Part shown: positions 1-63,745 of the stretch, one piece after another
Position numbering within the stretch: position 1 is the first letter of the stretch
Layout: each line of letters begins with the position of its first letter
DNA from: Fidelibacterota bacterium
GTDB lineage: Bacteria > Fidelibacterota > Marinisomatia > SCGC-AAA003-L08 > TS1B11
Direction: 5' to 3'
Length of the DNA stretch: 63,745 bases
Assembly (NCBI GenBank): GCA_020354025.1
Contig: CP070638.1
Location: 1,220,361-1,284,105 of the forward strand
Made by a program: the position numbers and the translations under genes
Notes under the pieces: generated by a model
What the model was told of the DNA's origin: nothing
What the model saw: the letters and a program-made list of their open reading frames with translations, nothing else
Database searches by the model: none

Positions 1-1293
1 CGAGCACAGCAGTATGCCGTCTGGCACATCGGTCCGTTGACAGACGAGCTGATCATGGGCCGTCTGCTGCATTACATCCTGTGCGATTCGGTTTCCCTGG
101 CTCCCGTAAGGCCGCTGAGCAGGATTTTTCAAAACGGCGGCGCCTGGCTGCTGGAAGATTCCGATTCGGAACGGGCCTTGGCGGGGGCCCTGTGGAATAT
201 ACAGGTCAATTGGGAAAGCCATACCCATAAAGACGTCAACGCCATCCACATTGCCGCCTATGGTGAGCACGTGCTTCGAAATTCAGGCTACGATGGGTGG
301 GCTGAGGGCGAATGGTCCTGGATCCACAATACATCGGAATCTTCGAATACTGTTATGATAAATGATCAGGATCACCAAATGAAACAGGGAGGCGGCATAA
401 CTGAAGGCCTGGTTGGTTGTGACGTGGAATATGCCAGTGGAAGCTCCGGATATGCGCTGCAAAACGGCCGCCATCAGCGCAACTTCATCTTCGTAAAACC
501 TCAGGATGGCAAGAACGGCTACTTTATACTGATTGACGAAGTGGCTGCCATCCTTTCCACGTCGGATAAAGCGAACGTGGCCCTGCATCCCAATTCCGCA
601 TCCAGCCCAACAGTTATTACGGGTAATGAGGAATATGAATGGGATATAGAAGGCTGTAATTACAGCGGGCATCCGGTTGGTGTAACGATCTTTCTGGGCA
701 CCAGCCCCGAAAGTGTCGACATTAAGACCGGTTATAAAGGGTCCTATGATGACTGTAGCCGGTTTAAGGGTAAATACCTGTACTCAACCTATGATACGGA
801 TATTGACGGTAAAGCCAGCATTGTATCGGTCATCTTCCCCCATGATTCTTCACATGCGGTTGCGGAGATGAATCGAATAGAGCTGCCGGATGCCAGCGGA
901 GCTGTTATCAACCATGGAGATTCGATAGTAGACTATGCCCTGGGCTCTCAAAGTGAGACTGTCGTTACCTTTGATGGTGTTTCCTTGGATGGACTGGCTG
1001 CCGTGTATCGAAAGAAAGGTGAAGTCAATCAATTCTACTTTGTGCGGAAAGGCAGCAACTTTGATGATGGATCACCCTCCCGTATCGGATTTGATTCGGA
1101 TGCCGACATAAGCCTGTTTATCAAAGACAAGCATGGAAAGATTATCTCACCGGGAACGGAGGTAACCTTCTACTATCCTGGAATAACCGGTGTGAAGCAA
1201 AACGACAGTCTGGCTTCCATATTAGACTCGGGCCCTGGATGGGTTAAGATAAATGTAGATTCAGGGACGCACGATTTACAGCTCATAAGATAA
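1..1293 (+). CDS. Heparinase II/III-like polysaccharide-degrading protein, 5' end outside window
   Basis: The reading frame is open from the first base, so only the C-terminal 430 residues are present. Early in this part lies HTHKDVNAIHIAAYGEHVL, followed by GYDGW and then a W...NTVMINDQDHQ stretch. This is the pattern of the heparinase II/III-like beta-sandwich domain (H-x-D-x-N, AYGE, then the HNTV-type motif). The rest is beta-rich with no membrane segment, as in the C-terminal part of these lyases. Family members cleave uronic-acid polysaccharides by elimination; the substrate cannot be told here because the catalytic alpha-toroid is off the window. The ORF stops at DLQLIR, and a decayed secretion-sorting domain follows in another frame, so the protein may once have been longer. 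Confidence 0.75.
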   Translation, partial: RAQQYAVWHIGPLTDELIMGRLLHYILCDSVSLAPVRPLSRIFQNGGAWLLEDSDSERALAGALWNIQVNWESHTHKDVNAIHIAAYGEHVLRNSGYDGWAEGEWSWIHNTSESSNTVMINDQDHQMKQGGGITEGLVGCDVEYASGSSGYALQNGRHQRNFIFVKPQDGKNGYFILIDEVAAILSTSDKANVALHPNSASSPTVITGNEEYEWDIEGCNYSGHPVGVTIFLGTSPESVDIKTGYKGSYDDCSRFKGKYLYSTYDTDIDGKASIVSVIFPHDSSHAVAEMNRIELPDASGAVINHGDSIVDYALGSQSETVVTFDGVSLDGLAAVYRKKGEVNQFYFVRKGSNFDDGSPSRIGFDSDADISLFIKDKHGKIISPGTEVTFYYPGITGVKQNDSLASILDSGPGWVKINVDSGTHDLQLIR

Positions 1294-1294
1294 T

Positions 1295-1492
1295 CTGTCA
1301 AAATCAGGGTATGTCTCCTTGAAGATCTACAATCTTCTGGGATAGGAAGTTGAGACGCTCGTCAGCGGATGGTGCTCTGCGGGGAAACATGAAATTAATT
1401 GGGAGGCAGAGGGACTGACGAGCGGAATATACTTCTATAATTTGCGGGCAGATGAGCTCTCGGAAACAAGTAAATTTATCCTACAAAAGTAA
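1295..1492 (+). pseudogene. Remnant of a C-terminal (T9SS/FlgD-like) sorting domain with an in-frame stop
   Basis: Two bases past the heparinase-like stop, in the next frame, the sequence reads LSKSGYVSLKIYNLLG, stop (TAG 1343-1345), EVETLVSG...AGKHEINWEA, then LTSGIYFYNLRAD and ends TSKFILQK-stop. This is the second half of the sorting module seen intact at the end of the 1021-residue protein (VYDLLGREV...PTGLYIIRM...). The first half with the PNPFNP motif is missing, the frame is shifted and the usual GQE glutamine codon is TAG. It is best read as debris of the sorting domain once attached to the upstream enzyme. Confidence 0.7.
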
Positions 1493-1595
1493 GATAAAAC
1501 ATTGGAGTGAACTAAGCAGCTCCCCGAGGGCTGACGGCTCATCGCTACCGATTAGATTCATTTACATCTAGTGGTGAAGTGCTGCTGGTAGGGTT

Positions 1596-1931
1596 TCAGT
1601 CGTTGTTCATTATCTCGGAATAATCTTGGCGAGTGCTGGAAAGGTTGGCCGGTCGCGCCAGAACCAGCACCAACAGTGCCCAGACCATAATCAGCATCCC
1701 CATGATATTGAGGATATCCCCATCCGCAGCCCTGGTAGTAAACACCACATCCACCGAGTCATGGAACAGGCTGACAGTCAGGATACTTTCCCTGCTGCTT
1801 TTGTATAGCCAAGTGAGCTGGATTGCTCCCTTGACCAGGCTGAAGACCCAGCCCCCGATCATCATCGGTTCCATGCTGGAATACCCCGGCCGATACCAAA
1901 AAGTCGGCAAGTACCAGAGCGCCCAGAACAC
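1596..1931 (-). CDS. Small putative membrane protein
   Basis: A leftward frame of 111 residues with a GTG start at 1931; it stays open further upstream with more hydrophobic residues (ALSATLILSVFWALWYLPTFW), so the start is uncertain. Three hydrophobic stretches are visible: at the start, at MMIGGWVFSLVKGAIQLTW, and near the end at IMGMLIMVWALLVLVLA, followed by a polar tail. Membrane helices separated by a short polar loop look like a real protein rather than noise, but I recognise no family. It lies alone in a decayed region and could be a fragment. Confidence 0.35.
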   Translation of the reverse strand: MFWALWYLPTFWYRPGYSSMEPMMIGGWVFSLVKGAIQLTWLYKSSRESILTVSLFHDSVDVVFTTRAADGDILNIMGMLIMVWALLVLVLARPANLSSTRQDYSEIMNND

Positions 1932-2339
1932 TGACAGGATCAGCGTAGCCGATAATGCACTATGGCCCCGTTGGAGGCAAGGTAAAGCGTAGCCCCGCCA
2001 GCACGTTACTAGACACCTTTTTAAGACATGGAAAAGCGAGTGTCAGAAAGGACGGTTTATGGGAATTATTCTTCCCCTACCTCAACAGTACCATCTTAAT
2101 GGAGTTGGAGTGTTCCGGTATTAGAAATCTGTGGACGTACAAATCTGCGGATAGTTTGAAATCTGTAGCCCTGATATGTAATATTGACTTGCTGATTAGT
2201 AGAATACCATATTCTCAGGGTATTTAGAAATTCTTCATATCTGATAGTTATATGAAATACTGAACCCAACTATACATGAGAAGAAATCTTGGGGAAGGCA
2301 TTTCAAGTATGGAATAATGTCAATATTTGAGGGAATAAC
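1932..2339. other. Gene-poor AT-rich stretch with one copy of a 40-bp direct repeat
   Basis: No convincing ORF is seen. The notable content is a 40-bp sequence at 2013-2052 repeated at 2828-2867 on the other side of the DUF3795 gene. A purine-rich stretch (GAGGGAAT) just before 2340 can serve as the ribosome binding site of that gene. Confidence 0.4.
2013..2052 (+). repeat. 40-bp direct repeat, copy A
   Basis: Starts ACACCTTTTTAAGAC and ends AGCGAGTGTCAGAAAGGA. It matches 2828-2867 at 36 of 40 positions without gaps. The two copies flank the AT-rich DUF3795 gene. Confidence 0.6.
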
Positions 2340-2819
2340 TTGAATCTTAAAGAATACCAAGAAATAAACCTAGCAGCTCCATGCGGATTCTACTGCGGAA
2401 CATGTAGACACTATCTAGCAAGGGAAAAGGGATTATTAAGGGAAAGAAATTTAAAACATGGATGCAAGGGTTGCAGAATACAGGATAAGAATTGTGCTTG
2501 GGTTAAGAAAGATTGTGCATTATTAAGAAAAAAAGAAATAGATTTTTGTTTCGAATGCAAAGGTTTCCCTTGTGCTAATCTTATGAAGCTTGATCAACGT
2601 CATTCTATCAATGATAAGGTGAGTCTAATTGATAATTCACTGCGGATAAGAAAGATCGGTGCAAAGCAATGGCTCCAGGAACAAGAAGATAAATGGAGAT
2701 GCCCAAAATGTGAAGGCAATATATGTATCATAGATAGGGAATGCTATGATTGTGGGTATGAAATTGATTGGAGGAAGGAAACCGGATATTTATATGACAA
2801 ATCCCTGCCCCAACAGTAG
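2340..2819 (+). CDS. DUF3795-type cysteine-rich protein
   Basis: A 159-residue protein with a TTG start preceded by a GAGGGAAT-type ribosome binding site. The N-terminus has APCGFYCGTCRHYLA, then CKGCRIQDKNC and CFECKGFPC, the cysteine arrangement of the DUF3795 family, which is thought to bind metal; no reaction is established. A further CPKCEGN...CYDCGY pair forms a separate zinc-ribbon-like tail. Base composition is much more AT-rich than the neighbours (many AAA, AGA and ATA codons), and the gene sits between two 40-bp direct repeats, so it was probably acquired horizontally. Confidence 0.75.
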   Translation: MNLKEYQEINLAAPCGFYCGTCRHYLAREKGLLRERNLKHGCKGCRIQDKNCAWVKKDCALLRKKEIDFCFECKGFPCANLMKLDQRHSINDKVSLIDNSLRIRKIGAKQWLQEQEDKWRCPKCEGNICIIDRECYDCGYEIDWRKETGYLYDKSLPQQ

Positions 2820-2827
2820 GTTTTTCA

Positions 2828-2867
2828 ACACCTTTTCAAGACTTGGCAGAGCGAGTGTCAGAAAGGA
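2828..2867 (+). repeat. 40-bp direct repeat, copy B
   Basis: Second copy of the repeat at 2013-2052 (36 of 40 identical, ungapped). It begins 8 bases after the DUF3795 stop codon. Confidence 0.6.
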
Positions 2868-3301
2868 ATGCTTTTGGGACAGCGAAGTTTATTGGATCGG
2901 GGAAATTTGGATTCGATGAACAAAATCCTAAATTAAGGAGCGGGCCAAAGAATGGGAGCAGGTCACTGGCTTGTCTTTCATGCTCATGGTGACCGGATTC
3001 TGCATCAGAATTCTGATACTATCCTCAGCTTTCTGAGGATTCTGATAGCACCGGCACGTACAGCAGCCGAAAGGTTCTTCCATTAGAATACTGCTCTTGT
3101 AACCATCTCCTTCGGATCTGCAAGCCCTACCAAATCTCACAATACACATACGGAGGATTGCCAGTTGGGGGTATCACTTTTGCACCTTAACATAGCCGAG
3201 AGCCTTGGAATCAATTCTGGAGACCAGTAATGGCCCTTTGAAATGAGATCAAACTGATTATTTTTTTCATCAATAAGCAATCATTTAAGAGGGGGCATAC
3301 G
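2868..3301. other. Gene-poor stretch with a short perfect hairpin
   Basis: No gene is supported. At 3021-3040 there is a perfect 8-bp stem, ATCCTCAG/CTGAGGAT, with a 4-base loop, flanked by two TTCTGATA direct repeats. It lacks a T-run, so it is not an obvious terminator. Confidence 0.35.
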
Positions 3302-3536
3302 ATGAGTCAAAATAAGACATATTACACTATGGTTTCTGCATTGATACTTTGTTCTACACTAATGTTTGTCAAATGCTGTACGAACTCACCGAATGAACCT
3401 ATACTCACTCAAGAATTTCAGGAAACTTTGGATAATACTTTTAGAATTATATAATGAAATTGGAACTGCTGCTACTGTACTGATACCCGGACGAGAAATA
3501 TGGATTGGCACGAGCGGTATATCATTTGATCTATGA
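3302..3536 (+). pseudogene. Frameshifted N-terminal fragment of a beta-lactamase-family serine hydrolase lipoprotein
   Basis: An ATG at 3302, after a GAGGGGG ribosome binding site, opens a 50-codon frame with a hydrophobic leader (MVSALILCSTLMFVKCC) and then EPILTQEFQETLDNTFRII, ending in TAA at 3452. Shifting frame there gives YNEIGTAATVLIPGREIWIG TSGISFD until TGA at 3534. Joined, these resemble the start of class C beta-lactamase-like hydrolases: a helix followed by a strand pair of the A-x-V-x-x-P-x-G-x-x-W-x-G-x-x-G type. The SxxK catalytic region is absent. A single indel plus a 3' deletion explains the arrangement. An intact member of the family is at 61820-62830. Confidence 0.5.
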
Positions 3537-4152
3537 AGACAATCAAACGGTATTTGGTGGGTATATGATCGAGGCAGGCGATGGTGGGTACCTCCTTACA
3601 GGCACAAAGGTCATTCAATTCGATCCGGTAGAAATGGGTGATATCACTCTAATCCGGACCGATGTCTCCGGACAGGTCGTATGGGAAAACACGTGGGGGG
3701 GAGATGTTTTCGATGGCGCCAATTCGATCATACAAGCCGATGACGGCAACCTGGTCATTGCAGGGAAAACCAGATCCAATGGCGCCGAGGGAGCTGATTC
3801 CCTGTTAATCAAAATCGATCAGGACGGCAATGAGATCTGGTCCAGTGTTATCGGTGATACCGACATGATCGATGTGGGAAAAGTGTTAGCCGAAACGAAC
3901 GATGGGGGATTCGTTATCGCAGGAGAGAGTGGCAGGGATCCTTACACATGGGAAGCGGATATGACGCTTGTGAAGTTCTATGAAAATGACCAGCAACTGT
4001 GGGAGCAAACCAGAGTCATGAACCACTCCATGTTAGGAGACCTGCTCCAGTATCCCGATGGCGGATATGTCATATCCGGCTCAACCTACACAGGACCCGT
4101 ATTCAATCTCTTTTTAATCAAGACAGGCCTTGACGGAAAGTTGGTAAGTTAG
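3505..4152 (+). CDS. Repeat protein with propeller-like GGY-x-I-x-G motifs, probably truncated
   Basis: The frame codes for up to 215 residues made of units of roughly 50 residues, each with GGY(L/V)(L/I)xG, then DxxLI(R/K)xDxxGxxxW and a following G-rich turn (GDGGYLLTG, DGNLVIAG, DGGFVIAG, DGGYVISG). Such units are typical of secreted beta-propeller-like proteins of this group. No signal peptide is attached: the listed start (TTG 3505) overlaps the decayed hydrolase fragment in another frame, so the true N-terminus seems to have been lost by deletion. It may be a pseudogene or an out-of-frame remnant; repeat identity is clear, function unknown. Confidence 0.5.
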   Translation: MARAVYHLIYEDNQTVFGGYMIEAGDGGYLLTGTKVIQFDPVEMGDITLIRTDVSGQVVWENTWGGDVFDGANSIIQADDGNLVIAGKTRSNGAEGADSLLIKIDQDGNEIWSSVIGDTDMIDVGKVLAETNDGGFVIAGESGRDPYTWEADMTLVKFYENDQQLWEQTRVMNHSMLGDLLQYPDGGYVISGSTYTGPVFNLFLIKTGLDGKLVS

Positions 4153-4246
4153 TTGATGCATTTTCATTCGATTGAGGCAGAAAGAATGCCCTCGTTTTGT
4201 CCCCCTGATAAGGAAGATTATTGAAATGCATATTAGTTGGCGATTC

Positions 4247-5149
4247 ATGATATCAGGACGAAAATGGTTCTACTGGCTATCATCATCATGTATACTCCTG
4301 CTCACATGTCATGATGAACCGAGAGCCAATGACATCGTTAATCCGGTCGTTGAAACATCCCTTCAGACCGGCGTCAACGAAATTGAGATGGAATTCGACG
4401 GCATTGTGCGGAATATGTTCGTTCAATTGCCCATGGATTTTAACCAGGATACGTCATACCCTGTCGTCTTTTTCTTTCACGGGTATGGCGGCAACAAATA
4501 CTTTGGCCGCGAGGTCATAGGCCCTCTTGTGGATGAAGAAGATTTCGTGGGCATCTATCCCCAGGGTATCGAAAATTCATGGAATGCAGGCAGCGGAGCT
4601 GTGCCCTCTACTGCCAATGATGTGGGATGGACACTGCATATCCTGGATTGGCTCGGCACCGAAATCACCATTGACGAAAATCGTATCTATTCCTTGGGAT
4701 ATTCCAACGGTGGTGCATTCAGTTATAGACTCGCATTGGATACCGATGTATTCGCTGCTGTCGCCTCACTATCCGCATCATTTTTTCAAGGTCGAACCGT
4801 GGCTTCGGATGTGCAACCGCTTTCCGTACTCCAGATACACGGTGAGAATGACCAAAAAGTACCTTATCATGGCGGACAGAGCAGCGCCCTGTCCATCGTG
4901 TTTGAATCTGCCATGAATACTGTGACACAATGGGCAGTGCATAACGGTTTGGATGCAGCTCCAATTGTGAACACACAATTGGACAGTATGACTATCTACA
5001 CATTCAGTGCAAATGGAAATCCTCATGAGGTCAGACTGTATTGCATGCACGGGACGACGCATCATATCATCACGCATCCGTTCATCAGCACCAATGAATG
5101 CTATAGGAAAATATGGAGGTTCTTTAATGCCCATCCCAAAGAATACTAA
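4247..5149 (+). CDS. Secreted polyhydroxybutyrate depolymerase/feruloyl-esterase-like lipoprotein
   Basis: With the ATG at 4247 the protein has 300 residues and a lipoprotein-like leader ending LLLTC (Cys21); an earlier ATG at 4226 is possible. The alpha/beta-hydrolase fold is shown by VVFFFHGYGGN near residue 80 (oxyanion region), the nucleophile elbow GYSNGG (Ser153), the acid in HGENDQKVPY (Asp202) and a histidine in MHGTTHH (about 268-273). This order and spacing are those of the LpqC/PHB-depolymerase esterase family (CE1-like), which hydrolyse polyesters or feruloyl and acetyl esters of plant polysaccharides. Substrate is not determined by sequence. Together with the heparinase-like gene and the later GH16 gene it suggests polymer degradation. 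Confidence 0.75.
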   Translation: MISGRKWFYWLSSSCILLLTCHDEPRANDIVNPVVETSLQTGVNEIEMEFDGIVRNMFVQLPMDFNQDTSYPVVFFFHGYGGNKYFGREVIGPLVDEEDFVGIYPQGIENSWNAGSGAVPSTANDVGWTLHILDWLGTEITIDENRIYSLGYSNGGAFSYRLALDTDVFAAVASLSASFFQGRTVASDVQPLSVLQIHGENDQKVPYHGGQSSALSIVFESAMNTVTQWAVHNGLDAAPIVNTQLDSMTIYTFSANGNPHEVRLYCMHGTTHHIITHPFISTNECYRKIWRFFNAHPKEY

Positions 5150-5154
5150 AATCC

Positions 5155-5346
5155 ATGGAACCTCCTGTTCTATCACTCATGTTCTTCTGTACATGTTGCT
5201 TTTACACTGCGTGTAATAAAAAGAGCACAGAACCTTCCGATGGATACCGAATTGAGGTGGCGCATGTGGCCTTTGGCGAGCCCGGGATCCATGCACCTGA
5301 ATGTCGGAGGATTACGCTTGATTATCCCATAATTCTCATCTACTAA
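5155..5346 (+). CDS. Short lipoprotein-like ORF, possibly a truncated gene
   Basis: Five bases after the esterase stop, an ATG opens 63 codons. A second ATG at 5179 starts MFFCTCCFYTACNKK, a lipoprotein-like leader followed by STEPSDGYRIEV, typical of the start of a mature lipoprotein. The frame then ends abruptly and nothing recognisable follows. Either a very small lipoprotein or the 5' piece of a broken gene; no family assigned. Confidence 0.3.
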   Translation: MEPPVLSLMFFCTCCFYTACNKKSTEPSDGYRIEVAHVAFGEPGIHAPECRRITLDYPIILIY

Positions 5347-5443
5347 ATTGGTCAGGAGTGGTCACCAGTTGGCAAATTCCTGCTCCGTTTTCCTGCCTTG
5401 AAGTGTCATTTACCGACGGGGGATACGATAATTACGGAAACAG

Positions 5444-5551
5444 CTACACTTTATTGCACAGGTGGGGATTTTTCTCCTCGCTTCACAGCGTATTAAGAGT
5501 CCGCTGCTGAATCCCGCCACAGGCGGGGCTACCAATTGAGCTAGTGGCGCA
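5444..5551 (-). repeat. tRNA-Lys(CTT)-like element, copy 1, with D-loop palindrome insertion
   Basis: Read leftward, it starts like a tRNA: TAGCTCAATTGGTAG (D-arm), then after 20 extra bases AGCAGCGGACTCTTAATACGC, which folds as D-stem closure plus an anticodon arm with loop CTCTTAA (anticodon CTT, Lys). The 20 extra bases contain CCCCGCC-TGT-GGCGGG, a perfect palindrome. No T-arm or matching 3' acceptor follows. It aligns without gaps over 108 bp (about 70% identity by eye) with 10239-10346, so both are copies of one element rather than a functional tRNA. Confidence 0.55.
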
Positions 5552-5649
5552 ATTATGTGGGCAAAGTTACCAACAGCAGCACTGGAAATCAAAAGGCCCC
5601 CGGATAGATGAGCTGGGCCTTATGCTTTGAGCGTATTGCCATACGCTCC

Positions 5650-5732
5650 CTACTTCAGCAGTAGTCCCGCATGGCTCCCCGCAGGGGAGTGTACGCCTAG
5701 GATTTGCGGGATAAGAGCATCTTGATGGATTT
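5650..5732 (-). repeat. 83-bp dispersed repeat, copy 1
   Basis: Leftward strand contains TCCATCAAGATGCT, then a GGCGTA(C/T)AC core and a CGGGACTACTGCTGAAGTAG end. It matches 7337-7420 at roughly three quarters of positions. In one frame it reads STKSIKMLLSR, resembling the last residues of the sorting domain of the large secreted protein (YTKSIKAVYLK), so it may be debris of the 3' end of a secreted-protein gene. Confidence 0.45.
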
Positions 5733-5878
5733 GGTGGAATGCAAGCCTGGCGACCTGGGCACGGAGATCCTACCTTTATGAGCCAATCAAAGAATCGGGG
5801 CTGGTCACTATTGAAAAACCAGAAACTATTGCTTAGCTTGAACCGGCCAATCATCTACAACTCTTCAGGAGATATAAA

Positions 5879-6784
5879 ATGCGTATTTTCAGCGTAGCTA
5901 CATTAGCTCTAGCGGGAATAGGGCTGACCGCAGCCTTGAATTCGTGTGCCGTAAGTAAGGAAAAACCGGCTGAGTCGATTTCCAGGGTTCAACCAATGCA
6001 AGATGCCCATGATGGCTGGAAGCTGGGGATCCAGGCCTATGCACTCAGGGCATATTCATTCTTTGAGTCCGTAGACAAGGCGGCATCGCTAGGCCTACGC
6101 TACATTGAAGCCTATCCCGGCCAGCAGCTCAGCAAAGAAAGACCGGAAATGCAAATGGTCCACACCATCCCCGAGGATATCCGCCAGGAGGTCAAACAGA
6201 AATTGGCCGGAGCGGGCATCAATCTAGTCAATTACGGCGTGGTGGATCTCCCCAATGACGAGGTCGAATGCCGCAAGGTGTTCGATTTCGCTAAGGAGAT
6301 GGGTATTGAAACCATAGTTTCCGAGCCACCGGAGGAGGCTTTCCTTCTGATTGACCGGTTGTGCCAGGAATATCAGATCAAGATGGCGATCCACAACCAT
6401 CCGCAGCCGTCCCGCTACTGGAATCCAGAGACGGTGGCGCGGGTTCTGCAGGGCCGCAGCCAGTGGTTGGGTGCCGGTGGCGACATTGGCCACTGGGCAC
6501 GCTCAGGCCTGGTTCCGGTCGAGGTGGTGCAGAAACTGGCCGGTCGCCACCTCAGCTTCCATATCAAGGATGTAGTCGAGTTTGGAGTGCCCGAGGCTGG
6601 TGATGCCCTGTTCGGGCAGGGGAAGGTAGGCATGAAGGATGTTCTGACCGAACTCCACCGTCAGAACTTCAAGGGGCCCCTGATCATTGAGTACGAAGAC
6701 CACCCTGATGATAATCTGACTGAAATCGGTAAAAGTATCGACTACTACAACCAGGTAGCCTCGCAGCTGCAGACATCGATGTAA
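5879..6784 (+). CDS. Sugar phosphate isomerase/epimerase-like TIM-barrel lipoprotein
   Basis: 301 residues with a good AGGAGAT ribosome binding site. The leader LTAALNSC gives a lipobox with Cys23, placing the protein on the periplasmic side of a membrane. The mature part follows the xylose-isomerase-like TIM-barrel (AP endonuclease family 2) plan: LGIQAYALR at the first strand, SLGLRYIEAYPG, MAIHNHPQP, GAGGDIGHWARSG, LSFHIKDV and LIIEYEDHP, which supply the usual Glu, His, Asp, His and Glu metal ligands. Exported members occur in polysaccharide-degrading bacteria; the substrate is unknown. A second exported-looking member lies at 60731-61585. Confidence 0.75.
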   Translation: MRIFSVATLALAGIGLTAALNSCAVSKEKPAESISRVQPMQDAHDGWKLGIQAYALRAYSFFESVDKAASLGLRYIEAYPGQQLSKERPEMQMVHTIPEDIRQEVKQKLAGAGINLVNYGVVDLPNDEVECRKVFDFAKEMGIETIVSEPPEEAFLLIDRLCQEYQIKMAIHNHPQPSRYWNPETVARVLQGRSQWLGAGGDIGHWARSGLVPVEVVQKLAGRHLSFHIKDVVEFGVPEAGDALFGQGKVGMKDVLTELHRQNFKGPLIIEYEDHPDDNLTEIGKSIDYYNQVASQLQTSM

Positions 6785-7048
6785 CATCGGCTGGTTCCGC
6801 AGGGGATCAATGAATATTAATTGGCTCTTGTCTTTGGGAGATGTCAGGGATAAGATTAAACATGGCGGCAGGATTATAATGAGAATCGTCCTCACACATT
6901 CCTGGGCTACTTGACACCAGTTGAATTTGCAGGAGTTATATAGAAATTCGAGGCCGAATACTCACCTTAAGACTGGACCAATTTTGGAAAGACCTTCAAG
7001 ACTCTAAAATTCTAACTTCAAGAGTGGTCCAAAGAATGGAGAAAGGTC

Positions 7049-7255
7049 ATGCCTGAAAGACGAACAAATAAACAACGTAGAACCCTCGCGAAACGCAGGA
7101 TCAAACGCGAACGGCGCAGTGAAACCCGCGCAGATCTGGCATACCAAGCCATGATGGCTGATGAGACCGAGGCTGAGATAGATGAGGAGCGGCGCTCGGG
7201 TGATGAACGACGCACAGGCCCCCAGCGGCGATCCGGGGTCGACCGCCGTATTTAG
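7049..7255 (+). CDS. Small arginine-rich protein with ERRS/DERRTG repeats
   Basis: A 68-residue protein with a GGAGAAAGG ribosome binding site a few bases before its ATG. It is extremely basic at the start (PERRTNKQRRTLAKRRIKRE), has an acidic middle (ADETEAEIDEE) and ends with repeats ERRSGDERRTGPQRRSGVDRR. Such RRSG-x-DRR tracts also occur in linkers of PilZ and signalling proteins, but no domain is attached here. No family is recognised; nucleic-acid or membrane-surface binding is only a guess. Clear Shine-Dalgarno and codon use similar to real genes make it likely to be expressed. Confidence 0.55.
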   Translation: MPERRTNKQRRTLAKRRIKRERRSETRADLAYQAMMADETEAEIDEERRSGDERRTGPQRRSGVDRRI

Positions 7256-7336
7256 AATCTTAAGCCCTTCCTAATTCACTTTCTGGAAAGTCAAGGATTC
7301 AACACATAGCGTATGTGTTGTGGTGAATGGCCACCT

Positions 7337-7420
7337 CTACCTCAGCAGTACCCCCGCACCGCTTCCTGCAGGGCGTATACGCCCAGGGTCTGCTGGACAA
7401 AAGCATCTTGATGGACTAGG
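7337..7420 (-). repeat. 83-bp dispersed repeat, copy 2
   Basis: Second copy of the repeat at 5650-5732, lying in the 3' flank of the leftward barrel gene at 7482-8534. Leftward it reads AGTCCATCAAGATGCTTTTG, then GGGCGTATACGCCC (itself palindromic) and GGTACTGCTGAGGTAG. Confidence 0.45.
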
Positions 7421-7481
7421 TGAACTCCACCACTCCCAGTCATGCGGTGAGCTGTTCGAAGCAAATATCTCCCAATAATTT

Positions 7482-8534
7482 CTAGTAAAAATAGAATCCC
7501 AGTCCGAGTTTAAAATCAAAGATCTGGAGACTGAAACTATCGTGTTCCTCCGCCTGACCCAATCCACTCTCATAGCCGAAATAGTGCCGTGCTGGGCGGA
7601 ACTCGGCAAACAGGAACTTCTTGCTTGAAAAGGGGATCCTGAAGCCGAAGAGGGCATGAAATCCCCATCCCATGTCCTTAGAATCCAGCGCCAGTTTGCC
7701 CTTCTGAAGAGCCAGGTTGGCAGGTCCGGGATATTGAGACTGGACGCTGTTTAGCAGGAGCTGAGCTCCCAGCCCTACGTAGGGCCTTACACCAACCTTG
7801 GGCAGCCAAATATAGAAGTTGGCTCCCATAGACAGGGAGTGCAGCATCAGGAATCTGTCCGGGATCTCAAGCTGATCCAGTTGGAGGGGCACATAGGCGT
7901 CCAGCTCAGGGATGTAGATAATACCCTCCGCGTCGTAAGAGACAGTCTGCTTTTTTGTGTGATGCGAAACAAGCGAAACCTCAAATTCGCCGCCCCACCG
8001 CCGACCACTGGCGCCAAGCCGGTAACCCAAGGCGGGGAACGTCATAACCGTATTCACTTCAGGAGTGTTTGCAGTCCAAAGGGGTAGTCCATCGTCCCCC
8101 TCGAAGATACTCTCCCACTGGAAATCAAGGATGCTGGCCGTACTTGCCCCAGCAAATAAAACCCGATAGAACCTCAGGTCACTTGGTTTTCCACTCTGAG
8201 GCCCTGACTGAAGAATCTCCAGGTATCCCTTGGCAATCATCTCTGTTATTGCCCAGCTCCCAACTATTCCAGCGAGCGAGATCGCCGCCCACGTAGCGGT
8301 CGCCTTATCTGGCCGTGCCTCCTGGACAAGTGCATTGCCACCAAGTACGACTCCCCACATGAAGCTGTAGGGTGCTAAATACGACTCGACAATAATGGTG
8401 CTCAGGAGCAAAGATCGGAAAGCGACTTCCGAACTGTCAGATTCCGTGGTACGCAGATCCACGTCGTTTGCCTGAGAGATGGCTGGAAAAACACTGATGA
8501 AAAGAAAGACGATCAACAGTTTCTTAGTTGACAT
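7482..8534 (-). CDS. Outer-membrane beta-barrel-like protein, paralogue of its upstream neighbour
   Basis: 350 residues, ATG with AGGAGG 8 bases upstream. Signal peptide: MSTKKLLIVFLFISVFPAISQA. Two hydrophobic segments follow (about 40-70 and 80-105). The C-terminal 200 residues are alternating aromatic and polar strands ending in FDFKLGLGFYFY, a terminal aromatic typical of outer-membrane barrels. From FPALGYRLGA onward it aligns closely with the C-terminal half of the adjacent protein (shared GGEFEVSLVSH/GGDLEISAVSH, GANFYI/GGNFYI, YVGLGAQLL/YVGFGASLL, ARHYFGY/ARHFFDY). It lies 17 bp downstream of that gene, so the pair is a cotranscribed tandem duplication. Function unknown. Confidence 0.7.
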   Translation of the reverse strand: MSTKKLLIVFLFISVFPAISQANDVDLRTTESDSSEVAFRSLLLSTIIVESYLAPYSFMWGVVLGGNALVQEARPDKATATWAAISLAGIVGSWAITEMIAKGYLEILQSGPQSGKPSDLRFYRVLFAGASTASILDFQWESIFEGDDGLPLWTANTPEVNTVMTFPALGYRLGASGRRWGGEFEVSLVSHHTKKQTVSYDAEGIIYIPELDAYVPLQLDQLEIPDRFLMLHSLSMGANFYIWLPKVGVRPYVGLGAQLLLNSVQSQYPGPANLALQKGKLALDSKDMGWGFHALFGFRIPFSSKKFLFAEFRPARHYFGYESGLGQAEEHDSFSLQIFDFKLGLGFYFY

Positions 8535-8551
8535 GATGAGGACCTCCTTGG

Positions 8552-9880
8552 CTATCGAAACGTTCGTCCTATCCCCAACAGGAACTGGAAAGTCTGAAGG
8601 GTGAACCTGTCCTTCTCTTTTTGAAAGACATCACTGCTGACATAGTCGAAGAAATGCCGAGCCACTCGGAATTCCACGTAAGCAAAGGTCGTTTTTGAAA
8701 CCGGGACTTTTATACCAAATGGGATCTGAAATGCCCACCCCAGGCTTGTGCTATTAAGTTCCTCCCCCTCAGGGGCAAGGCCTTGGACGATCAGGGCATA
8801 GCTGCCGGGGCCAGGCTGTTCGGATTTAACTCTATTCATCAACAGCGACGCGCCAAATCCGACGTAGGGCTGGGCCAACTCGGAGGGCGTGTGGATGTAG
8901 AAATTGCCACCAAAGCCCAGGGAGAACATCCGTTGAAAGTTATCGGGAATATCAAGCGTGTCGAGAACCACTGGATACCAGATCTTTTCAACAGGCATCC
9001 ATATGTATCCCTGAATATCATAAAATACCTTTTGTGCTACAGTGTTATGGCTCACGGCCGAGATTTCCAGGTCTCCTCCGAACCACCGCCTCCAGGCGCC
9101 AATCCTCAGTCCCAAGCCGGGGAATGAGGCTGCGGATTTTACTTCCGCCGCGTTACCCGACCATATTGGCTGCCCGGGAATCGGCCCGGACTTGAATGCA
9201 CTTTCCGCATGGAAGTCCACTACGTTGCCCGCGTTCACGCCCGCATACGCCATCCAGTACCTCACCGACTTGGATGTGCCTGTGGTCCAAGCAGCTATGG
9301 ACTCTTCGAGTGGAGGTAGACCTCGGAGGGCACGGACAACCTGAATAACTGCTCGGTTGGCATCCCGGGCGCTAAAACCCCTCTCGATGGCTGATACCTC
9401 CACCTGGCCTGTTTCCACGTTGACTATACGCACTGATAGAAAGCGGACATCTTGGATCTTGCCCAAAGTCCCTAGAAATACTTTCTTAACGTTTAAGAGT
9501 TTTCCGAGTTGGACGGCGAGTTCCTCCTGGGTGACTCCTAACTGCTGGAAGGTTTGTTCTTCAATAACCTCATCGAGCCGCTGCTTTTCTACCAATTTGT
9601 AAGCTCCGCTCTTCAGCAGCTCGTCCCGGAGCAATTCCGTCATCATTGCAGCTTCCCCTGGTGACACATTCTGGGGAAGGAGATCCAAGACAGCTATGAC
9701 TACTATGCTATCACCTTGGGAAATCCCAGCAAGGAGGAATTGTGGGGTATGAGCAAGGACGAAGATCCAGACCAAGAAAACTATCCCTACTGACCTTCTG
9801 AATACTACTGACCGTTCTTGCTTATGGATTTCTGTCCAATCCTTATCTAATATCCTTCGACTGGCTTTTTCAGATTCCAT
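8552..9880 (-). CDS. CsgG-like domain fused to an outer-membrane-type C-terminal domain
   Basis: 442 residues, ATG preceded by AGGAGG. Residues 29-52 form one hydrophobic export or anchor segment. Residues about 57-190 have the CsgG/LpoB-type fold signature: IAVLDLLPQN, a helix MMTELLRDELLKSGAYKLVE followed by the K-Q-R-L-D-E-V-I-E-E-Q motif, GKLLNVKKVFLGTLGKI and VRIVNVETGQV. CsgG-like domains assemble pores or sense envelope lipoproteins. The rest (about 230-442) is a beta-rich, barrel-like domain ending LLGIGRTFR and is paralogous to the next gene. No lipobox is seen. Fusion of these two parts is uncommon and suggests an envelope export or surface assembly role, which is inference. Confidence 0.65.
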   Translation of the reverse strand: MESEKASRRILDKDWTEIHKQERSVVFRRSVGIVFLVWIFVLAHTPQFLLAGISQGDSIVVIAVLDLLPQNVSPGEAAMMTELLRDELLKSGAYKLVEKQRLDEVIEEQTFQQLGVTQEELAVQLGKLLNVKKVFLGTLGKIQDVRFLSVRIVNVETGQVEVSAIERGFSARDANRAVIQVVRALRGLPPLEESIAAWTTGTSKSVRYWMAYAGVNAGNVVDFHAESAFKSGPIPGQPIWSGNAAEVKSAASFPGLGLRIGAWRRWFGGDLEISAVSHNTVAQKVFYDIQGYIWMPVEKIWYPVVLDTLDIPDNFQRMFSLGFGGNFYIHTPSELAQPYVGFGASLLMNRVKSEQPGPGSYALIVQGLAPEGEELNSTSLGWAFQIPFGIKVPVSKTTFAYVEFRVARHFFDYVSSDVFQKEKDRFTLQTFQFLLGIGRTFR

Positions 9881-10090
9881 AATTCTTAAACCTCCTGAAT
9901 TTGAATCTTCCTTTACTGGCCACGCTGATTGTACAGATTCTGAATAACATGATTGTCATGGAAATATCAAAAGATTGTCTAAGTTTAGTCATCTTCATCA
10001 TTTCCTGCACAGGAATAAATAAATCCAAGCTCCCCCAGACAATTGTCAGGTCGAGATGTTTCCAGATGCCAAGCTTGATTGATAAGACGA

Positions 10091-10128
10091 GACGATGACC
10101 AGTGCCTCAGACGATGACCAGTGCCTCA
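10091..10128 (+). repeat. 19-bp tandem duplication
   Basis: The unit GACGATGACCAGTGCCTCA occurs twice in direct succession with no mismatch. It is non-coding as far as can be seen. Confidence 0.8.
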
Positions 10129-10238
10129 GTGGGACGTAGGTCTGTCAATTAACGTGGGAGTCTTTGAGGAAGGGCGTCAAGGGCAATGGACGTAGCATAT
10201 TGTAAAGTAAAAAGCTTATAAGGGAATATCTCCGGCAG

Positions 10239-10346
10239 ATACGCTTCATTGTACAATTGGGGATTTTTATCAAGGAAACGTAATGTACAAAGATTCCGTT
10301 GCTGAATCCTGCCTCAAACTGTGCTGCCAATTGAGCTAGCTGCGCT
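10239..10346 (-). repeat. tRNA-Lys(CTT)-like element, copy 2
   Basis: Leftward strand: TAGCTCAATTGGCAG, then 20 inserted bases ending GGCAGGATTC, then AGCAACGGAATCTTTG; the anticodon position again reads CTT. Same length and ungapped alignment with 5444-5551. The inserted palindrome is degenerate here (the CCCGCC arm is lost), and there is no T-arm or acceptor partner. Confidence 0.5.
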
Positions 10347-10551
10347 AAGACGCTCCCTTTTGCCACCGCTCCACCTGGCTCAGGTGCCCGTCTCGCATTC
10401 TCTTATTTATATTATTATGTTCAGCGCCATCTCATATACGGCAGTGATAGGATCTCCAATGACTTCTGATAGACTAGGAGAAACCCCATCGCGAATTCTT
10501 TGACCTTATCCCCGAGAGCTGTATCAGCCCAACGTCAGGTTCAGGACAGGC

Positions 10552-11751
10552 TTACTTCAGCAGCGCCAGCACCTTCTCCTGGGAAGGAGCCGTGGTTACT
10601 TCTATACTGGATTCGCTTATGTAGGCGTCGATCTCGCTGCGGATGCCGAACTCACCGGGCAGGTAGATACCGGGCTCGATGCTGAAGCCCGCACCGGGGA
10701 TCAGCCGCCGGTTATCCCGCACCTCCAGGGCGTCGATATTCACCCCTGCCCCATGGACCTCGGTGTCGATGCTGTGACCGGTGCGGTGGGTGAAATAGGC
10801 ACCGTAGCCGGCCTGCTCGATCACCCGGCGGCAGGTCTGGTCCACCTCCATGCCCGTCACTGGCTCACCCGAGGCCAGGCGTTTGGCGATAAAGGAGACA
10901 GCCGTTTCCCGGGCTTGCTTTACCAGATCGAAGATCCGCGCGATCTTCTCCGGCACACTATCCCCCACATAGCCGGTCCAGGTGATATCCACGTAGGTAG
11001 CCTCCGGATTATCGGCCTTCTTGGCCCACATGTCGATAAGTACCAGGTTGCCCTCCTTGATTGGTGCGTGATTGCTCTTGGTGGGGGTGTAGTGCGGCAG
11101 GGCGGCGTGGGAGTCTACCGCTACGATGGGATCATCATCGGTGATGAGACCGGCATTGTTGAATTCGGCGGCGATCTGCTGCTGGATAGTGTACTCGCTG
11201 ATGTTGCGCCCATCCCGGACAGCCCCGGCGATAGTCTCGAAGGCCCGCTCACGGATTTGGTGCATGAGCGGCACGGTGGCCTTATGGCTGGTGTATCCTT
11301 CAAGTGTCCAGCGGGAATGGAAATACTGGATTATGTCACCGGATGAGACCACCTCCACGCCTGAGAGGCGGACTAGCTCCAGTGTTCCGGCATCTACTTT
11401 GCTGACGTATGGGAGAGCACAACCGGGTGAGTATTCCATGGCCACACGCTTTCGACCGGTGAGGAGTCCGGCCAAGGCCTCTTCCAGCTCCCGCCAACCG
11501 CTGTAGACGAGGATCTCGCCGGTCAAGCCCAGGAAGTAACTCTCTTCGATACGGTGGACCAGGGCTTTAGGCATTCCCTCTGCCGGCAGGAGGTAAAACC
11601 AGCGGCGGGTGAAAACCCCCTCATCCAGGGGCAGGAAATGGTGGGCGAAGGGATTAAGCTCGTGGAAATCGTAAAGCAGCCAGGCATCCAGGTCGTGCCG
11701 TACAAGGAACTCCTGGAACAACGGTAGCGTTTCAGAGGTGATCTTTATCAT
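10552..11751 (-). CDS. M24-family aminopeptidase (Xaa-Pro aminopeptidase-like)
   Basis: 399 residues. N-terminal creatinase-like domain (1-160), then the pita-bread metallopeptidase domain. All five metal ligands can be placed: Asp in VLIDMWA, Asp in YVDITWTG, His in THRTGHSI, Glu in FSIEPGIY and Glu in IRSEIDAY. Members remove N-terminal residues before proline using two divalent metals; some are general aminopeptidases, so exact specificity is uncertain. No signal peptide, hence cytoplasmic. It is transcribed leftward, divergently from ssrA (138 bp between the starts). Confidence 0.85.
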   Translation of the reverse strand: MIKITSETLPLFQEFLVRHDLDAWLLYDFHELNPFAHHFLPLDEGVFTRRWFYLLPAEGMPKALVHRIEESYFLGLTGEILVYSGWRELEEALAGLLTGRKRVAMEYSPGCALPYVSKVDAGTLELVRLSGVEVVSSGDIIQYFHSRWTLEGYTSHKATVPLMHQIRERAFETIAGAVRDGRNISEYTIQQQIAAEFNNAGLITDDDPIVAVDSHAALPHYTPTKSNHAPIKEGNLVLIDMWAKKADNPEATYVDITWTGYVGDSVPEKIARIFDLVKQARETAVSFIAKRLASGEPVTGMEVDQTCRRVIEQAGYGAYFTHRTGHSIDTEVHGAGVNIDALEVRDNRRLIPGAGFSIEPGIYLPGEFGIRSEIDAYISESSIEVTTAPSQEKVLALLK

Positions 11752-11888
11752 GGGTGAGTCCTTATTATTTTTTTTGGGGAGCCGATAAATATAATAACGG
11801 TAAATCTTGGGATTAGCCCACAGCCAAATTATATTACCACCAGGCGAAAGTCACTCTTATTGGTGATGTTGCCACTGCTTTTTGATAT

Positions 11889-12242
11889 GGGGGCGAAACG
11901 GTTTCGACGGATTGGAGGGTGCAGGTAGTTGCGTGCCGAGGACGTCCGGTTACCTCGTTAACCATCCGGGCAAAACCACAAGTGCCGATAACTACGGCAT
12001 GGCTTACGCCTAAAAGGCGTTAGCCCGTCGTCCTGAGAGGTGTCTGTCCTCCCAGGAACCGGCGTCATTTTACAGACTGGTCCCGGTCCCTGCCTGATGG
12101 ATCGGGATGAGAACTATCAGGCTGGCCATTGCGGCGGTTGTCCGTTGACAAGGCAGTGGTGAGAACTACCAACGGTCTACGCGCGTAGATGCCGCCTGGG
12201 TCCCCTTTTCGGACGGGGGTTCGACTCCCCCCGCCTCCACCA
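11889..12242 (+). ncRNA. ssrA: Transfer-messenger RNA (tmRNA)
   Basis: The 5' end GGGGGCGAAACGGTTTCGAC and 3' end GGTTCGACTCCCCCCGCCTC CACCA form the tRNA-like part: GGGGGCG pairs with CGCCTCC and CCA is encoded. A tag frame ends at TAA 12011-12013 and reads (G)KTTSADNYGMAYA if the resume codon is GGC at 11969, with a small hydrophobic tail ending MAYA as expected for a proteolysis signal. The hairpin GGCTTACGCC/GGCGTTAGCC spans the tag stop, as in other tmRNAs. It rescues stalled ribosomes with SmpB. The exact resume codon is inferred. Confidence 0.95.
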
Positions 12243-12249
12243 TTTGTCT

Positions 12250-12272
12250 GCCCCCGGGATGGGGGCTTTTGT
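12250..12272 (+). terminator. Rho-independent terminator of ssrA
   Basis: GCCCCC and GGGGGC form a 6-bp stem with a 5-base loop, followed directly by TTTTGT, starting 8 bases after the encoded CCA. Confidence 0.8.
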
Positions 12273-12352
12273 ATTGTAGAGACTCACCCTTCTGGGTGTA
12301 GCCCAATGGGGGAGCCTTCTGGAAGTAATCTTGGTCCTGGGCTACCCCGCCT

Positions 12353-12375
12353 CCCGGGTCGGGATTGAACCCGGG
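12353..12375 (-). repeat. Palindrome containing a tRNA T-arm-like core
   Basis: CCCGGGT and ACCCGGG form a 7-bp stem around GGGATTGAACCC; on the leftward strand the core reads GGGTTCAATCCC, the T-arm consensus. It lies 26 bp past the stop of the leftward 1021-residue gene and could act as a terminator, but there is no T-run. No complete tRNA surrounds it. Confidence 0.4.
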
Positions 12376-12400
12376 GAGCGAGTATTAGCCGATACCCGGC

Positions 12401-15400
12401 CTATTTCAAATAGACCGCCTTGATGCTCTTGGTGTACTCGGGGGCTACCATACGGATAATGTAGAGGCCCGTCGGTACATCGCGGCCACTGGCTGAGCGG
12501 CCATTCCAAATTACCCGGTGCCGTCCTGGGCTCATGTCAGAGTCAACAAGTCGGATGACCTCACGGCCCAGGAGATCATATACCATAACCACTACGTGAC
12601 CCCGCCTGGGGACATCAAAGCTGAGCATTGTGGACGGATTGAAGGGATTCGGATAGTTCTGTTCCAGTTTGAAGGCCTGGGGGACACCGTCCTTTTCATC
12701 ATCAACGGCAGCTGCAGATCCAAGGTTGAAATCGATATCGGCTGTCTCACCAGGGTCAGTGACCTCTACAGCAGTTGCTCCTGGCGGAATTGTCGGCGAA
12801 AAGAGTTGGTACTCGCCATACAGATTACCTGAAGGTACACCGCTATACCATTGGGGCATAATGTCGGTCCATTCGGCAATAAGCAGTACGTAATAGCCAC
12901 CGGTTCTCAGTCCGGCAACCTGGTATGTTCCAGGCGACGTGGGCGCCCCCGTCATTGGATTCCACCCTACATAGGCTGCCTGGACGAAGTGTCCTGTGGT
13001 ATCATAGACAATGATCAGCAGATCCTCATCGTCGTAGGTGGTTGCCGGTAAACCACTCTCATCGTAGACCGTCCCTGAGATGATCCCCCCGGCCGTCTCC
13101 AGGGTCATTAAGGACACATCAAGGATATCACCTGAGGTGACCGTAATGGTCTGTGATAGAGGATCATCAAACGAGTGCCCGCCACCAGAGTACATTAAGG
13201 CCAGGTCTGTGAACAGACTGATGAAGGCTAGTTTGTAGGTTCCCGCCGGAATACCGGTCAGGCGATATCCGCCCGCGAAGGTGATGCCCCAGTCATCCAG
13301 TACGTACTCTCCAGTCGGTACATCGTATAGGAGGAATAACGGTTCCTCATAATAGTAAGACTCGTAGCCTTCCGGTACTGATACGAATCCCTGGACGGTA
13401 CTGCCGATTTTGCGTACGAAGTTGATGTCTGTAGTCGTGTCCGAAGCAATTACGCCAACGGGTGTAGCCTGGGCAATAGTCACAGCGCCATCGAACCATT
13501 CGTCTATGTATTCGTCGGGTCCCTCAGAATCATAGTATATGCGGACCAGGTATTCGCCGGGCGGTAATCCCGTTATGATATAGTCGCCCCAAAATGAAAT
13601 CTCTGCATCTCCCTGGTACCAGTACGTGGAATCATTGTAGGCTTCGACCCAGCCAGCATTTCCGGCGGGAGTAATACCGTCTTCCTGAAATACCATGCCT
13701 GCGATAGCGCCGGTGGCTTCAAAGAGAATTCCTTCAAAGAATACCAAGGTGTAGGTGTAGTATAGCTCGCCCCCAGCATGGCTCCAATCGTATACCATAA
13801 GGTAATAGTCCCCGGTGTACGGCAGGATATATCCTTCGATTCGGGAATCGAGTCCATCCCAGTCATCATTTTCAGCTAGAACTGTACCTGAGGAATCGAG
13901 CAGCTCAAGATAGGAATCGAGATCACTCCAGTAGTCATAACTTGTAGTGATGTCCGCTGTGACGGTATCGCCGGCCTGGCCGGTAAAGATGAAGTAGTCC
14001 ACGTCACCGGCGGGATTGATGGTGGCGATAACGGTATCGCCATAATCGATCTGGGAAGCGGTAATAGGGCTGTCATTAGGTTCGTAGACGTCAGGGGTTA
14101 ATGGGGTCATTGGGATGGAACCTTCGATAAGCCGTAGGACATACCAGTAATCATCTCCGCCATCCGGATTACCGAAGTCTTTTACCTGCAGGTAATAGTC
14201 ACCGGTATAGGGCAATATATATTGATCAATTCTTGAGTCGAGACCATCGAAATCGTCATTGTCGGTCAGCAGGTAAGTACCTGTTGAATCATACAGGTAA
14301 AGGTAGGAATCCAACCATGAACCGGTTACGTCTGCATCTATATCGGCCGTGATGGTATCGCCTTCCTGGCCGGTGAAAATGAACCAGTCTTCATCGCCAG
14401 CTGGGTTGATGACGGCCTCGATGCTGTCACCATAACTGATGGGAGTGGCCGTTTCGTAATTGTTGTTCTGCTCGTATCCATCGTCGATAGCTGTAAAGAG
14501 GTCCAGAATGAAATCTATGCTGTACGTGGTATCAGCTGTGGCAGATACGGTAAAGATTGTGGCAGCGGCCAGGTTATCAGCCCCACCATAGTACTCCGGA
14601 GTATATCCTCCCACATAAACGTGCAGTTTCTTATCGCCTGGGGAAATGCCACTTATTGTATAACCGCCATCGGTGGAGGTATAACTATAATATGACTGAT
14701 AGTCCCATTCATAATGAGAAGACATATCGTACAGGTGAAAGTATGCCTCGGTATATGCAATGGGTGTAGTGCCATTAGTTTCGAAGAGGCGGCCGGAAAT
14801 AACTTTACCCCTGTCGAGGGTAAAATCAATGCCGGATGTAGTTTGGCCGTCGGACACCGTTACCAGGGTGGCTAGCCGCCAATCGGTCACATTATCATAG
14901 AATTCGTCTATGTATCCGCTGGCTTCGGCCAGGACGTAGTAATCGCCCGGCGGGAGATCCATGATTTGGTAGGAACCGTCCCCTTGAATAGTTTCATCTG
15001 CGACATAGAATCCGTACTCATCGAAGGCTTCTACGTCATAGTAATCAAGTTTTGTTACTCCATCGGAATCGAATACAAAACCGCTGATGCCGCCTGTCCC
15101 CGTCGCCGTGGCAACACCGGTGGTAGTTTTAAAATCTGCCTGGGAGTCCAGATCTGCGGCTTTTATTTTCATCAGCATTTCCCGGTGTCGGGCAATCCTT
15201 TCACCAGGAGTTACTGCTTTAGCCTTGGAGCCAGCGGATTTAGTTGCTCTCTTGGTGGCTAATGTTTTGGGATAGGTACGCAGTACCCTGTCTTTTTGCT
15301 TCGACTCAAAGACCTGCTGAGCAGGCTTATGGGTCAAGCGAGTAATTTTTTCCCTGGCTTGTTCCCGCCAATCGACGTTGTTGCCCGCTAGAATAAAACT

Positions 15401-15466
15401 GATCGCAATAATAAATACGCTAAGTATAGAAACAGATTTTAATATCCTAATCATTGTTTTCTCCAC
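12401..15466 (-). CDS. Large secreted multidomain protein with C-terminal sorting module
   Basis: 1021 residues. Signal peptide in the first 28 residues (ILSVFIIAISFILAG). Then: carboxypeptidase-regulatory-like beta-sandwiches at about 126-215 (GGISGFVFDSDGVTKLDYYD) and 218-320; two PPC (pre-peptidase C-terminal) domains at about 340-445 and 465-580, each with YEQN/YEPN and DWFIFTGQEGD/DYFIFTGQAGD; three further regulatory-like sandwiches to about 900; and a sorting domain at 935-1021 with LEQNYPNPFNPST, VYDLLGREV, PTGLYIIRM and the basic end YTKSIKAVYLK. It lacks any catalytic domain, so it is probably an exported adhesin or scaffold. The C-terminal module matches those used by type IX-like secretion in this group; that route is inferred. 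Confidence 0.85.
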   Translation of the reverse strand: MEKTMIRILKSVSILSVFIIAISFILAGNNVDWREQAREKITRLTHKPAQQVFESKQKDRVLRTYPKTLATKRATKSAGSKAKAVTPGERIARHREMLMKIKAADLDSQADFKTTTGVATATGTGGISGFVFDSDGVTKLDYYDVEAFDEYGFYVADETIQGDGSYQIMDLPPGDYYVLAEASGYIDEFYDNVTDWRLATLVTVSDGQTTSGIDFTLDRGKVISGRLFETNGTTPIAYTEAYFHLYDMSSHYEWDYQSYYSYTSTDGGYTISGISPGDKKLHVYVGGYTPEYYGGADNLAAATIFTVSATADTTYSIDFILDLFTAIDDGYEQNNNYETATPISYGDSIEAVINPAGDEDWFIFTGQEGDTITADIDADVTGSWLDSYLYLYDSTGTYLLTDNDDFDGLDSRIDQYILPYTGDYYLQVKDFGNPDGGDDYWYVLRLIEGSIPMTPLTPDVYEPNDSPITASQIDYGDTVIATINPAGDVDYFIFTGQAGDTVTADITTSYDYWSDLDSYLELLDSSGTVLAENDDWDGLDSRIEGYILPYTGDYYLMVYDWSHAGGELYYTYTLVFFEGILFEATGAIAGMVFQEDGITPAGNAGWVEAYNDSTYWYQGDAEISFWGDYIITGLPPGEYLVRIYYDSEGPDEYIDEWFDGAVTIAQATPVGVIASDTTTDINFVRKIGSTVQGFVSVPEGYESYYYEEPLFLLYDVPTGEYVLDDWGITFAGGYRLTGIPAGTYKLAFISLFTDLALMYSGGGHSFDDPLSQTITVTSGDILDVSLMTLETAGGIISGTVYDESGLPATTYDDEDLLIIVYDTTGHFVQAAYVGWNPMTGAPTSPGTYQVAGLRTGGYYVLLIAEWTDIMPQWYSGVPSGNLYGEYQLFSPTIPPGATAVEVTDPGETADIDFNLGSAAAVDDEKDGVPQAFKLEQNYPNPFNPSTMLSFDVPRRGHVVVMVYDLLGREVIRLVDSDMSPGRHRVIWNGRSASGRDVPTGLYIIRMVAPEYTKSIKAVYLK

Positions 15467-15688
15467 AGTTAGTGATATTGATAAACTGATCTCTCACCAT
15501 AGAAAAAGATTGGTACTCTTTCATTGTGAGTCTTTGAATTCTGTCACAGGTCGTGTTAAATATACTTCTAGATAAGCGAATATCAAATGGTTTGGCCGTT
15601 CAACGTATAATAAAAAAATGAAGGGAACTTCTCATCGAGCTGAATCCAGGATTGAGTAGCTTATGACGATAGCGGGTGTTGGAGCTGT

Positions 15689-16372
15689 TCAAGCAGGCCG
15701 TCGGGCGATGACTATCAGGTTTTTCCCGAAAAAACGATCAAGGCCTATGTTATCCAGGAAGCGACTGAGGGGAAAGATAACGGAATCAAATACTTTGAGG
15801 GCAAGCATATTAATATCCCCTGATCGATTCCCGATCCATTTGTAGATCAAAGTCACGAAAAAACCCAGGCTATCGGCATAAGCTGCTTCCTCACTCCTGA
15901 ATCCCGCCATTTTAATTTTTTTCAAGATGCTCTGTAGATTATATCGTCGTAGGTGCCCTACTTTTCTATCCATACTTGAATACAGCAGATTGAAAGCAGG
16001 GACAAAGATGAAAAGCCGGCCACCGGGAATCAGCTTCAGGAATATTTCCTTTAAAATAGAATCATCATCCGGTACATGCTCCAATACATTTAATGAGTAT
16101 ACATACTCACATGATTGATCGGGAATCTGGTCAAGACTATGATAAGCCTCCAATCCGGCAGCTTGCAGTTTCTCTAATAAATGCTTGTCCGGTTCCACAC
16201 AGGTTATCCGGAGCCCTTTCGCGTGCAACGGTATGGCAAAAGTACCACTGCCCGCGCCAAAATCGAGTCCTCCCCTGGCTCCATTGCTTGCCCTTATTAT
16301 TTTGTCCAGAAGGAATGCTCTATATCTTTTGGCTTCGGTCAGTACTTCTAAATTATACTTGTCCATTGACAT
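15689..16372 (-). CDS. Class I SAM-dependent methyltransferase
   Basis: 227 residues. Motif I is LDFGAGSGTFAIPL, with the acidic end of strand 2 in ITCVEPDKHLL, then YSLNVLEHVPDDDSILKEI (motif between strands 4 and 5) and LIPGGRLFIFVPA. This is the Methyltransf_11/23 plan; the acceptor is not evident. It is the last gene of a leftward trio, 23 bp after the GT2 gene, so it likely methylates a glycan or lipid intermediate made by that cassette. Confidence 0.8.
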   Translation of the reverse strand: MSMDKYNLEVLTEAKRYRAFLLDKIIRASNGARGGLDFGAGSGTFAIPLHAKGLRITCVEPDKHLLEKLQAAGLEAYHSLDQIPDQSCEYVYSLNVLEHVPDDDSILKEIFLKLIPGGRLFIFVPAFNLLYSSMDRKVGHLRRYNLQSILKKIKMAGFRSEEAAYADSLGFFVTLIYKWIGNRSGDINMLALKVFDSVIFPLSRFLDNIGLDRFFGKNLIVIARRPA

Positions 16373-16395
16373 CTTGGAAAACGGTACGCAGAGGT

Positions 16396-17382
16396 TCAGA
16401 CTTTGTCGATTTCCTTGAACAGTTTCCGCATAAGCAGCTGGGTCTCATTGTGCAGATTCGCTATCGAGTTCAAAATAAAACCGATACCCAGGAATAACAC
16501 GGATAGAATTGCGAGCGAGGCCGCTAGAATGGCGAGGGGAACGTGGTAAACATATCTCTCTGAAAGATAATCCCGAATGGGAAACCATCCGGCAATCAGT
16601 CCCGATACAAAACAGATGAAACTGAGAGAAGAAAAGAACACAAGTGGCTTATAATCCTTAAAGATCAGGAAGATCGCCTTTATAATAGCTATACCGTCCA
16701 GGAATGTGTTCAGCTTTGACTTACTACCCGCAGGTCTTTCCCGGTATGAGGTGGGGACTTCCTTCACAATAAGATTTTTTAAAAGTGCCTGTAGCGTCAT
16801 CTCAGTTTCAATTTCAAAGCCCTCTGATTTCAAATGAGCCACCCTGACGAAATCTCTTGAAAAAACCCGATACCCTGAAAGTACATCTGTCACCTTATGA
16901 GAAAAGAGCAGAGTTATTACCTTCGCGATAAAATGATTACCGAACTTGTGGAGAAGCCTGAAAGCACCTTTTTCATAATCGCTGAGTCTCAATCCTACTA
17001 CCATATGGGCGTTGAACTCTTGGGATACCCGTAACAGCTCGTGAACGGATGTGGCATCGTAAGTGTCATCACCGTCCACCATGATATACTTTTCGGCTTC
17101 AATGGTCTCAAACATGTGCCTGACCACATTTCCCTTGCCTGAACGCGTTGATGGAATGACGATAGCTCCATGACGTTCCGCAATAGCTGCGGTGGCATCT
17201 GTAGAGTTGTTGTCGAAGACGTATACGGGTGAGGATGGGAGCTCCTGCCTGAAGTCATCTACAACCTTACCAACGGTTAATTCTTCATTAAAACAGGGTA
17301 TAAGGATAGCAATTTTCTGGATTGAACGGGCATTATTCTTCTCAGATGTAGTCATAATTATTCCCATTTTTTCACGATCCAC
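16396..17382 (-). CDS. Family 2 glycosyltransferase with C-terminal membrane helices
   Basis: 328 residues. GT-A fold motifs: ILIPCFNEELTVGKVVDDF, VYVFDNNSTDATA, SGKGNVVRHM, and DXD-like MVDGDDTYD (about residues 100-108), then YRERPAGSKSKLNTFLDG. Two membrane segments follow near 250-320 (FFSSLSFICFVSGLIAGW and AILAASLAILSVLFLGIGF). This is the DPM1/ArnC-like layout, in which a sugar is placed on polyprenyl phosphate at the inner membrane. The start overlaps the end of the membrane-protein gene by 25 bp, indicating translational coupling; the lipid-linked sugar would then be used by that partner. Confidence 0.85.
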   Translation of the reverse strand: MDREKMGIIMTTSEKNNARSIQKIAILIPCFNEELTVGKVVDDFRQELPSSPVYVFDNNSTDATAAIAERHGAIVIPSTRSGKGNVVRHMFETIEAEKYIMVDGDDTYDATSVHELLRVSQEFNAHMVVGLRLSDYEKGAFRLLHKFGNHFIAKVITLLFSHKVTDVLSGYRVFSRDFVRVAHLKSEGFEIETEMTLQALLKNLIVKEVPTSYRERPAGSKSKLNTFLDGIAIIKAIFLIFKDYKPLVFFSSLSFICFVSGLIAGWFPIRDYLSERYVYHVPLAILAASLAILSVLFLGIGFILNSIANLHNETQLLMRKLFKEIDKV

Positions 17383-19025
17383 AGACGCAGCCCGTCCCGC
17401 TCATGCCGCGAGCGGATAGGCAGACTGCCACGAGGATCTATTCCTAGCCGGTGGGAAGCCAGCAAGCGGGCATCGTAGGGTAGATACTCCTTGCGTGACA
17501 GTAAATAGAATGGTCCGTCGTGGGAACTTAGAACCTGCCGTATTTCTTTTTGAAACATCGTGTTCTGAGTTGGCTTGATGAAATTATTATTCATTGATAC
17601 AAACCTTGTACTTTTTGGAAATGCCGGGATCAGGTAGCCCCATGGTCTGTTCTGTGTTATCAGAACAACGGAGTTATCGGGATCCGCATATCCCGGGATT
17701 TGTACTTGAAAAAAAGTGGAGCCCCATGGCAGGCGATCAATCTGGATAGCACGCATCTCTACAACGACCACCACTAATAACAGGCTATAGGTCAGTATGC
17801 GATAGTATTCACTCTTAATGATATAGGATAACAATATAATGATGACCGCAGGCCCTAATAATTCAAGCGCATTTGTGTATCGCAGAATTGAGAATTTCAA
17901 TTGCCATATTATGAAGGAACTGATAAAAAATATTATAAGGAACTGATGTATGGGTATTACTACATTTTTCATTTTTACGCGCTTAGTTTTCGAGTTTGCG
18001 CGCGACCATTTTAAAAGAAAAATAAAGGCGATAATTATTATTAATACATAGATGATAGCAAAACGAGCGTCCCGATAGTAATGTTGAGGATCTGTGTAGT
18101 GATTCGAAAATAGAAAGTAAAAAGGAAAAACTATATGGTCAAAAAGTCCTTCAGGTAGATAACGGCTATCGGAAAAATTTTCGAGCTTCATATATGGAGA
18201 TTTAAAAATACCATTATAGAAAGGAAATAAGGGATTGCCGTAGAGATTCCAGAGGCGATACATCCAAAAGCCAGCGGAAATAAAAATGCCCGCTGCTAAT
18301 CCCAAAGTCACTGCCGCGGTAGACTTTATCCGCTGCAACCAATTTTTCTGCAATGTTAGCTGGGCTATTAAAAAGCCGATTCCGAAAATAGCGAGTGTCA
18401 GTTTGAGACCGATGCCTATGCCAATTAAAAGACCACCCGTAGCGAGAACATAGTTAAAAGTCGATGTATTAAGGTTTTCATTCTGTACTGTCCGGTGAAC
18501 GACTATCAACAGAGCCCCGAGAACAAACAGACTTGTTACTACATCATTCGTTGTATTCCCCAGCTCTCCTATCATGATGGGGGCATACACTCCTGCAGTT
18601 GCTGAGACAAAGGTAAAAAGAAGGCGCGTGGGAGGAGACTTGTATTGGAACAGGTAATAGCATATGCAAAACAGGAGGAAGAAATTAAATCCTTGTATTG
18701 CACCCATTACAAAGCCAACGGTTTTGGGACTGAATTGTGTAACCAAAAAATAAAATGGAAAATCTAGAACAGGATTTAAAAAGGTTTGTAGCTGAGCGGA
18801 AGCAAAATCAAATGATAAACGCCCATTAAAGAAAGCATAGGGATTGTAATAATGATAGTTCCTTAGATCCCAATTATTGTCTTGGCCAATTGAAACTGAA
18901 AGCAGGCCGAAAATAATTGGCGTAAGGATAAAAATAGCAGTAAATATTATATTGGTATTTGTTAGTGACAGCCGACGAAATAGCTGCGCATTTAAAGTTG
19001 ACTGATTCCTATGTTTCTTGTTCAT
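17358..19025 (-). CDS. Polytopic membrane protein, probable GT-C-type glycosyltransferase
   Basis: 555 residues with about ten or more hydrophobic helices. The first periplasmic loop has GQDNNWDLRNYHYYNPYAF, with an acidic pair just after the first helix, as in GT-C glycosyltransferases where this loop carries the catalytic Asp. The C-terminal 110 residues are soluble (PRNxPWGYLIPAFPKSTRF and following). Its coding sequence is distinctly AT-rich compared with most of the window. First gene of the GT cassette; it probably transfers sugar from the polyprenyl-phosphate donor made by the GT2 enzyme. Function inferred from fold and context. Confidence 0.65.
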   Translation of the reverse strand: MNKKHRNQSTLNAQLFRRLSLTNTNIIFTAIFILTPIIFGLLSVSIGQDNNWDLRNYHYYNPYAFFNGRLSFDFASAQLQTFLNPVLDFPFYFLVTQFSPKTVGFVMGAIQGFNFFLLFCICYYLFQYKSPPTRLLFTFVSATAGVYAPIMIGELGNTTNDVVTSLFVLGALLIVVHRTVQNENLNTSTFNYVLATGGLLIGIGIGLKLTLAIFGIGFLIAQLTLQKNWLQRIKSTAAVTLGLAAGIFISAGFWMYRLWNLYGNPLFPFYNGIFKSPYMKLENFSDSRYLPEGLFDHIVFPFYFLFSNHYTDPQHYYRDARFAIIYVLIIIIAFIFLLKWSRANSKTKRVKMKNVVIPIHQFLIIFFISSFIIWQLKFSILRYTNALELLGPAVIIILLSYIIKSEYYRILTYSLLLVVVVVEMRAIQIDRLPWGSTFFQVQIPGYADPDNSVVLITQNRPWGYLIPAFPKSTRFVSMNNNFIKPTQNTMFQKEIRQVLSSHDGPFYLLSRKEYLPYDARLLASHRLGIDPRGSLPIRSRHERDGLRLWIVKKWE

Positions 19026-19236
19026 TGATGGTTTTTGTTTGTAGCCCGGGTGATAACATCCTAGCTATTTGTAGTTAGTTTGAATTTATGACAGGTGCTA
19101 ATTGGAAAAAAGAAAAAAGCAATTGATAATAAAGGATTGATTTTCAGTATACTATCTGACGGGATTGAAAACAAATTTTCCATAGCAGAGAATGTAGAAT
19201 TATCCAGACTGAAAATCAGGATTATATGACGGTGTA

Positions 19237-19917
19237 CTAGTTGCTGCGGTTAGCCAGGGGATCCTTAATCCCCACCTCCTTAAATCCCTTAGCCCTATGT
19301 GTACAGCTGTCGCACCGGCCGCAGGGTAAATCTTGGTTGAGGTAGCAGCTCCAGGTCAGGTGCAAGGGAGCGCGCAGCTCAGTCCCCAGCTGGATGATGA
19401 CTGCCTTGCGCAGTCCTATAACCGGGGTGATTACCCTGATGTGGGTTTCGGGGAGGGTGCCTGCTTCGATAGCAGCCTCGAAGGCGTCGTAGAAAGTGCG
19501 GCGGCAGTCGGGGTAACCGCTGGAGTCCTCCTCTACGGCTCCGGCAAATATGGCTCCTGCCTCCAGTACCTCAGCCCAGCTGGCGGCGGCAGCTAACAGG
19601 TTGGCGTTGCGGAAGGGGACGTATGTGGCGGGGATTCCGGTTGAGACCGGGTCAGTTGCGAGTACGGCAATGCTGGGATCCGTGAGAGCCGAGCCGCCGA
19701 TCTCTGCCAGGTGGTGCTGGTTCAACACCAGGCGAAGCTCAGTCGGGACGGAGTAATGGTCAGCGATGTCGTGGAAGGCCTGCAGCTCGCGCTGCTCTGT
19801 GCGCTGGCCGTAATTGGCGTGGAGTAAGGCTAGGACATAGTCCTGTGCCGCAATGGCGGCAGTAACGCAGCTGTCCATACCGCCCGAGAGTAGCACCACT
19901 GCGATAGGCCTGGCCAT
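19237..19917 (-). CDS. queC: 7-cyano-7-deazaguanine synthase
   Basis: 226 residues. Converts 7-carboxy-7-deazaguanine to preQ0 with ATP and ammonia in the queuosine pathway. The PP-loop SGGMDS is at residues 11-16, followed by LHANYGQRT and VPFRNANLLAAAASWA. A zinc site is formed by cysteines in WSCYLNQDLPCGRCDSCTHR near the C-terminus. Length is normal. It starts only 2 bp after the helicase-nuclease stop, so the two are cotranscribed. No queD, queE or queF is in the window. Confidence 0.92.
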   Translation of the reverse strand: MARPIAVVLLSGGMDSCVTAAIAAQDYVLALLHANYGQRTEQRELQAFHDIADHYSVPTELRLVLNQHHLAEIGGSALTDPSIAVLATDPVSTGIPATYVPFRNANLLAAAASWAEVLEAGAIFAGAVEEDSSGYPDCRRTFYDAFEAAIEAGTLPETHIRVITPVIGLRKAVIIQLGTELRAPLHLTWSCYLNQDLPCGRCDSCTHRAKGFKEVGIKDPLANRSN

Positions 19918-19919
19918 TT

Positions 19920-22900
19920 TCAGCCCTGTTCCTCACGCAGGGAGCCACTCGGATGTTCCCACGCTGGGCAGATAAGGTCCTTATAATCACAGTAATTGCA
20001 ATGATAGCCCTTCCGGTGGGGGAAGTCCCTGCGCCGGATGCCCTCCGCCGCCTGGGCTACCCTTTGCCGGAACTCAGCCAGCTCTTCCTCATTGAAAGAA
20101 ACGGTCACTTCTGGCTCATCAGCCCGAAGGAAATAGTAGGTCAGGTCCATACCGCCGGGAGCTATTTCCCGGCCGTTGAGCGCATCAGCCTGAAGGATGT
20201 ACATGGTGTATAAGGCCATCTGTGGTTCATGACGGGCTTCTTTCTCGGTCAGCTTACGCTGGGAGGTCTTATAGTCAATCAAGGCGATGCGGCCATGTTC
20301 ATCCAGATCAATCCGGTCGATCCGCCCGGTGATGGTAACATCGTCCAGGTCGAAAGTGAAGCGGTGCTCTACGGCCAGCACCGGCGGCTCTTTCCCTGCC
20401 AAATGCTCCTGGTAGGCAGCCAGCAGCTTCCTGGCGTCTTCCTTGTACTGAGCTTCTTCCTGGTGATAGGTGAAACCCTCGCTCTCCCAGTTCTGCTCAA
20501 GCAGATCAGTGATTTTCGGTCGGGGTTCATCACGATCAGGATGATGGAAAGATTCCAGAACGGAGTGGATTATACGCCCGAAGGTGAGCTGTGGTATCGT
20601 TTCCCTTCCTGGAATATTATCCACTCGGGCAAAGCGATACTGAAGGGGGCAGGTCTCATAGCTGCCGATGGCACTGGCAGAGAGAGTCAGCGCGGACGGT
20701 CGAGGGGCTGGTGTAGCGGATTCCGCCGCGTCCGGCAGAAGCCGCCGCCGTAGCTCATCACCCAGGGGATGCGTGTTGAAGTCCGGCGAGAGGCCGGCCT
20801 CGTACTCCTCCACCAGGCGGATGGCGTCCACTAGCTGGTGCGCTTGATCGTAAGCTCCCCGGGCCAGCTCCCGGGACAGGCGTTGCTTTAATTCCGTACG
20901 CAGCTCGTCCGTCGTATCCTGTTCTTGCTGGTCTTCGGTTTCCACTAGGGCCCTCTCGTTGATCAATTCAGCGGGTAAGTTACTGACAAACGGCGAGCGA
21001 CGCTTGGGTGTGGTAAGGACTGCCAGCCTCCGCTCAGCCCTTGTAATAGCAACATAGAACAGGCGCCGCTCTTCTTCGAGGTGAGCAGCTCTCTCATCCA
21101 GGACAGGTTCCGGTTGCCAGCGGTGCCAGTCGGGCGGTGGTGCATCAACCACCTTGGGACGGCGATAGTTGATCGGGAAGCGGGCGCTCTGGAGGAAGGG
21201 AATGAAGACAACGGGGAACTCTTTACCTTTGGCGGCGTGGACGGTCATCACCTGCACGGCATCGGTAGTATTCAGTTCGGGTACCCGTGCTTCTAAGGCG
21301 CTGGCTTCATGCATTATTTCCATGTACTGGACGAATCGGGCCAGGCTGCGGTCCCGGTGGCGACTGGTAAAGTCGCGGGCTGTTTCCAGCAGGAGAGTCA
21401 GATTATCCAAGGCCACTCGATCTTCCAGGAAGCCGCCCCTGATATGTCGCCGATAGAGCCCGCTAACCACCAGGATACGCCACATCATTCGACCCGCATC
21501 CGACTCGCTGTTTTCCTCGCGCAGTGCTGAAATCTGTCCGGCCAGGGAGACCACTGCGTCCAATGTGGTCTTCGGCAATGACGATAGGGTAGCGATTTTC
21601 TCGGATTTTTCACCGTTCAAAAGACGGTTGAGGTCCTTCAGTAGAGGTGTCACCAGCTGTCCTAGACCTTCCCCCAGCAGGCGATACAGTCCCATAGGTG
21701 CGCCGGGAGTATCAGCTGCAACGGCGCACCACGCCAAGGCTGTCCGAATAGCCGGGATCTGGTAGAACCGGACGTTACCAAGGTACTGACTGGGAACGTC
21801 GTTGTCAGCAAGGGCCGCCACCACCTCCCCGGCCTGCCGATGGGTTCGCGCCATAACGGCGATATCGCTGGGGGGCACATCTCTGTCTGCGACCATATTC
21901 GCGATGACCTGTGCCAAATGGACTGCCTGCGCGGCGGAGCTGCCCACCACCAGTTCTGGTAGGGGTGCTGCTCGATAGGGATGGCCAGCCTGGAGATTCT
22001 TGCTCTGTCGGCCCGTATTGTGTCGGATGACCTCGTTAGCCAGGTCCAGGATGGGTTGGGTAGAGCGGTGGTTCTTGTCCAGGACCATCTCGGCGTAGCC
22101 CGGCACTTCCCGATACCGCTGCCGGAAATCACGGATATTGTAGGCGCTGGCGCCCCGGAAGCTGTAGATACACTGGTCATCGTCACCCACTACGGTAATG
22201 CTGTGGTGCTTTTCCACCAGGCGTCCCACGACCATATTCAGAGCGTAGTTGTTGTCCTGGAACTCGTCCACGACAATAGTCTGGTACCGTTTCTGAAGGG
22301 TATGAAGCATATCCGGCCGGGACTCCAATAGGTGCCAGCACTGATAGATCATGTCTCCGTAATCCACCAGCTCTTCTGCGGCCTTCCACTGCTGGTACAG
22401 TGGAAAAACTGCGCAGTGGTCCTCAATCTGATGCCAGGTTTCCTCCCACTCGTCGGGAGTTTCGCCGGCCAGCTGTTTTCCGGTTTGAGCCAATAGGTCG
22501 GGGAACTGCTCCGGCTGGATGAGATTGTCCCGGAGGCGGTCAAAGAAGACCTTGAAGGCCTTGACGGCGACAACCGGCTCCCGCCGGAAGGCTGTCGACT
22601 GTAGGTTATCCAGCTCGTGGTAATGTTCCCGCAGGAGGAACAGGATATCGCCGTCGGTCATCAACCGCCGGGACCTGAACTCCGGTCTGAACTCCCGTAC
22701 TACTTGGTAGCAGAAAGCGTGGAAGGTGGTGGCGGTCAGGGTTGACTCCCTGCCGGTGACTGCATCGATACGCCCTCGCAGCTCAGCCGCGGCCTTTTCT
22801 GAGAAGGTCAGGGCTAGGATTTGTTCGGGGGGGATACCTTCATGCTTGATAAGGTGAATGATACGCCGGATGAGGGTGGTGGTCTTACCGGTGCCGGCCC

Positions 22901-22991
22901 CGGCCAGGATCATGAGGGGGGCTGGGGGGTGGGTCTCGGCCCGGCGCTGCTGGGCGGTAGGGATTGGCAGCTGTGCTATTTCATGACGCAC
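19920..22991 (-). CDS. UvrD/PcrA-type helicase fused to a PD-(D/E)XK nuclease with iron-sulfur cysteines
   Basis: 1023 residues, GTG start. Superfamily 1 helicase motifs are complete: Walker A AGAGTGKTTT, ALTFSEKAAAELRGR, Walker B VVDEFQDNN, GDDDQCIYSFRGA, MTVHAAKGKEF and VAITRAERRL. The last 270 residues form a RecB-like nuclease: SYETCPLQYRFA, GRIIHSVLESFH, GRIDRIDLD, ALIDYKTSQ and the triad YHCNYCDYKDLICPAW; one early and three late cysteines are the iron-staple pattern of AddB, AdnA and Cas4-like nucleases. It probably processes DNA ends or repair intermediates. No AddA/AddB partner is adjacent, so it may act alone or with a distant subunit. Confidence 0.85.
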   Translation of the reverse strand: MRHEIAQLPIPTAQQRRAETHPPAPLMILAGAGTGKTTTLIRRIIHLIKHEGIPPEQILALTFSEKAAAELRGRIDAVTGRESTLTATTFHAFCYQVVREFRPEFRSRRLMTDGDILFLLREHYHELDNLQSTAFRREPVVAVKAFKVFFDRLRDNLIQPEQFPDLLAQTGKQLAGETPDEWEETWHQIEDHCAVFPLYQQWKAAEELVDYGDMIYQCWHLLESRPDMLHTLQKRYQTIVVDEFQDNNYALNMVVGRLVEKHHSITVVGDDDQCIYSFRGASAYNIRDFRQRYREVPGYAEMVLDKNHRSTQPILDLANEVIRHNTGRQSKNLQAGHPYRAAPLPELVVGSSAAQAVHLAQVIANMVADRDVPPSDIAVMARTHRQAGEVVAALADNDVPSQYLGNVRFYQIPAIRTALAWCAVAADTPGAPMGLYRLLGEGLGQLVTPLLKDLNRLLNGEKSEKIATLSSLPKTTLDAVVSLAGQISALREENSESDAGRMMWRILVVSGLYRRHIRGGFLEDRVALDNLTLLLETARDFTSRHRDRSLARFVQYMEIMHEASALEARVPELNTTDAVQVMTVHAAKGKEFPVVFIPFLQSARFPINYRRPKVVDAPPPDWHRWQPEPVLDERAAHLEEERRLFYVAITRAERRLAVLTTPKRRSPFVSNLPAELINERALVETEDQQEQDTTDELRTELKQRLSRELARGAYDQAHQLVDAIRLVEEYEAGLSPDFNTHPLGDELRRRLLPDAAESATPAPRPSALTLSASAIGSYETCPLQYRFARVDNIPGRETIPQLTFGRIIHSVLESFHHPDRDEPRPKITDLLEQNWESEGFTYHQEEAQYKEDARKLLAAYQEHLAGKEPPVLAVEHRFTFDLDDVTITGRIDRIDLDEHGRIALIDYKTSQRKLTEKEARHEPQMALYTMYILQADALNGREIAPGGMDLTYYFLRADEPEVTVSFNEEELAEFRQRVAQAAEGIRRRDFPHRKGYHCNYCDYKDLICPAWEHPSGSLREEQG

Positions 22992-23008
22992 TACCGCTCC
23001 GTCCCCGG

Positions 23009-24415
23009 TCAGATACCCAGCCAGAGCAGCCCCAGGGCCGCTCCGCTCCCGGTGCAGAACAGGTTCACCATGTTGTTATCCAGCCAATGCCAGCCGCTGT
23101 GCAGTACAACCTCTGGCCCACCAGTGGGTCGGCTTTCGGTTATCCGGCCCGTAGCCGGGATAAGGTACCTGGCCTGGACGGTCGCGCCCAGGAGGCTGTC
23201 AACCATGGCGGCGAGAAAGCCGATGATTGAGACTACCAGCCAGTCAGTGCCACTCACCAGTCGGGGTTGAAGCCACAGCCCTACGGCCGCCAGGAACCCT
23301 GCACCGGCCAGAGTACCGATGGTTCCCACTAGGGTCACTCCGCCGGAGTCGCCCCTGGCCACCTGTCGCCAGCTGATGATATCCCGAGGATGGTGCCTCG
23401 ACCAGCCGCCAATTTCCGTACCCCAGGTATCTGCGGTGGCTGCCGCTAGCGATGCGAGAAATACCAGGTAGAGCCGGTCTGAGCCCCAGATGCCCCAAGC
23501 CAGGGCCACCAGCAGAGGGACCCCCCCGTTGGCGAATACCTGGACCAGGTTCCGCTTCCCCGCCCCGTGATTCGGCTTACGGGTGGTTGCCATACCACGG
23601 TTAAAGTAGGTAAGGAGAGAGCTGAGGATAAAGAAGGCCACGATGGGGAGAATCCATACCCAACTACCTGATAGGAAAATGAGCATTCCCACGCTCCAGG
23701 CGGTGATGGCACCGCTGGGGGCCAGGGCTTTAAGCCGTGCCGCCAGTCCCAGCAGCACGGCGGAACATGTCGTCCAGAGTACGAACGGGATCAGGCTTCC
23801 CGGAGGCAACGACCTGAACAGGAAAAGAAAAAGGGCGGCTGCTAAGGGAACGGTTATGTTGTCCGAGCCGCGGCTGGATTGGGCTTCAGCGATAGTGGCC
23901 AGGGTGGCTACCAGGGCGACGGCCAGGAACAGCTGCGGCCAGGAGTAACCGGAACTATTGCTCAGTGGAATCAGAATGGCTAGCCCCGCGAGGGTTAATC
24001 CAGCCGATCCTAATAACATGGCCATGCTCCCTGCGACCGTTTTAGGGTCATGCCAGAGGGTAAAACTCTTTTGCCCATACCGGTGTCCCACCCAGGCGGC
24101 CAGGGGATCGGCGAAGGCCAGGAGGAGAATGGCTACTTGCAGAGCTACCGGGTCACGATACCAGAAAAGAGCTACGAGGATCGTAAAGGAAAGCGGGTAA
24201 AAAACTGTTCCGTAGCTGATTCGGTTGATAGCATGCATGCTCTTGAAGCGGCCCATACTGAGAGTCACCAGGTTGATTCCGACAAACAGGAAGCCGGTGA
24301 TGAGGGGATAAAACGGCTCCTGGAAAATGAAGCGGCACAGGAAAATGAACACGCCCACTATCACGTGTACCAGCTGGCGGCTATCCTCGGTACGCATCCC
24401 GGTTCGCGCTGCCAA
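23009..24415 (-). CDS. Fused phytol/dolichol kinase-like and DUF92 membrane protein
   Basis: 468 residues from a TTG start. Residues 1-215 resemble the CTP-dependent prenol kinase family: RQLVHVIVG, LLLAFADPLAAWVGHRYG and DPKTVAGSMAMLLGS. Residues 220-468 are a DUF92 domain: LAPSGAITAWSVG, AAATADTWGTEIGGW, GDSGGVTLVGTIGTLAG and a helical end. In plants the homologues VTE5 and VTE6 phosphorylate phytol and then phytyl phosphate, so this fusion may make a prenyl diphosphate from a salvaged alcohol. The frame stays open upstream and adds a hydrophobic helix (TWLLFLGAIFALLAISEWLA), but only after a TGA at 24536-24538 that interrupts a frame begun by ATG at 24551-24553, so the true start is unclear. 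Confidence 0.75.
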   Translation of the reverse strand: MAARTGMRTEDSRQLVHVIVGVFIFLCRFIFQEPFYPLITGFLFVGINLVTLSMGRFKSMHAINRISYGTVFYPLSFTILVALFWYRDPVALQVAILLLAFADPLAAWVGHRYGQKSFTLWHDPKTVAGSMAMLLGSAGLTLAGLAILIPLSNSSGYSWPQLFLAVALVATLATIAEAQSSRGSDNITVPLAAALFLFLFRSLPPGSLIPFVLWTTCSAVLLGLAARLKALAPSGAITAWSVGMLIFLSGSWVWILPIVAFFILSSLLTYFNRGMATTRKPNHGAGKRNLVQVFANGGVPLLVALAWGIWGSDRLYLVFLASLAAATADTWGTEIGGWSRHHPRDIISWRQVARGDSGGVTLVGTIGTLAGAGFLAAVGLWLQPRLVSGTDWLVVSIIGFLAAMVDSLLGATVQARYLIPATGRITESRPTGGPEVVLHSGWHWLDNNMVNLFCTGSGAALGLLWLGI

Positions 24416-24663
24416 CCATTCCGATATTGCCAGCAGGGCGAAGATGGCTCCCAGAAAGAGCAGCCAGGTGAGTAGCGGGGTGGGCAGGATGGGGGTGAAA
24501 GGCCTGAATAAAGGTAAGGCAGGGATAGTGGGGAGTCAATGGGGAGACGGCATCCGCAGTTCACGGTAAAGCGGCGCTAACCTCCGTGAGGTCTTTGCGT
24601 CTAAGTGATAAACAGCAGAACTAGTACGAAGAAATGAATATTTAATAAGAAAGGAACCTGATC

Positions 24664-25098
24664 ATGATTAACAAACTCTTGGTCGCAACACTTCTGATGA
24701 CAACTGTAGTCATCGCCCAGCAGGGACGCGGTTTTGGCAAGGTGCGCATGGGCTGGGATGACCAGCTGGCGCTCTCGCCTCAGCAGGTGGAACAGATCCA
24801 GAAGTCGCGTATGGAATTCGAGACCAAGGCCATCGATCTGCGGGCCGAGCTGCAGAAGCTCCGCCTCGAGCTTCGCGGGCAGGTGCGAGCCGACAAGCCC
24901 AGCAAGCGGACCATTGATGCCACCCTGGACAAGATTGCAGCCCAGCAGGCGGCCCTGGCGAAGCTCCGAGTGGAGCATCACCTGGAGGTCCGTGACCTCC
25001 TCACCGACGAACAAAAGCAAGTTTTCGATGCCCGGCCGTTCGGGCGTGGAGGTAAGGGCTTCTCTGGTCACAGCAGGGGTCGGGGGAGGCGCTGGTAA
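24664..25098 (+). CDS. Spy/CpxP-like periplasmic protein
   Basis: 144 residues with a GAAAGGAAC ribosome binding site and signal peptide MINKLLVATLLMTTVVIAQQ. The mature part is helical and charged, with the two LTxxQ-type motifs of the family in diverged form: LALSPQQVEQI near residue 36 and DLLTDEQKQVF near 113. The C-terminus is Gly/Arg-rich. Such proteins act as periplasmic chaperones or stress sensors. It lies upstream of an ECF sigma factor and a second Spy-like gene, suggesting one envelope-stress module. Confidence 0.75.
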   Translation: MINKLLVATLLMTTVVIAQQGRGFGKVRMGWDDQLALSPQQVEQIQKSRMEFETKAIDLRAELQKLRLELRGQVRADKPSKRTIDATLDKIAAQQAALAKLRVEHHLEVRDLLTDEQKQVFDARPFGRGGKGFSGHSRGRGRRW

Positions 25099-25373
25099 AA
25101 CAAGTCAGAGGAATTAGTTATCGGGGAGGGCGGCGCTCTCCCCGGTGCAATCAAGCCCTCATCTCGTGTTAAGAGACAAAGGCCAAGTTCCTCTGATCAT
25201 CTCGTCTACCTTTCTAAAAGTGGTTTTGTTGAGACCTGGCGGTGCTGAACGGATAATCAGAGAATAGAATAGGAGTGGACGTTAGTCGAAGGGTGGCTGA
25301 CAAAAAGTGGGTGTATCCTGAGGCAAAACAGCGTTAACCTTGGACGGCGGCCAGCGTCTAATTGGTACCATGA

Positions 25374-25901
25374 ATGGAAAACGACCAGATCCTTATTACC
25401 AAGTTCCTGCGTGGCGACCAGCGGGCTTTCGATCGGCTGGTGCTGAGGCACCAGGAAAAGGTCCGCCAATTCATGTACCGCGCGACGGGGGATGTGGATG
25501 ATGCTAACGACCTCGCCCAGGAAGTATTCATCAAGGTATATCGCTACCTCCACCGGTTTCGCGGCGGCAGTGAGTTCTCAACGTGGCTCTACCGGGTTGG
25601 TGTTAACGTTCTTAACTCCCATTTCCGCCGACAACGCGTCCGTTCTTGGCTGCCATTGGGCGAAAGTGAAGATCCCGATGGTTCATTGCCCGACGATGAT
25701 CGTCGTTATCAGTTCCGCCAGCTGCTGGCCCATTTACCCCGGTTATCATCCCAGGAGCGCCAGGTGGTCGTACTGAGGGGTTTGCAGGAGCTATCGGTAG
25801 CCGATACCGCCCGTATCCTGAGCACATCGGAGAATGTAGTGAAAGTGGCTTATCATACGGCACGGAAGAAATTGAAGGAGCTTCTGAAGGATGTCCAATA
25901 A
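25374..25901 (+). CDS. ECF RNA polymerase sigma factor (RpoE-like)
   Basis: 175 residues. Region 2 covers residues 10-75 (LVLRHQEKVRQFMYR, DANDLAQEVFIKVYR, FSTWLYRVGVNVLNSHFRR); region 4 covers 115-172 (LSSQERQVVVLRGLQELSVA DTARIL and VKVAYHTARKKLKELL). It redirects RNA polymerase to a small regulon, probably an envelope response. Its last 11 bp overlap the next gene, which encodes a membrane protein that should be its anti-sigma factor. Confidence 0.9.
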   Translation: MENDQILITKFLRGDQRAFDRLVLRHQEKVRQFMYRATGDVDDANDLAQEVFIKVYRYLHRFRGGSEFSTWLYRVGVNVLNSHFRRQRVRSWLPLGESEDPDGSLPDDDRRYQFRQLLAHLPRLSSQERQVVVLRGLQELSVADTARILSTSENVVKVAYHTARKKLKELLKDVQ

Positions 25902-26286
25902 CGTCCTGTCGGGAATTGAGGGAAAGTTCCCACTTCCCGATTTCAGCGAGGGAGAGAACTTCCTCCGGCAGGTGCGGGGTGGCCTGCGTCGGCGGCAGCG
26001 GCGCTTGGCCTTTGCCGTCTCGGCGGCGACTACGGCCAGCGCGGTGCTCCTGTTTGTCCTGTCGTTTTCCGCTATCCAGCGGCAGGTCGATGAGGAGTTG
26101 TGGCAGGATTACCTCCTGAGCGAAGCGGGTGAGGAGCTGGTAGATACACAGGAGTTGGACGAATTTACCTGGGAACTGTACCTGGAGTCGCTCATGCAGG
26201 AGGAAGACCTGGACCTGCTCTTGGAAGAGATTCTCAACCTTGAGGGCGGCGAGGAATGGATTCAGACCATAAAATTAGAGGGATAG
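25891..26286 (+). CDS. Probable membrane-anchored anti-sigma factor
   Basis: 131 residues overlapping the sigma gene. Residues 1-35 form a short cytoplasmic part with a basic RRRQRRLA stretch, then one membrane helix at about 38-60 (VSAATTASAVLLFVLSFSAI). The outer part is strongly acidic (LLSEAGEELVDTQELDEF, EEDLDLLLEEILNLEGGEEW). No family motif is seen. Position, overlap and topology suggest control of the sigma factor; the function is inferred from these alone. Confidence 0.6.
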   Translation: MSNNVLSGIEGKFPLPDFSEGENFLRQVRGGLRRRQRRLAFAVSAATTASAVLLFVLSFSAIQRQVDEELWQDYLLSEAGEELVDTQELDEFTWELYLESLMQEEDLDLLLEEILNLEGGEEWIQTIKLEG

Positions 26287-26290
26287 ATTT

Positions 26291-26920
26291 ATGAAATCTC
26301 AAGCAGGCGCTAGGATTATAATGCCCATGTTACTGATCTTCATGGCCGGTACTGGGGAGCTTGCCGGACATCTGAGGCCGGGGAGGGGGCTATGCCCGTC
26401 AATAGGCCCTCCCATCTCAGGCATTGATCAGCGGCGGCTGCAACGTCCTGGCAAAGCCAACGCGCGTACCAAGCGGGCTCAATGGCCCCGCGGGAGACAG
26501 ACCGATCCCCAAAGGATGCGGGATCGGCTTAGTGCGGTGAAGATGTGGAAGCTCACCGAGTACTTGGACCTGTCCGAGGAACAGGCCGGCAAGTTCTTCC
26601 CCCGGACCAGGGAACATCAAGAAGAGATGGACAAACTTATCCAGCAGCAGCGGCAGCTCTACGAGGATTTCCAGCAGAAGATAGACGACAGCAAGGTTGG
26701 TGCTAGGGATGTGGACCGATATATTGCTGAAACGACCCGGTTGGGCAAGGCCCTTATCGAACTGCGGACAAAGCATCTCCAATCCCTGAAAGATATCCTT
26801 ACCGACGAGCAGCTTGCCAGATTCGCCGTATTTAACGAGCATTTCAGGAGGCAGATCGGACAAGGTCTTCGCAGGGAACTGCCGCCGGAGGGAGCTGACC
26901 AGCCCGAAGAAAATGAATAA
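26291..26920 (+). CDS. Spy-like protein, second copy of the module
   Basis: 209 residues, starting 4 bp after the previous stop. An N-terminal hydrophobic segment (IIMPMLLIFMAGTGELAG) acts as signal or anchor, followed by a basic linker, then a helical core with KLTEYLDLSEEQAGKFFPRTREH near 88-110 and SLKDILTDEQLARFAVFNEHF near 166-186. These are the two LTxxQ-type elements of the Spy/CpxP/zinc-resistance-associated group, with a coiled-coil-prone middle (MDKLIQQQRQLYEDFQQKID). Probably regulated by the sigma factor two genes upstream. Confidence 0.7.
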   Translation: MKSQAGARIIMPMLLIFMAGTGELAGHLRPGRGLCPSIGPPISGIDQRRLQRPGKANARTKRAQWPRGRQTDPQRMRDRLSAVKMWKLTEYLDLSEEQAGKFFPRTREHQEEMDKLIQQQRQLYEDFQQKIDDSKVGARDVDRYIAETTRLGKALIELRTKHLQSLKDILTDEQLARFAVFNEHFRRQIGQGLRRELPPEGADQPEENE

Positions 26921-27094
26921 CCCCGATAAGACTTCACGGATTCCTTGTTACGAGTCTTGTTAAATTGCTCCTCCTTGCTGTGAATGAACAGGTGAGAAAT
27001 AACTTTCTGAATTCCTCGGACTACCTTATCTGGTGAGTTACCAAAATCAGTAGCCGTAGTTCTGATTCGCGGTTTCCCATTATCGAACTACTGG

Positions 27095-27137
27095 TCCTCC
27101 CGTCATCCGTTGAGATATCCGGGAGGGCTTTTTTTTC
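27095..27137 (+). terminator. Rho-independent terminator
   Basis: CCTCCCG at 27096-27102 pairs with CGGGAGG at 27120-27126 and is followed by GCTTTTTTTT. It lies between the sigma/Spy-like module and the folate operon. Confidence 0.8.
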
Positions 27138-27202
27138 TAGGCTGGAGGTTCGCTAACTCCTTGCACATCTTCGTCCCTTTTGGATAAGTTTTCTCAAGTA
27201 TC

Positions 27203-27577
27203 ATGGATATTATTCGCCTGAACAACATCTCGCTTTTTGCCCGCCACGGTGTTGCACCGCAGGAGCGGGAGCTGGGGCAGCGGTTTTTAGTTGACATTGA
27301 ACTAGCCACTGACCTCACGGCCGCCGCGCAGCAGGATGATCTCACCCGGTCCATCGATTATCAAGCTGTCTACCACGCGGCAGCTGGGGCCTTTACCGCC
27401 TCCCCCTGCCAACTCCTGGAGCACGCCGCCTGGCAGGTGATGAAGGCACTATTCCAACGATTTCCAGCTGAGGAGATAACGGTCCGTATCCGTAAACCCT
27501 CCATCCCGATAGATGGGGTGATGGATGCTGCTGAGGTGGAGCTGTCGCGCCACCGGGAGGAAGTGCTCGATGGCTGA
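27203..27577 (+). CDS. folB: Dihydroneopterin aldolase
   Basis: 124 residues, normal length. Converts 7,8-dihydroneopterin to 6-hydroxymethyl-dihydropterin in folate synthesis. Visible motifs: DIIRLNNISLFARHGV at the start, ERELGQRFLVDIEL, and the catalytic-lysine region RIRKPSIPIDGVMDAAEVEL near the end. The last 8 bp overlap folK, which carries out the next step. No strong ribosome binding site is seen before the ATG. Confidence 0.9.
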   Translation: MDIIRLNNISLFARHGVAPQERELGQRFLVDIELATDLTAAAQQDDLTRSIDYQAVYHAAAGAFTASPCQLLEHAAWQVMKALFQRFPAEEITVRIRKPSIPIDGVMDAAEVELSRHREEVLDG

Positions 27578-28085
27578 GCAGGCAGTGTTGGGAATAGGCT
27601 CCAACCTAGGTGATCGGGAGGACTATCTCCGGAGGGCGGTGGAACTACTATGTCAGAAGGAGTCAATCAACCTGGTAGCAGCCAGTAGTATCTATGAAAC
27701 CCCGCCATTGGATATCCCGTCTTCCCAGGGGGATTTCATCAACCAGGTGGTAGTTATCTCGACCTCGCTGTCGCCAACCGGGCTGCTGTCGATATGCCAG
27801 GAGATTGAGGTAATACTAGGCCGCCCCGGGGATCATACGGCTGGCGCCTCGCGTACAATTGATATCGATCTCATCTCCTACGGTTCCCTGATACACAACA
27901 GCGGACAGCTCGTCCTACCACATCCCAAATATGCCCGGCGCAAGTTCGTGCTGGTACCCTTGGCGGAAGTGCTGCCTGACTTCCGGGATCCACTCACAGG
28001 ACGTTCGATCCGGCAGTTGCTGGAGAATTGTCCGGATATATCCGTACTCCATCGCTGGGACAGACTACAGGAGGCGCCGTGTTAG
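27570..28085 (+). CDS. folK: 2-amino-4-hydroxy-6-hydroxymethyldihydropteridine diphosphokinase
   Basis: 171 residues from the ATG at 27570, chosen because the protein then begins AEQAVLGIGSNLGDREDYL as in family members. Transfers pyrophosphate from ATP to the product of FolB. Other motifs: SSIYETPPLD, FINQVVVISTSL and the signature GASRTIDIDLISYG, followed by LPHPKYARRKFVLVPLAEV. It is translationally coupled to folB. Confidence 0.92.
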   Translation: MAEQAVLGIGSNLGDREDYLRRAVELLCQKESINLVAASSIYETPPLDIPSSQGDFINQVVVISTSLSPTGLLSICQEIEVILGRPGDHTAGASRTIDIDLISYGSLIHNSGQLVLPHPKYARRKFVLVPLAEVLPDFRDPLTGRSIRQLLENCPDISVLHRWDRLQEAPC

Positions 28086-28723
28086 GCAAAGCATACATGA
28101 TCGCTGTTGAGGGTCCCATCGGTGTGGGCAAGACTAGTCTGGCAGGTCTGGTTGCCCAGCGTCTGGACGCACGCTTGGTACTGGAAGAGTTCGAGGAAAA
28201 TCCGTTTCTTACCGATTTCTACCGGGACCCGGAACGGTTCGCTTTTCAGACCCAGCTCTGGTTCCTTCTGTCACGGTACCGGCAGCAGCAGGAACTTCAG
28301 CAACTGGACCTCTTCTCGCCCCTACTGGTAACCGATTATATGTTCATGAAGGACCGACTATTTGCTTCCCTTACGCTAAATGACAAGGAAATGAGCCTGT
28401 ACGACCGCATCGCCAGCCTGCTGGAACGGGACATCGCAAGCCCGGACCTGGTGATCTACCTTCAGTCCGATACCGACCGCCTCATGGCCAATGTCAGGAA
28501 GCGGAACAGGTCCTACGAGGTGAACCTGGACTGGAAGTATCTCGACGCCTTGAACCAGCTCTATAACGAATATTTCTTCCGATATGACCGTGGTTCGCTG
28601 TTGATTATCAACTCCAATGACCTCGATTTTGTCAACCGGACGGATGATTTCGAGGAAATCATCACTCTCATTAGAGAGCCGGCAACCGGTACCCGGTTCT
28701 ATAATCCGGCCCGTAGTATATAG
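28079..28723 (+). CDS. Deoxynucleoside kinase
   Basis: 214 residues from a GTG at 28079, which follows AGGAGG by 4 bases; an ATG at 28097 would be badly placed. P-loop EGPIGVGKTS lies at residues 11-20, then LVLEEFEENPFLTDFY, the ERS-equivalent region in VTDYMFMKDRLFA and the lid RKRNRSYEVNLDWKYLD. It phosphorylates deoxynucleosides for salvage (dAK/dGK-like); the exact base is not predicted. Here it is coupled to folB-folK with a 7-bp overlap with folK. Confidence 0.88.
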   Translation: MLGKAYMIAVEGPIGVGKTSLAGLVAQRLDARLVLEEFEENPFLTDFYRDPERFAFQTQLWFLLSRYRQQQELQQLDLFSPLLVTDYMFMKDRLFASLTLNDKEMSLYDRIASLLERDIASPDLVIYLQSDTDRLMANVRKRNRSYEVNLDWKYLDALNQLYNEYFFRYDRGSLLIINSNDLDFVNRTDDFEEIITLIREPATGTRFYNPARSI

Positions 28724-28729
28724 ACTGCT

Positions 28730-28915
28730 ATGCGTTCTATTCTGATTATACTTTTAGCGGGGCTCCTAGTGTGGTTGATCCTTCGCTTGAGCCGCACGAT
28801 GAAGGACTTCATGCCCGGCGAGCCCCGGAAAAAGCCTTCACCGCTGGGTAACAAGAAGATCATAGATGCTGAATTTGAAGACGTAGCTGAAGAAGACGTA
28901 ACGAAGGAGAGCTAG
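28730..28915 (+). CDS. Small single-helix membrane protein
   Basis: 61 residues starting 6 bp after the kinase stop. One N-terminal helix (ILIILLAGLLVWLILRL) and a short cytoplasmic tail with KKIIDAEFEDV, a motif seen in small proteins of this type. Function unknown; cotranscribed with the folate/kinase genes. Confidence 0.65.
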   Translation: MRSILIILLAGLLVWLILRLSRTMKDFMPGEPRKKPSPLGNKKIIDAEFEDVAEEDVTKES

Positions 28916-29076
28916 GTGCTGGCAGTTCATATTCGTCGGTACGGCGGCCCAGCGGCACGGTCTACCCGGTGCGTCCCGGCCCCTGTTCCCGGTTACCTGG
29001 GAGGAAGCTGGCATCACCGGAAAGTGGTGATAACTTTTCCAAATAATGGTAATTGAACTATTTCAGGAAATATAAA

Positions 29077-29673
29077 ATGAGCACCATACGACGTTACAGC
29101 TTGCTGTTCTGGATTCTGATGCCATTGATGGTTGGTGCTCAGGACAGCGATGAAAAAGTACACGACGCCGGGATTGGATTTTCTTTCTCCAGCGGCCAAT
29201 CCCTCTTCTTTATCCGGTCTACTAATCCGTTCCGCACCAACCATACCTACCTGACGGCGGGTTTCCACATCGAGGAGGAAGGTATAGGTGTGACCTACTA
29301 TAATTATACCTGGGGGACCTATGAACGCAGAGCGAAACAACGCTATTACCTGGAGATGGGGTGGGGCTGGCGACATCTGTGGTTTCGGGAAAGCATGGCC
29401 GGCGGATTTCTCCCCCACAGTGTTATCGAGGCCGGCGCTTCCGGGTATATCGCCCGGCTCGGCCGGCTGCGTTATTATTTCCAGGAAGCAACGCTACACT
29501 GGGAGCCATACCTGCAGGCTGGATTAGGGGCGTCCATCCATACCGGCACGGCCATCTACCGAATAGAGATGGGTTATCTTTCAACTTTTTCTTTTTTCTC
29601 GGGAAGTCTGTTCCCGGGATATGGCGGGGTCTATCTGAAGGTTGTTATCTCAAGCGGGCAAAAACCACGATAG
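29077..29673 (+). CDS. Putative outer-membrane beta-barrel protein
   Basis: 198 residues from the ATG at 29077, which has AGGAAAT upstream; a TTG at 29053 is less likely. Signal peptide YSLLFWILMPLMVGAQ. The rest is made of alternating beta strands rich in Gly, Tyr and Phe (GIGFSFSSGQSLFFI, GIGVTYYNYTWGTYE, YYLEMGWGWRHLWF) and ends GYGGVYLKVVISSGQ. Such composition suggests an 8-stranded barrel, but no family is recognised. Confidence 0.55.
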   Translation: MSTIRRYSLLFWILMPLMVGAQDSDEKVHDAGIGFSFSSGQSLFFIRSTNPFRTNHTYLTAGFHIEEEGIGVTYYNYTWGTYERRAKQRYYLEMGWGWRHLWFRESMAGGFLPHSVIEAGASGYIARLGRLRYYFQEATLHWEPYLQAGLGASIHTGTAIYRIEMGYLSTFSFFSGSLFPGYGGVYLKVVISSGQKPR

Positions 29674-29907
29674 GTACTGACCCGGCGAGGCTTTTAGCGC
29701 TAACTTCAAGTAGTTCGGAGCGTCATCATCCGATAGGCCGTGAGCTGGAAATTTCGCCGGTGAGAAAAAGTTCGGTTACCCATATCCCGCCCGATGCGGG
29801 CTAATTTCGAGGGGATACTATTTTCGTGTATCGCTTTAAATCAATACGTTCCAAGGTGTTGCGTCAGCGAGCCCTTGCGGATGTGATAATGCAAGGGTGG
29901 CCTTTCC

Positions 29908-32900
29908 GTGTATATCTCTAGCCTGGTTATCCACGGATTCAAATCCTTTGGCCAGCGGACGAGCATGACCTTTGGTGAGGGGATAACCGGGGTAGTCGGT
30001 CCCAACGGCTGCGGTAAGACCAATATTGTCGACGCCCTCCGCTGGGTTCTCGGAGAGCAGAAGCAGAGTATTCTTCGCAGCTCCCGCATGGATGAGGTCA
30101 TTTTCCATGGCAGCCGGAGCCGCAAACCATCCGGTCTCAGCGAAGTTACACTCACACTCCATAACAATAAGGCTACTCTTCCGCTGGAGTACACCGATAT
30201 TGAGGTCAGCCGCCGCCTCTACCGCGATGGTGAGAGTGAGTTTCTGATTAATCGTAGCCCCTGCCGGTTGAAGGACATTATGGATCTGTTCACGGACACC
30301 GGGATGGGAAGCGATGCCTATTCGGTTATCGAGTTGAATATGATCGAGGCCATCCTATCGGATGTGGAGGATGACCGACGCCGGATGTTCGAAGAAGCGG
30401 CAGGGATCAATAAGTACAAGAAGCAGCGTCGGTCGGCTCAACGGAAGCTGGAGGCTACCAGCCAGGACCTGGAACGGGTCAATGACATTATCAGCGAGGT
30501 GGAGAGCCAGGTTAAAGCCCTGAAGCTGCAGCTGAAGCGGTTTGAGCGGCATAAGCGGATTGCCGCTGACCTTAAGCACAGGGAGCTGACCCTGGCCCGG
30601 CAGCAGCTCCAGGTCCTGTCCCGACTGACAGCGCCCCTACGGGAGGCTCTTGATACCGGTCGTGATAGTCATCAGGCCGAGGCAGCTCTCATTGCCCGGA
30701 ACGAGGCTGAACTGGGACAGCTCCGGGATACCTTTGGCCACCAGGAGCAGGAGGTAGAAGCGGCGCGTCAGTCCCTGGCAGTAGCCGTCGACCAGCTCAG
30801 CGAATTGAAAGAAAAGCAGCTGGTTTGGGGTGAGCAACTCCGCTCGAACCGCCAGAATCTGGTACGATTTGAGCAGGAAAGGGAAACGGAGCTACAGCGT
30901 ACCGGCAGCGGTGAGATGGAGATAGCCAAACTTGAAAAAGAGCTGGAAATCCTGGCACCGACGCTGGATAAAATGCAGGCGGCCTTTGAGACCCAGCGAT
31001 CTGAGGAGGAGGCGGTCATGGCTGATTTCCAAAGGGGGGAACAGCAGCTTCAATCCGCCCGGGAAAGGAAGTTCAATCACCGACACCTGATTCATGAGGA
31101 AGAAGACAGGCGGCAGCGTATCGCTGATTTAGCCCAGGCTAAGCGGCTGGAACTGGAACGCCTGGAACAGTTGATAGCTGAAAGCAGCCGGGGCATCAAG
31201 TCACTGGAAGAGCAGCGGAATAATCTCAGCCGAAACCGAAATGAACTGGAGGCTCGAGTTGCCAAGCTGACAACGGAACAGGAGCAGAATGCAGCCCGAC
31301 TTCAGGAACTGGGCGGGATAGAGTCTAGTCTCAAGGAAGAACAACAGCAACAGGCCACCCACCTCAGAGTGCTGCAATCACGACTGGAGATCTTCACCGA
31401 GCTGGTAGAGAGTCACGAAGGATTTCCCGGTGGTACTCGTGATGTACTCACCGATCTGGGCCGCTTTCCCGGTCTGCTTGGGACGGTGGCTGACTTGGTG
31501 GAGATGGAACCGCACCACGCCTTGGCGGTGGAGACGGCCTTGGGACCATTCGCCACCTGCCTGGTGTCGGAAACTTTCGAGCAGGCCCGGCAGCTACTGG
31601 ACTATGCCGTTGAGCACGGTCTGGGGCGACTGTCGGTTATTCCCCTCGAGCGAGTAGCGGCGGCGGATGATGTGGTAGCTGGTATGGAGACGGCTCCCGG
31701 TATCCCGCTTATTGAGCTTGTCAAGGTACCGGACGAACTCAGCGAGCTTTATCGCCGGCTCCTGACTGGTTTCTACTGGACTGATGAGGAGATAGTATCC
31801 GCCGGGGACTTGCCTCACAATGTGGCGGTTGTGACACCCGCCGGCCATCTGGTTGGAGTGGTGCCGTTCCTTACTCACCTCGGCTCCCGGAAACCGGATC
31901 GGGATGATGCATCCAGCCCTCAGAGCGACGCGGTCATTGTAGGTCGGGCTGGTGAGCTGCATCGCCTGCGGGAGGCCATCGCCAGGGCAAAGGAAAAAAC
32001 GGGGGAACTGAACACGAGCCTGGAAGAGGTCATGGATCAGCGGGCCCAAATCACCAGACGACAGGATGATCTTAAGGAAGAAGCGGATGCCGTCCTTGAT
32101 GAGGTAAACCAGCGGAACCGTGAAGTGTCGCAGTTGGAATATGAGCTGCAGCGCACGACCGATGACCTGACGGAATTGAAAGCCCAGGTCCCCGAATTAA
32201 ATGCGACTATCCAGGGCCTGGAGGAAAGCCGGACTGCGCATGACAGGGATCTGGATCAACTGAAAGGGCAGGAATCCCAGCTAGAGGAAGCCATCCGGCA
32301 GGCAGAAGCAGTCTATCAGGAAGCGCGCGCTAGGCGGGATACCTGGCAGGCGGATCTGCAGGAGCTGCGGATAAAGCTCCTGACCGTCGAAGGCCAGCGG
32401 GAAAACATGGCCGGACAGAAGCTGTCCCGGGAGGATGCCCTGGTGGCCTCAAACCAGCGCGTCTCCCAACTGGATGCGGACCGCGAGCAGTCCCGCCAGT
32501 TGATTGAAGAATTGACCGGGAGGCTGGCGGAGGCGGAGGAAAGCAGCCAGAGCCTGGAGAAAAATGTCAGCGAGCAACGCGCCGCTAGCGATAAGAAAGA
32601 AATCGCCGCTAAAGAGACTCGTGAGCAGATATCCAACCTGGAAGAACGCATCCGCCAGCGGCAGCACGGACAGGAGGCCGCCCTATCTCAGCGTCAGGAG
32701 CTTGAACTTAAACTCTCAGATTTCAAGAAGGAGGAGGAACTGATCCGCTCGCGCATTCAGGAGGTCTACCAGGAAGAGATCACTGATGTGAAAAGCGCGG
32801 GAGAGCAGGAGGATGAAGAGACCCTGCGTGCCGGGATCGAGAAACTGCGGGCATCCCTGGAGCGTATCGGCCCCATCAACATGGCCGTGGCTGAAGAATA

Positions 32901-33471
32901 CGCCGAGGAATCAAAACGCCTGGAATTCCTGATGGAGCAGCGGGATGACCTGTTGCAGGCCGAAGAGAGTCTGAAGGAAACCATCCGGAAGATTGACCAC
33001 CACGCCCGTAACCAGTTCCGCGAGACCTATGACAAGATTCGCCACCACTTCAATCAGACTTTTCGGCTGTTTTTCGAGGGAGGAGAAGGCGATTTAAGGC
33101 TGGTAGGAGACCCCGACCCCTTGGAAGCGGGTATCGAGATCATCGCTCAGCCGCCCGGTAAAAAGACCCGTTCCCTGCGCTCCTTATCCGGCGGAGAGAA
33201 AGCCCTCACCGCCATAGCCCTGCTCTTCGCCGTTTATATGGTAAAGCCCAGCCCATTCTGTATCCTTGATGAAGTGGATGCTCCGCTGGATGATGTCAAC
33301 ATCGGAAAGTTCACCAGGGTTATCAAACAGTTCGCTAACGACACCCAGTTTATCATCGTGACGCATAATAAGCTGACGATGCAGAGTGCTGACTACCTTT
33401 ACGGCGTGACTATGGCGGAAGAGGGACTGTCTAACCTGGTTTCTGTAGATCTTGGTGAGTATGCCTCATAG
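29908..33471 (+). CDS. smc: Chromosome segregation ATPase SMC
   Basis: 1187 residues, GTG start. The N-terminal ATPase half has Walker A GPNGCGKTN at 31-39 and the Q-loop region; two long coiled coils (about 170-490 and 670-1030) flank a hinge (GLLGTVADLVEMEPHHALAV, GRLSVIPLERV). The C-terminal half has the signature SLSGGEKALTAIALLFAVY and Walker B FCILDEVDAPLDD. It compacts and aligns sister chromosomes, usually with ScpA and ScpB, which are not in this window. Its last 11 bp overlap the GWxTD gene if that gene starts at 33461. Confidence 0.95.
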   Translation: MYISSLVIHGFKSFGQRTSMTFGEGITGVVGPNGCGKTNIVDALRWVLGEQKQSILRSSRMDEVIFHGSRSRKPSGLSEVTLTLHNNKATLPLEYTDIEVSRRLYRDGESEFLINRSPCRLKDIMDLFTDTGMGSDAYSVIELNMIEAILSDVEDDRRRMFEEAAGINKYKKQRRSAQRKLEATSQDLERVNDIISEVESQVKALKLQLKRFERHKRIAADLKHRELTLARQQLQVLSRLTAPLREALDTGRDSHQAEAALIARNEAELGQLRDTFGHQEQEVEAARQSLAVAVDQLSELKEKQLVWGEQLRSNRQNLVRFEQERETELQRTGSGEMEIAKLEKELEILAPTLDKMQAAFETQRSEEEAVMADFQRGEQQLQSARERKFNHRHLIHEEEDRRQRIADLAQAKRLELERLEQLIAESSRGIKSLEEQRNNLSRNRNELEARVAKLTTEQEQNAARLQELGGIESSLKEEQQQQATHLRVLQSRLEIFTELVESHEGFPGGTRDVLTDLGRFPGLLGTVADLVEMEPHHALAVETALGPFATCLVSETFEQARQLLDYAVEHGLGRLSVIPLERVAAADDVVAGMETAPGIPLIELVKVPDELSELYRRLLTGFYWTDEEIVSAGDLPHNVAVVTPAGHLVGVVPFLTHLGSRKPDRDDASSPQSDAVIVGRAGELHRLREAIARAKEKTGELNTSLEEVMDQRAQITRRQDDLKEEADAVLDEVNQRNREVSQLEYELQRTTDDLTELKAQVPELNATIQGLEESRTAHDRDLDQLKGQESQLEEAIRQAEAVYQEARARRDTWQADLQELRIKLLTVEGQRENMAGQKLSREDALVASNQRVSQLDADREQSRQLIEELTGRLAEAEESSQSLEKNVSEQRAASDKKEIAAKETREQISNLEERIRQRQHGQEAALSQRQELELKLSDFKKEEELIRSRIQEVYQEEITDVKSAGEQEDEETLRAGIEKLRASLERIGPINMAVAEEYAEESKRLEFLMEQRDDLLQAEESLKETIRKIDHHARNQFRETYDKIRHHFNQTFRLFFEGGEGDLRLVGDPDPLEAGIEIIAQPPGKKTRSLRSLSGGEKALTAIALLFAVYMVKPSPFCILDEVDAPLDDVNIGKFTRVIKQFANDTQFIIVTHNKLTMQSADYLYGVTMAEEGLSNLVSVDLGEYAS

Positions 33472-35071
33472 AAGTATTCTGACTTCTCTAATTACCGGAT
33501 TTGTCCTGACGGTAGCCGGCCTCCAGGCTCGGGAACTCCCCGTCAAGCTGGACTTGGGTCTGTTCCGGACTGAGAGTAATCGCACCCGGCTGGAGGTATA
33601 TCTGGGCCTGGACCGGCGGGGCATAACGTACAAGCGTGAAGGTAATCGGTACGCGGCTCACCTGGCCGGGGTAGTTCTGATAAAGCAGCGCGGGCAGATT
33701 ATCCAATTTCAGGAAATGGTGATTGATGACGTGGTGGATCACCTCGATAACGGAGCGCAGGGCATTATCCCTAAGCAAGTCACGTTCAGCCTGAACCCTG
33801 GATCGTATGAGCTCCAGGTGACAGTGGGAGACCGGCATGGGAACCAATCTGACAGCACCCTGCAGGTCGAGGTGCCCGGATATAGGGACAGTGGACTGGA
33901 AATTAGCACTATCCAGCTTTCCAACCTGATTAGGCGATCAGACGGGCTGAAGGAGTTTTTCAAGCGGGGATTGACGGTCTGGCCCAATGCCGGATGTATT
34001 TATAGTAGTGACAGGCCTTTGCTCTGGCACTATACAGAGGTCTATGGTCTGACGCCGCTCGATACGGTAACCATACGCACAGGGATTTGGCGGGACAACA
34101 CGGAAGTAATCTCCCTAGGCCCCAGGCGGACGCTGTCGCCTTCGCTGGTCTTCTCAGATTGGGGAGCGGTTGACCTCTCGTCACTGGCCGCCGGTGACTA
34201 CCGCTTCTCTCTCGCCATTGCTGTGGATGGGGACTCGATCTCGGTGATGAAACCGTTCCGGGTAGTGCGGGAGGTGCCGGTACCCGGCGACAGCGGCGAC
34301 ATATTAGTGGGGCTCTCCCCAGCTGAATTGACTGACTTCGCCAGAGGCCTGAGAATGCTGCCGACCGGGCTGAACCTCCAGCGCTTCCGCTCCATAGACA
34401 GCACGGGCCGACTGCAGATTGTACGGGACGCTGCCAGGGAAATAGCGCATGGACTGGTCCAGGACTCCAGCCTCCAAACCGGCGAGCTGTTACGTCGCTG
34501 GGGACTGGTGAAGGCCTATGACCGGGACTGGCGCAGTCGCCGCCAGCTTACGGAGCAGGGACGCACAATGTTCCTTTACGGTACACCCGCCGCTGTCGAA
34601 ACCTATCCGGCTACCAGCACCCTGCGGGAGCATCAAATCTGGACCTACATCTACGCCGATAGCATTGGTCCGTCTGGTCAGGCCAGCCGAACAGATCAAT
34701 TTGTTTTCGTGGATCGTGAGGGCTACGGTGAGTTTGCCCTGGTTCATGCAACCGCTCCCGGTGCGGTGCAGAATGATAACTGGCGCCGTGAACTCTCATG
34801 GGTGCCGGTTCGGGTAGATGAGCAGGTCACTCCTGCTGCGGAGGAGGTTATTGAAGAAGTAGCGCCAGCTGTTGTCCTCGATACTGTTCTGGCCGAGCCT
34901 GCCCTGCTGGACACCCTGACCACCCCGGGACCGCAGGCGCTACCGGACACTTTAACAATGGACACTTTGGCTGTGATGCCGGTTCCTTCTGACACTACGG
35001 CCGCTGATACCACTGCTGTCGATTCCCTCCTGATCGAACCGGCGACAGGCGATACAACCACAACACCTTGA
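33461..35071 (+). CDS. GWxTD-domain exported protein
   Basis: 536 residues from the ATG at 33461 (GTG and TTG just upstream are alternatives). Signal peptide LTSLITGFVLTVAGLQA. Beta-rich first part to about 300, then the GWxTD-type region at roughly 325-465 (the family motif itself is altered): KAYDRDWRSRRQLTEQGRTMFLYGTP and EHQIWTYIYAD. The tail is a low-complexity stretch of Asp, Thr and Pro. GWxTD proteins are common in Bacteroidetes-like lineages and have no proven function. The overlap with smc and 10 bp to the ROK gene put it in the smc-secG operon. Confidence 0.8.
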   Translation: MPHRSILTSLITGFVLTVAGLQARELPVKLDLGLFRTESNRTRLEVYLGLDRRGITYKREGNRYAAHLAGVVLIKQRGQIIQFQEMVIDDVVDHLDNGAQGIIPKQVTFSLNPGSYELQVTVGDRHGNQSDSTLQVEVPGYRDSGLEISTIQLSNLIRRSDGLKEFFKRGLTVWPNAGCIYSSDRPLLWHYTEVYGLTPLDTVTIRTGIWRDNTEVISLGPRRTLSPSLVFSDWGAVDLSSLAAGDYRFSLAIAVDGDSISVMKPFRVVREVPVPGDSGDILVGLSPAELTDFARGLRMLPTGLNLQRFRSIDSTGRLQIVRDAAREIAHGLVQDSSLQTGELLRRWGLVKAYDRDWRSRRQLTEQGRTMFLYGTPAAVETYPATSTLREHQIWTYIYADSIGPSGQASRTDQFVFVDREGYGEFALVHATAPGAVQNDNWRRELSWVPVRVDEQVTPAAEEVIEEVAPAVVLDTVLAEPALLDTLTTPGPQALPDTLTMDTLAVMPVPSDTTAADTTAVDSLLIEPATGDTTTTP

Positions 35072-35081
35072 AAGGTAGGAT

Positions 35082-35981
35082 ATGACCAGATACGCGGCCG
35101 GTGTCGATATCGGTGGTACATCAATCAAGACGGGACTTTTTGACACCCGCTTGGAACTGGTTCACCGCTGTGCCACCGTTGACACTACCTCGCAGTCATC
35201 GGGAGACACGCTGGTAGAGGGAGTGCTGGCCAGCATTGAAGCGGGCCTCTCGGAGCTGGGCGCAAAGCTGGCTGATCTGGCGGGAATCGGTATCGGATCG
35301 CCCGGCCCGCTGGACCTCGATCAGGGGATCGTTCTCGAGTCACCTAACGTCCCTATGTTGAATAACTTCGCCCTCAGGGACAGCATGAGCCGGGCGGCGG
35401 GAGTCCCCGTTTGGCTGGACAACGATGCCAACGTCTTCGTCCTGGGGGAAGCCCATCAGGGGGTCGGCAAGGGATACGCTTATGTGCTGGGCGTTACCCT
35501 GGGTACTGGCTTCGGCTGGGGAATTGTCTTTAACGGCCGGGTCTACCACGGAGCCACGGGCACCGCCGCCGAGTACGGGCCCACCGTCTGGCGGGAAGAA
35601 GGCCACACCTGGGAAGACGATGTATCTATCCAGGGACTGATGCGCGTCTACCACGACCTGGGTGGCTCTGCTGATTCGCCGGAAGAGGTCAGCCGGCTGG
35701 CGGGCAATGGTGACGAGACCGCCCGGGCGGCCTGGCAGGAATACGGTCGGGTGCTGGGCTTATCCCTGAGCCATGGAGTGAACCTCATTGATCCCCACGT
35801 CGTGGTCGTAGGGGGGGCCATGGCCGGGGCCTGGGACCACTTCAGCCCTTCCATGCTTCAGACCCTGCGCCGCAACATCTTCTCAATGCCGCGGGAAAAG
35901 CTCAAGGTGATGCCATCCAAGTTAGGCGGGCTGGCGGCCCTGTACGGCGCAGCCAGCCAGGTTCGCATGACTGATGAGTGA
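35082..35981 (+). CDS. ROK-family sugar kinase, probable glucokinase, without the zinc motif
   Basis: 299 residues. The nucleotide-binding start GVDIGGTSIKTGLFD and IGIGSPGPLD are clear, with the catalytic-Asp region VPVWLDNDANVFVLGEA and TLGTGFGWGIVFNGR. Typical ROK kinases then have GEIGH followed by a Cys-rich zinc loop (CxCGxxGC). Here the segment is AAEYGPTVWREEGHTWEDD, with no cysteines, and the loop appears to be replaced. It is in one operon with pgk and tpiA, which supports a glucokinase role, and the fold remains complete to the end (VVVGGAMAG). The missing metal site suggests structural divergence. Confidence 0.8.
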   Translation: MTRYAAGVDIGGTSIKTGLFDTRLELVHRCATVDTTSQSSGDTLVEGVLASIEAGLSELGAKLADLAGIGIGSPGPLDLDQGIVLESPNVPMLNNFALRDSMSRAAGVPVWLDNDANVFVLGEAHQGVGKGYAYVLGVTLGTGFGWGIVFNGRVYHGATGTAAEYGPTVWREEGHTWEDDVSIQGLMRVYHDLGGSADSPEEVSRLAGNGDETARAAWQEYGRVLGLSLSHGVNLIDPHVVVVGGAMAGAWDHFSPSMLQTLRRNIFSMPREKLKVMPSKLGGLAALYGAASQVRMTDE

Positions 35982-36655
35982 TGCCGGTGCTGGGCCGTTG
36001 GCCTAATCCCCTTGAGCTCCTTTTTCCATCTCTCTGCGTCCTCTGTACAGCTCCCCTGGATGGCGTAAAAGCTGTCTGCACTTCCTGCCTGGAGACCTTG
36101 CTGCCTACGGGTCTGGGTTCCTGGCTGGATAAGGCCGCCGTCCGGGAAGGGCTGGATAAGGCCTGGAGTGCTTTCTGGTATGACGGGACTATGCAGTCCC
36201 TGATCCACCTGCTGAAGTACAACGGTCACCGGCGGGTAGGGAAACGTATTAGTGAGGCGGCATTTCACCAGTTGGAAGGGGAGGTTCCCTGGGGTCACTT
36301 TGACGTTTTGGTACCGGTACCACTCCATAGAACCACTCGGCGGGAAAGGGGTTATAACCAGTCGGCGGTGCTGGCGCGTACATTGGGGGAGCTGTCGGGG
36401 CTGCCGATGAATGAGCGGCTGGTTTTGCGGCATCGCTGGACCCGGTCTCAGACCGGCCTGTCGGTTCAGGAAAGACGGGCGAACGTGGAGGGCAGTTTCC
36501 GGGCGGCTGGACCGGGCGCTGGGCGGAGAGTGCTCCTGGTGGATGATGTGCTGACCACCGGGGCTACGGCCTCAGCTTGTGCCCAGGCACTGAAGGCCGT
36601 TGGATTTAGCGAGGTCGTCGTCTTAACGGTAGCCACACCGATAAAAGAGAAGTAA
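35978..36655 (+). CDS. ComF-like phosphoribosyltransferase-family protein
   Basis: 225 residues; start GTG or the next ATG, overlapping the ROK gene by 4 bp. The N-terminus has a zinc pattern (SLCVLCTAPLDG...VCTSC). The PRT domain follows: DVLVPVPLHRTTRRERGYNQ and the PRPP loop RVLLVDDVLTTGATASA. ComF proteins work in DNA uptake in some species, though many bacteria have them as general members. Operon position between a glucokinase-like gene and pgk does not indicate its role. Confidence 0.85.
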   Translation: MMPVLGRWPNPLELLFPSLCVLCTAPLDGVKAVCTSCLETLLPTGLGSWLDKAAVREGLDKAWSAFWYDGTMQSLIHLLKYNGHRRVGKRISEAAFHQLEGEVPWGHFDVLVPVPLHRTTRRERGYNQSAVLARTLGELSGLPMNERLVLRHRWTRSQTGLSVQERRANVEGSFRAAGPGAGRRVLLVDDVLTTGATASACAQALKAVGFSEVVVLTVATPIKEK

Positions 36656-36680
36656 ATTTTACGATAAAGTAGATTGTACC

Positions 36681-37862
36681 ATGAAGACTATCGAGCAATT
36701 GAGTCTTAAGGGCCAACGGGTCCTTATGCGCGTGGATTTCAACGTTCCTCTGGATGATGGGGTTGTGGATGATAATTTTCGCATCAAAGCCGCCCTCCCG
36801 ACAATCAGGTACTGCCTGAACCAAGGCGCTGCCGTCGTTCTGATGTCCCACCTGGGTCGGCCCAAGGGTAAGAAGGTTCCCGAGCTGACCATACTGCCAG
36901 TGGCTGAGGATCTGGAAATCCTCCTCAGGCAGGACATTATTTTCTCGCCGGACTGCATTTCGGATGAAGCCATTGAAGTAAGCAGGCGACTGGAGCCGGG
37001 GAACGTTCATCTCCTGGAAAACCTCCGGTTTTACGACGGGGAGGAGGCCAACGAGTCCGACTTTGCCGCCCGTCTTGCCCGCCATGGAACGGCATACGTC
37101 AATGACGCATTCGGCACTGCCCATAGGGCCCATGCTAGCAACGTAGGTGTAGTCTCTCACTTCAGCCAGACGGGAATTGGATACCTGATGGCCAAGGAGC
37201 TGAAGTTTCTCCGCGACCAGCTCGATGAACCCCAACACCCCTTTGTCGTTGTTCTGGGTGGGGCCAAGGTGGCCGGAAAACTGGAGCTCATCCGCAAGCT
37301 GGTAGGCCGGGCGGACAGCCTGATTATCGGAGGTGGCATGGCTTTCACCTTTCTGCAGGCGCAGGGATATAATGTGGGCGGTTCACTTGTTGATCAGTCC
37401 CTACTGGAAGAAGCCGGGGGCATCCTGAATGCAGCCGAGTCGCAGAGCGTGCAAGTTTTACTGCCCAGAGACGTAGTCGCAGCTGAAAGCATCTCTGAGG
37501 GAGCAACCTGGCGGGTGGTCCCCTTGGAAGGGCTAAAGGAGGATGAGATCGGCGTGGACATCGGCCCTGAAACCTGTATCGAATTCGGCCAGGCACTCGA
37601 GCATGCACGCACAATCTTCTGGAATGGGCCTATGGGTGTCTTTGAGGTCGCCGCCTTCCAGACCGGAACGGCTATGATAATTTCAGCTATTGCTGAGGCT
37701 ACCGCTCGGGGGACCGTCTCGGTAGTGGGCGGAGGAGACTCGGCCGCCGCCATCGAAAAGCTGGCTGAACACAAACACTTCAGCCATATCAGCACTGGGG
37801 GCGGCGCGTCCTTGGAGCTGCTTATTGGGAACGTCCTGCCCGCACTGAAGGCCTTGGCATGA
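36681..37862 (+). CDS. pgk: Phosphoglycerate kinase
   Basis: 393 residues, normal length. Transfers phosphate from 1,3-bisphosphoglycerate to ADP. Motifs: RVLMRVDFNVPLDDG, VVLMSHLGRPKG, HLLENLRFYDGEE, GTAYVNDAFGTAHRAHAS, and near the end GGGDSAAAIEKL with STGGGASLELL. Its final ATGA overlaps the tpiA start by 4 bp. Confidence 0.97.
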   Translation: MKTIEQLSLKGQRVLMRVDFNVPLDDGVVDDNFRIKAALPTIRYCLNQGAAVVLMSHLGRPKGKKVPELTILPVAEDLEILLRQDIIFSPDCISDEAIEVSRRLEPGNVHLLENLRFYDGEEANESDFAARLARHGTAYVNDAFGTAHRAHASNVGVVSHFSQTGIGYLMAKELKFLRDQLDEPQHPFVVVLGGAKVAGKLELIRKLVGRADSLIIGGGMAFTFLQAQGYNVGGSLVDQSLLEEAGGILNAAESQSVQVLLPRDVVAAESISEGATWRVVPLEGLKEDEIGVDIGPETCIEFGQALEHARTIFWNGPMGVFEVAAFQTGTAMIISAIAEATARGTVSVVGGGDSAAAIEKLAEHKHFSHISTGGGASLELLIGNVLPALKALA

Positions 37863-38641
37863 ACGACAACAGACCTATCATTGCCGCTAACTGGAAAATG
37901 TACAAGACTCCCCAGGAAGGGCACCAGTTCGCACAGGAACTGGCCATAAAGGCCTTAAATCTTACCGGGGTCAGGTTTATTTTATTTCCTTCGGCTACCG
38001 GATTATTTCACATCCTTGAGGCTCTGAAGGATTCGTCTGTTGAGTTTGGTGGCCAGAATATGCATTCCGCAAGTGAAGGAGCATTTACCGGTGAAACCTC
38101 AGCCTCCATGCTGCTTGCGTGTGGTTGTCGATGGGTGATAATCGGGCATTCAGAGCGGCGACATATTTTCCACGAAACTGATGCGGATCTATGCGCGAAA
38201 ATCCCGGCTGCACTGGATGCCGGACTCAACGTGATTCTATGTATCGGTGAACTCCTTGAAGAGCGGCAGGCCGGCTCCACGGAAGAAGTACTCCGGCAGC
38301 AACTCCAGGATGATCTGGCCGGGATGGAATCTTTTCCGGTTGAGCGGCTGGTCATTGCCTACGAGCCGGTCTGGGCTATCGGCACCGGCGTGGTGGCTAC
38401 TCCGGAGCAGGCTGGTGAAGCCCATGCCCGGGTCAGAGTAATCCTCCAGGAACTGTTCCCTGACTTGCCTGTTGAAAGGGTCAGGATATTGTATGGCGGT
38501 AGTGTCAAATCCGCTAATGCCGCCCAGCTTATTAAGATCCCCGGTATCGACGGTTTTCTGATTGGTGGGGCGAGCTTGGATATTGACCAATACGTAAAAA
38601 TTGCTGAAATTTCGCAAATTGAAACTAAGGTGAAGCTTTGA
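37859..38641 (+). CDS. tpiA: Triose-phosphate isomerase
   Basis: 260 residues. Interconverts dihydroxyacetone phosphate and glyceraldehyde 3-phosphate. Substrate-binding Lys13 in AANWKMYK, catalytic His97 in IIGHSERR and Glu169 in AYEPVWAIGTG, with the phosphate loop YGGSVKSANA. Overlaps pgk by 4 bp and secG by 4 bp. Confidence 0.97.
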   Translation: MNDNRPIIAANWKMYKTPQEGHQFAQELAIKALNLTGVRFILFPSATGLFHILEALKDSSVEFGGQNMHSASEGAFTGETSASMLLACGCRWVIIGHSERRHIFHETDADLCAKIPAALDAGLNVILCIGELLEERQAGSTEEVLRQQLQDDLAGMESFPVERLVIAYEPVWAIGTGVVATPEQAGEAHARVRVILQELFPDLPVERVRILYGGSVKSANAAQLIKIPGIDGFLIGGASLDIDQYVKIAEISQIETKVKL

Positions 38642-39021
38642 TTTACGGTCTTTTAATTTTTCTGCATATCATAATCTCGATCCTATTGGTCGTGGTCATT
38701 TTGCTCCAGTCCGGACGCGGAGGCGGGCTGGCGGGAAGTCTGGGCGGTGGCATTTCTACAGCTATGTTCGGCGGCCAGGGAGCGGACAAGGTGATGGTCC
38801 GCCTCACTACCGGCCTTGCTGCTGGCTTTCTGGTATTGGCAATCCTAATTTCCATTGTAGGCCGGCCGCGGGTGAGCACCGGTGACAGTGTAGTACGGCA
38901 AAGAGCTGCCCAACGGGAGACAGCACCCTTGCAGCCTGTGACGGAAATGGAACTGCCCGAAGCAGCCACCCCTGCAGAGTTGCCGCTGCCTCCTGAGAAA
39001 GATGAGCCACCAATTCCCTAG
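38638..39021 (+). CDS. secG: Preprotein translocase subunit SecG
   Basis: 127 residues; starts with TTG overlapping the tpiA stop (TTGA). Two membrane helices (LLIFLHIIISILLVVVILL and LTTGLAAGFLVLAILISIVG) surround the conserved QSGRGGGLAGSLGGG and FGGQGADKV. It assists SecYE in protein export. The tail is longer than usual and rich in Pro and Glu. Followed by tRNA-Leu 16 bp downstream. Confidence 0.92.
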   Translation: MIYGLLIFLHIIISILLVVVILLQSGRGGGLAGSLGGGISTAMFGGQGADKVMVRLTTGLAAGFLVLAILISIVGRPRVSTGDSVVRQRAAQRETAPLQPVTEMELPEAATPAELPLPPEKDEPPIP

Positions 39022-39037
39022 AAGACTGGCAGCAAGC

Positions 39038-39121
39038 GCCGAAGTGGTGGAACTGGTAGACACGCTGTCTTGAGGGGGCAGTGGGAGTAATCCTGTGCGG
39101 GTTCGAGTCCCGCCTTCGGCA
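39038..39121 (+). tRNA. tRNA-Leu (GAG)
   Basis: GCCGAAG pairs with CTTCGGC; the anticodon loop CTTGAGG gives GAG; a long variable arm and the T-arm GGGTTCGAGTCCC are complete. CCA is not encoded. Confidence 0.93.
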
Positions 39122-39329
39122 CACCCCGTTCAGATTGACGGGTTCTACATGGAAACTGTTGACCGGGGAGTTGCTCCGTCGAGGAAGTTTTAGGTTCGTT
39201 TGTTTCCGCCCGTATGAAGAGCACGGGGCATAATAATATGAAGGACTGATGGTTACGGGAATCCACTACCTGAAAGTTATTCTGCGCAGTAACATTATAC
39301 ATTGGAACACAACAGTTTAGGCAGGTAAG

Positions 39330-40640
39330 ATGAATCGATACCGAACAGCCCTGATAATATGTTTCACCGCCAGCCTGGCGGTGGCTGCAACAGGCCAGGA
39401 CATAGGCAACCTCATGACGAAAGTCCGTGAGGAGATGGCGGCGAAAAACTACGATGGCGCCAGAGAACAGTTGCAGCTGATTCTACAACAAAACAGCGCC
39501 TTTGCAGCAGCATATTTTGAACTGAGCAAAATTGCCCTCATCCAGGATGATCTGAAAGGCGCCCAGACGAATATAAAAGCAGCGATTGAGAATGATCCCC
39601 GAAATGAAGAATATCGCGCAGAGGCAGATATAATCGCTGAACTGAGCTCGACCATGAGTGATGCCAGACGTTCGTATGATGAGCGGGACTATATGGGGGC
39701 GGTTGCCCGTTATGAAAAGGTAATTGAGAATCATCCAACTTTCGCCAGTGCCTACTACGGCATGGGGATGGCCTTTGCCAGGGAAGGTAATCTGCGCCAG
39801 GCGGCGGAAGCTTTTAAACAGGCACAGACCTACAATCCCAATGACACCCGCTATAGCAATGCCCTCCGTAAGGTGGTGGCCGAAAAGTACAACGAGGGGA
39901 ATCGTCTTTACAAGGCCAGAGACTGGGAAGCCGCTGCGTCGGCCTATCAGGAAGCTTACCAGTTGGATCCAGGTTTTCATCAGGCATATTACCGACTTGC
40001 CAGGAGCTATCAGAATCTGGGAGAGATCGATTCTGCTCTGAAAACGTTGGACAAGACTATTGAAATAAAACCCGATTATCTCCCGGCCTATCTGGATAAG
40101 GGGAATATTTTTCGTCGCGATGGTCGTTCAGAGGAAGCCGAAACAATCTACCGTCAGGCCTTGTCCATTGATCCCAGATCCGACCGGGCTTGGGTAGGAC
40201 TCGGTGCTGTTTTGAAAGGTGAAAAAACAACTGAAGCCATTGAGGCTTTCAAATCCGCTCTAGCCGTCGATCCGAAAAGCGGCGACGCTGCCGAGTATCT
40301 TGGTGAAATCTACAGCGATCAGGAAAAGTGGGCCGAGGCTCGAACATTCCTGGAGCAGGCCGCCAGACTCAAGCCAAAGAGCCATGTGGTGCCCTGGCGG
40401 TTGGCCCATGTCCTCAATGCTCTGGGGGAGCATGAGCAGGCCAGACAAATGAGCAAACGGAGCACGAGCCTGAGAAAGACTTTCGAATACGGCTGGTACG
40501 AACTCGGTCTTGCTGAAAAGGCCCTTGGAAACCGGGTGGCAGCGATTGAAGCTTTTAAGAACGCATCGAAAGGTCGTGACGCCAGCATACGCAAAAGTTC
40601 TCAGTATGAGCTGAAACAACTGGAATCCAGCAGCAGATAG
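39330..40640 (+). CDS. Periplasmic tetratricopeptide-repeat protein
   Basis: 436 residues with signal peptide ALIICFTASLAVAATGQ. Mature part is a run of about ten 34-residue TPR units (for example AYFELSKIALIQDDLKGAQT, AYYGMGMAFAREGNLRQAAE, AYYRLARSYQNLGEIDSALK, AWVGLGAVLKGEKTTEAIEA). TPR proteins of this kind bind partners in envelope complexes; no partner is indicated. Monocistronic, with its own terminator at 40663. Confidence 0.85.
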   Translation: MNRYRTALIICFTASLAVAATGQDIGNLMTKVREEMAAKNYDGAREQLQLILQQNSAFAAAYFELSKIALIQDDLKGAQTNIKAAIENDPRNEEYRAEADIIAELSSTMSDARRSYDERDYMGAVARYEKVIENHPTFASAYYGMGMAFAREGNLRQAAEAFKQAQTYNPNDTRYSNALRKVVAEKYNEGNRLYKARDWEAAASAYQEAYQLDPGFHQAYYRLARSYQNLGEIDSALKTLDKTIEIKPDYLPAYLDKGNIFRRDGRSEEAETIYRQALSIDPRSDRAWVGLGAVLKGEKTTEAIEAFKSALAVDPKSGDAAEYLGEIYSDQEKWAEARTFLEQAARLKPKSHVVPWRLAHVLNALGEHEQARQMSKRSTSLRKTFEYGWYELGLAEKALGNRVAAIEAFKNASKGRDASIRKSSQYELKQLESSSR

Positions 40641-40662
40641 ACTTGTTCCGACTGGATTTCTT

Positions 40663-40703
40663 AAGCCCCGCTCCAGACAATTCAGGGTGGGGCTTTATTC
40701 TTC
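40663..40703 (+). terminator. Rho-independent terminator
   Basis: AAGCCCC at 40663-40669 pairs with GGGGCTT at 40689-40695, followed by a T-rich run. Confidence 0.7.
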
Positions 40704-40723
40704 CCGTCCTGAATAATTAAGGT

Positions 40724-41416
40724 ATGTCATACTCTATCAAAGCTGTCATTTTCGACCTGGACAATACCCTGCTTGACTTCATGAAGATGAAGGATGCCGC
40801 AATCCACTCGGCAGTGGATGCTATGGTTGAGGCGGGCTTAACGGTGAAGAAAGCAGAGGCGGTGCGGGCGATCAAGGAGATTTATAACACTAAAGGATAC
40901 GAGTATCAGGAGGTATTCGATGACTACCTGCGAGGACGATCGGGCCGGGTGAATTATAAATATCTGGCCTCGGCTATCGTAGCCTATCGCCGGGCCAAGG
41001 AAGCCTCCCTAATGCTCTATCCCCGGGTAAATGTAACTCTCATGATGCTGGCCAAAATGGGATTGAAACTGGGAGTAGTCTCGGATGCCCCCAGCAGGGA
41101 GGCCTGGTTGCGCCTGTGTTATCTAAATCTCCACCATCTTTTCGATGCAGTGGTGACGTTAGATGATACCGGCGTACAAAAACCGGCTCCCGAACCTTTC
41201 GAGAAAATTTGTAACTTGCTGGAGATCAGGCCTGATGAAGCCCTCATGGTAGGTGATTGGCCCGAAAAAGACATGGTGGGAGCCAGACAGGTGGGTATGA
41301 CGACTGCCTTTGCCCGCTATGGGGATACTCTGGGAGTGGTGGAATCGGGCGCTGATTATGACCTGTCAGACATCTATCAATTGGTTGACATTGTCAGGGA
41401 ACGGAACCAATCGTGA
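40724..41416 (+). CDS. HAD-superfamily hydrolase
   Basis: 230 residues. Nucleophile motif AVIFDLDNTLLDF (Asp11, Asp13), motif II LGVVSDAPS, motif III KPAPEPFEKI and motif IV LMVGDWPEKDMVGA. A helical cap follows motif I, as in phosphoglycolate phosphatase-like and nucleotidase-like members. Phosphate monoester substrate unknown. First gene of a tightly packed operon ending with murA; it overlaps acpS by 4 bp. Confidence 0.85.
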   Translation: MSYSIKAVIFDLDNTLLDFMKMKDAAIHSAVDAMVEAGLTVKKAEAVRAIKEIYNTKGYEYQEVFDDYLRGRSGRVNYKYLASAIVAYRRAKEASLMLYPRVNVTLMMLAKMGLKLGVVSDAPSREAWLRLCYLNLHHLFDAVVTLDDTGVQKPAPEPFEKICNLLEIRPDEALMVGDWPEKDMVGARQVGMTTAFARYGDTLGVVESGADYDLSDIYQLVDIVRERNQS

Positions 41417-41787
41417 TCTACATTGGTAATGATCTTGTCGAGGTGGATCGTATTCAGACCTTGATAGAAAGGTGGGCGGACCGCTTTCTGTTGCGTATTT
41501 TTACACCCGATGAGATCACGTATTGTCAACGGCGGGCAAAGCCCGCGTTGCATTTTGCTGGCCGGTTTGCGGCCAAAGAGGCGGTGAAAAAGGCCCTCTA
41601 CTCGAGTGGTCGCATCCCACCGGTCCTGTTCAGACAGATACAGATTCACCGCGATCAATATGGAGCGCCGATAGTGCATCTTCCCGGCTTGGAGTGGAAT
41701 CTGCGGGTATCAATCAGCCATACTACCAACTATGCAGCCGCCACGGCGATCCTGTTCCATGGTGATTCTCCTGGAGAGTCACGATGA
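41413..41787 (+). CDS. acpS: Holo-[acyl-carrier-protein] synthase
   Basis: 124 residues. Attaches 4'-phosphopantetheine from CoA to acyl carrier protein. Metal-binding Asp7 in IYIGNDLVEVDRI and Glu56 in FAAKEAVKKAL, with SISHTTNYAAA near the end. Overlaps its neighbours on both sides by 4 bp. Confidence 0.93.
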   Translation: MIYIGNDLVEVDRIQTLIERWADRFLLRIFTPDEITYCQRRAKPALHFAGRFAAKEAVKKALYSSGRIPPVLFRQIQIHRDQYGAPIVHLPGLEWNLRVSISHTTNYAAATAILFHGDSPGESR

Positions 41788-43319
41788 TTAGCGTTCTGAC
41801 CACAGCCGGCAGCCGGGCACTCGACAGGTATACGGTACGGAAGCGGCGCGTTACCGAGGTGGACTTGATGCGTAATGCAGGACGGGTCGTGGCCATCGAG
41901 GTTGGCAAGCTGCTCCGGGGTGAAACGAACCATCACGTACTGGTTGTCTGCGGTAAGGGGCATAACGGTGGAGACGGTATCGCAGCGGCGGGATTTCTCT
42001 CTTCATGGGGCTATGAGTGCACTGTCGCTCTGCTGGGGAAGATCGATGAGATGGACGAGGTCGTGACGACCACACACGGTGAAGCCGGGATCCAGGTCAG
42101 GGAACTGGCTCTGCCCGATGAGATCAAATGGTCTGAGTATAATCTGGTGGTCGATGCACTGCTGGGGATAGGGGTCGATCAATCCCTGCGGGAGCCGGTG
42201 TCCCAGTGGGTGCAGGCTATCACAGAATTCATCGGACCTGTACTTTCCATCGACCTGCCAACCGGCTTGTGTACCGATACGGGGCAGGTCTGGGGAGGAG
42301 TGGTCCAGGCGGACCTGACGGTTACCATGGGATATCCCAAGCTGGGTCTGCTGATCAATGATGGTCCGGATGTTTGCGGTCGGTTGGTTGTAGCTGACAT
42401 CGGTTTTGACGCGGCGTATTTTGACGAGGTGCAGCCCGGCATTGCCCAGTTTACCCGGGAGGATTTTGCCCAGGCGTATCGCCCGCCACCCCGGCGTACC
42501 TTCAAGCACCGCCAGGGAAAAACCCTGGTAATCGCCGGCTCGCGAGGAATGACCGGAGCAGCCGTCCTGGCGGCCAGGGCCGCTATTCTCTCCGGATCGG
42601 GCTTGACAGTGGCCGCCTGCCCAGCAAGTATTCAGCAGCTGTACGTGCCTGCCATGCCCGAAGTGATTACCCTGAGTTTAGAAGATCACGGCCAAGGCAT
42701 GTTTTTACCACAGCACGTAACGGCTATACGCGAATCACTGGCATGGTGTTCAGCAGTGGTCCTGGGACCGGGACTCTCCCGTAGTCCCCAGGTGAAGGAG
42801 TTTGTTCAGGCCCTTTTTGAACATCTCGAGACCCCGACACTTCTGGACGCTGACGGGCTTACCCCCTTTAATGGGGATTTGGATCTGCTGACCGCGGCGG
42901 ATGTGCCCCTGATAGTTACTCCCCACGCCCAGGAGTTCGCTCTGCTGTTCGATCACGATTTGCAGGAAGTGATGGCCGATCCGATCTGTGCCCTGTCTGA
43001 GGTACAGGCGTACTTTCCACATACTGTGGTGCTGAAAGGGGCCCCTACCCTGACGCTCCTCTCTACAGGCGAAATCGTAGTTAACAGTACCGGCAATCCC
43101 GGGATGGCTACAGCTGGTAGTGGGGATGTCCTGTCCGGGGTGATTGGAACGTTACTCAGTCAGGGGTATTCCGCTGATGAGGCAGCCGTCATGGGGGTAT
43201 GGCTGCATGGGCTGGCGGGCGATTTGGCGCGCCGATGCTACGGTACACCTGGTATTACAAGCTCTCACATCCTGGAACAATTACCGCTGGCGCTGGCAGA
43301 GTTTGATATAATAGCATGA
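41784..43319 (+). CDS. Bifunctional NAD(P)HX epimerase/ADP-dependent NAD(P)HX dehydratase
   Basis: 511 residues. The N-terminal epimerase (1-215) has LVVCGKGHNGGDGIAAA and SIDLPTGLCTDTG. The C-terminal ribokinase-like dehydratase has VIAGSRGMTGAAVLAARAA, VLGPGLSRSP, LLDADGLTPF, VVLKGAPTLTL and the ATP-binding GNPGMATAGSGDVLSGVIG. The fused enzyme repairs hydrated NAD(P)H, the same plan as YjeF of E. coli. Confidence 0.92.
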   Translation: MISVLTTAGSRALDRYTVRKRRVTEVDLMRNAGRVVAIEVGKLLRGETNHHVLVVCGKGHNGGDGIAAAGFLSSWGYECTVALLGKIDEMDEVVTTTHGEAGIQVRELALPDEIKWSEYNLVVDALLGIGVDQSLREPVSQWVQAITEFIGPVLSIDLPTGLCTDTGQVWGGVVQADLTVTMGYPKLGLLINDGPDVCGRLVVADIGFDAAYFDEVQPGIAQFTREDFAQAYRPPPRRTFKHRQGKTLVIAGSRGMTGAAVLAARAAILSGSGLTVAACPASIQQLYVPAMPEVITLSLEDHGQGMFLPQHVTAIRESLAWCSAVVLGPGLSRSPQVKEFVQALFEHLETPTLLDADGLTPFNGDLDLLTAADVPLIVTPHAQEFALLFDHDLQEVMADPICALSEVQAYFPHTVVLKGAPTLTLLSTGEIVVNSTGNPGMATAGSGDVLSGVIGTLLSQGYSADEAAVMGVWLHGLAGDLARRCYGTPGITSSHILEQLPLALAEFDIIA

Positions 43320-43687
43320 AATTATCCATCCTGTGGGCAATACTTTACGCTATGTTGATTATAGGATTGTCCTCCATTCCCGGAAGGAGTTTCCCGGATA
43401 TAAAGTATCTTTCCCAGGACAAGCTCATCCATTTCGGGGAATACCTGATCTTCGGTATTCTGGTCAGCCAGGCTATGGTTTTTCGAGTAACAGCCCGTGG
43501 TAGGATATTTTTATTTACCCTGCTATTTGCCGGTGCTTTCGGTGCGCTGGACGAGGTCTATCAGACCTTGGTCCCGGGCCGGGATAACAGCTTCGCTGAC
43601 TGGATGGCTGATCTATTGGGTGTGATCTCAGGCAGCTTGCTGTTTCTGCTTTGGAAGTATTATCGTGATCAAACAGCTGCTGGTTAA
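43316..43687 (+). CDS. VanZ-like membrane protein
   Basis: 123 residues, four helices. Conserved polar residues of the family are present: GLSSIPGRSFP, DKLIHFGEYLIFGIL and GALDEVYQTLVPGRDNSFAD WMADLLG. Function of most members is unknown, though VanZ itself gives low-level teicoplanin resistance. Start overlaps the previous gene by 4 bp; its end overlaps recN by 23 bp. Confidence 0.82.
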   Translation: MKLSILWAILYAMLIIGLSSIPGRSFPDIKYLSQDKLIHFGEYLIFGILVSQAMVFRVTARGRIFLFTLLFAGAFGALDEVYQTLVPGRDNSFADWMADLLGVISGSLLFLLWKYYRDQTAAG

Positions 43688-45326
43688 GAATCTGGCCATC
43701 ATCCAGGAGCTGGAGGTGACCTTCAGCCCCGGACTTAATATGATTACCGGAGAAACCGGCTCGGGTAAATCAATCCTGATTGATGCCATTGGCCTTCTTT
43801 CTGGTGGCCGGGCGACTGGTGATATTATCCGCACTGGTGAGGATACGGCGGTGGTAGAAGGTGAATTGGTCAGTGGCGATGACACTTGGGTGATCCGCCG
43901 GGTGGTCCGTGCCGGCGGAGCCTCCCGTATTTTTGTAAACGAAGAACCCGCCAAGCTCAGTGACCTGGAAACACTAACAGGCTCGCTGGTGGATCTTCAT
44001 GGACAACACGAGCATCAATCCCTCTTGCGGGTTGGAACCCACATTGATTTCCTGGATGCCTATGCGGGTCTGTTGCCGGATCGGGAGGTGCTTGCGCATA
44101 CTTATCACCGCCTGATTCAGGTGAATGATGAGCTGCAGCAGCTTGCAGCTCAGGTGGAAAAGGAAAAGGAGCTCCAGGATCTCCACCAGTTTCAGCTCAG
44201 TGAGCTCGAGGAAGCGGGACTCTCGCCTGATGAGGAGGAGCAGCTTGCAAAGGAGCACCGGCTCCTGTCCCAGGCTGAGGAGCTGCATCGCCTGCTCACA
44301 CATTTAGAGCATCGCCTGCAGAAAGATGAGGGCTCGGTAGCCGGTGAATTGGGAGGACTGCTCAAGCAGTTGGATCGGTTTGCTAACCTTTCACCGGAAT
44401 TGGGCAAGCTGGGCGAGCGGTTGTCATCTATGAAGGTTGAAATGGAAGACCTGGCTTATGAAGCGGGGCGCTACGGGTCTTCGGTGAATCCTGATCCAAA
44501 GCGCCTGGCGGAGGTCGAGGATCGCCTGGGTCAACTGGAGACCGTCAAGCGCAAGTACGGCGGAACGATTGACACGGCGCTGAAAAAGCTGGATTGGCTC
44601 AGGGAAACCGCCAGCCGCTACGCCGCCTCTGATGAACACCTGTCCCGGCTGCGGGATGAGCAAGCCCGGCAGCGGGAAGCCTATGCCGCTCAGTGCCAGG
44701 AGCTGTCCCATCAGCGAAGGAGCGCAAGGGAGAAACTTGCGAAAGAGATCCGGGGCACTCTGGCCCGGCTGGATATGCCCGGCACTAGGTTTGAAGTGCG
44801 TATGGAAAACCTCCCGGCTGAGGGCGGGATCTGCATTATCAATGGCCGAACCTATAAGAGTGATGCCCGGGGCTATGACCAGGTGGAATTTTTCATCAGT
44901 CCTAATCCGGGAGAGGAACTCCGCCCTCTGGCGAAAATCGCCTCCGGTGGCGAGGTCTCACGCACCATGCTGGGTATCAAAACCGTCCTGGCGGCCTATG
45001 ACCCGGTAGGCTGCCTGGTTTTCGACGAAATTGACAATGGTATTTCCGGCTCTACGGCGGAGACGGTGGGAATTGCGCTTAAGGATCTAGCACGGTCACG
45101 ACAGATTGTTTGTATAACCCACCTGCCTCAGATAGCAGCCCGGGGGGATCATCATCTCTCTATGGATAAGCTTGTGCAAGGGGGCCGTACCCTTAGTCGG
45201 GTGAGGGTAGTAGCAGGCGAAGAGCGCCGAGGCGAAATCGCCCGGCTCCTCAGTGGGGCTGAGATAACCCAGGCCAGTCTTGACCAGGCGGCGGAACTCC
45301 TGACACCGTCCTCGGGCGGGCAGTAA
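43665..45326 (+). CDS. recN: DNA repair protein RecN
   Basis: 553 residues, GTG start inside vanZ. An SMC-like ATPase in double-strand-break repair. Walker A is ITGETGSGKSILIDAIG, followed by a long coiled coil (about 155-370), then the signature IASGGEVSRTMLGIK and Walker B CLVFDEIDNGISG, ending with CITHLPQIAARGDHHL. Normal length and complete. Confidence 0.95.
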   Translation: MIKQLLVKNLAIIQELEVTFSPGLNMITGETGSGKSILIDAIGLLSGGRATGDIIRTGEDTAVVEGELVSGDDTWVIRRVVRAGGASRIFVNEEPAKLSDLETLTGSLVDLHGQHEHQSLLRVGTHIDFLDAYAGLLPDREVLAHTYHRLIQVNDELQQLAAQVEKEKELQDLHQFQLSELEEAGLSPDEEEQLAKEHRLLSQAEELHRLLTHLEHRLQKDEGSVAGELGGLLKQLDRFANLSPELGKLGERLSSMKVEMEDLAYEAGRYGSSVNPDPKRLAEVEDRLGQLETVKRKYGGTIDTALKKLDWLRETASRYAASDEHLSRLRDEQARQREAYAAQCQELSHQRRSAREKLAKEIRGTLARLDMPGTRFEVRMENLPAEGGICIINGRTYKSDARGYDQVEFFISPNPGEELRPLAKIASGGEVSRTMLGIKTVLAAYDPVGCLVFDEIDNGISGSTAETVGIALKDLARSRQIVCITHLPQIAARGDHHLSMDKLVQGGRTLSRVRVVAGEERRGEIARLLSGAEITQASLDQAAELLTPSSGGQ

Positions 45327-45336
45327 GCAGGCGTTT

Positions 45337-46608
45337 ATGGATAGATTTGTCATCGAAGGTGGTCACAGGTTGTCCGGGGTGGTCCCTATCTCCGGGGCGA
45401 AGAACGCCGTCCTGCCGATCATGGCAGCCAGCCTGATCTGGCCAGACCGCTATATTCTGCACAACGTTCCCTCCCTGCGTGATACCTTGACCATGGCCCA
45501 TCTTCTGGAGATTATCGGCGCCAGGGTGCTCTTTGAGCACAATCGCATGGAGATTGACACTACTACCTGCCACAACCCGGAGGCTCCCTATGAGCTGGTG
45601 AAAACCATGCGGGCCTCTTTCTACGTACTGGGTCCCCTTGTAGCCCGTTTTGGCCGATGTCGTGTGTCTCTCCCCGGCGGGTGCAACTGGGGCCCCAGGC
45701 CGGTGGACCTGCATCTTAAGGCCATGGAGCTGCTGGGGGCCGATGTCACCCTTGAGGAAGGGTACATCGTTGCCAGGGGGCAGCTTAAGGGGAATACGAT
45801 TGATTTCGATGTAAGCAGTGTCGGAGCCACCGGCAATACTCTCATGGCGGCTGTCCGGGCCGAAGGAGAGACGGTCATGACCAATGCTGCCCGGGAGCCG
45901 GAAATCACAGCCCTGGCCCGATTCCTGCAGAAAATGGGAGCTCGGATTGATGGTATCGGCACTACTACCCTGCGTATTACCGGCCAGAATGAGTTGCATG
46001 GGACCGAAGAAGAAATCATCCCCGATCGGATTGAAGCGGCCACCTTCCTCATTGCTGGTGCCATGGCCGGTGATAAGGTGAGGATCAAGGGCGCCTCTGA
46101 GGATCACCTGACAGACATTCTGGGTAAGCTGGAAGCCGCTGGAGCGGTCGTGAATCGGCATGAAGAAGCCATCGAAATTTCACGTCCGTCCGCCACCTTG
46201 CCGGTGGACGTTGTCACCGCGCCTTATCCCGGCTATCCCACAGACCTTCAGGCCCAATGGATTACTTTTATGACCCAAGCCGAAGGTAACAGCGTTGTCC
46301 GGGATAATATTTATATGGATCGCTTCGCACATGTACCGGAACTGATCCGGATGGGTGCCCGGATCAGACTGGAAGGAAATAAGGCCACCATTGAGGGACC
46401 GGCGGAGCTGATCGGGGCACCCGTTATGTCCACCGATATTCGCGCTAGTGCCTCCCTGGTACTGGCAGCGCTGGTAGCCGGGGGTACATCTGAAATATCA
46501 CGGGTATACCACCTTGAACGTGGATACGAAAATATTGAGGAAAAACTGACCGCGTTAGGAGCGCGTATAGAGCGGGTGGCAGACGACCACCGGTTGCAGA
46601 AAGGTTGA
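45337..46608 (+). CDS. murA: UDP-N-acetylglucosamine 1-carboxyvinyltransferase
   Basis: 423 residues. First committed step of peptidoglycan synthesis. GAKNAVLPIMAASL near the start, catalytic Cys116 in SLPGGCNWGPRPVDLHLKAM, and GYPTDLQAQW. Because the Cys is retained, fosfomycin sensitivity is expected. It starts 10 bp after recN and closes the HAD-to-murA operon. Confidence 0.96.
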   Translation: MDRFVIEGGHRLSGVVPISGAKNAVLPIMAASLIWPDRYILHNVPSLRDTLTMAHLLEIIGARVLFEHNRMEIDTTTCHNPEAPYELVKTMRASFYVLGPLVARFGRCRVSLPGGCNWGPRPVDLHLKAMELLGADVTLEEGYIVARGQLKGNTIDFDVSSVGATGNTLMAAVRAEGETVMTNAAREPEITALARFLQKMGARIDGIGTTTLRITGQNELHGTEEEIIPDRIEAATFLIAGAMAGDKVRIKGASEDHLTDILGKLEAAGAVVNRHEEAIEISRPSATLPVDVVTAPYPGYPTDLQAQWITFMTQAEGNSVVRDNIYMDRFAHVPELIRMGARIRLEGNKATIEGPAELIGAPVMSTDIRASASLVLAALVAGGTSEISRVYHLERGYENIEEKLTALGARIERVADDHRLQKG

Positions 46609-46883
46609 TTCCGGCGTCGATAGGTCTTACCTTGAATCGCTGGAAAATGATGACCCGCGCAATACCAGTCCAGACGTTGGTTTTGTGTCCTGAGTTGCTG
46701 GCCAACAACGGGGGGCGCCGGTGCCCTGAAGAGGTAGGGGACTGATGCCGGGAAAGCTTGAGAGCAACCTTTGTTAAACCGCGCTAGGAGGTATTATCGC
46801 CTGCCGTCACACTGCACTCAAGCAGCAGCGGTTACAGGATTATCAGAGGTGATTTTCCGAATCCTTTTCTCTTGGACACACGC

Positions 46884-47909
46884 ATGATTGATCTCCGCAG
46901 CGATACGGTAACCGCTCCCTCTCAGGTCATGCGGCAGGCCATGTCGCAGGCCGATGTAGGGGATGATGTATTCGGGGAGGATCCCTCTGTAATCGAGCTG
47001 CAGGAGGAAGTGGCCCGGTTACTGGGCAAGGAAGCCGGCCTGTTTGTCCCATCGGGGACTATGAGCAACCAGATCGCCATCAAAGCCCATACACAGCCGG
47101 GTGATGAGGTGGTCTGTGAGGCGGGAGCCCACATAATGAACTATGAGGCGGGAGGGCCGGCTTTTCACAGTCAGGTGCAGCTGAATCCAATCAAGGGCCG
47201 GTTGGGGGTTTTCACTGCCAGGCAGGTCGAAGCTGTGATCAGGCCCCGGAATGTTCACGTACCACCTACCACGCTCATTACTATTGAGAACACTCATAAC
47301 CAGGCCGGTGGAACTATTTTTCCCCTGGAAGAGATCCACCGTATCGCTGATATGGCTCGGGCCCATGACCTGCGAATGCACCTGGATGGCGCCCGGCTGA
47401 TGAACGCTGTTGTGGCCACAGGTATTCCCGCCGATGAGTGGACCGCCCCCTTTGATTCGGTCTCTCTCTGTTTGTCTAAAGGGCTGGGAGCGCCGGTGGG
47501 TTCGGTACTGTGCGGCAATCGGAAATTCATCAAGGATACTCACCGCTACCGGAAATTGTTTGGCGGCGGCATGCGTCAGGTGGGTATTATTGCCGCCGGT
47601 GCGCTCTATGCGATTCGAAACCACGTTGATGATCTCGCTAGGGACCATCAGCGGGCCCGGCAGCTAGCCGAGGTACTGAGCAAATTACCAGGCATACACA
47701 TCAATCCTGATGAGGTACATACCAACATCGTGATGTTTGGTATGGATGAACAGAAAGGAACCGGGGTAGAGATCGAGGAGCAATTGCGGCGAAAAGGATT
47801 ATTGTGTTTGCCCCTTGCCAAGCAGAAGATCAGACTCGTTACTCATCGAGATTTGTCCGATGATGACATCAACAACGCAATCCATACATTCCAGAAGGTA
47901 CTAAGCTGA
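46884..47909 (+). CDS. ltaE: Low-specificity L-threonine aldolase
   Basis: 341 residues from the ATG at 46884, which gives the family start [13 protein letters not shown]; a TTG at 46872 is an alternative. Cleaves L-threonine and allo-threonine to glycine and acetaldehyde with PLP. The PLP lysine is Lys199 in [13 protein letters not shown], with [10 protein letters not shown] and the strand [11 protein letters not shown]. The 275-bp gap before it shows no other gene. It is followed after one base by trkA. Confidence 0.92.
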
Positions 47910-47910
47910 T

Positions 47911-49257
47911 ATGGCACTTAAGATAATCATTATAGGAGCTGGTGAAGTCGGATTCAACCTGGCCAAGGAGCTCAGCCGTGAGGACTACGACATTACCCTT
48001 GTTGACATCAATCCGGAGAAGGTGAAGCGCGCTAGTGAAACCCTCGATGTGAGTACGCTGGAGGGTAACGGCGCCTCCCCTTCGATACTACACCAGGCCC
48101 AGGTGAGCAGCGCAGACATCTTCCTGGCTCTTACCCGTATTGATGAAGTTAACCTTGTTGCCAGTGAGATGGCCCGGGAGCTGGGGGCCGGGACAGTGAT
48201 AGCCCGCCTGAGAAATATCGAGTACACCTCGAACAAGGCCATCCTTCAGCCCTCTCAGTTTGGCATTGATGAAGTGATTCATCCCGAGCTGGCGGCGGTG
48301 GAGGAGGTCGAACGACTCCTGAGTCAAAGTTCGGCCCTGAACGTAAAGGAGTTCGAAGGAGGCCGGCTGCAGCTGGTGGGGGTTATGCTTGAAGGTTCGT
48401 CGCCTCTTCTGGAACGGACCGTGGCCGACGTTTCCCAGGGTAAATGGAGGATTCCCCATCTGGCAGTTGCCATTAACCGGGAAGGCAAGACCTTTATCCC
48501 ACAGTCCGACTCGATATACAGGGTTGGTGATATCGTTTACGTTCTCGGTGAATCCCAACACGTACCATCTATTCTGAACATGCTGGGTAAACCCCGTCGT
48601 GACGTGAAGAAGATTATGATACTCGGAGCTAGTAAAATCGGGAGGCGGCTGGCAATCCGGCTGCAAGACCACCTTGATGTGAAGCTGGTGGATTCAAGTA
48701 AGGCCAAAGCCTGGGATGTTGCTCCTACCCTCGTAAATACACTCGTGCTTCACGGGGACGGGACTGACATTGATTTTTTGGTGTCCGAGAACATTGACGA
48801 AATGGACAGCTTTGTGACCGTAACCGAACAGGAACAGACCAATCTTCTCACCGGACTGCTGGCCAAGCAGCTGGGAGCCAAGCATGTTATTGTCCATCTG
48901 GCAACTACTATCTACCTGCCAATCGCCCGGCGCATTGGTATTGATGCTGCTATCAGCAAGAACATGGCCACAGTGGAAGCTATCCTGAGGGTTATCAAAT
49001 CCGATAGTGAACGAACCATCAGCCCCTTTGAAGAAGTGGAGCTTGAAGCGCTCGAGGTAGTGACCGACAAGGGCAGCAAAGTGACGAAGAAACCGCTCAA
49101 GGCTGTGAGCTTCCCTTCCGGAATGATCCTGGGTGCCGTTATTCGGGGATCTGCCATCGAAATCCCTACCGGCGATACCCAGATCATCCCGGGAGACCGG
49201 GTTCTGGTGTTTGTGCAGAATGAACAGGTAGAAAAAGTCCAACGGTACTTTACCTGA
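47911..49257 (+). CDS. trkA: Trk system potassium uptake protein TrkA
   Basis: 448 residues with two RCK_N/RCK_C units. The first has IIIGAGEVGFNLAKELSRED and VDINPEK; the second has MILGASKIGRRLAIRLQDH and VDSSKAK. It binds NAD(H) and gates the partner channel encoded by the next gene, 7 bp downstream. Confidence 0.94.
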   Translation: MALKIIIIGAGEVGFNLAKELSREDYDITLVDINPEKVKRASETLDVSTLEGNGASPSILHQAQVSSADIFLALTRIDEVNLVASEMARELGAGTVIARLRNIEYTSNKAILQPSQFGIDEVIHPELAAVEEVERLLSQSSALNVKEFEGGRLQLVGVMLEGSSPLLERTVADVSQGKWRIPHLAVAINREGKTFIPQSDSIYRVGDIVYVLGESQHVPSILNMLGKPRRDVKKIMILGASKIGRRLAIRLQDHLDVKLVDSSKAKAWDVAPTLVNTLVLHGDGTDIDFLVSENIDEMDSFVTVTEQEQTNLLTGLLAKQLGAKHVIVHLATTIYLPIARRIGIDAAISKNMATVEAILRVIKSDSERTISPFEEVELEALEVVTDKGSKVTKKPLKAVSFPSGMILGAVIRGSAIEIPTGDTQIIPGDRVLVFVQNEQVEKVQRYFT

Positions 49258-49264
49258 GCTTCCG

Positions 49265-50731
49265 GTGAATAAAAAGACAGTCTTAAATACCCTCTGTTTC
49301 CTTATCGTTTGTCTCGGGATCTCGATGCTGTTGAGTGCCGCCTGGGCATGGTATTACGGCGATGGAGACCTGTCGGCTCTACTTCTGTCAGTTGCCATCT
49401 GCTTTGGTGTAGGGATCCCCGGCTATCTGTTGACTAGAGGTCGTTATACACTCACCGTCCGGGATGGGTTTGCCATTGTTACACTGGGCTGGATCTCCCT
49501 GGCCCTGTTTGCCTCACTGCCACTCTTTCTTTCCCGTGCTATACCCAGTTTTACGGACGCTTTCTTTGAAGCCATGTCCGGGCTTACCACTACCGGTGCC
49601 ACTATCCTCGGTGATGTAAGCCGGCATCCCCACCTGCCCAATGGTATAGAGAGCATGCCCCGGGGAATCCTTTTCTGGCGGGCCTTCATCCAGTGGATCG
49701 GCGGCATGGGGATCATCATGTTCTCCGTCGCCATCCTGCCCTTCATGGGAATGGGAGGGACTGCACTTCTCAGGGCGGAGGTACCGGGGCCAACCGTCGA
49801 CCGAATCCAACCAAGAATCCAGCAAACGGCCAAAACCCTCTGGCTTACCTATGTTATTATCAGCGCTGGCGAAACAGTTCTCCTGCGCATTGGTGGATTG
49901 TCATGGTTCAGCAGCCTGACACATACCTGCACTACCATGGCTACTGGTGGATTTTCCATTTACAATGACAGCTTCAACAGCCAGACGCTCTATATTCAGT
50001 ACGTGGTGATCTTCTTCATGCTGATGGCAGGGATCAACTTCACCCTCCACGGTAAGCTGATTCTAGGCCGGGAAAACCAGTACAAGGGAAACCGGGAGCT
50101 GTTGTTTTTCCTGGGTGTCATCGGACTCTTCACCCTATTGCTCTTTATCGTCAATTCCATCAACAATTATGGTTGGGGTGAGTACAGCCTGCGGCATTCG
50201 CTATTCATTGCCACCTCGATAACCACCACCACCGGCTACGGGACCGTGGACTACGAGACCTGGTCGCCCTTCGCCCATATGCTGGTGTTTGCCCTCTTTT
50301 TCGTGGGCGGGATGGCCGGTTCCACTGGGGGCGGTATCAAGGTCATTCGCATTATGGTGGTCCTCAAATACGCCATAGCCGAGGTGCGCAAGCTCATACA
50401 CCCCCACGCCATTATTCCCGTAAAGGTGGGCACTCGTACCATACCCGATGATGTAATTCGCAACACCCTCGGATTCCTCGTATTCTACCTGGGCCTCTTC
50501 CTGATAGTGTCCCTGGTCCTCAGTTTTTTCGACGTGGACATGATCACGGCCCTGAGTGCCTCGGCCTCAGCAATGGGGAATATTGGCCCCGCCTTTGGCT
50601 CAGTAGGCCCCTTCGACAACTATGCCCATATGGCCGACGGGGCCAAGTGGCTGCTCTGCTTCGCCATGCTCCTGGGTCGTCTGGAAATATTCACCGTGAT
50701 CGTTCTCTTCAGCCGGATGTTCTGGAAATAG
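49265..50731 (+). CDS. trkH: Trk/Ktr potassium uptake membrane subunit
   Basis: 488 residues, GTG start, about ten membrane helices. Four pore loops with TGATILGD, MATGGFSIYNDS, TTTGYGTVDYET and ASAMGNIGPAFG supply the selectivity filter; the first two match TGAT and ATGG patterns of TrkH/KtrB. It forms a K+ channel with the TrkA ring. Confidence 0.93.
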   Translation: MNKKTVLNTLCFLIVCLGISMLLSAAWAWYYGDGDLSALLLSVAICFGVGIPGYLLTRGRYTLTVRDGFAIVTLGWISLALFASLPLFLSRAIPSFTDAFFEAMSGLTTTGATILGDVSRHPHLPNGIESMPRGILFWRAFIQWIGGMGIIMFSVAILPFMGMGGTALLRAEVPGPTVDRIQPRIQQTAKTLWLTYVIISAGETVLLRIGGLSWFSSLTHTCTTMATGGFSIYNDSFNSQTLYIQYVVIFFMLMAGINFTLHGKLILGRENQYKGNRELLFFLGVIGLFTLLLFIVNSINNYGWGEYSLRHSLFIATSITTTTGYGTVDYETWSPFAHMLVFALFFVGGMAGSTGGGIKVIRIMVVLKYAIAEVRKLIHPHAIIPVKVGTRTIPDDVIRNTLGFLVFYLGLFLIVSLVLSFFDVDMITALSASASAMGNIGPAFGSVGPFDNYAHMADGAKWLLCFAMLLGRLEIFTVIVLFSRMFWK

Positions 50732-50879
50732 GCTTTCAGCTAGCAAAAAAGGCATCCCCATGGATTTCATCAGGATTGACGCTGTTTGTCTTGTCGTCGC
50801 TATTGCCGTCGGTCGGTTGGAGGCCCTAAACCCCCTTGCCCCGCAATCTATCGGCGGGTAGCAACTTTGGAGAGGGAGC

Positions 50880-52370
50880 GTGAGTGCCACCATTGAAGTT
50901 CAGCCCTCAGGCAAGGTCCTGATCAAGTGCTTTAATCCCGCCACCGGGGAACCGCTGCGGGAACTTGAGGGTCACAGCTCTGAAGCTGTTGATCAGACCT
51001 TGGAGCGCCTGCGTTCTGCGGCGGCCAGCTACAACTACTCCCCGGTACGGGAGCGGGTCAAGCTGGTGCGGCGATTCCGGAAAGCGTTGGTTGCCAACCT
51101 GGACGGCCTAATCGAATCAATTTGTAGCGAGACCGGGAAGAAGCGGCCGGAAGCGTTACTGGAGGTCTTTGCCGCCTTTGAGGTCATGCGCTATCAGGCA
51201 AACATCGCTCCTCGTACCCTGCGTAGCCGATATCGTTCCAGCGGCATCTTGATCCATAAACGGGGATATGTAGCATTCCGGCCGCACGGGGTAGCAGCCA
51301 TTATCTCGCCCTGGAACTATCCCTTTGTCCTGGTGGTTTCCCCGTTAGTGGAAGCGCTGCTGGCCGGAAATACGGTTGCGGTCAAACCCTCCGAGTTCAC
51401 CAGCCTCACCGGTTTGCTTGTCAAGCAGGTTTTCGATGAGGCCACCGGGCGACCGGAATTGTTCGAGCTGGCGGTAGGCGCTGCTGATGTGGGTCAGCAG
51501 TTGGTGACTTCACCCCTGATCGATGTCGTATGCTTTACGGGCAGCACCAGGGTAGGCCAGATTATTGCCCAGGTATGTGCGAAAACCCTGAAGCCGCTGA
51601 TTCTGGAGCTGGGGGGCAAAGACGCCATGATAATCCTGGAGGATGCGAATCTGAAGCGAGCCGCTAAATCGGCCGTGTGGGGTGGCTTTACTCAGGCGGG
51701 GCAGGTATGTATGGCTGTGGAGCGCGTATATGTAATGGCTTCCGTCTATGATGAGTTTTTGCAGCTGCTGCGGGAAGAGACCCGCAAGTTGACCACCGGC
51801 AATAAGCCCGAGGATGCCATCGGACCTATCACGGTGGACTTCCAGTATGACAAGGTACAGGCCCACATCAACGATGCAAAAGCCAAGGGCGCGGTGGTGG
51901 AGACCTTCGGTGAGCCGGATGGTCAGCATATGCCCCCTACGCTTCTCACCGATGTCGATCATACCATGACCGTCATGACCGATGAGACCTTCGGCCCCGA
52001 GCTGGCGGTAATGCCGGTGGAGTCTGAAGAAGAAGCCATCCGGAAAGCCAACGACAGCCTGTATGGATTATCCACCTATATTTTTGCCAGCAATGAACGC
52101 CGCGGCCGCAGGATGGCTCGCCGGCTGTCCAGTGGCATGGTGGTTATCAATGACGTGATCATCCAGTACGGCCTGGCGTCCCTTCCGTTCGGAGGTTTCC
52201 GGTTCAGTGGTCTTGGCAAGGTGCATGGCAAGGAAGGCCTGCTGGGTTTTTCGCAGCAGCAGTCTGTGGTGGGAACCCGTTTTCCGATGCCAATGGAACT
52301 GTGGTGGTTTGATCTTGCGCATAAGACCTATGGCCTGCTGCGAAAGTTCATGAAGTGGTGGTACCGATAA
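50880..52370 (+). CDS. NAD(P)-dependent aldehyde dehydrogenase
   Basis: 496 residues, GTG start after GGAGAGGGA. Rossmann motifs SPWNYPFVLVVSPLVEALLA and CFTGSTRVGQII, the catalytic Glu region LILELGGKDAMIILEDA and catalytic Cys in AGQVCMAVERVYV, then DETFGPELAVMPV. Closest in plan to medium-chain or succinate-semialdehyde-type enzymes without a predicted leader. A short hydrophobic, Trp-rich C-terminal tail (MELWWFDLAHKTYGLLRKF) may touch the membrane. Substrate not predicted. Confidence 0.88.
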   Translation: MSATIEVQPSGKVLIKCFNPATGEPLRELEGHSSEAVDQTLERLRSAAASYNYSPVRERVKLVRRFRKALVANLDGLIESICSETGKKRPEALLEVFAAFEVMRYQANIAPRTLRSRYRSSGILIHKRGYVAFRPHGVAAIISPWNYPFVLVVSPLVEALLAGNTVAVKPSEFTSLTGLLVKQVFDEATGRPELFELAVGAADVGQQLVTSPLIDVVCFTGSTRVGQIIAQVCAKTLKPLILELGGKDAMIILEDANLKRAAKSAVWGGFTQAGQVCMAVERVYVMASVYDEFLQLLREETRKLTTGNKPEDAIGPITVDFQYDKVQAHINDAKAKGAVVETFGEPDGQHMPPTLLTDVDHTMTVMTDETFGPELAVMPVESEEEAIRKANDSLYGLSTYIFASNERRGRRMARRLSSGMVVINDVIIQYGLASLPFGGFRFSGLGKVHGKEGLLGFSQQQSVVGTRFPMPMELWWFDLAHKTYGLLRKFMKWWYR

Positions 52371-52387
52371 TTAAGTTTGTATAAGCC

Positions 52388-52792
52388 ATGAAAGTTCTCG
52401 GTATTGAGCACGTGGCCGTGGCCGTTGAGGACCTTGACGCACCGGCCCGGATTTTCCATGAGCTGCTGGGTATTACAAGCCGCACTACCGAAGAGGTTGG
52501 TGACCAGCAGGTTATCACCGACATCTTCGATACCGGCGCCGGCAAGGTGGAGCTCCTCAAGCCTACTTCGGACAAATCGCCAATTGCCGGATTTCTGGAG
52601 CAGCGTGGTGCTGGTCTCCACCATCTCGCCTTCAGGGTGGATGATCTTCGCGCCTGGCTCAAATATCTCAAGGAGCAGGGAGTGGAGCTCATTGATGAAG
52701 GGCCGCGCCCGGGGGCCGAAGGCTGCCTCACCGCTTTCCTCCATCCCCGTTCCACCGCCGGAGTACTGGTGGAACTATGCCAGAGACCCTGA
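52388..52792 (+). CDS. mce: Methylmalonyl-CoA epimerase
   Basis: 134 residues with two vicinal-oxygen-chelate modules. Metal ligands: His in GIEHVAVAVEDLD, Gln or Glu in KVELLKPTS, His in LHHLAFRVDDL and Glu in GVLVELCQRP. It interconverts (R)- and (S)-methylmalonyl-CoA in propionate or odd-chain metabolism. The mutase is not in the window. Its end overlaps uvrC by 16 bp. Confidence 0.85.
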   Translation: MKVLGIEHVAVAVEDLDAPARIFHELLGITSRTTEEVGDQQVITDIFDTGAGKVELLKPTSDKSPIAGFLEQRGAGLHHLAFRVDDLRAWLKYLKEQGVELIDEGPRPGAEGCLTAFLHPRSTAGVLVELCQRP

Positions 52793-54645
52793 CCCTCCAG
52801 GATAAGCTCAAGCGTCTGCCGCGGTCATCGGGCGTCTACTTGTTCAAAGATGCCAGCGGCGATATTATCTATATCGGCAAGGCTAAGGTTCTGCGCAACC
52901 GGGTGCGGTCCTACTTTCAGGCGAATAGCGGCAAGGACGTCAAGACCCGTCGCATGGTGCCTAAAATCGCTGACCTGGACTGGATCGTGCTGGCCAGCGA
53001 GATGGAGGCCTTGATCACCGAGCAGGACCTGGTGCGCCACCACCAACCGCGCTATAACCTGAACCTCAAGGATGACAAATCTTACCCGTATATCCGGATC
53101 ACCAATGAACCTTTTCCCCAGGTCTTCCTGACACGCAGGATGGAGCAGGGTGGCAGCCTGCCTGGCAGTGTCAGCGAGACGGGCCGCTACCTGGGGCCTT
53201 ATACTGACACTAAGCGTCTCAGGGAGACCCTGCAGGTGCTGCATAAGATCTTCCCAATCCGCACCTGCATCTATAACATCACTGATGAGTCCATCCATAA
53301 GGGCAAGCATAAGGTCTGCCTGGACTACCACATCAAGCGCTGCGAGGGACCGTGCGAGGGGCTGGTAAGTCAGGAGCACTACCAGGAGATGATCCGCCAG
53401 GTTACCCATTTCCTGCAGGGGCGATCTGATGAGATTGCCGCGCGTCTCAAGGATGAAATGCAGGCTGCCTCGCAGGAGCTGCGTTACGAAGACGCTACTC
53501 GCAGCCGGGACCAGCTCCAGGCGATCCAGCACTACACCGACCGCCAGGCTATCCTCTCCCAGGACTTCGGTGACCGGGACGTCCTGGCCATCGATGTGGC
53601 CTCAACTTACGGCGTGGGCGTAGTGTTCCGGGTACGCAAAGGGAAGCTGCTCGGTAAGGAGAAGTTCGACCTGGCCGTGGCCGATCCCCAGGAACGGGAG
53701 GAGAACTTCTACGGCTTTTTAAAGCTCTATTACAGCCAGACCGGATTCATCCCCGGGGAGATCATCGTTCAGGAACCGACCACTGACCAGCCGGCCCTGG
53801 AGGCGTGGCTGTCGGAGCGGGCCGGAGGGAAAGTCAGGCTCGTCCATCCCCAGCGGGGGGAGAAAGCCCGCCTGGTGCGCATGGCTCTGCGTAACGCCAC
53901 CCTGATGCTCAACGAGATCAAGCTGCAGAAGGCCCGGCGACAGGAGCTATTACCCGCTTCGGTTGAGAGTCTCCAGGAGGACTTGGGACTGGAGGTGCCG
54001 CCCCGCCGCATCGAGGGATTCGACAATTCCAATATCCAGGGTGCTCACCCGGTCTCGGCCATGGTCTGCTTCGTGGACGGCAAGCCCAGAAAGAGCGACT
54101 ACCGCAAGTACCACATCAAGACCGTGGAAGGAGCGGACGACTTTGCCTCCATCTACGAGGTCGTCTCCCGCCGCTACCGCCGGGTGCTGGATGAAGGCAC
54201 CCAACTGCCGGACCTGGTCCTCATTGACGGTGGCAAGGGGCAGCTCTCAATGGCCAGGGCCGCCCTTGACGATTTGGGCCTCTCCTACCTGCCGGCTATC
54301 GGCCTGGCCAAACGCCTGGAGGAAGTGTTCCGGCCGGGACACTCGGAGCCGTTCAACATCCCCAAGCACTCACCGGGACTGACGCTGCTGCGCCGGGTGC
54401 GCGACGAGGCCCACCGCTTCGCCGTCACCTTCCACCGCCGAACCCGCGGCAAGGCCATGACCACCTCCGTCCTGGACGACCTCCCCGGCATCGGCCCCCA
54501 GCGCCTCAAGGCCATCTGGCAGGTGTTCGGCTCCCTGGAGGAGATCGCTAACGCCGAGGCAAAAGAGATTGCCGAAAAGGCGAAGCTGCCGCAAGCTGTG
54601 GCGAAAGCAGTCAGGGAGCGGGCGCGGGAGGTGGGGGGACTTTAA
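52777..54645 (+). CDS. uvrC: Excinuclease ABC subunit C
   Basis: 622 residues. GIY-YIG nuclease at the start (SGVYLFKDASGDIIYIGKAK, RVRSYF), a UVR motif near 210 with YEDATRSRDQLQAIQHY, the RNase H-like nuclease (IEGFDNSNIQGAHPVSAMVC and VLIDGGKGQLSMA) and two HhH motifs at the end (LDDLPGIGPQRLKAIWQVFG). It makes the 3' and 5' incisions in nucleotide-excision repair. Complete length. Confidence 0.96.
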   Translation: MPETLTLQDKLKRLPRSSGVYLFKDASGDIIYIGKAKVLRNRVRSYFQANSGKDVKTRRMVPKIADLDWIVLASEMEALITEQDLVRHHQPRYNLNLKDDKSYPYIRITNEPFPQVFLTRRMEQGGSLPGSVSETGRYLGPYTDTKRLRETLQVLHKIFPIRTCIYNITDESIHKGKHKVCLDYHIKRCEGPCEGLVSQEHYQEMIRQVTHFLQGRSDEIAARLKDEMQAASQELRYEDATRSRDQLQAIQHYTDRQAILSQDFGDRDVLAIDVASTYGVGVVFRVRKGKLLGKEKFDLAVADPQEREENFYGFLKLYYSQTGFIPGEIIVQEPTTDQPALEAWLSERAGGKVRLVHPQRGEKARLVRMALRNATLMLNEIKLQKARRQELLPASVESLQEDLGLEVPPRRIEGFDNSNIQGAHPVSAMVCFVDGKPRKSDYRKYHIKTVEGADDFASIYEVVSRRYRRVLDEGTQLPDLVLIDGGKGQLSMARAALDDLGLSYLPAIGLAKRLEEVFRPGHSEPFNIPKHSPGLTLLRRVRDEAHRFAVTFHRRTRGKAMTTSVLDDLPGIGPQRLKAIWQVFGSLEEIANAEAKEIAEKAKLPQAVAKAVRERAREVGGL

Positions 54646-54698
54646 AGGATGAATTGAAGATAGGGAGAAATCTTATCATAACTGCCGGTTGACAGTGC

Positions 54699-55523
54699 TC
54701 ACCTCAATACCGCGAACTCCGGCAGGTTCAGTACTTCCAGCATCTCCTCATGCAGGTTTGTCCCGTTACTGGCAAGGATGCGCCGTCCATCGAAAGGCAT
54801 GGGGCCGCCCAGCCAATCGGTGGTGCGGCCACCCGCTTCGCGGCAGATGAGGTCCCCGGCGCACACGTCCCAGGGATTCAAATTGGCCTCGTAGAAGGCG
54901 TCGAGCCGCCCGGCGGCCACGTAACAGAAGTCCAGGGCGGCGGCACCCAGCCGCCGTACACCCTGACAGCGGAGGTGGAAAGCATGATACAGGTCGAAGG
55001 TCCTGCTGAAGACCTCGTCGTGGCTGTAGGGAAAGCCGGTGACCAGGAGTGATTCGGCCAGCTGCTTCACTTTACTTACTTGGATCGGCTGGCCGTTGAG
55101 GGTAGCTCCCCGGCTTTTGACCGCCACGTACTCCTCCCCCTGGGCCGGGTTGATCACCACGCCCGCCTCCGTTGAACCATCCCGCTGATAGCCGATGGAG
55201 ACGGCGAAGGTCGGCAGCCCGTGCACGTAGTTGGTGGTTCCGTCCAGGGGGTCGATGACCCAGCGGTGGGGGGAGGTGGTGGATTGGTCGTAATCCCCCT
55301 CTTCGGCTATGATGGCATGGTCGGGGAATGCTCGCCGCAGGGAGGTGACGATCTCACGCTCGCTGGCCAGGTCCGCTTCGGTGACCAGGTCTACCTTTCC
55401 CTTCTTTTCCACCCGTTCCAGGCGCCGGAACTTCTCCATGAGGATGGCCCCAGCCCGGCGGGCGGTATCGAGGGTGGCCTCGACGATGCGGTCAAGGTCG
55501 GGCGTTGACGCGCTTAACGGCAC
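54699..55523 (-). CDS. suhB: Inositol monophosphatase-family phosphatase
   Basis: 274 residues, GTG start. Metal-binding motifs: LVTEADLASEREI, IIAEEGD, WVIDPLDGTTNYVHGLP and NPWDVCAGDLICREAGG. In this family they bind two or three Mg ions and hydrolyse inositol-1-phosphate or related sugars. It lies 64 bp downstream of the symporter gene on the same strand. Convergent with uvrC. Confidence 0.87.
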   Translation of the reverse strand: MPLSASTPDLDRIVEATLDTARRAGAILMEKFRRLERVEKKGKVDLVTEADLASEREIVTSLRRAFPDHAIIAEEGDYDQSTTSPHRWVIDPLDGTTNYVHGLPTFAVSIGYQRDGSTEAGVVINPAQGEEYVAVKSRGATLNGQPIQVSKVKQLAESLLVTGFPYSHDEVFSRTFDLYHAFHLRCQGVRRLGAAALDFCYVAAGRLDAFYEANLNPWDVCAGDLICREAGGRTTDWLGGPMPFDGRRILASNGTNLHEEMLEVLNLPEFAVLR

Positions 55524-55587
55524 AAGACAGAAGAATGACGGGTTGTGGCCCGGCGGCTGAAATTTGGCGGGATGGTGGGACTCGATT

Positions 55588-57003
55588 TCATAACATGGTC
55601 TCCCGGCGTTCCGGGGGATCCTTCCTGGCGAGATACTCCTGATAGGTCAGGTGCTTGCGCGAGAAGTATTCGTTGGTCATGGTCTTGAGCGTCCCTGTCA
55701 GGAATATGACTCCGATGAGATTGGGAATTGTCATCAGGCTGAGAGCAATGTCGCCGAAATTCCATACGAATGTGAGGGGCAGGATTGCACCCATGAAGTT
55801 GAAAAAGACATAGACCCAGCGGTAGGGCTTGATGGCCTGGGGCCCGATGAGGTATTCTATGGAGCGGTCACCATAGTAGCTCCAGGCGACCATCGTGCTG
55901 TAAGCGAAGAGGAAGACCGAGGCGTTGACGATGATGCTTCCGATATGGGGGGCAATGCTGAAGCCGGTGCGGAATGCTTCCCGGGTAAGAGCGGCTCCGG
56001 TCAGCGTGGTTGATTCCAGGACGCCGGTGGAGAGGATGGCGAGACCGGTCATGGAGCAGACGATGAGGGTATCCACGAAGGGGCCCATCAGGGCGACCGC
56101 CCCTTCCCGCACGGATTCTTTGGTCTTGGCGGCGGCGTGGGCGATCGGTGCCGAGCCCTGACCGGCTTCGTTTGAATACAGGCCCCGGCGGATGCCCCAC
56201 ATGATTACGGTGATAAGCCCGCCCCAGCCGGCTTTCAGGGAAAACGCTTCCGTGAATATAGCCGTAAGGCTGGGCAGTATATTACTTGGTCTTGTCAGTA
56301 GGATGAGCAGGGCGCCACCGACGTACAGGACCGCCATGGTAGGCACCAGCCGGCTGGCTACGGCCGCAATCCGTCTGATGCCGCCGATGATTACTAGTCC
56401 TACCAGGAAGGCAATTGCAAAACCGGTCACCCAGGTCGGAACTCCATAAGTGGCTATGGTCTGGGCGATGGTATTGGCCTGGTTCATGTTTCCGGTGCAG
56501 AAAGAACAGATGGTCGCCAGGATCGCGAAGGCGAGGGCCAGCGGTTTCCAGGAGGGTCCAAGGCCCCTTTCAATGTAGTACATGGGCCCACCGGAAGCGG
56601 AACCGTCTTCGTGGATCGTGCGGTAATGGTGGGATAGGGAACACTCGGAATATTTCAGCGCCATACCCAGGAGGGCGGTTACCCACATCCAGAAAAGTGC
56701 GCCGGGACCTCCCAGACGCAAGGCCAGGGCTACTCCGGCGATGTTGCCGATCCCGATCGTAGCCGACAGGGCCGCCGATAAGGCTTGAAAGTGGGTGACG
56801 TCCCCCTCGTCCTCCGGATTATCATACTTGCCGCCGACGACGTTAAAACTATGCTTCAGTTTCCGCAGCTGGATCCAGCGCAGCCGGAACGATACGAAAA
56901 GGCCCGTTCCCAGGAGGATGAAGATAAGCGGCAGGGAAATCCAATCGCTGAAGGTAGCAGTCCATTGCGTCAATGACTTTCCTAGATTCGTGAGTAGATC
57001 CAA
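55588..57003 (-). CDS. Alanine/glycine:cation symporter (AGCS family)
   Basis: 471 residues, about ten helices. The family signature GPGALFWMWVTALLGMALKY is complete, and GGLITVIMWGIRRGLYSNEA GQGSAPIAHAAAKT is conserved. It imports alanine or glycine with sodium. The C-terminus is short and cytoplasmic (RKHLTYQEYLARKDPPERRE). First gene of a leftward pair with suhB. Confidence 0.92.
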   Translation of the reverse strand: MDLLTNLGKSLTQWTATFSDWISLPLIFILLGTGLFVSFRLRWIQLRKLKHSFNVVGGKYDNPEDEGDVTHFQALSAALSATIGIGNIAGVALALRLGGPGALFWMWVTALLGMALKYSECSLSHHYRTIHEDGSASGGPMYYIERGLGPSWKPLALAFAILATICSFCTGNMNQANTIAQTIATYGVPTWVTGFAIAFLVGLVIIGGIRRIAAVASRLVPTMAVLYVGGALLILLTRPSNILPSLTAIFTEAFSLKAGWGGLITVIMWGIRRGLYSNEAGQGSAPIAHAAAKTKESVREGAVALMGPFVDTLIVCSMTGLAILSTGVLESTTLTGAALTREAFRTGFSIAPHIGSIIVNASVFLFAYSTMVAWSYYGDRSIEYLIGPQAIKPYRWVYVFFNFMGAILPLTFVWNFGDIALSLMTIPNLIGVIFLTGTLKTMTNEYFSRKHLTYQEYLARKDPPERRETML

Positions 57004-57191
57004 GAGATCTCCTTGACGTTGATTGTAAATATCATAATTGTTGGCATCCAGCCTGCATCTGATGTAGCCCTGAGCTGGGCGGATAATAGCCAGATAAATG
57101 GGAATCTTCCAAATAAAACTTGTCCGTCGCCTGGCAAAATCTGGTACAGAGTATTTAGGGGAGCTGATGGTTCCTTCGTATATTCCGGCCG

Positions 57192-57569
57192 ATGAACCGG
57201 GTATTGATCAAGGAAATCCAGGTCTGGTCCGTGGCGCGAACGGTGTTTCCCCTGGCCTGGATTGTCTGTTCAATTGTCATTTTCTGCGTTTATTTGCTGA
57301 TTGGCAGCCTTTTAACCAATCTGGTCGATGAATTCGCTGAAATGCCTGTCATTGACCAGGGCGTGGGGATTGGGGCGGGAATTCTGTTCAGTCTGGCAGC
57401 AGGATTTCTCAGCACTATTGCGACAACCCTTATCGCCGTCTTGGTAGCCGTGGTATATAACTTGCTTGTGGCCTTGGGCGGGGGCGTCTCTGTCGGATTC
57501 TCGGAGTCTGCTCTGGCTACGGAGCCTGCCAGGGACAAACCTGGTGAAGAGAAAGAAGAGGCATCCTGA
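57192..57569 (+). CDS. Small membrane protein, DUF3566-like
   Basis: 125 residues, two membrane helices. Starts NRVLIKEIQVWSVARTVFPL, followed by AWIVCSIVIFCVYLLIGSLL, an acidic loop and a Gly/Ala-rich second segment (GVGIGAGILFSLAAGFLSTI) with VYNLLVALGGGVSVGF. The layout resembles the DUF3566 membrane domain, but the match is by general plan. Function unknown. Confidence 0.5.
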   Translation: MNRVLIKEIQVWSVARTVFPLAWIVCSIVIFCVYLLIGSLLTNLVDEFAEMPVIDQGVGIGAGILFSLAAGFLSTIATTLIAVLVAVVYNLLVALGGGVSVGFSESALATEPARDKPGEEKEEAS

Positions 57570-57705
57570 AAGGGGTAACAAGGAACATTGCGGACAAAGC
57601 CTTTCCCGATATTAAATTAGACCATTGGAGCCGGATACATTTTGCATGGGTCTATATATGTTTCGGGTGCCAGTGCTTCGTCTTGGATTATTGAGATTAT
57701 AGCGT

Positions 57706-59109
57706 ATGTCTCAGGACCAGAATAGTATATCATCCGTAGGCCGGGGTATTGTCCTGTTCTGGATACTTGCCTGCTTGGTGAGTGGTCTGCCGGGACAGGT
57801 TGCACCACGCACAATCGGGCTGAGGCCGGTAGAGCCGCCAGGGCGCGATGCGGTCACCCTGTTCATCCTGGATTTTGACAATCTGCCGGGGGATGCCCGG
57901 CTGGACTGGCTTTCCCGGGCACTGAAGGACATGGTCCTGCTGCGTCTGGAGGAGGAACCCCGGATTGTAGCCCGTGACGCCGGGGATATTACGCCTTTCC
58001 TTGAAGCGCGGGTCGCTGAGAGGGCCGGAGAGGCCCGTCGGCTGGCAAGTAATAACCTCCTGCTGATGGGCGCCTACCGTCGGCAGGATGCCCGCCTGGT
58101 CGTTGACCTGCAGCTGCTGGACATGAGGGACTGGTCAAGCCTGCGACGGGAATCCCTGGAAGCGCTCTACAGCGACATCCCCCAGCTCAACGAGCTGCTG
58201 GTGGAGAAGGTCCTGTCTATGGTGAAGGGTGTGGAGTTCTTCAGCGGTATTGACCTGGAGGCGCCGCCGGAAAAGGTAGAGCGGCCATTACCGCCATCGG
58301 AGGCTGTAGCGCCGGATTTTGCCCCGGCCGACGAGTACGGCCGGACAATACCCCAGGTGCAGGAAGACCTGACCCGGGCATTGAAAGACCTGGAAGAAGC
58401 AATGGATAGCTATTCCGGATACCGGCAGGAACCTTCCGGTACCTTTCAGTCCGAGGAGAGTTACTACCGGGACTTCCAGCTGGAAGGCTTCGGCGCCCTG
58501 CCTGAGGAGAAAGTCCGGCATACCGAGCTGTTTGAAGACGTGCTGCGTCGGGTGGCGGACAATCCCTACTCGGCTGACATCGGTGATTTGAGCCTGGAGG
58601 TCGATCCCTACGACGACAACCGGGTCTATATTAGCATCCCTGTGTCCTACCGGGTCAAGCAGGCCTTGGTGGAGGATATGCTCTACAGTTTGCCTTACGT
58701 GGCTACTCGCGAGGAACGCCGCCTGCGGACCATCAGGTACGACAAGTCCAAATTCAACTTTTCTACCAGCCTCATCGACCGCATAGCGCGGGGGGATTAC
58801 CGGGTGGTGCCGGTGGTCCAGCTGCTGGACCCGCAAGGAGTGGTTCGGGCGGTGCTGGTGGACAGCCCGGATATGTCCTGGGAGCGCTATTTCCCCCGGG
58901 TTGGCGTCACGGTGGTGCGGCAGAAGCGGTTTGTACCGCTGATGGCCATCACCACCAGCGGATTCAGCGTGGACGTGCGCCTGGAGACCTCCGACGTGGA
59001 CGTGTTCTACGAGTTTGACATCGACGTGAACCGGTTGACGAGCTATGCCCGGGTAGAGGTGCGGTTCATGAAGGAGAATCAGCTGCTGGGATTCCTTCAA
59101 TCTCTGTGA
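57706..59109 (+). CDS. CsgG/TolB-like exported protein of unknown function
   Basis: 467 residues with signal peptide VLFWILACLVSGLPGQ. Residues 48-165 resemble the N-terminal TolB/CsgG-like fold: TLFILDFDNLPGDARLDWLS, a helix with DMVLLRLEEEPRIVARDA, and LLLMGAYRRQDARLVVDLQL. The next third is acidic and helical (LTRALKDLEEAMDSY). The C-terminal 200 residues are beta-rich. A second CsgG-type domain protein occurs at 8552-9880; the two differ in the rest. It may sit in the envelope, which is inference. Confidence 0.55.
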   Translation: MSQDQNSISSVGRGIVLFWILACLVSGLPGQVAPRTIGLRPVEPPGRDAVTLFILDFDNLPGDARLDWLSRALKDMVLLRLEEEPRIVARDAGDITPFLEARVAERAGEARRLASNNLLLMGAYRRQDARLVVDLQLLDMRDWSSLRRESLEALYSDIPQLNELLVEKVLSMVKGVEFFSGIDLEAPPEKVERPLPPSEAVAPDFAPADEYGRTIPQVQEDLTRALKDLEEAMDSYSGYRQEPSGTFQSEESYYRDFQLEGFGALPEEKVRHTELFEDVLRRVADNPYSADIGDLSLEVDPYDDNRVYISIPVSYRVKQALVEDMLYSLPYVATREERRLRTIRYDKSKFNFSTSLIDRIARGDYRVVPVVQLLDPQGVVRAVLVDSPDMSWERYFPRVGVTVVRQKRFVPLMAITTSGFSVDVRLETSDVDVFYEFDIDVNRLTSYARVEVRFMKENQLLGFLQSL

Positions 59110-59141
59110 AATTGCACGCCATTAGACGGGGCGATCACGCC

Positions 59142-59171
59142 TTGCCCGCACCCTTCCGGCGGCTTTATATT
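59142..59171 (+). promoter_or_regulatory. Candidate promoter of the tRNA Gln-Glu-Arg cluster
   Basis: TTGCCC at 59142-59147 and TATATT at 59166-59171 with an 18-bp spacer, ending 16 bp before tRNA-Gln. A sigma-70-like arrangement by eye only. Confidence 0.4.
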
Positions 59172-59187
59172 ACAATAGTTCTTTGAA

Positions 59188-59258
59188 TGGGGAATCGTCT
59201 AATGGCAGGACGTGTGACTCTGGATCACAAAGTCGGGGTTCGAATCCCTGTTCCCCAA
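59188..59258 (+). tRNA. tRNA-Gln (CTG)
   Basis: TGGGGAA pairs with TTCCCCA; anticodon stem TGTGA/TCACA with loop CTCTGGA gives CTG; T-arm GGGGTTCGAATCCCT. No encoded CCA. Confidence 0.9.
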
Positions 59259-59272
59259 CTGAGTTCATCGAA

Positions 59273-59344
59273 GGCGCATTCGTCTAGGGGTTAGGACGCC
59301 GGCCTCTCACGCCGGTAACAGGGGTTCGAATCCCCTATGCGCTA
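59273..59344 (+). tRNA. tRNA-Glu (CTC)
   Basis: GGCGCAT pairs with ATGCGCT (one G-U); anticodon stem CCGGC/GCCGG with loop CTCTCAC gives CTC; T-arm GGGGTTCGAATCCCC. No encoded CCA. Confidence 0.92.
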
Positions 59345-59368
59345 CGATATCTTGTGATGCAAGGGAGA

Positions 59369-59400
59369 CAGCCCGTAAATTCGATACGGGCTGTTGCTGT
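59369..59400 (+). terminator. Possible terminator or processing hairpin
   Basis: CAGCCCGTA/TACGGGCTG is a perfect 9-bp stem with a 7-base loop, between tRNA-Glu and tRNA-Arg, followed by a weak T-rich stretch. Confidence 0.45.
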
Positions 59401-59420
59401 TTATGCGATTGCTCAGTTCC

Positions 59421-59494
59421 GCGCCCGTAGCTCAACTGGACAGAGCGTCTGGCTACGGACCAGAAGGTTAGGGGTTCGAGTCCTCTCGGGCGTA
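59421..59494 (+). tRNA. tRNA-Arg (ACG)
   Basis: GCGCCCG pairs with CGGGCGT (one G-U); anticodon stem TCTGG/CCAGA with loop CTACGGA gives ACG, which will be edited to ICG by TadA (gene at 62823). T-arm AGGGGTTCGAGTCCTCT. No encoded CCA. Confidence 0.93.
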
Positions 59495-59503
59495 CGGATG
59501 ATG

Positions 59504-59537
59504 TCCCCGGTTCTTTTCTAGGAGCCGGGGATTTTTC
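59504..59537 (+). terminator. Rho-independent terminator after the tRNA cluster
   Basis: TCCCCGG and CCGGGGA form a 7-bp stem followed by TTTTT at 59532-59536. It also lies just past the stop of the leftward GH16 gene. Confidence 0.78.
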
Positions 59538-59552
59538 TGGCAGACTATCTGG

Positions 59553-60425
59553 CTATTGACCCTTCGTTACCTTCACCCAGTCCACCAGTACCTTGCCATG
59601 ATTCGCCTTGATTGACTGGACAGTGGATTCCGGGATGCCGTAATAAGGCGATTTGACACCGTTCACGCCGAAGGGGTAGTTGCCGCCGAGCGCCAGGTTG
59701 AGGATCAGGAATTTGGCATTATCGAACGCCCAGGAGCCGTACTGTTCCACCATCGGGCGTGTTACCCGGTAGATGACTGCGTCGTCGACCTTGAACAGGA
59801 AGCTGTCCGGCGACCAGTCGACGGAATACACGTGCCAGTCGGTCGCGTCAGTCCCGTCAGGGTAGTTTGCCCTTTTGACCAACGGTGTGTCGCCGAAGTA
59901 ATTGGGGCCGTGCAGCGCGACACTCGACCAGGTGGTCTCACCGACATATTCCATTATGTCGATCTCGCCGGTGTCGGGCCATTTACCGGCACCCAGCGCC
60001 CAGAATGCCGGCCAGTACCCTGGTCCGGGCGGCAGCTTCATTCGCGCGGCGGCGGTGCCGTAGGTGAATTCCACCTTTCCCCGCGTGTATATGCGCCCGG
60101 AGATGAAGTCGAAGGTGTTCCCCTCCGGTGTGACGAAGCCCGGACTGTATCGGGCTTGGATGACGAGCATGCCGTTGGATGCTCCGGCGCTCTCTGAGTC
60201 CTGTAAGATGTACAGCGTCGCAGATGAGTCCACGTAGGCCTGCTGCTCGTTGTTGACGGTCCAGCCGGTGATCCGCACGTTCCACTTGGAGCGGTCCAGA
60301 TCGGGTCCGGTGAAGTCGTCGAAGAATACCACCTCGGACTCCGCAGCTGGTCCAGAGCAAGCAACTCCTGAAATCACCAGTGCAAGTACCAGCACCGGTT
60401 TGATCCACCTTGTTGGTCGCCTCAT
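59553..60425 (-). CDS. Family 16 glycoside hydrolase lipoprotein
   Basis: 290 residues from the ATG at 60425, which follows AGGAGG. Lipoprotein leader ends VISGVAC (Cys23). The GH16 catalytic motif is TGEIDIMEYVGE, with Glu154 as nucleophile, Asp156, and Glu159 as acid/base. FDDFTGPDLDRSKWNV and GYWPAFWALG are also typical of laminarinase-like beta-1,3-glucanases and related enzymes. It probably cleaves an extracellular beta-glucan or galactan; the exact glycan is not predicted. Length fits a single catalytic domain. Confidence 0.88.
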   Translation of the reverse strand: MRRPTRWIKPVLVLALVISGVACSGPAAESEVVFFDDFTGPDLDRSKWNVRITGWTVNNEQQAYVDSSATLYILQDSESAGASNGMLVIQARYSPGFVTPEGNTFDFISGRIYTRGKVEFTYGTAAARMKLPPGPGYWPAFWALGAGKWPDTGEIDIMEYVGETTWSSVALHGPNYFGDTPLVKRANYPDGTDATDWHVYSVDWSPDSFLFKVDDAVIYRVTRPMVEQYGSWAFDNAKFLILNLALGGNYPFGVNGVKSPYYGIPESTVQSIKANHGKVLVDWVKVTKGQ

Positions 60426-60730
60426 GCTATAGCCTCCTCTTATGTTATTGGCAACCTGCCGGAACGGTTCCTCGCGTGCCATGAAGTGCTGCTCAAATCT
60501 GCCTGTCCCGGCTGACAGCCGATTTCAGGTCCAAATTTACCCGCTGGTGAATCTTGAATGTGCGTAAATGAACTGCTGCTTCTGCCGGTACCCTGTTGAC
60601 CCTCTTCAAAAAGGTGCATAATCCGATTGACGCCACAGCGATATCAGCTTATAATCACGATCATCAGAGACCATCGTTTATAGTCGTTGTTCCGCAATAT
60701 CCCTTGGATAATCAAATGAGGTAAAGGATT
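60426..60730. other. Divergent intergenic region between GH16 and isomerase genes
   Basis: A 305-bp region between two divergent genes. It must contain both promoters, but I see no clear operator or repeat. An AATGAGGTAAAGG stretch just before 60731 can serve as ribosome binding site. Confidence 0.35.
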
Positions 60731-61585
60731 ATGAATAAAAAACGCATTAGCTCGAATCTGACCCGTGGCGAGTTTATCAGGACCACCGCAGCAGGTACGG
60801 TCGCGCTCATGGCAGGGACCGCGCTGCCGCTCCGTGCCGCTCGGAAAGATATCCCCATCGGGGTCCAGCTCTGGTCGGTGCGCCAGACGGCGGCTGCCGA
60901 TCTGCCCGGTACCCTGGCGGGCATCAAGAAGATCGGCTATGATGGGGTCGAGTTCGCCGGTTATTACAACAAGAAGGCGAAAGAGGTCCGCAAGTTGCTG
61001 GACGATAACGGCCTGAAGGCTCTCGGCTCCCACTTGCAGCTGCAGACGTTCGCCGATGAGGCCATCGATGAAACCATCGAGTTCTCCAATGTCCTTGGCC
61101 TCAAGTATCTGGCGGTCCCGATGATGTGGGGAGTCGATACTCTGGATGCCTGGAAGAAGGCTGCGGACAATTTCAACGGCATCGCCGAGAAGCTGAAACC
61201 GCACGGCATGGAGATCGGCTTCCACAACCACACCGGTGAGTTCAAGCCTGTTGACGATGTTGTTCCGCTGGAGTATTTCTTCAGTAATACCAGCGATGAT
61301 GTTTTCATGCAGCTCGACATCGGTCATTGCATCAAAGTGGCCGATCCGCTTTATTACCTGAAGAAGTTCCCCGGCCGTGCTCGTAGCGTACACATCAAGG
61401 ACTGGAATCCTGAAACGAAGAGTAATATTCCCGGCGAAGGCGACGTGAAGTGGCCGGAAACGATTGAGCTCTGCGAGACCGTAGCGGGCACCGAGGTCTA
61501 CATTATCGAGGAGGAAAGCGGCAGCTTCAAAGACCTGGAAGGGATCGATAAGATGCTGAAGGGCCTGAAGAAGTTCCTCGTATAG
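60731..61585 (+). CDS. Exported sugar phosphate isomerase/epimerase-like protein
   Basis: 284 residues. The N-terminus TRGEFIRTTAAGTVALMAGT looks like a Tat leader, but the twin arginine is replaced by Arg-Gly, so export route is uncertain. The TIM barrel shows IGVQLWSVRQ, YDGVEFAGYY, MEIGFHNHTGE, FMQLDIGHCIK, ARSVHIKDWNP and VYIIEEESG, giving the usual Glu, His, Asp, His and Glu metal ligands. Such exported members occur in polysaccharide degraders; the substrate is unknown. It shares the fold with the lipoprotein at 5879-6784. Confidence 0.8.
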   Translation: MNKKRISSNLTRGEFIRTTAAGTVALMAGTALPLRAARKDIPIGVQLWSVRQTAAADLPGTLAGIKKIGYDGVEFAGYYNKKAKEVRKLLDDNGLKALGSHLQLQTFADEAIDETIEFSNVLGLKYLAVPMMWGVDTLDAWKKAADNFNGIAEKLKPHGMEIGFHNHTGEFKPVDDVVPLEYFFSNTSDDVFMQLDIGHCIKVADPLYYLKKFPGRARSVHIKDWNPETKSNIPGEGDVKWPETIELCETVAGTEVYIIEEESGSFKDLEGIDKMLKGLKKFLV

Positions 61586-61612
61586 TCCAGGCGGGATATT
61601 CGGAAAAAGGTA

Positions 61613-61651
61613 TTCGAATCCCCGGGCACCGGCTTCAAGGCCGGAGCCCGG
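61613..61651 (+). repeat. T-arm-like sequence next to a strong GC hairpin
   Basis: TTCGAATCCC is followed by CCGGGC-A-CCGGC, loop TTCAAG, GCCGG-A-GCCCGG: an 11-bp stem with one A-A mismatch at 61622-61651. It lies downstream of the isomerase gene and before its terminator. No complete tRNA is present. Confidence 0.5.
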
Positions 61652-61706
61652 CGTAATCGTGGTTTACACCCGTAGCGAACCTTCGGAGTCCCTCGGGTAT
61701 ACCGGC

Positions 61707-61750
61707 AATAATCCCCTGGTTTCCATCTTTGAACCGGGGATTATTTTTAC
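61707..61750 (+). terminator. Rho-independent terminator
   Basis: AATAATCCCC with GGTT pairs with AACC and GGGGATTATT, followed by TTT. Ends the isomerase transcript. Confidence 0.75.
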
Positions 61751-61819
61751 TACAAAGGAGCATAGTCGGGAGTATTTTCGGCTAAATTGCGGATAGCTGA
61801 TAAGCGGTAGGACGTGAAA

Positions 61820-62830
61820 ATGGACCGACGACAAAGTCTCTTCTTTTCTCTCGGAATGCTCGCCCTGCTCTCGTTCGGAGGATGCGGTCTTTACTTGGGA
61901 CAGAGGGGAGATTTTACGGGGATTGACTCGGTTGGTCCTCGACTGATGACATCGATCAACCAGGATGTGCGCGGATATCTCGCCCATTATGATTATATCA
62001 GTATCGCCTTAGTATATAACGGGGAAATCGTACTGACAAAGAGCTATGGGCATGATCGGATTGTCAGAAACGATGTGTACGCGTCCGTCTCCAAGCCGGT
62101 TACTTCCACCATCGTAGTGCGGCTCCGGGAAGACGGTCAGATCAAAAGCCTGGACGATCCGATTGGCAAATATTCCCGGAAGTATCGTGATGTCCAACCT
62201 CAGGAATTCAGTGATCCCCCTATTACCTTCCGGCACCTCCTGACCCATACCGGCGGAGTGCCCCATCAGTCCGCACTCTGGGAGGATGATACCCTCAACA
62301 TGGATTTTCGAGCGGGCACCGGGGCCCGGTACTCGACGAAAGGCTATGGCATCCTGGGCGACGTGATGGAGGATATCACCGGCAAGTCCTATGAGGAGCT
62401 AGTCCAGGAGTATATTGGTGGACCGGTTGGGGCCTCGTCCTTCACTGCGTTGCCGTTTTTCGAGGCGCCCGCAGGCAACGTTTATTCCACAATTGCCGAC
62501 ATGGCTCGGTTCGCCATCGGCGTAATGAGCGGGCAGTATTATGGGACAGATGTTCTGTTCAACGAAGTCCTGATACGCTATGCTGATGAGCAGTATGGTG
62601 TCATGGGGCTCGGCTGGTATGTGCTGAATCTGGATGATCCGGAGAACCTGGCAGGATATCATGCCGGTTCCAACGGCCGCCCCCGGGCGTTCCTCGCGAT
62701 CAAGCCCCGCCGGCAGAACGCGGTATGCATCACCGGCCTTAACACGTCTTCCGATGGCGCGCATGATTTTGGCAACCTGGCGATCGACCTGATGAAGACG
62801 CTGGAAACGGGTATGCCGGAATATGAATGA
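61820..62830 (+). CDS. Serine beta-lactamase-family hydrolase lipoprotein
   Basis: 336 residues from the ATG at 61820 (a GTG at 61814 is also possible). Lipoprotein-like leader LALLSFGGC (Cys22). The class C-type active site has YASVSKPVTS (Ser89, Lys92), the Tyr motif GARYSTKGYGILG and a late HAGSNGRPR in place of the KTG box. Many such proteins are esterases or peptidases rather than true beta-lactamases. Its last 8 bp overlap tadA. A frameshifted relative lies at 3302-3536. Confidence 0.82.
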   Translation: MDRRQSLFFSLGMLALLSFGGCGLYLGQRGDFTGIDSVGPRLMTSINQDVRGYLAHYDYISIALVYNGEIVLTKSYGHDRIVRNDVYASVSKPVTSTIVVRLREDGQIKSLDDPIGKYSRKYRDVQPQEFSDPPITFRHLLTHTGGVPHQSALWEDDTLNMDFRAGTGARYSTKGYGILGDVMEDITGKSYEELVQEYIGGPVGASSFTALPFFEAPAGNVYSTIADMARFAIGVMSGQYYGTDVLFNEVLIRYADEQYGVMGLGWYVLNLDDPENLAGYHAGSNGRPRAFLAIKPRRQNAVCITGLNTSSDGAHDFGNLAIDLMKTLETGMPEYE

Positions 62831-63290
62831 TCCACCGCATGACCACTTCCTCCGGCAGGCGCTGAAGGAGGCTGAACGGGCCTTTGAGGCCGGGGAGGTG
62901 CCGGTCGGGGCCGTAGTGGTCCGCGAGGGCTTGGTCATCGGGCGGGGGCACAACCGCCGGGAAGCCCTGGCCGATCCCACTGCCCACGCCGAACTGCTGG
63001 CCATCACCGCCGCCGCCAACTCGCTCGGCAACTGGCGACTGGAGGATTGTACCCTGTACGTCACCAAGGAACCGTGCCCCATGTGCGCCGGGGCTATCGT
63101 CAATAGCCGGCTCGAACGCCTGGTCTTCGGCGCCTGGGACGAGCAGGCCGGCTGCTGCGGCTCCCTCTATCAGCTCTGCCGCGATCCGCGCCTCAGCCAC
63201 CAGGTGGTGGTTACCGGCGGCGTGCTGGAACAGGAATGCCAAGCCCTGCTGCGGGAGTTCTTCCGCCGGAAACGGCAGGGATCACCGTAG
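62823..63290 (+). CDS. tadA: tRNA-specific adenosine deaminase
   Basis: 155 residues. Deaminates A34 to inosine in tRNA-Arg(ACG), which is encoded at 59421. Zinc and catalytic residues: His55 and Glu57 in TAHAELLA and Cys85 and Cys88 in EPCPMCAGAI. VPVGAVVV and RREALADP are also typical. Complete length; overlaps the previous gene by 8 bp. Confidence 0.93.
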   Translation: MNDPPHDHFLRQALKEAERAFEAGEVPVGAVVVREGLVIGRGHNRREALADPTAHAELLAITAAANSLGNWRLEDCTLYVTKEPCPMCAGAIVNSRLERLVFGAWDEQAGCCGSLYQLCRDPRLSHQVVVTGGVLEQECQALLREFFRRKRQGSP

Positions 63291-63377
63291 TCATCAAGCT
63301 GTTCATATTCCCGCCCGGAAGCTGGTAACTTCTACCAGGTTGCGCTGCTGCCCGGGATCACGACGCAGGGACTTTCA

Positions 63378-63505
63378 GGAGGAGTGGCAGAGTGGTTGAA
63401 TGCGGCGGTCTCGAAAACCGTTTCCCGATGACCTCGGGACGGGGGTTCGCCCCCGACCTTTAGCGTCGGGGATTAGTCCCGCCAGAGGCGGGAAATCCCT
63501 CCCTT
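63378..63505 (+). repeat. tRNA-Ser(CGA)-like element with T-arm replaced by hairpins, copy 1
   Basis: The first two thirds are a proper tRNA-Ser: GGAGGAG, D-arm, anticodon stem GCGGT/ACCGT with loop CTCGAAA (anticodon CGA), and a variable arm TCCCGA/TCGGGA. After GGGGGTTCG the expected T-loop and 3' acceptor are missing. Instead there are two hairpins: CCCCGAC/GTCGGGG with loop CTTTAGC, and TCCCGCC/GGCGGGA with loop AGA, the latter extended by GGGATT/AATCCC. Ending is CCTCCCTT. It is identical to 63618-63745. Whether a functional tRNA can be made is doubtful. Confidence 0.7.
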
Positions 63506-63617
63506 GACCCGGATCAGCTGGGCTCCAAGAGGGGCTAACGTTGTTACTTTCGCCTTGGTCATATGCGTAATTTTTCTTCTGAGCCGGTGATAGGAAGAAA
63601 GATCACCTGGCCTTAAG

Positions 63618-63745
63618 GGAGGAGTGGCAGAGTGGTTGAATGCGGCGGTCTCGAAAACCGTTTCCCGATGACCTCGGGACGGGGGTTCGCCCCCGACCTT
63701 TAGCGTCGGGGATTAGTCCCGCCAGAGGCGGGAAATCCCTCCCTT
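63618..63745 (+). repeat. tRNA-Ser(CGA)-like element, copy 2, reaching the window edge
   Basis: Exact copy of 63378-63505 over all 128 bp, offset by 240 bp. The window ends at the last base of the shared sequence, so the real 3' end is not visible. A contig edge falling in a repeat would explain this. Confidence 0.75.

Follow-up and report, generated by a model that had tools for sequence, protein, structure and literature searches.

The two elements and their surroundings

Two related elements, E1 and E2, lie on the minus strand of the window, i.e. the whole stretch of 63,745 nucleotides that was analysed from the source genome (G000). Each consists, from 5′ to 3′, of the 5′ half of a tRNA-Lys(CTT) gene (nt 1–39), a 15-nt spacer and a sequence of about 34 nt termed module A. 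The features at this locus are:

5345–5440, minus strand: repeat S, which follows module A at E1 and stands before A in other copies
5443–5550, minus strand: E1 as a whole, from tRNA nt 1 to the last base of module A
5443–5476, minus strand: module A of E1, with BLAST matches among the compared loci
5477–5491, minus strand: 15-nt spacer of E1 separating tRNA nt 39 from module A, delimited by the E1/E2 and unit alignments
5492–5508, minus strand: tRNA-Lys(CTT) nt 23–39 of E1 including the CTT anticodon
5509–5528, minus strand: 20-nt hairpin repeat that interrupts the D-loop of E1, with similar copies standing alone elsewhere in the genome
5529–5550, minus strand: tRNA-Lys(CTT) nt 1–22 of E1
5564–5592, minus strand: tRNA-type promoter upstream of E1 (TTGATT-N17-TAACTT), 13 nt before tRNA nt 1
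10028–10241, minus strand: promoter-leader R next to module A of E2, with a conserved core (10028–10153) and a 19-nt tandem duplication (10090–10129)
10239–10345, minus strand: E2 as a whole, bounded as E1
10239–10271, minus strand: module A of E2
10272–10286, minus strand: 15-nt spacer of E2, from the E1/E2 alignment
10287–10303, minus strand: tRNA-Lys(CTT) nt 23–39 of E2, decayed
10304–10323, minus strand: 20-nt insert of E2, decayed
10324–10345, minus strand: tRNA-Lys(CTT) nt 1–22 of E2, decayed
10552–11751, minus strand: M24 peptidase gene (Pfam), followed downstream on the same strand by an intact tRNA-Lys(CTT) in G004, G005 and G006

A sequence-only reading of this DNA had placed the two elements at 5444–5551 and 10239–10346 and described them as gapless relatives of about 70% identity that lack a T-arm. 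Both are real, with true limits at about 5443–5550 and 10239–10345, and align without a single gap at 77/108 identical positions, while the best of 5000 composition shuffles reached 41/108. Identity amounts to 19/23 for tRNA nt 1–22 plus one flanking base, 14/20 for the insert and 13/17 for tRNA nt 23–39, and it extends beyond the tRNA-derived part into the spacer (5/15) and module A (26/33). The assignment to tRNA-Lys(CTT) is likewise borne out: the tRNA-derived bases of E1 are identical to the intact gene G000:1544280 at 39/39 positions (22/22 and 17/17) and those of E2 at 32/39 (19/22 and 13/17). Neither element is called as a tRNA by ARAGORN or matched by the Rfam tRNA model, be it at the gathering score or up to E=5, and neither amounts to a functional tRNA gene, whose full cloverleaf includes a T-arm and a paired acceptor stem. 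The DNA upstream of E1 is also found at intact tRNA-Lys loci, which does not hold for E2.

Position behind the M24 peptidase gene

E2 starts 206 bp downstream of the peptidase gene and E1 about 5 kb downstream, both on the peptidase strand. The order of peptidase and intact tRNA-Lys(CTT) on the same strand was found in all three testable genera outside the genus, at distances of 1036 bp (G005), 2058 bp (G006) and 5559 bp (G004, where a tRNA-Lys(TTT) accompanies the tRNA-Lys(CTT)). This count leaves out G009 and G010, in which the peptidase is present and the matches are cut or lie near a contig end; the peptidase search gave no match in G001, G007 and G008. Reading 12.3 kb (G002) and 4.3 kb (G003) downstream of the peptidase revealed neither a tRNA-Lys nor a relic. 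The only intact tRNA-Lys(CTT) found in G000 is located at 1544280 on the plus strand beside a tRNA-Lys(TTT), about 314 kb from E1 and E2, which lie at 1225–1231 kb on the opposite strand.

A small family of tRNA 5′-half units

A search of the source genome with E1 gave 31 matches, the majority of which cover one part only. Units composed of a tRNA 5′ half, a spacer and module A were recognized at eight loci: E1, E2, c3021596 and c3108781 in G000, as well as G001:811395, G002:1720916, G003:C89 and G003:C31 in three sister species of the same genus (Ca. Neomarinimicrobiota). The further copies that the sequence-only reading had proposed to look for thus exist, which brings the total to four units in G000 and four in the sister species, with all four genus genomes represented. 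A sequence model (R1) applied to 40 genomes recovered eight full-length matches, namely the very units from which it had been built, so that its value lies in no other full-length match having appeared among the matches listed. Four of the 40 genomes belong to the genus, and 0/36 more distant genomes contained a unit. Two partial model matches (G003:C347 and G003:C288) were not counted as units.

The geometry of the family is nearly constant. Module A begins 15 nt after tRNA nt 39 in 7/8 units, and only in G003:C31 is this distance longer, by about 21 nt. BLAST matches to tRNA 5′ halves end at nt 39 (c3021596) and nt 38 (G002 unit), i.e. in the anticodon loop, which is a known crossover subsite. 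The G002 unit derives from a tRNA with CAT anticodon (97% over 38 positions, most of the acceptor stem included). Like that of E1, the half at c3021596 is 39/39 identical to intact tRNA-Lys(CTT), and the halves at the other loci are decayed. The DNA upstream of c3021596 is moreover homologous to that of the intact tRNA-Lys of G003 (84% over 121 nt). An anticodon-arm pattern allowing at most one mismatch listed 16 sites in the four genus genomes. Of these, 9 belong to tRNAs and 4 to units, 2 are unassigned, and the remaining one, at G003:C288 (locus L067), is a mismatch-free arm in inverted orientation close to module A.

Two other ways of reading the units were rejected. That module A might be the diverged 3′ half of a tRNA is ruled out upon inspection by eye, as the same A follows the CAT-tRNA half, with whose acceptor stem it does not pair; the first four bases of E1 pair suggestively with A, yet this reading was dropped. 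A split (trans-spliced) tRNA is ruled out for G000, where an intact tRNA-Lys(CTT) is present. In G001 and G002, whose assemblies are 70 and 67% complete, neither an intact tRNA-Lys(CTT) nor a close tRNA-Lys(TTT) match was found. Orphan tRNA 3′ halves beyond the far side of a unit were not seen in the 56 compared sequences, and no matching case turned up in the published literature as far as searched.

The D-loop insert

The 20-base D-loop insertion had been taken as a shared hallmark of both elements. It is indeed present in E1 and E2, but constitutes an independent dispersed repeat, a GC-rich hairpin that stands alone at several other places in the genome, and is absent from 5/8 units (present in E1, E2 and G003:C89). 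Even the orthologous units G003:C89 and c3108781, which are located upstream of the same gene, differ in that the former carries it and the latter does not. REP/BIME-type sequences are bacterial intergenic repeats, and the insert resembles them as a short GC-rich intergenic hairpin that occurs many times, with the difference that it sits within a tRNA-derived stretch.

At the end of the window, two direct repeats of 97% identity (63369–63505 and 63609–63745) each have a tRNA-Ser(CGA)-like start with a weak Rfam tRNA match (31.1 bits), and their 3′ part holds a GC-rich hairpin resembling the D-loop insert of E1.

Module A, repeat S and promoter-leader R

Module A gave 21 BLAST matches in 56 sequences (the window and 55 fetched loci); it is dispersed within the genus, with one copy in G004 from another genus. 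Repeat S comes next after A at E1, where that strand shows no evident gene. At E2, A adjoins R, a sequence of about 200 nt with 17 BLAST matches in its own genome, mostly shortly upstream of unrelated genes. The R core of about 107 nt was found in 9/298 genomes, all from the Neomarinimicrobiota family to which G000 belongs (9/11 of its genomes). A −35/−10 pattern, defined post hoc, precedes the core in 17/30 copies as compared to 0.05% of 2000 random 110-mers; the R copy of E2 itself is devoid of it. Between this leader and the CsgG-like gene at E2 there is a 42-codon reading frame that overlaps the start of the CsgG-like gene.

There is modest support for R being a folded RNA. The leader alignment (A4) contains 28 rows, i.e. 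the 30 copies minus E2 and the near-duplicate G002:1101725. Among 11 core pairs, 5 are changed on both sides, a value attained by 3/500 shuffles, while 91.9% of the alignment cells are paired versus 90.7% after shuffling and single-sequence folds have z values of −0.87 and −1.66. No Rfam leader family matched at gathering score in six loci holding R copies, and R is possibly a new leader RNA.

Other short repeats occur in the intergenic regions of the window. Those at 1992–2064 and 2807–2879 form a degenerate family, and those at 2922–2965, 5764–5807 and 7006–7049 are degenerate as well; both sets may be part of other leader types. The degenerate repeats at 5650–5743 and 7337–7429 look like the end of the coding sequence for secreted proteins whose C-terminus is FlgD-like, and remnants of this kind are present in several intergenic regions here.

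A retained tRNA-type promoter motif

The motif TTGNNN-16 to 18-TAA(A/C)TT, written post hoc from these very sequences, precedes the tRNA half by 13–27 nt in 6/8 units (the exceptions being E2 and the G001 unit) and stands 8–25 nt ahead of 5/6 intact tRNA-Lys(CTT) genes examined. In the whole window it has three matches on both strands, including that of E1; the tRNA-type promoter went unreported by a consensus promoter scanner. Between the orthologous units c3108781 and G003:C89, promoter region (58/70) and A (30/33) are conserved as well as the coding sequence (240/300), in contrast to the interval separating A from the start codon (23/41), and the loci show no relationship farther upstream. 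At several loci, the tRNA promoter and A are retained in front of an ordinary gene, whose promoter region they probably form. Conceivably, tRNA promoter, 5′ half and A could even move as one from locus to locus and from species to species within the genus as a portable promoter module that drives unrelated genes, whose messages would then start with half a tRNA. This further step is a tentative and rather unlikely reading of the arrangement.

Origin of the units

The junction and upstream DNA that the units have in common, together with their 15-nt geometry and syntenic position, are best accounted for if a tRNA gene and module A fused long ago, copying or conversion between loci followed, and relics remained in place. 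We infer that an ancestral tRNA gene became linked to the dispersed module A just 3′ of its anticodon, within the loop (nt 39). The product would have been the unit of tRNA 5′ half, 15 nt and A, which could no longer make a tRNA. Recombination at the DNA level between tRNA and repeat sequences that resemble each other may then have copied or exchanged this unit, giving rise to the neighbours E1 and E2, to the units at other loci and, in one case, to a unit on a CAT-anticodon tRNA, while the intact tRNA-Lys(CTT) would have persisted elsewhere next to tRNA-Lys(TTT). E1 and E2 themselves are most likely relics at an ancestral tRNA-Lys(CTT) site behind the M24 peptidase gene, with similar units spread or exchanged elsewhere: since E2 lies where three related genera keep an intact tRNA-Lys(CTT), decay in place explains the pair better than insertion of a travelling element. 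Counting against the relics are the peptidase loci of G002 and G003, where none was seen in the downstream DNA read, and the upstream DNA of E2, which is not recognizably tRNA-derived. In addition, the E1 half has no substitution in spite of its diverged surroundings, which suggests selection or a recent conversion event more than simple decay. The whole account, comprising relics in place, tRNA-A fusion and copying or conversion by recombination, is considered somewhat probable. The earlier proposal of a propagated element thus survives as regards further copies and near-constant geometry, but not as regards a 108-bp unit that is itself mobile in the manner of a SINE or transposon.

The main rival for the origin of the junction is a scar made by an integrase. 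Accordingly, the units would be displaced 5′ tRNA fragments (attL) of decayed integrative elements, formed by a tyrosine integrase with crossover in the anticodon loop, and spacer plus A would represent the element end. This would fit a tRNA match that breaks off on the 3′ flank of the anticodon loop, the involvement of both Lys(CTT) and CAT tRNAs and the near-constant 15-nt geometry. A precedent is given by Islander, which lists 159 islands with 5′ tDNA fragments and 2083 anticodon-centred sites (PMC4383910). Partial tRNA genes from integrative elements (PMC4383910, PMC9897764) share with the units the truncated tRNA, the break in the anticodon loop and the intact copy elsewhere, whereas E1 and E2 have no adjoining island or integrase and the units feature a recurring 15-nt spacer, a common module A and several loci per genome. 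All seven PF00589 matches in G000 are more than 280 kb from E1/E2, no island content was seen, and no intact cognate tRNA of matching orientation marks an opposite end, as the intact tRNA-Lys lies on the other strand at the distance given above. An integrase scar is a possible but doubtful source of the junction.

That a unit yields a functional small RNA from tRNA half and A is improbable. The perfectly preserved halves of E1 and c3021596 and the retained promoter would be in line with such a role, but the halves at other loci are decayed, the E1 fold is unremarkable (z −1.36; 20/200 shuffles equally good) and no terminator-like site was found near E1.

Eukaryotic tRNA-derived SINEs combine a tRNA-derived head with an unrelated tail in dispersed copies. 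The units are similar in each of these respects, and the homology of E2 begins at tRNA nt 1, as expected for a SINE-like retroelement copied via RNA. However, they are bacterial and few (four copies in the genome), and the target-site duplications that the sequence-only reading had proposed as a check are absent from E1 and E2, with no direct repeat of at least 5 nt within 20 nt of their ends. The copied DNA is also not confined to transcribed sequence, as the upstream promoter region is shared with tRNA loci, including the upstream DNA of E1 and c3021596; E2 alone starts at tRNA nt 1. The tRNA-type promoter within the homologous block of 6/8 units points to duplication at the DNA level rather than retroposition, and because of the upstream DNA shared with tRNA loci, a SINE-like origin is largely refuted and very improbable. 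A scenario in which separate tRNA genes decayed on their own and resemble each other beyond the tRNA by chance, with the tRNA-derived parts aligning in any case, had already been disfavoured by the sequence-only reading and is refuted by the recurrence of A and its near-constant spacing in eight units together with the alignment score far above the shuffle maximum.

Bacterial tRNA fragments are usually interpreted as scars left by integrated islands. In the four species considered here, they make up a small family that recurs with almost the same geometry, shares one 3′ partner and has kept tRNA promoters. If these promoters do act on downstream genes, broken tRNA genes may serve as ready-made promoters; if they do not, the family still is a clear warning that equal length and common inserts in tRNA-like elements need not mean transposons.

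Other sequences in the window

ARAGORN calls a tRNA-Ser(TGA) at 12349–12444, which is not matched by Rfam at gathering score and overlaps a large ORF (12401–15466). Furthermore, the reading frame at 37–1293 is unmatched beyond its first 35 codons at about 3018 kb of G000, where these codons themselves (window 37–141) recur identically (L011 4023–4127).

Follow-up and report, generated by a model that had tools for sequence, protein, structure and literature searches.

Results

Two identical units at the end of the window

The window, i.e. the whole stretch of 63,745 nucleotides that was analysed, closes with two identical 128-bp units at 63378-63505 and 63618-63745. Both lie inside its last 368 bases, with a start-to-start distance of 240 bp, and each consists of 72 nt of tRNA-Ser(CGA), a 44 nt two-hairpin insert and AATCCCTCCCTT. 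The region contains the following features:

62823-63290, forward strand: tadA-like gene (tRNA adenosine deaminase), the upstream neighbour, recognised by HAE and PCPMC motifs in the ORF and by orthologues of 77-80% identity in the related genomes G001, G002 and G005
63378-63449, forward strand: copy 1, tRNA-Ser(CGA) positions 1-57 (acceptor 5′ strand, D-arm, anticodon arm, variable arm, T-stem 5′ strand, TTCG), from sequence
63450-63493, forward strand: copy 1, double-hairpin insert of 44 nt in the T-loop, from folding, with kin found by the models R1 and R2 (see below)
63451-63471, forward strand: copy 1, hairpin 1, CCCCGAC/GTCGGGG, from folding
63472-63476, forward strand: copy 1, linker ATTAG between the hairpins, from sequence
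63477-63493, forward strand: copy 1, hairpin 2, TCCCGCC/GGCGGGA, from folding
63494-63505, forward strand: copy 1, remaining T-loop and T-stem, AATCCCTCCCTT; the acceptor 3′ strand is not recognisable further 3′
63506-63617, forward strand: inter-copy spacer of 112 nt, from sequence
63618-63689, forward strand: copy 2, tRNA-Ser(CGA) positions 1-57, from sequence
63690-63733, forward strand: copy 2, insert of 44 nt, the same as in copy 1, from sequence
63734-63745, forward strand: copy 2, AATCCCTCCCTT, which terminates at a 100-N scaffold gap of the assembly

The initial annotation had described two identical 128-bp units that begin like a class II tRNA, and this description is borne out. Both units are present and identical, and their 72-nt 5′ part carries the anticodon CGA and a long variable arm; in copy 1 the tRNA part matches positions 7-71 of the G001 tRNA-Ser(CGA) with 95% identity. 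Folded as single-stranded DNA, the insert forms exactly the two hairpins that had been proposed, with an energy of -15.5 kcal/mol and a z-score of -4.9 (0 of 200 shuffles were as good). A further possible hairpin involves the start of the spacer and the end of copy 1, at about 63500-63533. The TTTAG loop of hairpin 1 raised the idea of IS200/IS605 ends, which was dropped as the loop is absent in other copies. The CTCCTCC acceptor strand had been reported missing after copy 1, and indeed only four of the seven acceptor positions can pair at the expected place; the sequence of copy 2 ends before this point.

The intact gene in relatives

In G001, G002 and G005, an intact tRNA-Ser(CGA) is located directly behind tadA, as copy 1 is in the window. 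These orthologues read GGTTCGAATCCC where the window has TTCG-insert-AATCCC. Since they show the site uninterrupted, we interpret the window sequence as the same gene, into which an insert apparently went cleanly between positions 57 and 58 of the T-loop (TTCG|AATCCC). The earlier view that the T-arm and acceptor end are replaced holds for the acceptor 3′ strand of copy 1, which is not recognisable, but the T-arm is better described as interrupted in its loop. In G002 the intact tRNA-Ser(CGA) is followed by a GIY-YIG ORF and then by GGCGGGGGTTCG-hairpins-AATCCCTCCCTCTCCGC. In G001, which belongs to the same genus as the window, 157 nt separate tRNA-Ser(CGA) from the following gene, and they contain no hairpin-and-tail unit. 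To see which copy is ancestral, the upstream flanks of copies 1 and 2 were compared with the relatives, which gave at most one borderline score per copy.

The units score below the other tRNA genes

ARAGORN called neither unit as a tRNA. With the Rfam tRNA model both units scored 31.1 bits, compared with 46-76 bits for the other 37 tRNAs of the genome above the cut-off. Both units thus lack two marks of a functional tRNA, a typical covariance score and an ARAGORN call. When the insert was deleted in silico, ARAGORN called a tRNA-Ser(CGA).

A search for an intact tRNA-Ser(CGA), as the initial annotation had recommended, found none elsewhere in the assembled genome. This absence is weak evidence and does not decide the matter, because the assembled set of 38 tRNAs also lacks Asp, Ile and Tyr and because the assembly breaks at this locus. 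An intact tRNA-Ser(CGA) could lie in unassembled sequence. The genome (G000) is rated 95% complete though tRNA genes for Asp, Ile and Tyr are missing, which suggests that several tRNA loci are in gaps. TCG accounts for 14% of serine codons in the long ORFs of the window. A tRNA-Ser(TGA) is present in the genome, and by established decoding rules it can read UCG by wobble. A further ARAGORN call of tRNA-Ser(TGA), at 12349-12444 on the reverse strand of the window, lies near the tmRNA, has no Rfam support and is probably false.

The insert belongs to a family found mostly in tRNA T-loops

A DNA search detected pieces of the insert beside tRNA genes in the genome of the window and in relatives. 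The consensus of the family is TTCG-[CCCCGCC..GGCGGG]-ATTAG-[TCCCGCC..GGCGGGA]-A[AG]TCC; its members are short and GC-rich, have two hairpins side by side and occur in several dispersed copies. Alignment of seven inserts revealed a common core, in which TT.GTCCCGC and GCGGGAA are nearly invariant. Two of the seven inserts come from tRNA-Met remnants in DSAS01000015.1, a separate Neomarinimicrobiota MAG that a pattern scan picked out. Three named contigs carry the pattern; two are from Neomarinimicrobiota and the third has no T-loop context. A pattern match in an Acidimicrobium MAG (L073) was set aside, since it lacks a T-loop flank and the 8 kb around it contain no tRNA.

Covariance model R1 includes the T-loop flanks and was searched in 60 genomes, the window's own included. 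It matched in 8 of the 60, all of the window's own family, with 12 matches in the window's genome; 7 of the 10 other genomes of the genus and family were matched and 0 of the 49 others of the order and class. Since the flanks bias R1 toward T-loops, model R2 was built from the insert alone and run on five genomes at E < 1e-6, with each of the two window copies entered as a place of its own. Among its best 15 places, 11 have tRNA sequence at the flank by BLAST, two more lie between TTCG and A[AG]TCC, and two show neither. Matches weaker than this threshold are mostly plain GC-rich palindromes away from tRNAs, together with a few tRNA-Leu remnants. These searches show that the strong members form a real family, although its boundary with palindromes in general is soft. 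Within this bacterial family, most of the strong members occupy the T-loop of a tRNA-derived sequence, and these sequences are chiefly truncated 3′ remnants.

In other hosts that retain both sides of the tRNA, the break falls at the same dinucleotide. Two inserts in tRNA-Met lie at 57|58 of 74 and those at two tRNA-Leu loci at 68|69 of 85, while a tRNA-Arg remnant has a single-hairpin insert at 58|59 of 75; no tRNA base is lost in any of them. A tRNA-Ser copy in G003 (L110, G003:C368, about 8630-8803) carries exact hairpin insertions in the D-loop, the anticodon loop and the T-loop together. Most hosts are 3′ remnants, often from the anticodon arm on, located downstream of the intact parent tRNA. 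A cognate remnant was detected within 900 nt downstream in 23 of 87 tRNAs examined, a figure that is no genome-wide rate, the loci having been picked partly because they matched. In the genome of the window, the 17-nt 3′ tail is repeated downstream of 5 of the 38 tRNAs and upstream of none; as a control, 2 of 1352 non-cognate comparisons in this genome match. Three tandem tRNA-Leu(GAG) tails, at a spacing of 56 nt and with hairpins between them, were also seen at positions 1-140 of L140 (G008:C75).

The closest parallel to the window gene lies in the same genome at about 2290.8 kb (L174, G000:C1:2290540-2291176), where the T-loop of a near full-length tRNA-Leu(TAA) copy is split by three hairpins. 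Its downstream flank resembles that of the intact gene, and an intact tRNA-Leu(TAA) is present elsewhere in the genome. This example favours reading the window units as pseudogenes. Two observations count against it: the retained 5′ tRNA part shows no damage and the copies do not differ from each other, which does not suggest long decay, and at the other insert loci an intact tRNA accompanies the remnant, while none was found for Ser(CGA) in the assembled genome. Overall, both copies are most likely silent.

GIY-YIG genes lie beside tRNA genes in relatives

Small GIY-YIG genes in relatives from the genus, family and order lie closely behind a tRNA or tmRNA, or in tandem behind such a gene, in 10 of 11 cases, and tRNA remnant sequence mostly trails them. 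The tmRNA of G013 was recognised by reading the sequence. In that genome (G013:C60; L078, L086), tandem GIY-YIG genes follow directly behind the tmRNA 3′ end, and the tmRNA tail is repeated after them, a counterpart at the tmRNA of what is seen at tRNAs. In a phylum-wide sample of 30 strong GIY-YIG matches, 10 have a tRNA or tmRNA on their own strand no more than 200 nt upstream. A GIY-YIG ORF adjoins the putative target tRNA in G002, G003, G005 and G006. The search of the window's own genome revealed only a GIY-YIG gene of uvrC length and no small one, so no resident enzyme is visible there.

SegB, a GIY-YIG enzyme of T-even phages, is associated with tRNA genes, cleaves inside them and prefers the motif RAWTSGAAC (PMC13096335). 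In a comparison made here and not taken from that source, the reverse complement of this motif, GTTCSAWTY, fits the T-loop GTTCGAATC. The motif occurs in 17 of the 38 tRNAs of the window's genome, a limited share that counts against such a link, and is absent from the interrupted copy. By analogy with SegB, and from this agreement of motifs, the GIY-YIG enzymes of the relatives may possibly cleave T-loops and home there.

The assembly breaks at the locus

The window stops exactly at a 100-N scaffold gap, and copy 2 is cut by the contig end. In G001 and G002, tRNA-Ser(CGA) is followed by a gene whose best match, among the stretches of the window's genome that were compared, lies at L102:688-1536 (72% and 69% identity), directly behind another 100-N gap near base 3,318,700. 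A more distant paralogue of this gene is on the contig placed after the window. Because the best match lies beyond the other gap, the scaffolds are probably joined in the wrong order here, with the true continuation of the locus probably at the L102 gene. The contig after the other gap opens with a diverged insert copy (85% over 41 nt) and also carries tails TCCTCCTCCGC, complementary to the GGAGGAG acceptor strand of the window units. We infer that a cluster of such repeats broke the assembly. The sequence beyond copy 2 may be anything, an intact tRNA-Ser(CGA) included.

Discussion

Our preferred reading, to which we assign a probability of about 0.7, is that the two units are copies of tRNA-Ser(CGA) interrupted at T-loop position 57|58 by a 44-bp palindromic double-hairpin element, that they are most likely not working tRNAs, and that the mechanism may be linked to GIY-YIG endonucleases. 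Of the three options offered by the initial annotation, palindromic insertion followed by duplication fits best with the intact orthologues and with related inserts at the same dinucleotide, whereas a spliced pre-tRNA and a regulatory RNA found no support.

A different origin would be a deletion, in which CGGGGGTTCG of the intact tRNA recombined with an identical string in a hairpin-and-tail unit farther downstream, and the 3′ end of the tRNA was lost together with the intervening DNA. G002 has just such a precursor layout, and the tail of copy 1 is not complementary to its own acceptor strand. The Leu, Met and Arg remnants, with their exact 57|58 insertions and matching 3′ tail, fit insertion instead, and G001, of the same genus, lacks such a unit in the 157 nt downstream of its tRNA-Ser(CGA). 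Deletion is somewhat unlikely, though a serious contender. Both routes fit this gene, and we lean towards direct insertion by about two to one. It is less probable still, but well worth keeping in mind, that the second copy, and hence the duplication, is an assembly artefact of the contig end. Copy 2 runs exactly into the 100-N gap and its likely true right neighbour is elsewhere, behind another such gap, so the artefact raised as a concern in the initial annotation is a justified worry for copy 2. However, a contig that stops where copy 1 meets the spacer is, as we reason, what a genuine repeat with two continuations would produce in a de Bruijn graph, and the diverged insert and TCCTCCTCCGC tails past the other gap speak for repeats of this kind being really clustered here.

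Functional RNAs are far less probable than either of these, because copy 1 has no matching acceptor strand, the insert is dispersed and most hosts are truncated remnants. A tRNA-like regulatory or structured RNA is very improbable. The insertions do respect stems at several loci, and the G003 tRNA-Ser copy has precise hairpins in three loops, but no such RNA is kept as a unit: the loci differ in their host tRNA, in how much of it remains and in the sequence of the hairpins. A simple search for promoter- or terminator-like signals detected none, which is weak evidence. The least probable reading is a functional pre-tRNA from which the hairpins are excised, the ends then being ligated or the tRNA staying nicked, much like the intervening sequences of bacterial 23S rRNA. 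The insert spares all tRNA bases, ARAGORN recovers tRNA-Ser(CGA) upon its removal, the assembly has no intact Ser(CGA) and TCG codons are in use (14% of serine codons). Against this, the acceptor 3′ strand of copy 1 is unpaired (4/7), related inserts sit mainly in remnants incapable of being tRNAs, tRNA-Ser(TGA) can read UCG by wobble, and the assembled tRNA set is incomplete.

Under the preferred reading of an interrupted tRNA gene, a homing-type GIY-YIG endonuclease, encoded between the intact tRNA and the remnant in several relatives, would recognise the tRNA T-loop. The break and its repair would yield duplicated tRNA pieces, and the hairpin element would enter, or be kept at, the cut site. 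An occupied cut site would no longer contain the recognition sequence, and the remnant would escape further cutting. More broadly, and quite tentatively, such arrays may represent a selfish bacterial system acting on tRNA genes. Its GIY-YIG enzymes would cleave T-loops and thereby duplicate tRNA sequence, while position 57|58 would be filled by double-hairpin palindromes. Across Neomarinimicrobiota this would leave arrays in which an intact tRNA, an endonuclease gene and remnants sealed by hairpins occur together, and at the present locus the system would have taken tRNA-Ser(CGA) itself.

Palindromic repeats and tRNA-proximal GIY-YIG genes are each already known. The two would be connected by a family of bacterial palindromes that occupies a single tRNA position and is accompanied by tRNA remnants and by a candidate endonuclease, the phage relative of which has a T-loop-like motif; the question of how such repeats arise would then become open to testing. 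In practical terms, tRNA counts in such genomes may include or miss interrupted copies, and arrays of interrupted copies break assemblies. Our literature search, of partial coverage, found no description of palindromes fixed in bacterial tRNA T-loops or of tRNA-linked bacterial GIY-YIG elements.

Comparison with known systems

The double-hairpin elements of mitochondria (DHEs; Paquin, Laforest and Lang 2000) are short, GC-rich and dispersed, are regarded as potentially mobile and are reported from intergenic regions and rRNA genes (PMC10085805), whereas the window insert is bacterial and occupies one fixed tRNA T-loop dinucleotide. The likeness, drawn by description, lies in short GC-rich dispersed elements of two hairpins that occur between genes and inside RNA genes. 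To our knowledge, no endonuclease is associated with DHEs.

Like the inserts, REP sequences are short extragenic palindromes of bacteria and are often paired; among REP, BIME and REPIN sequences, most have a GTAG or CGTC tag and an association with RAYT transposases (PMC3733652). The present inserts differ in that they have no GTAG or CGTC end tag, their ends being CCC and GGGA in seven aligned copies, and in that they sit in tRNA-derived T-loops. Rickettsia palindromic elements are inserted inside genes, mainly in-frame in protein genes of Rickettsia; by description, they and the window insert are both palindromes within genes.

Free-standing homing endonucleases of the GIY-YIG type that lie near phage tRNA genes, SegB among them, promote tandem amplification (PMC13096335). 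The arrangement in the relatives is similar in that a small GIY-YIG gene adjoins tRNA genes and the SegB cleavage motif reads as a T-loop. SegB differs in being a phage enzyme for which no double-hairpin element is described, and the bacterial enzymes are known here from their genes. Where integrative elements have their attachment sites at tRNA 3′ ends, the inserted material is flanked by a second tRNA 3′ end, from the T-loop onward, and the upstream tRNA stays intact. The arrangement of the present units is alike, but at tens to a few hundred bp they are of a different size.
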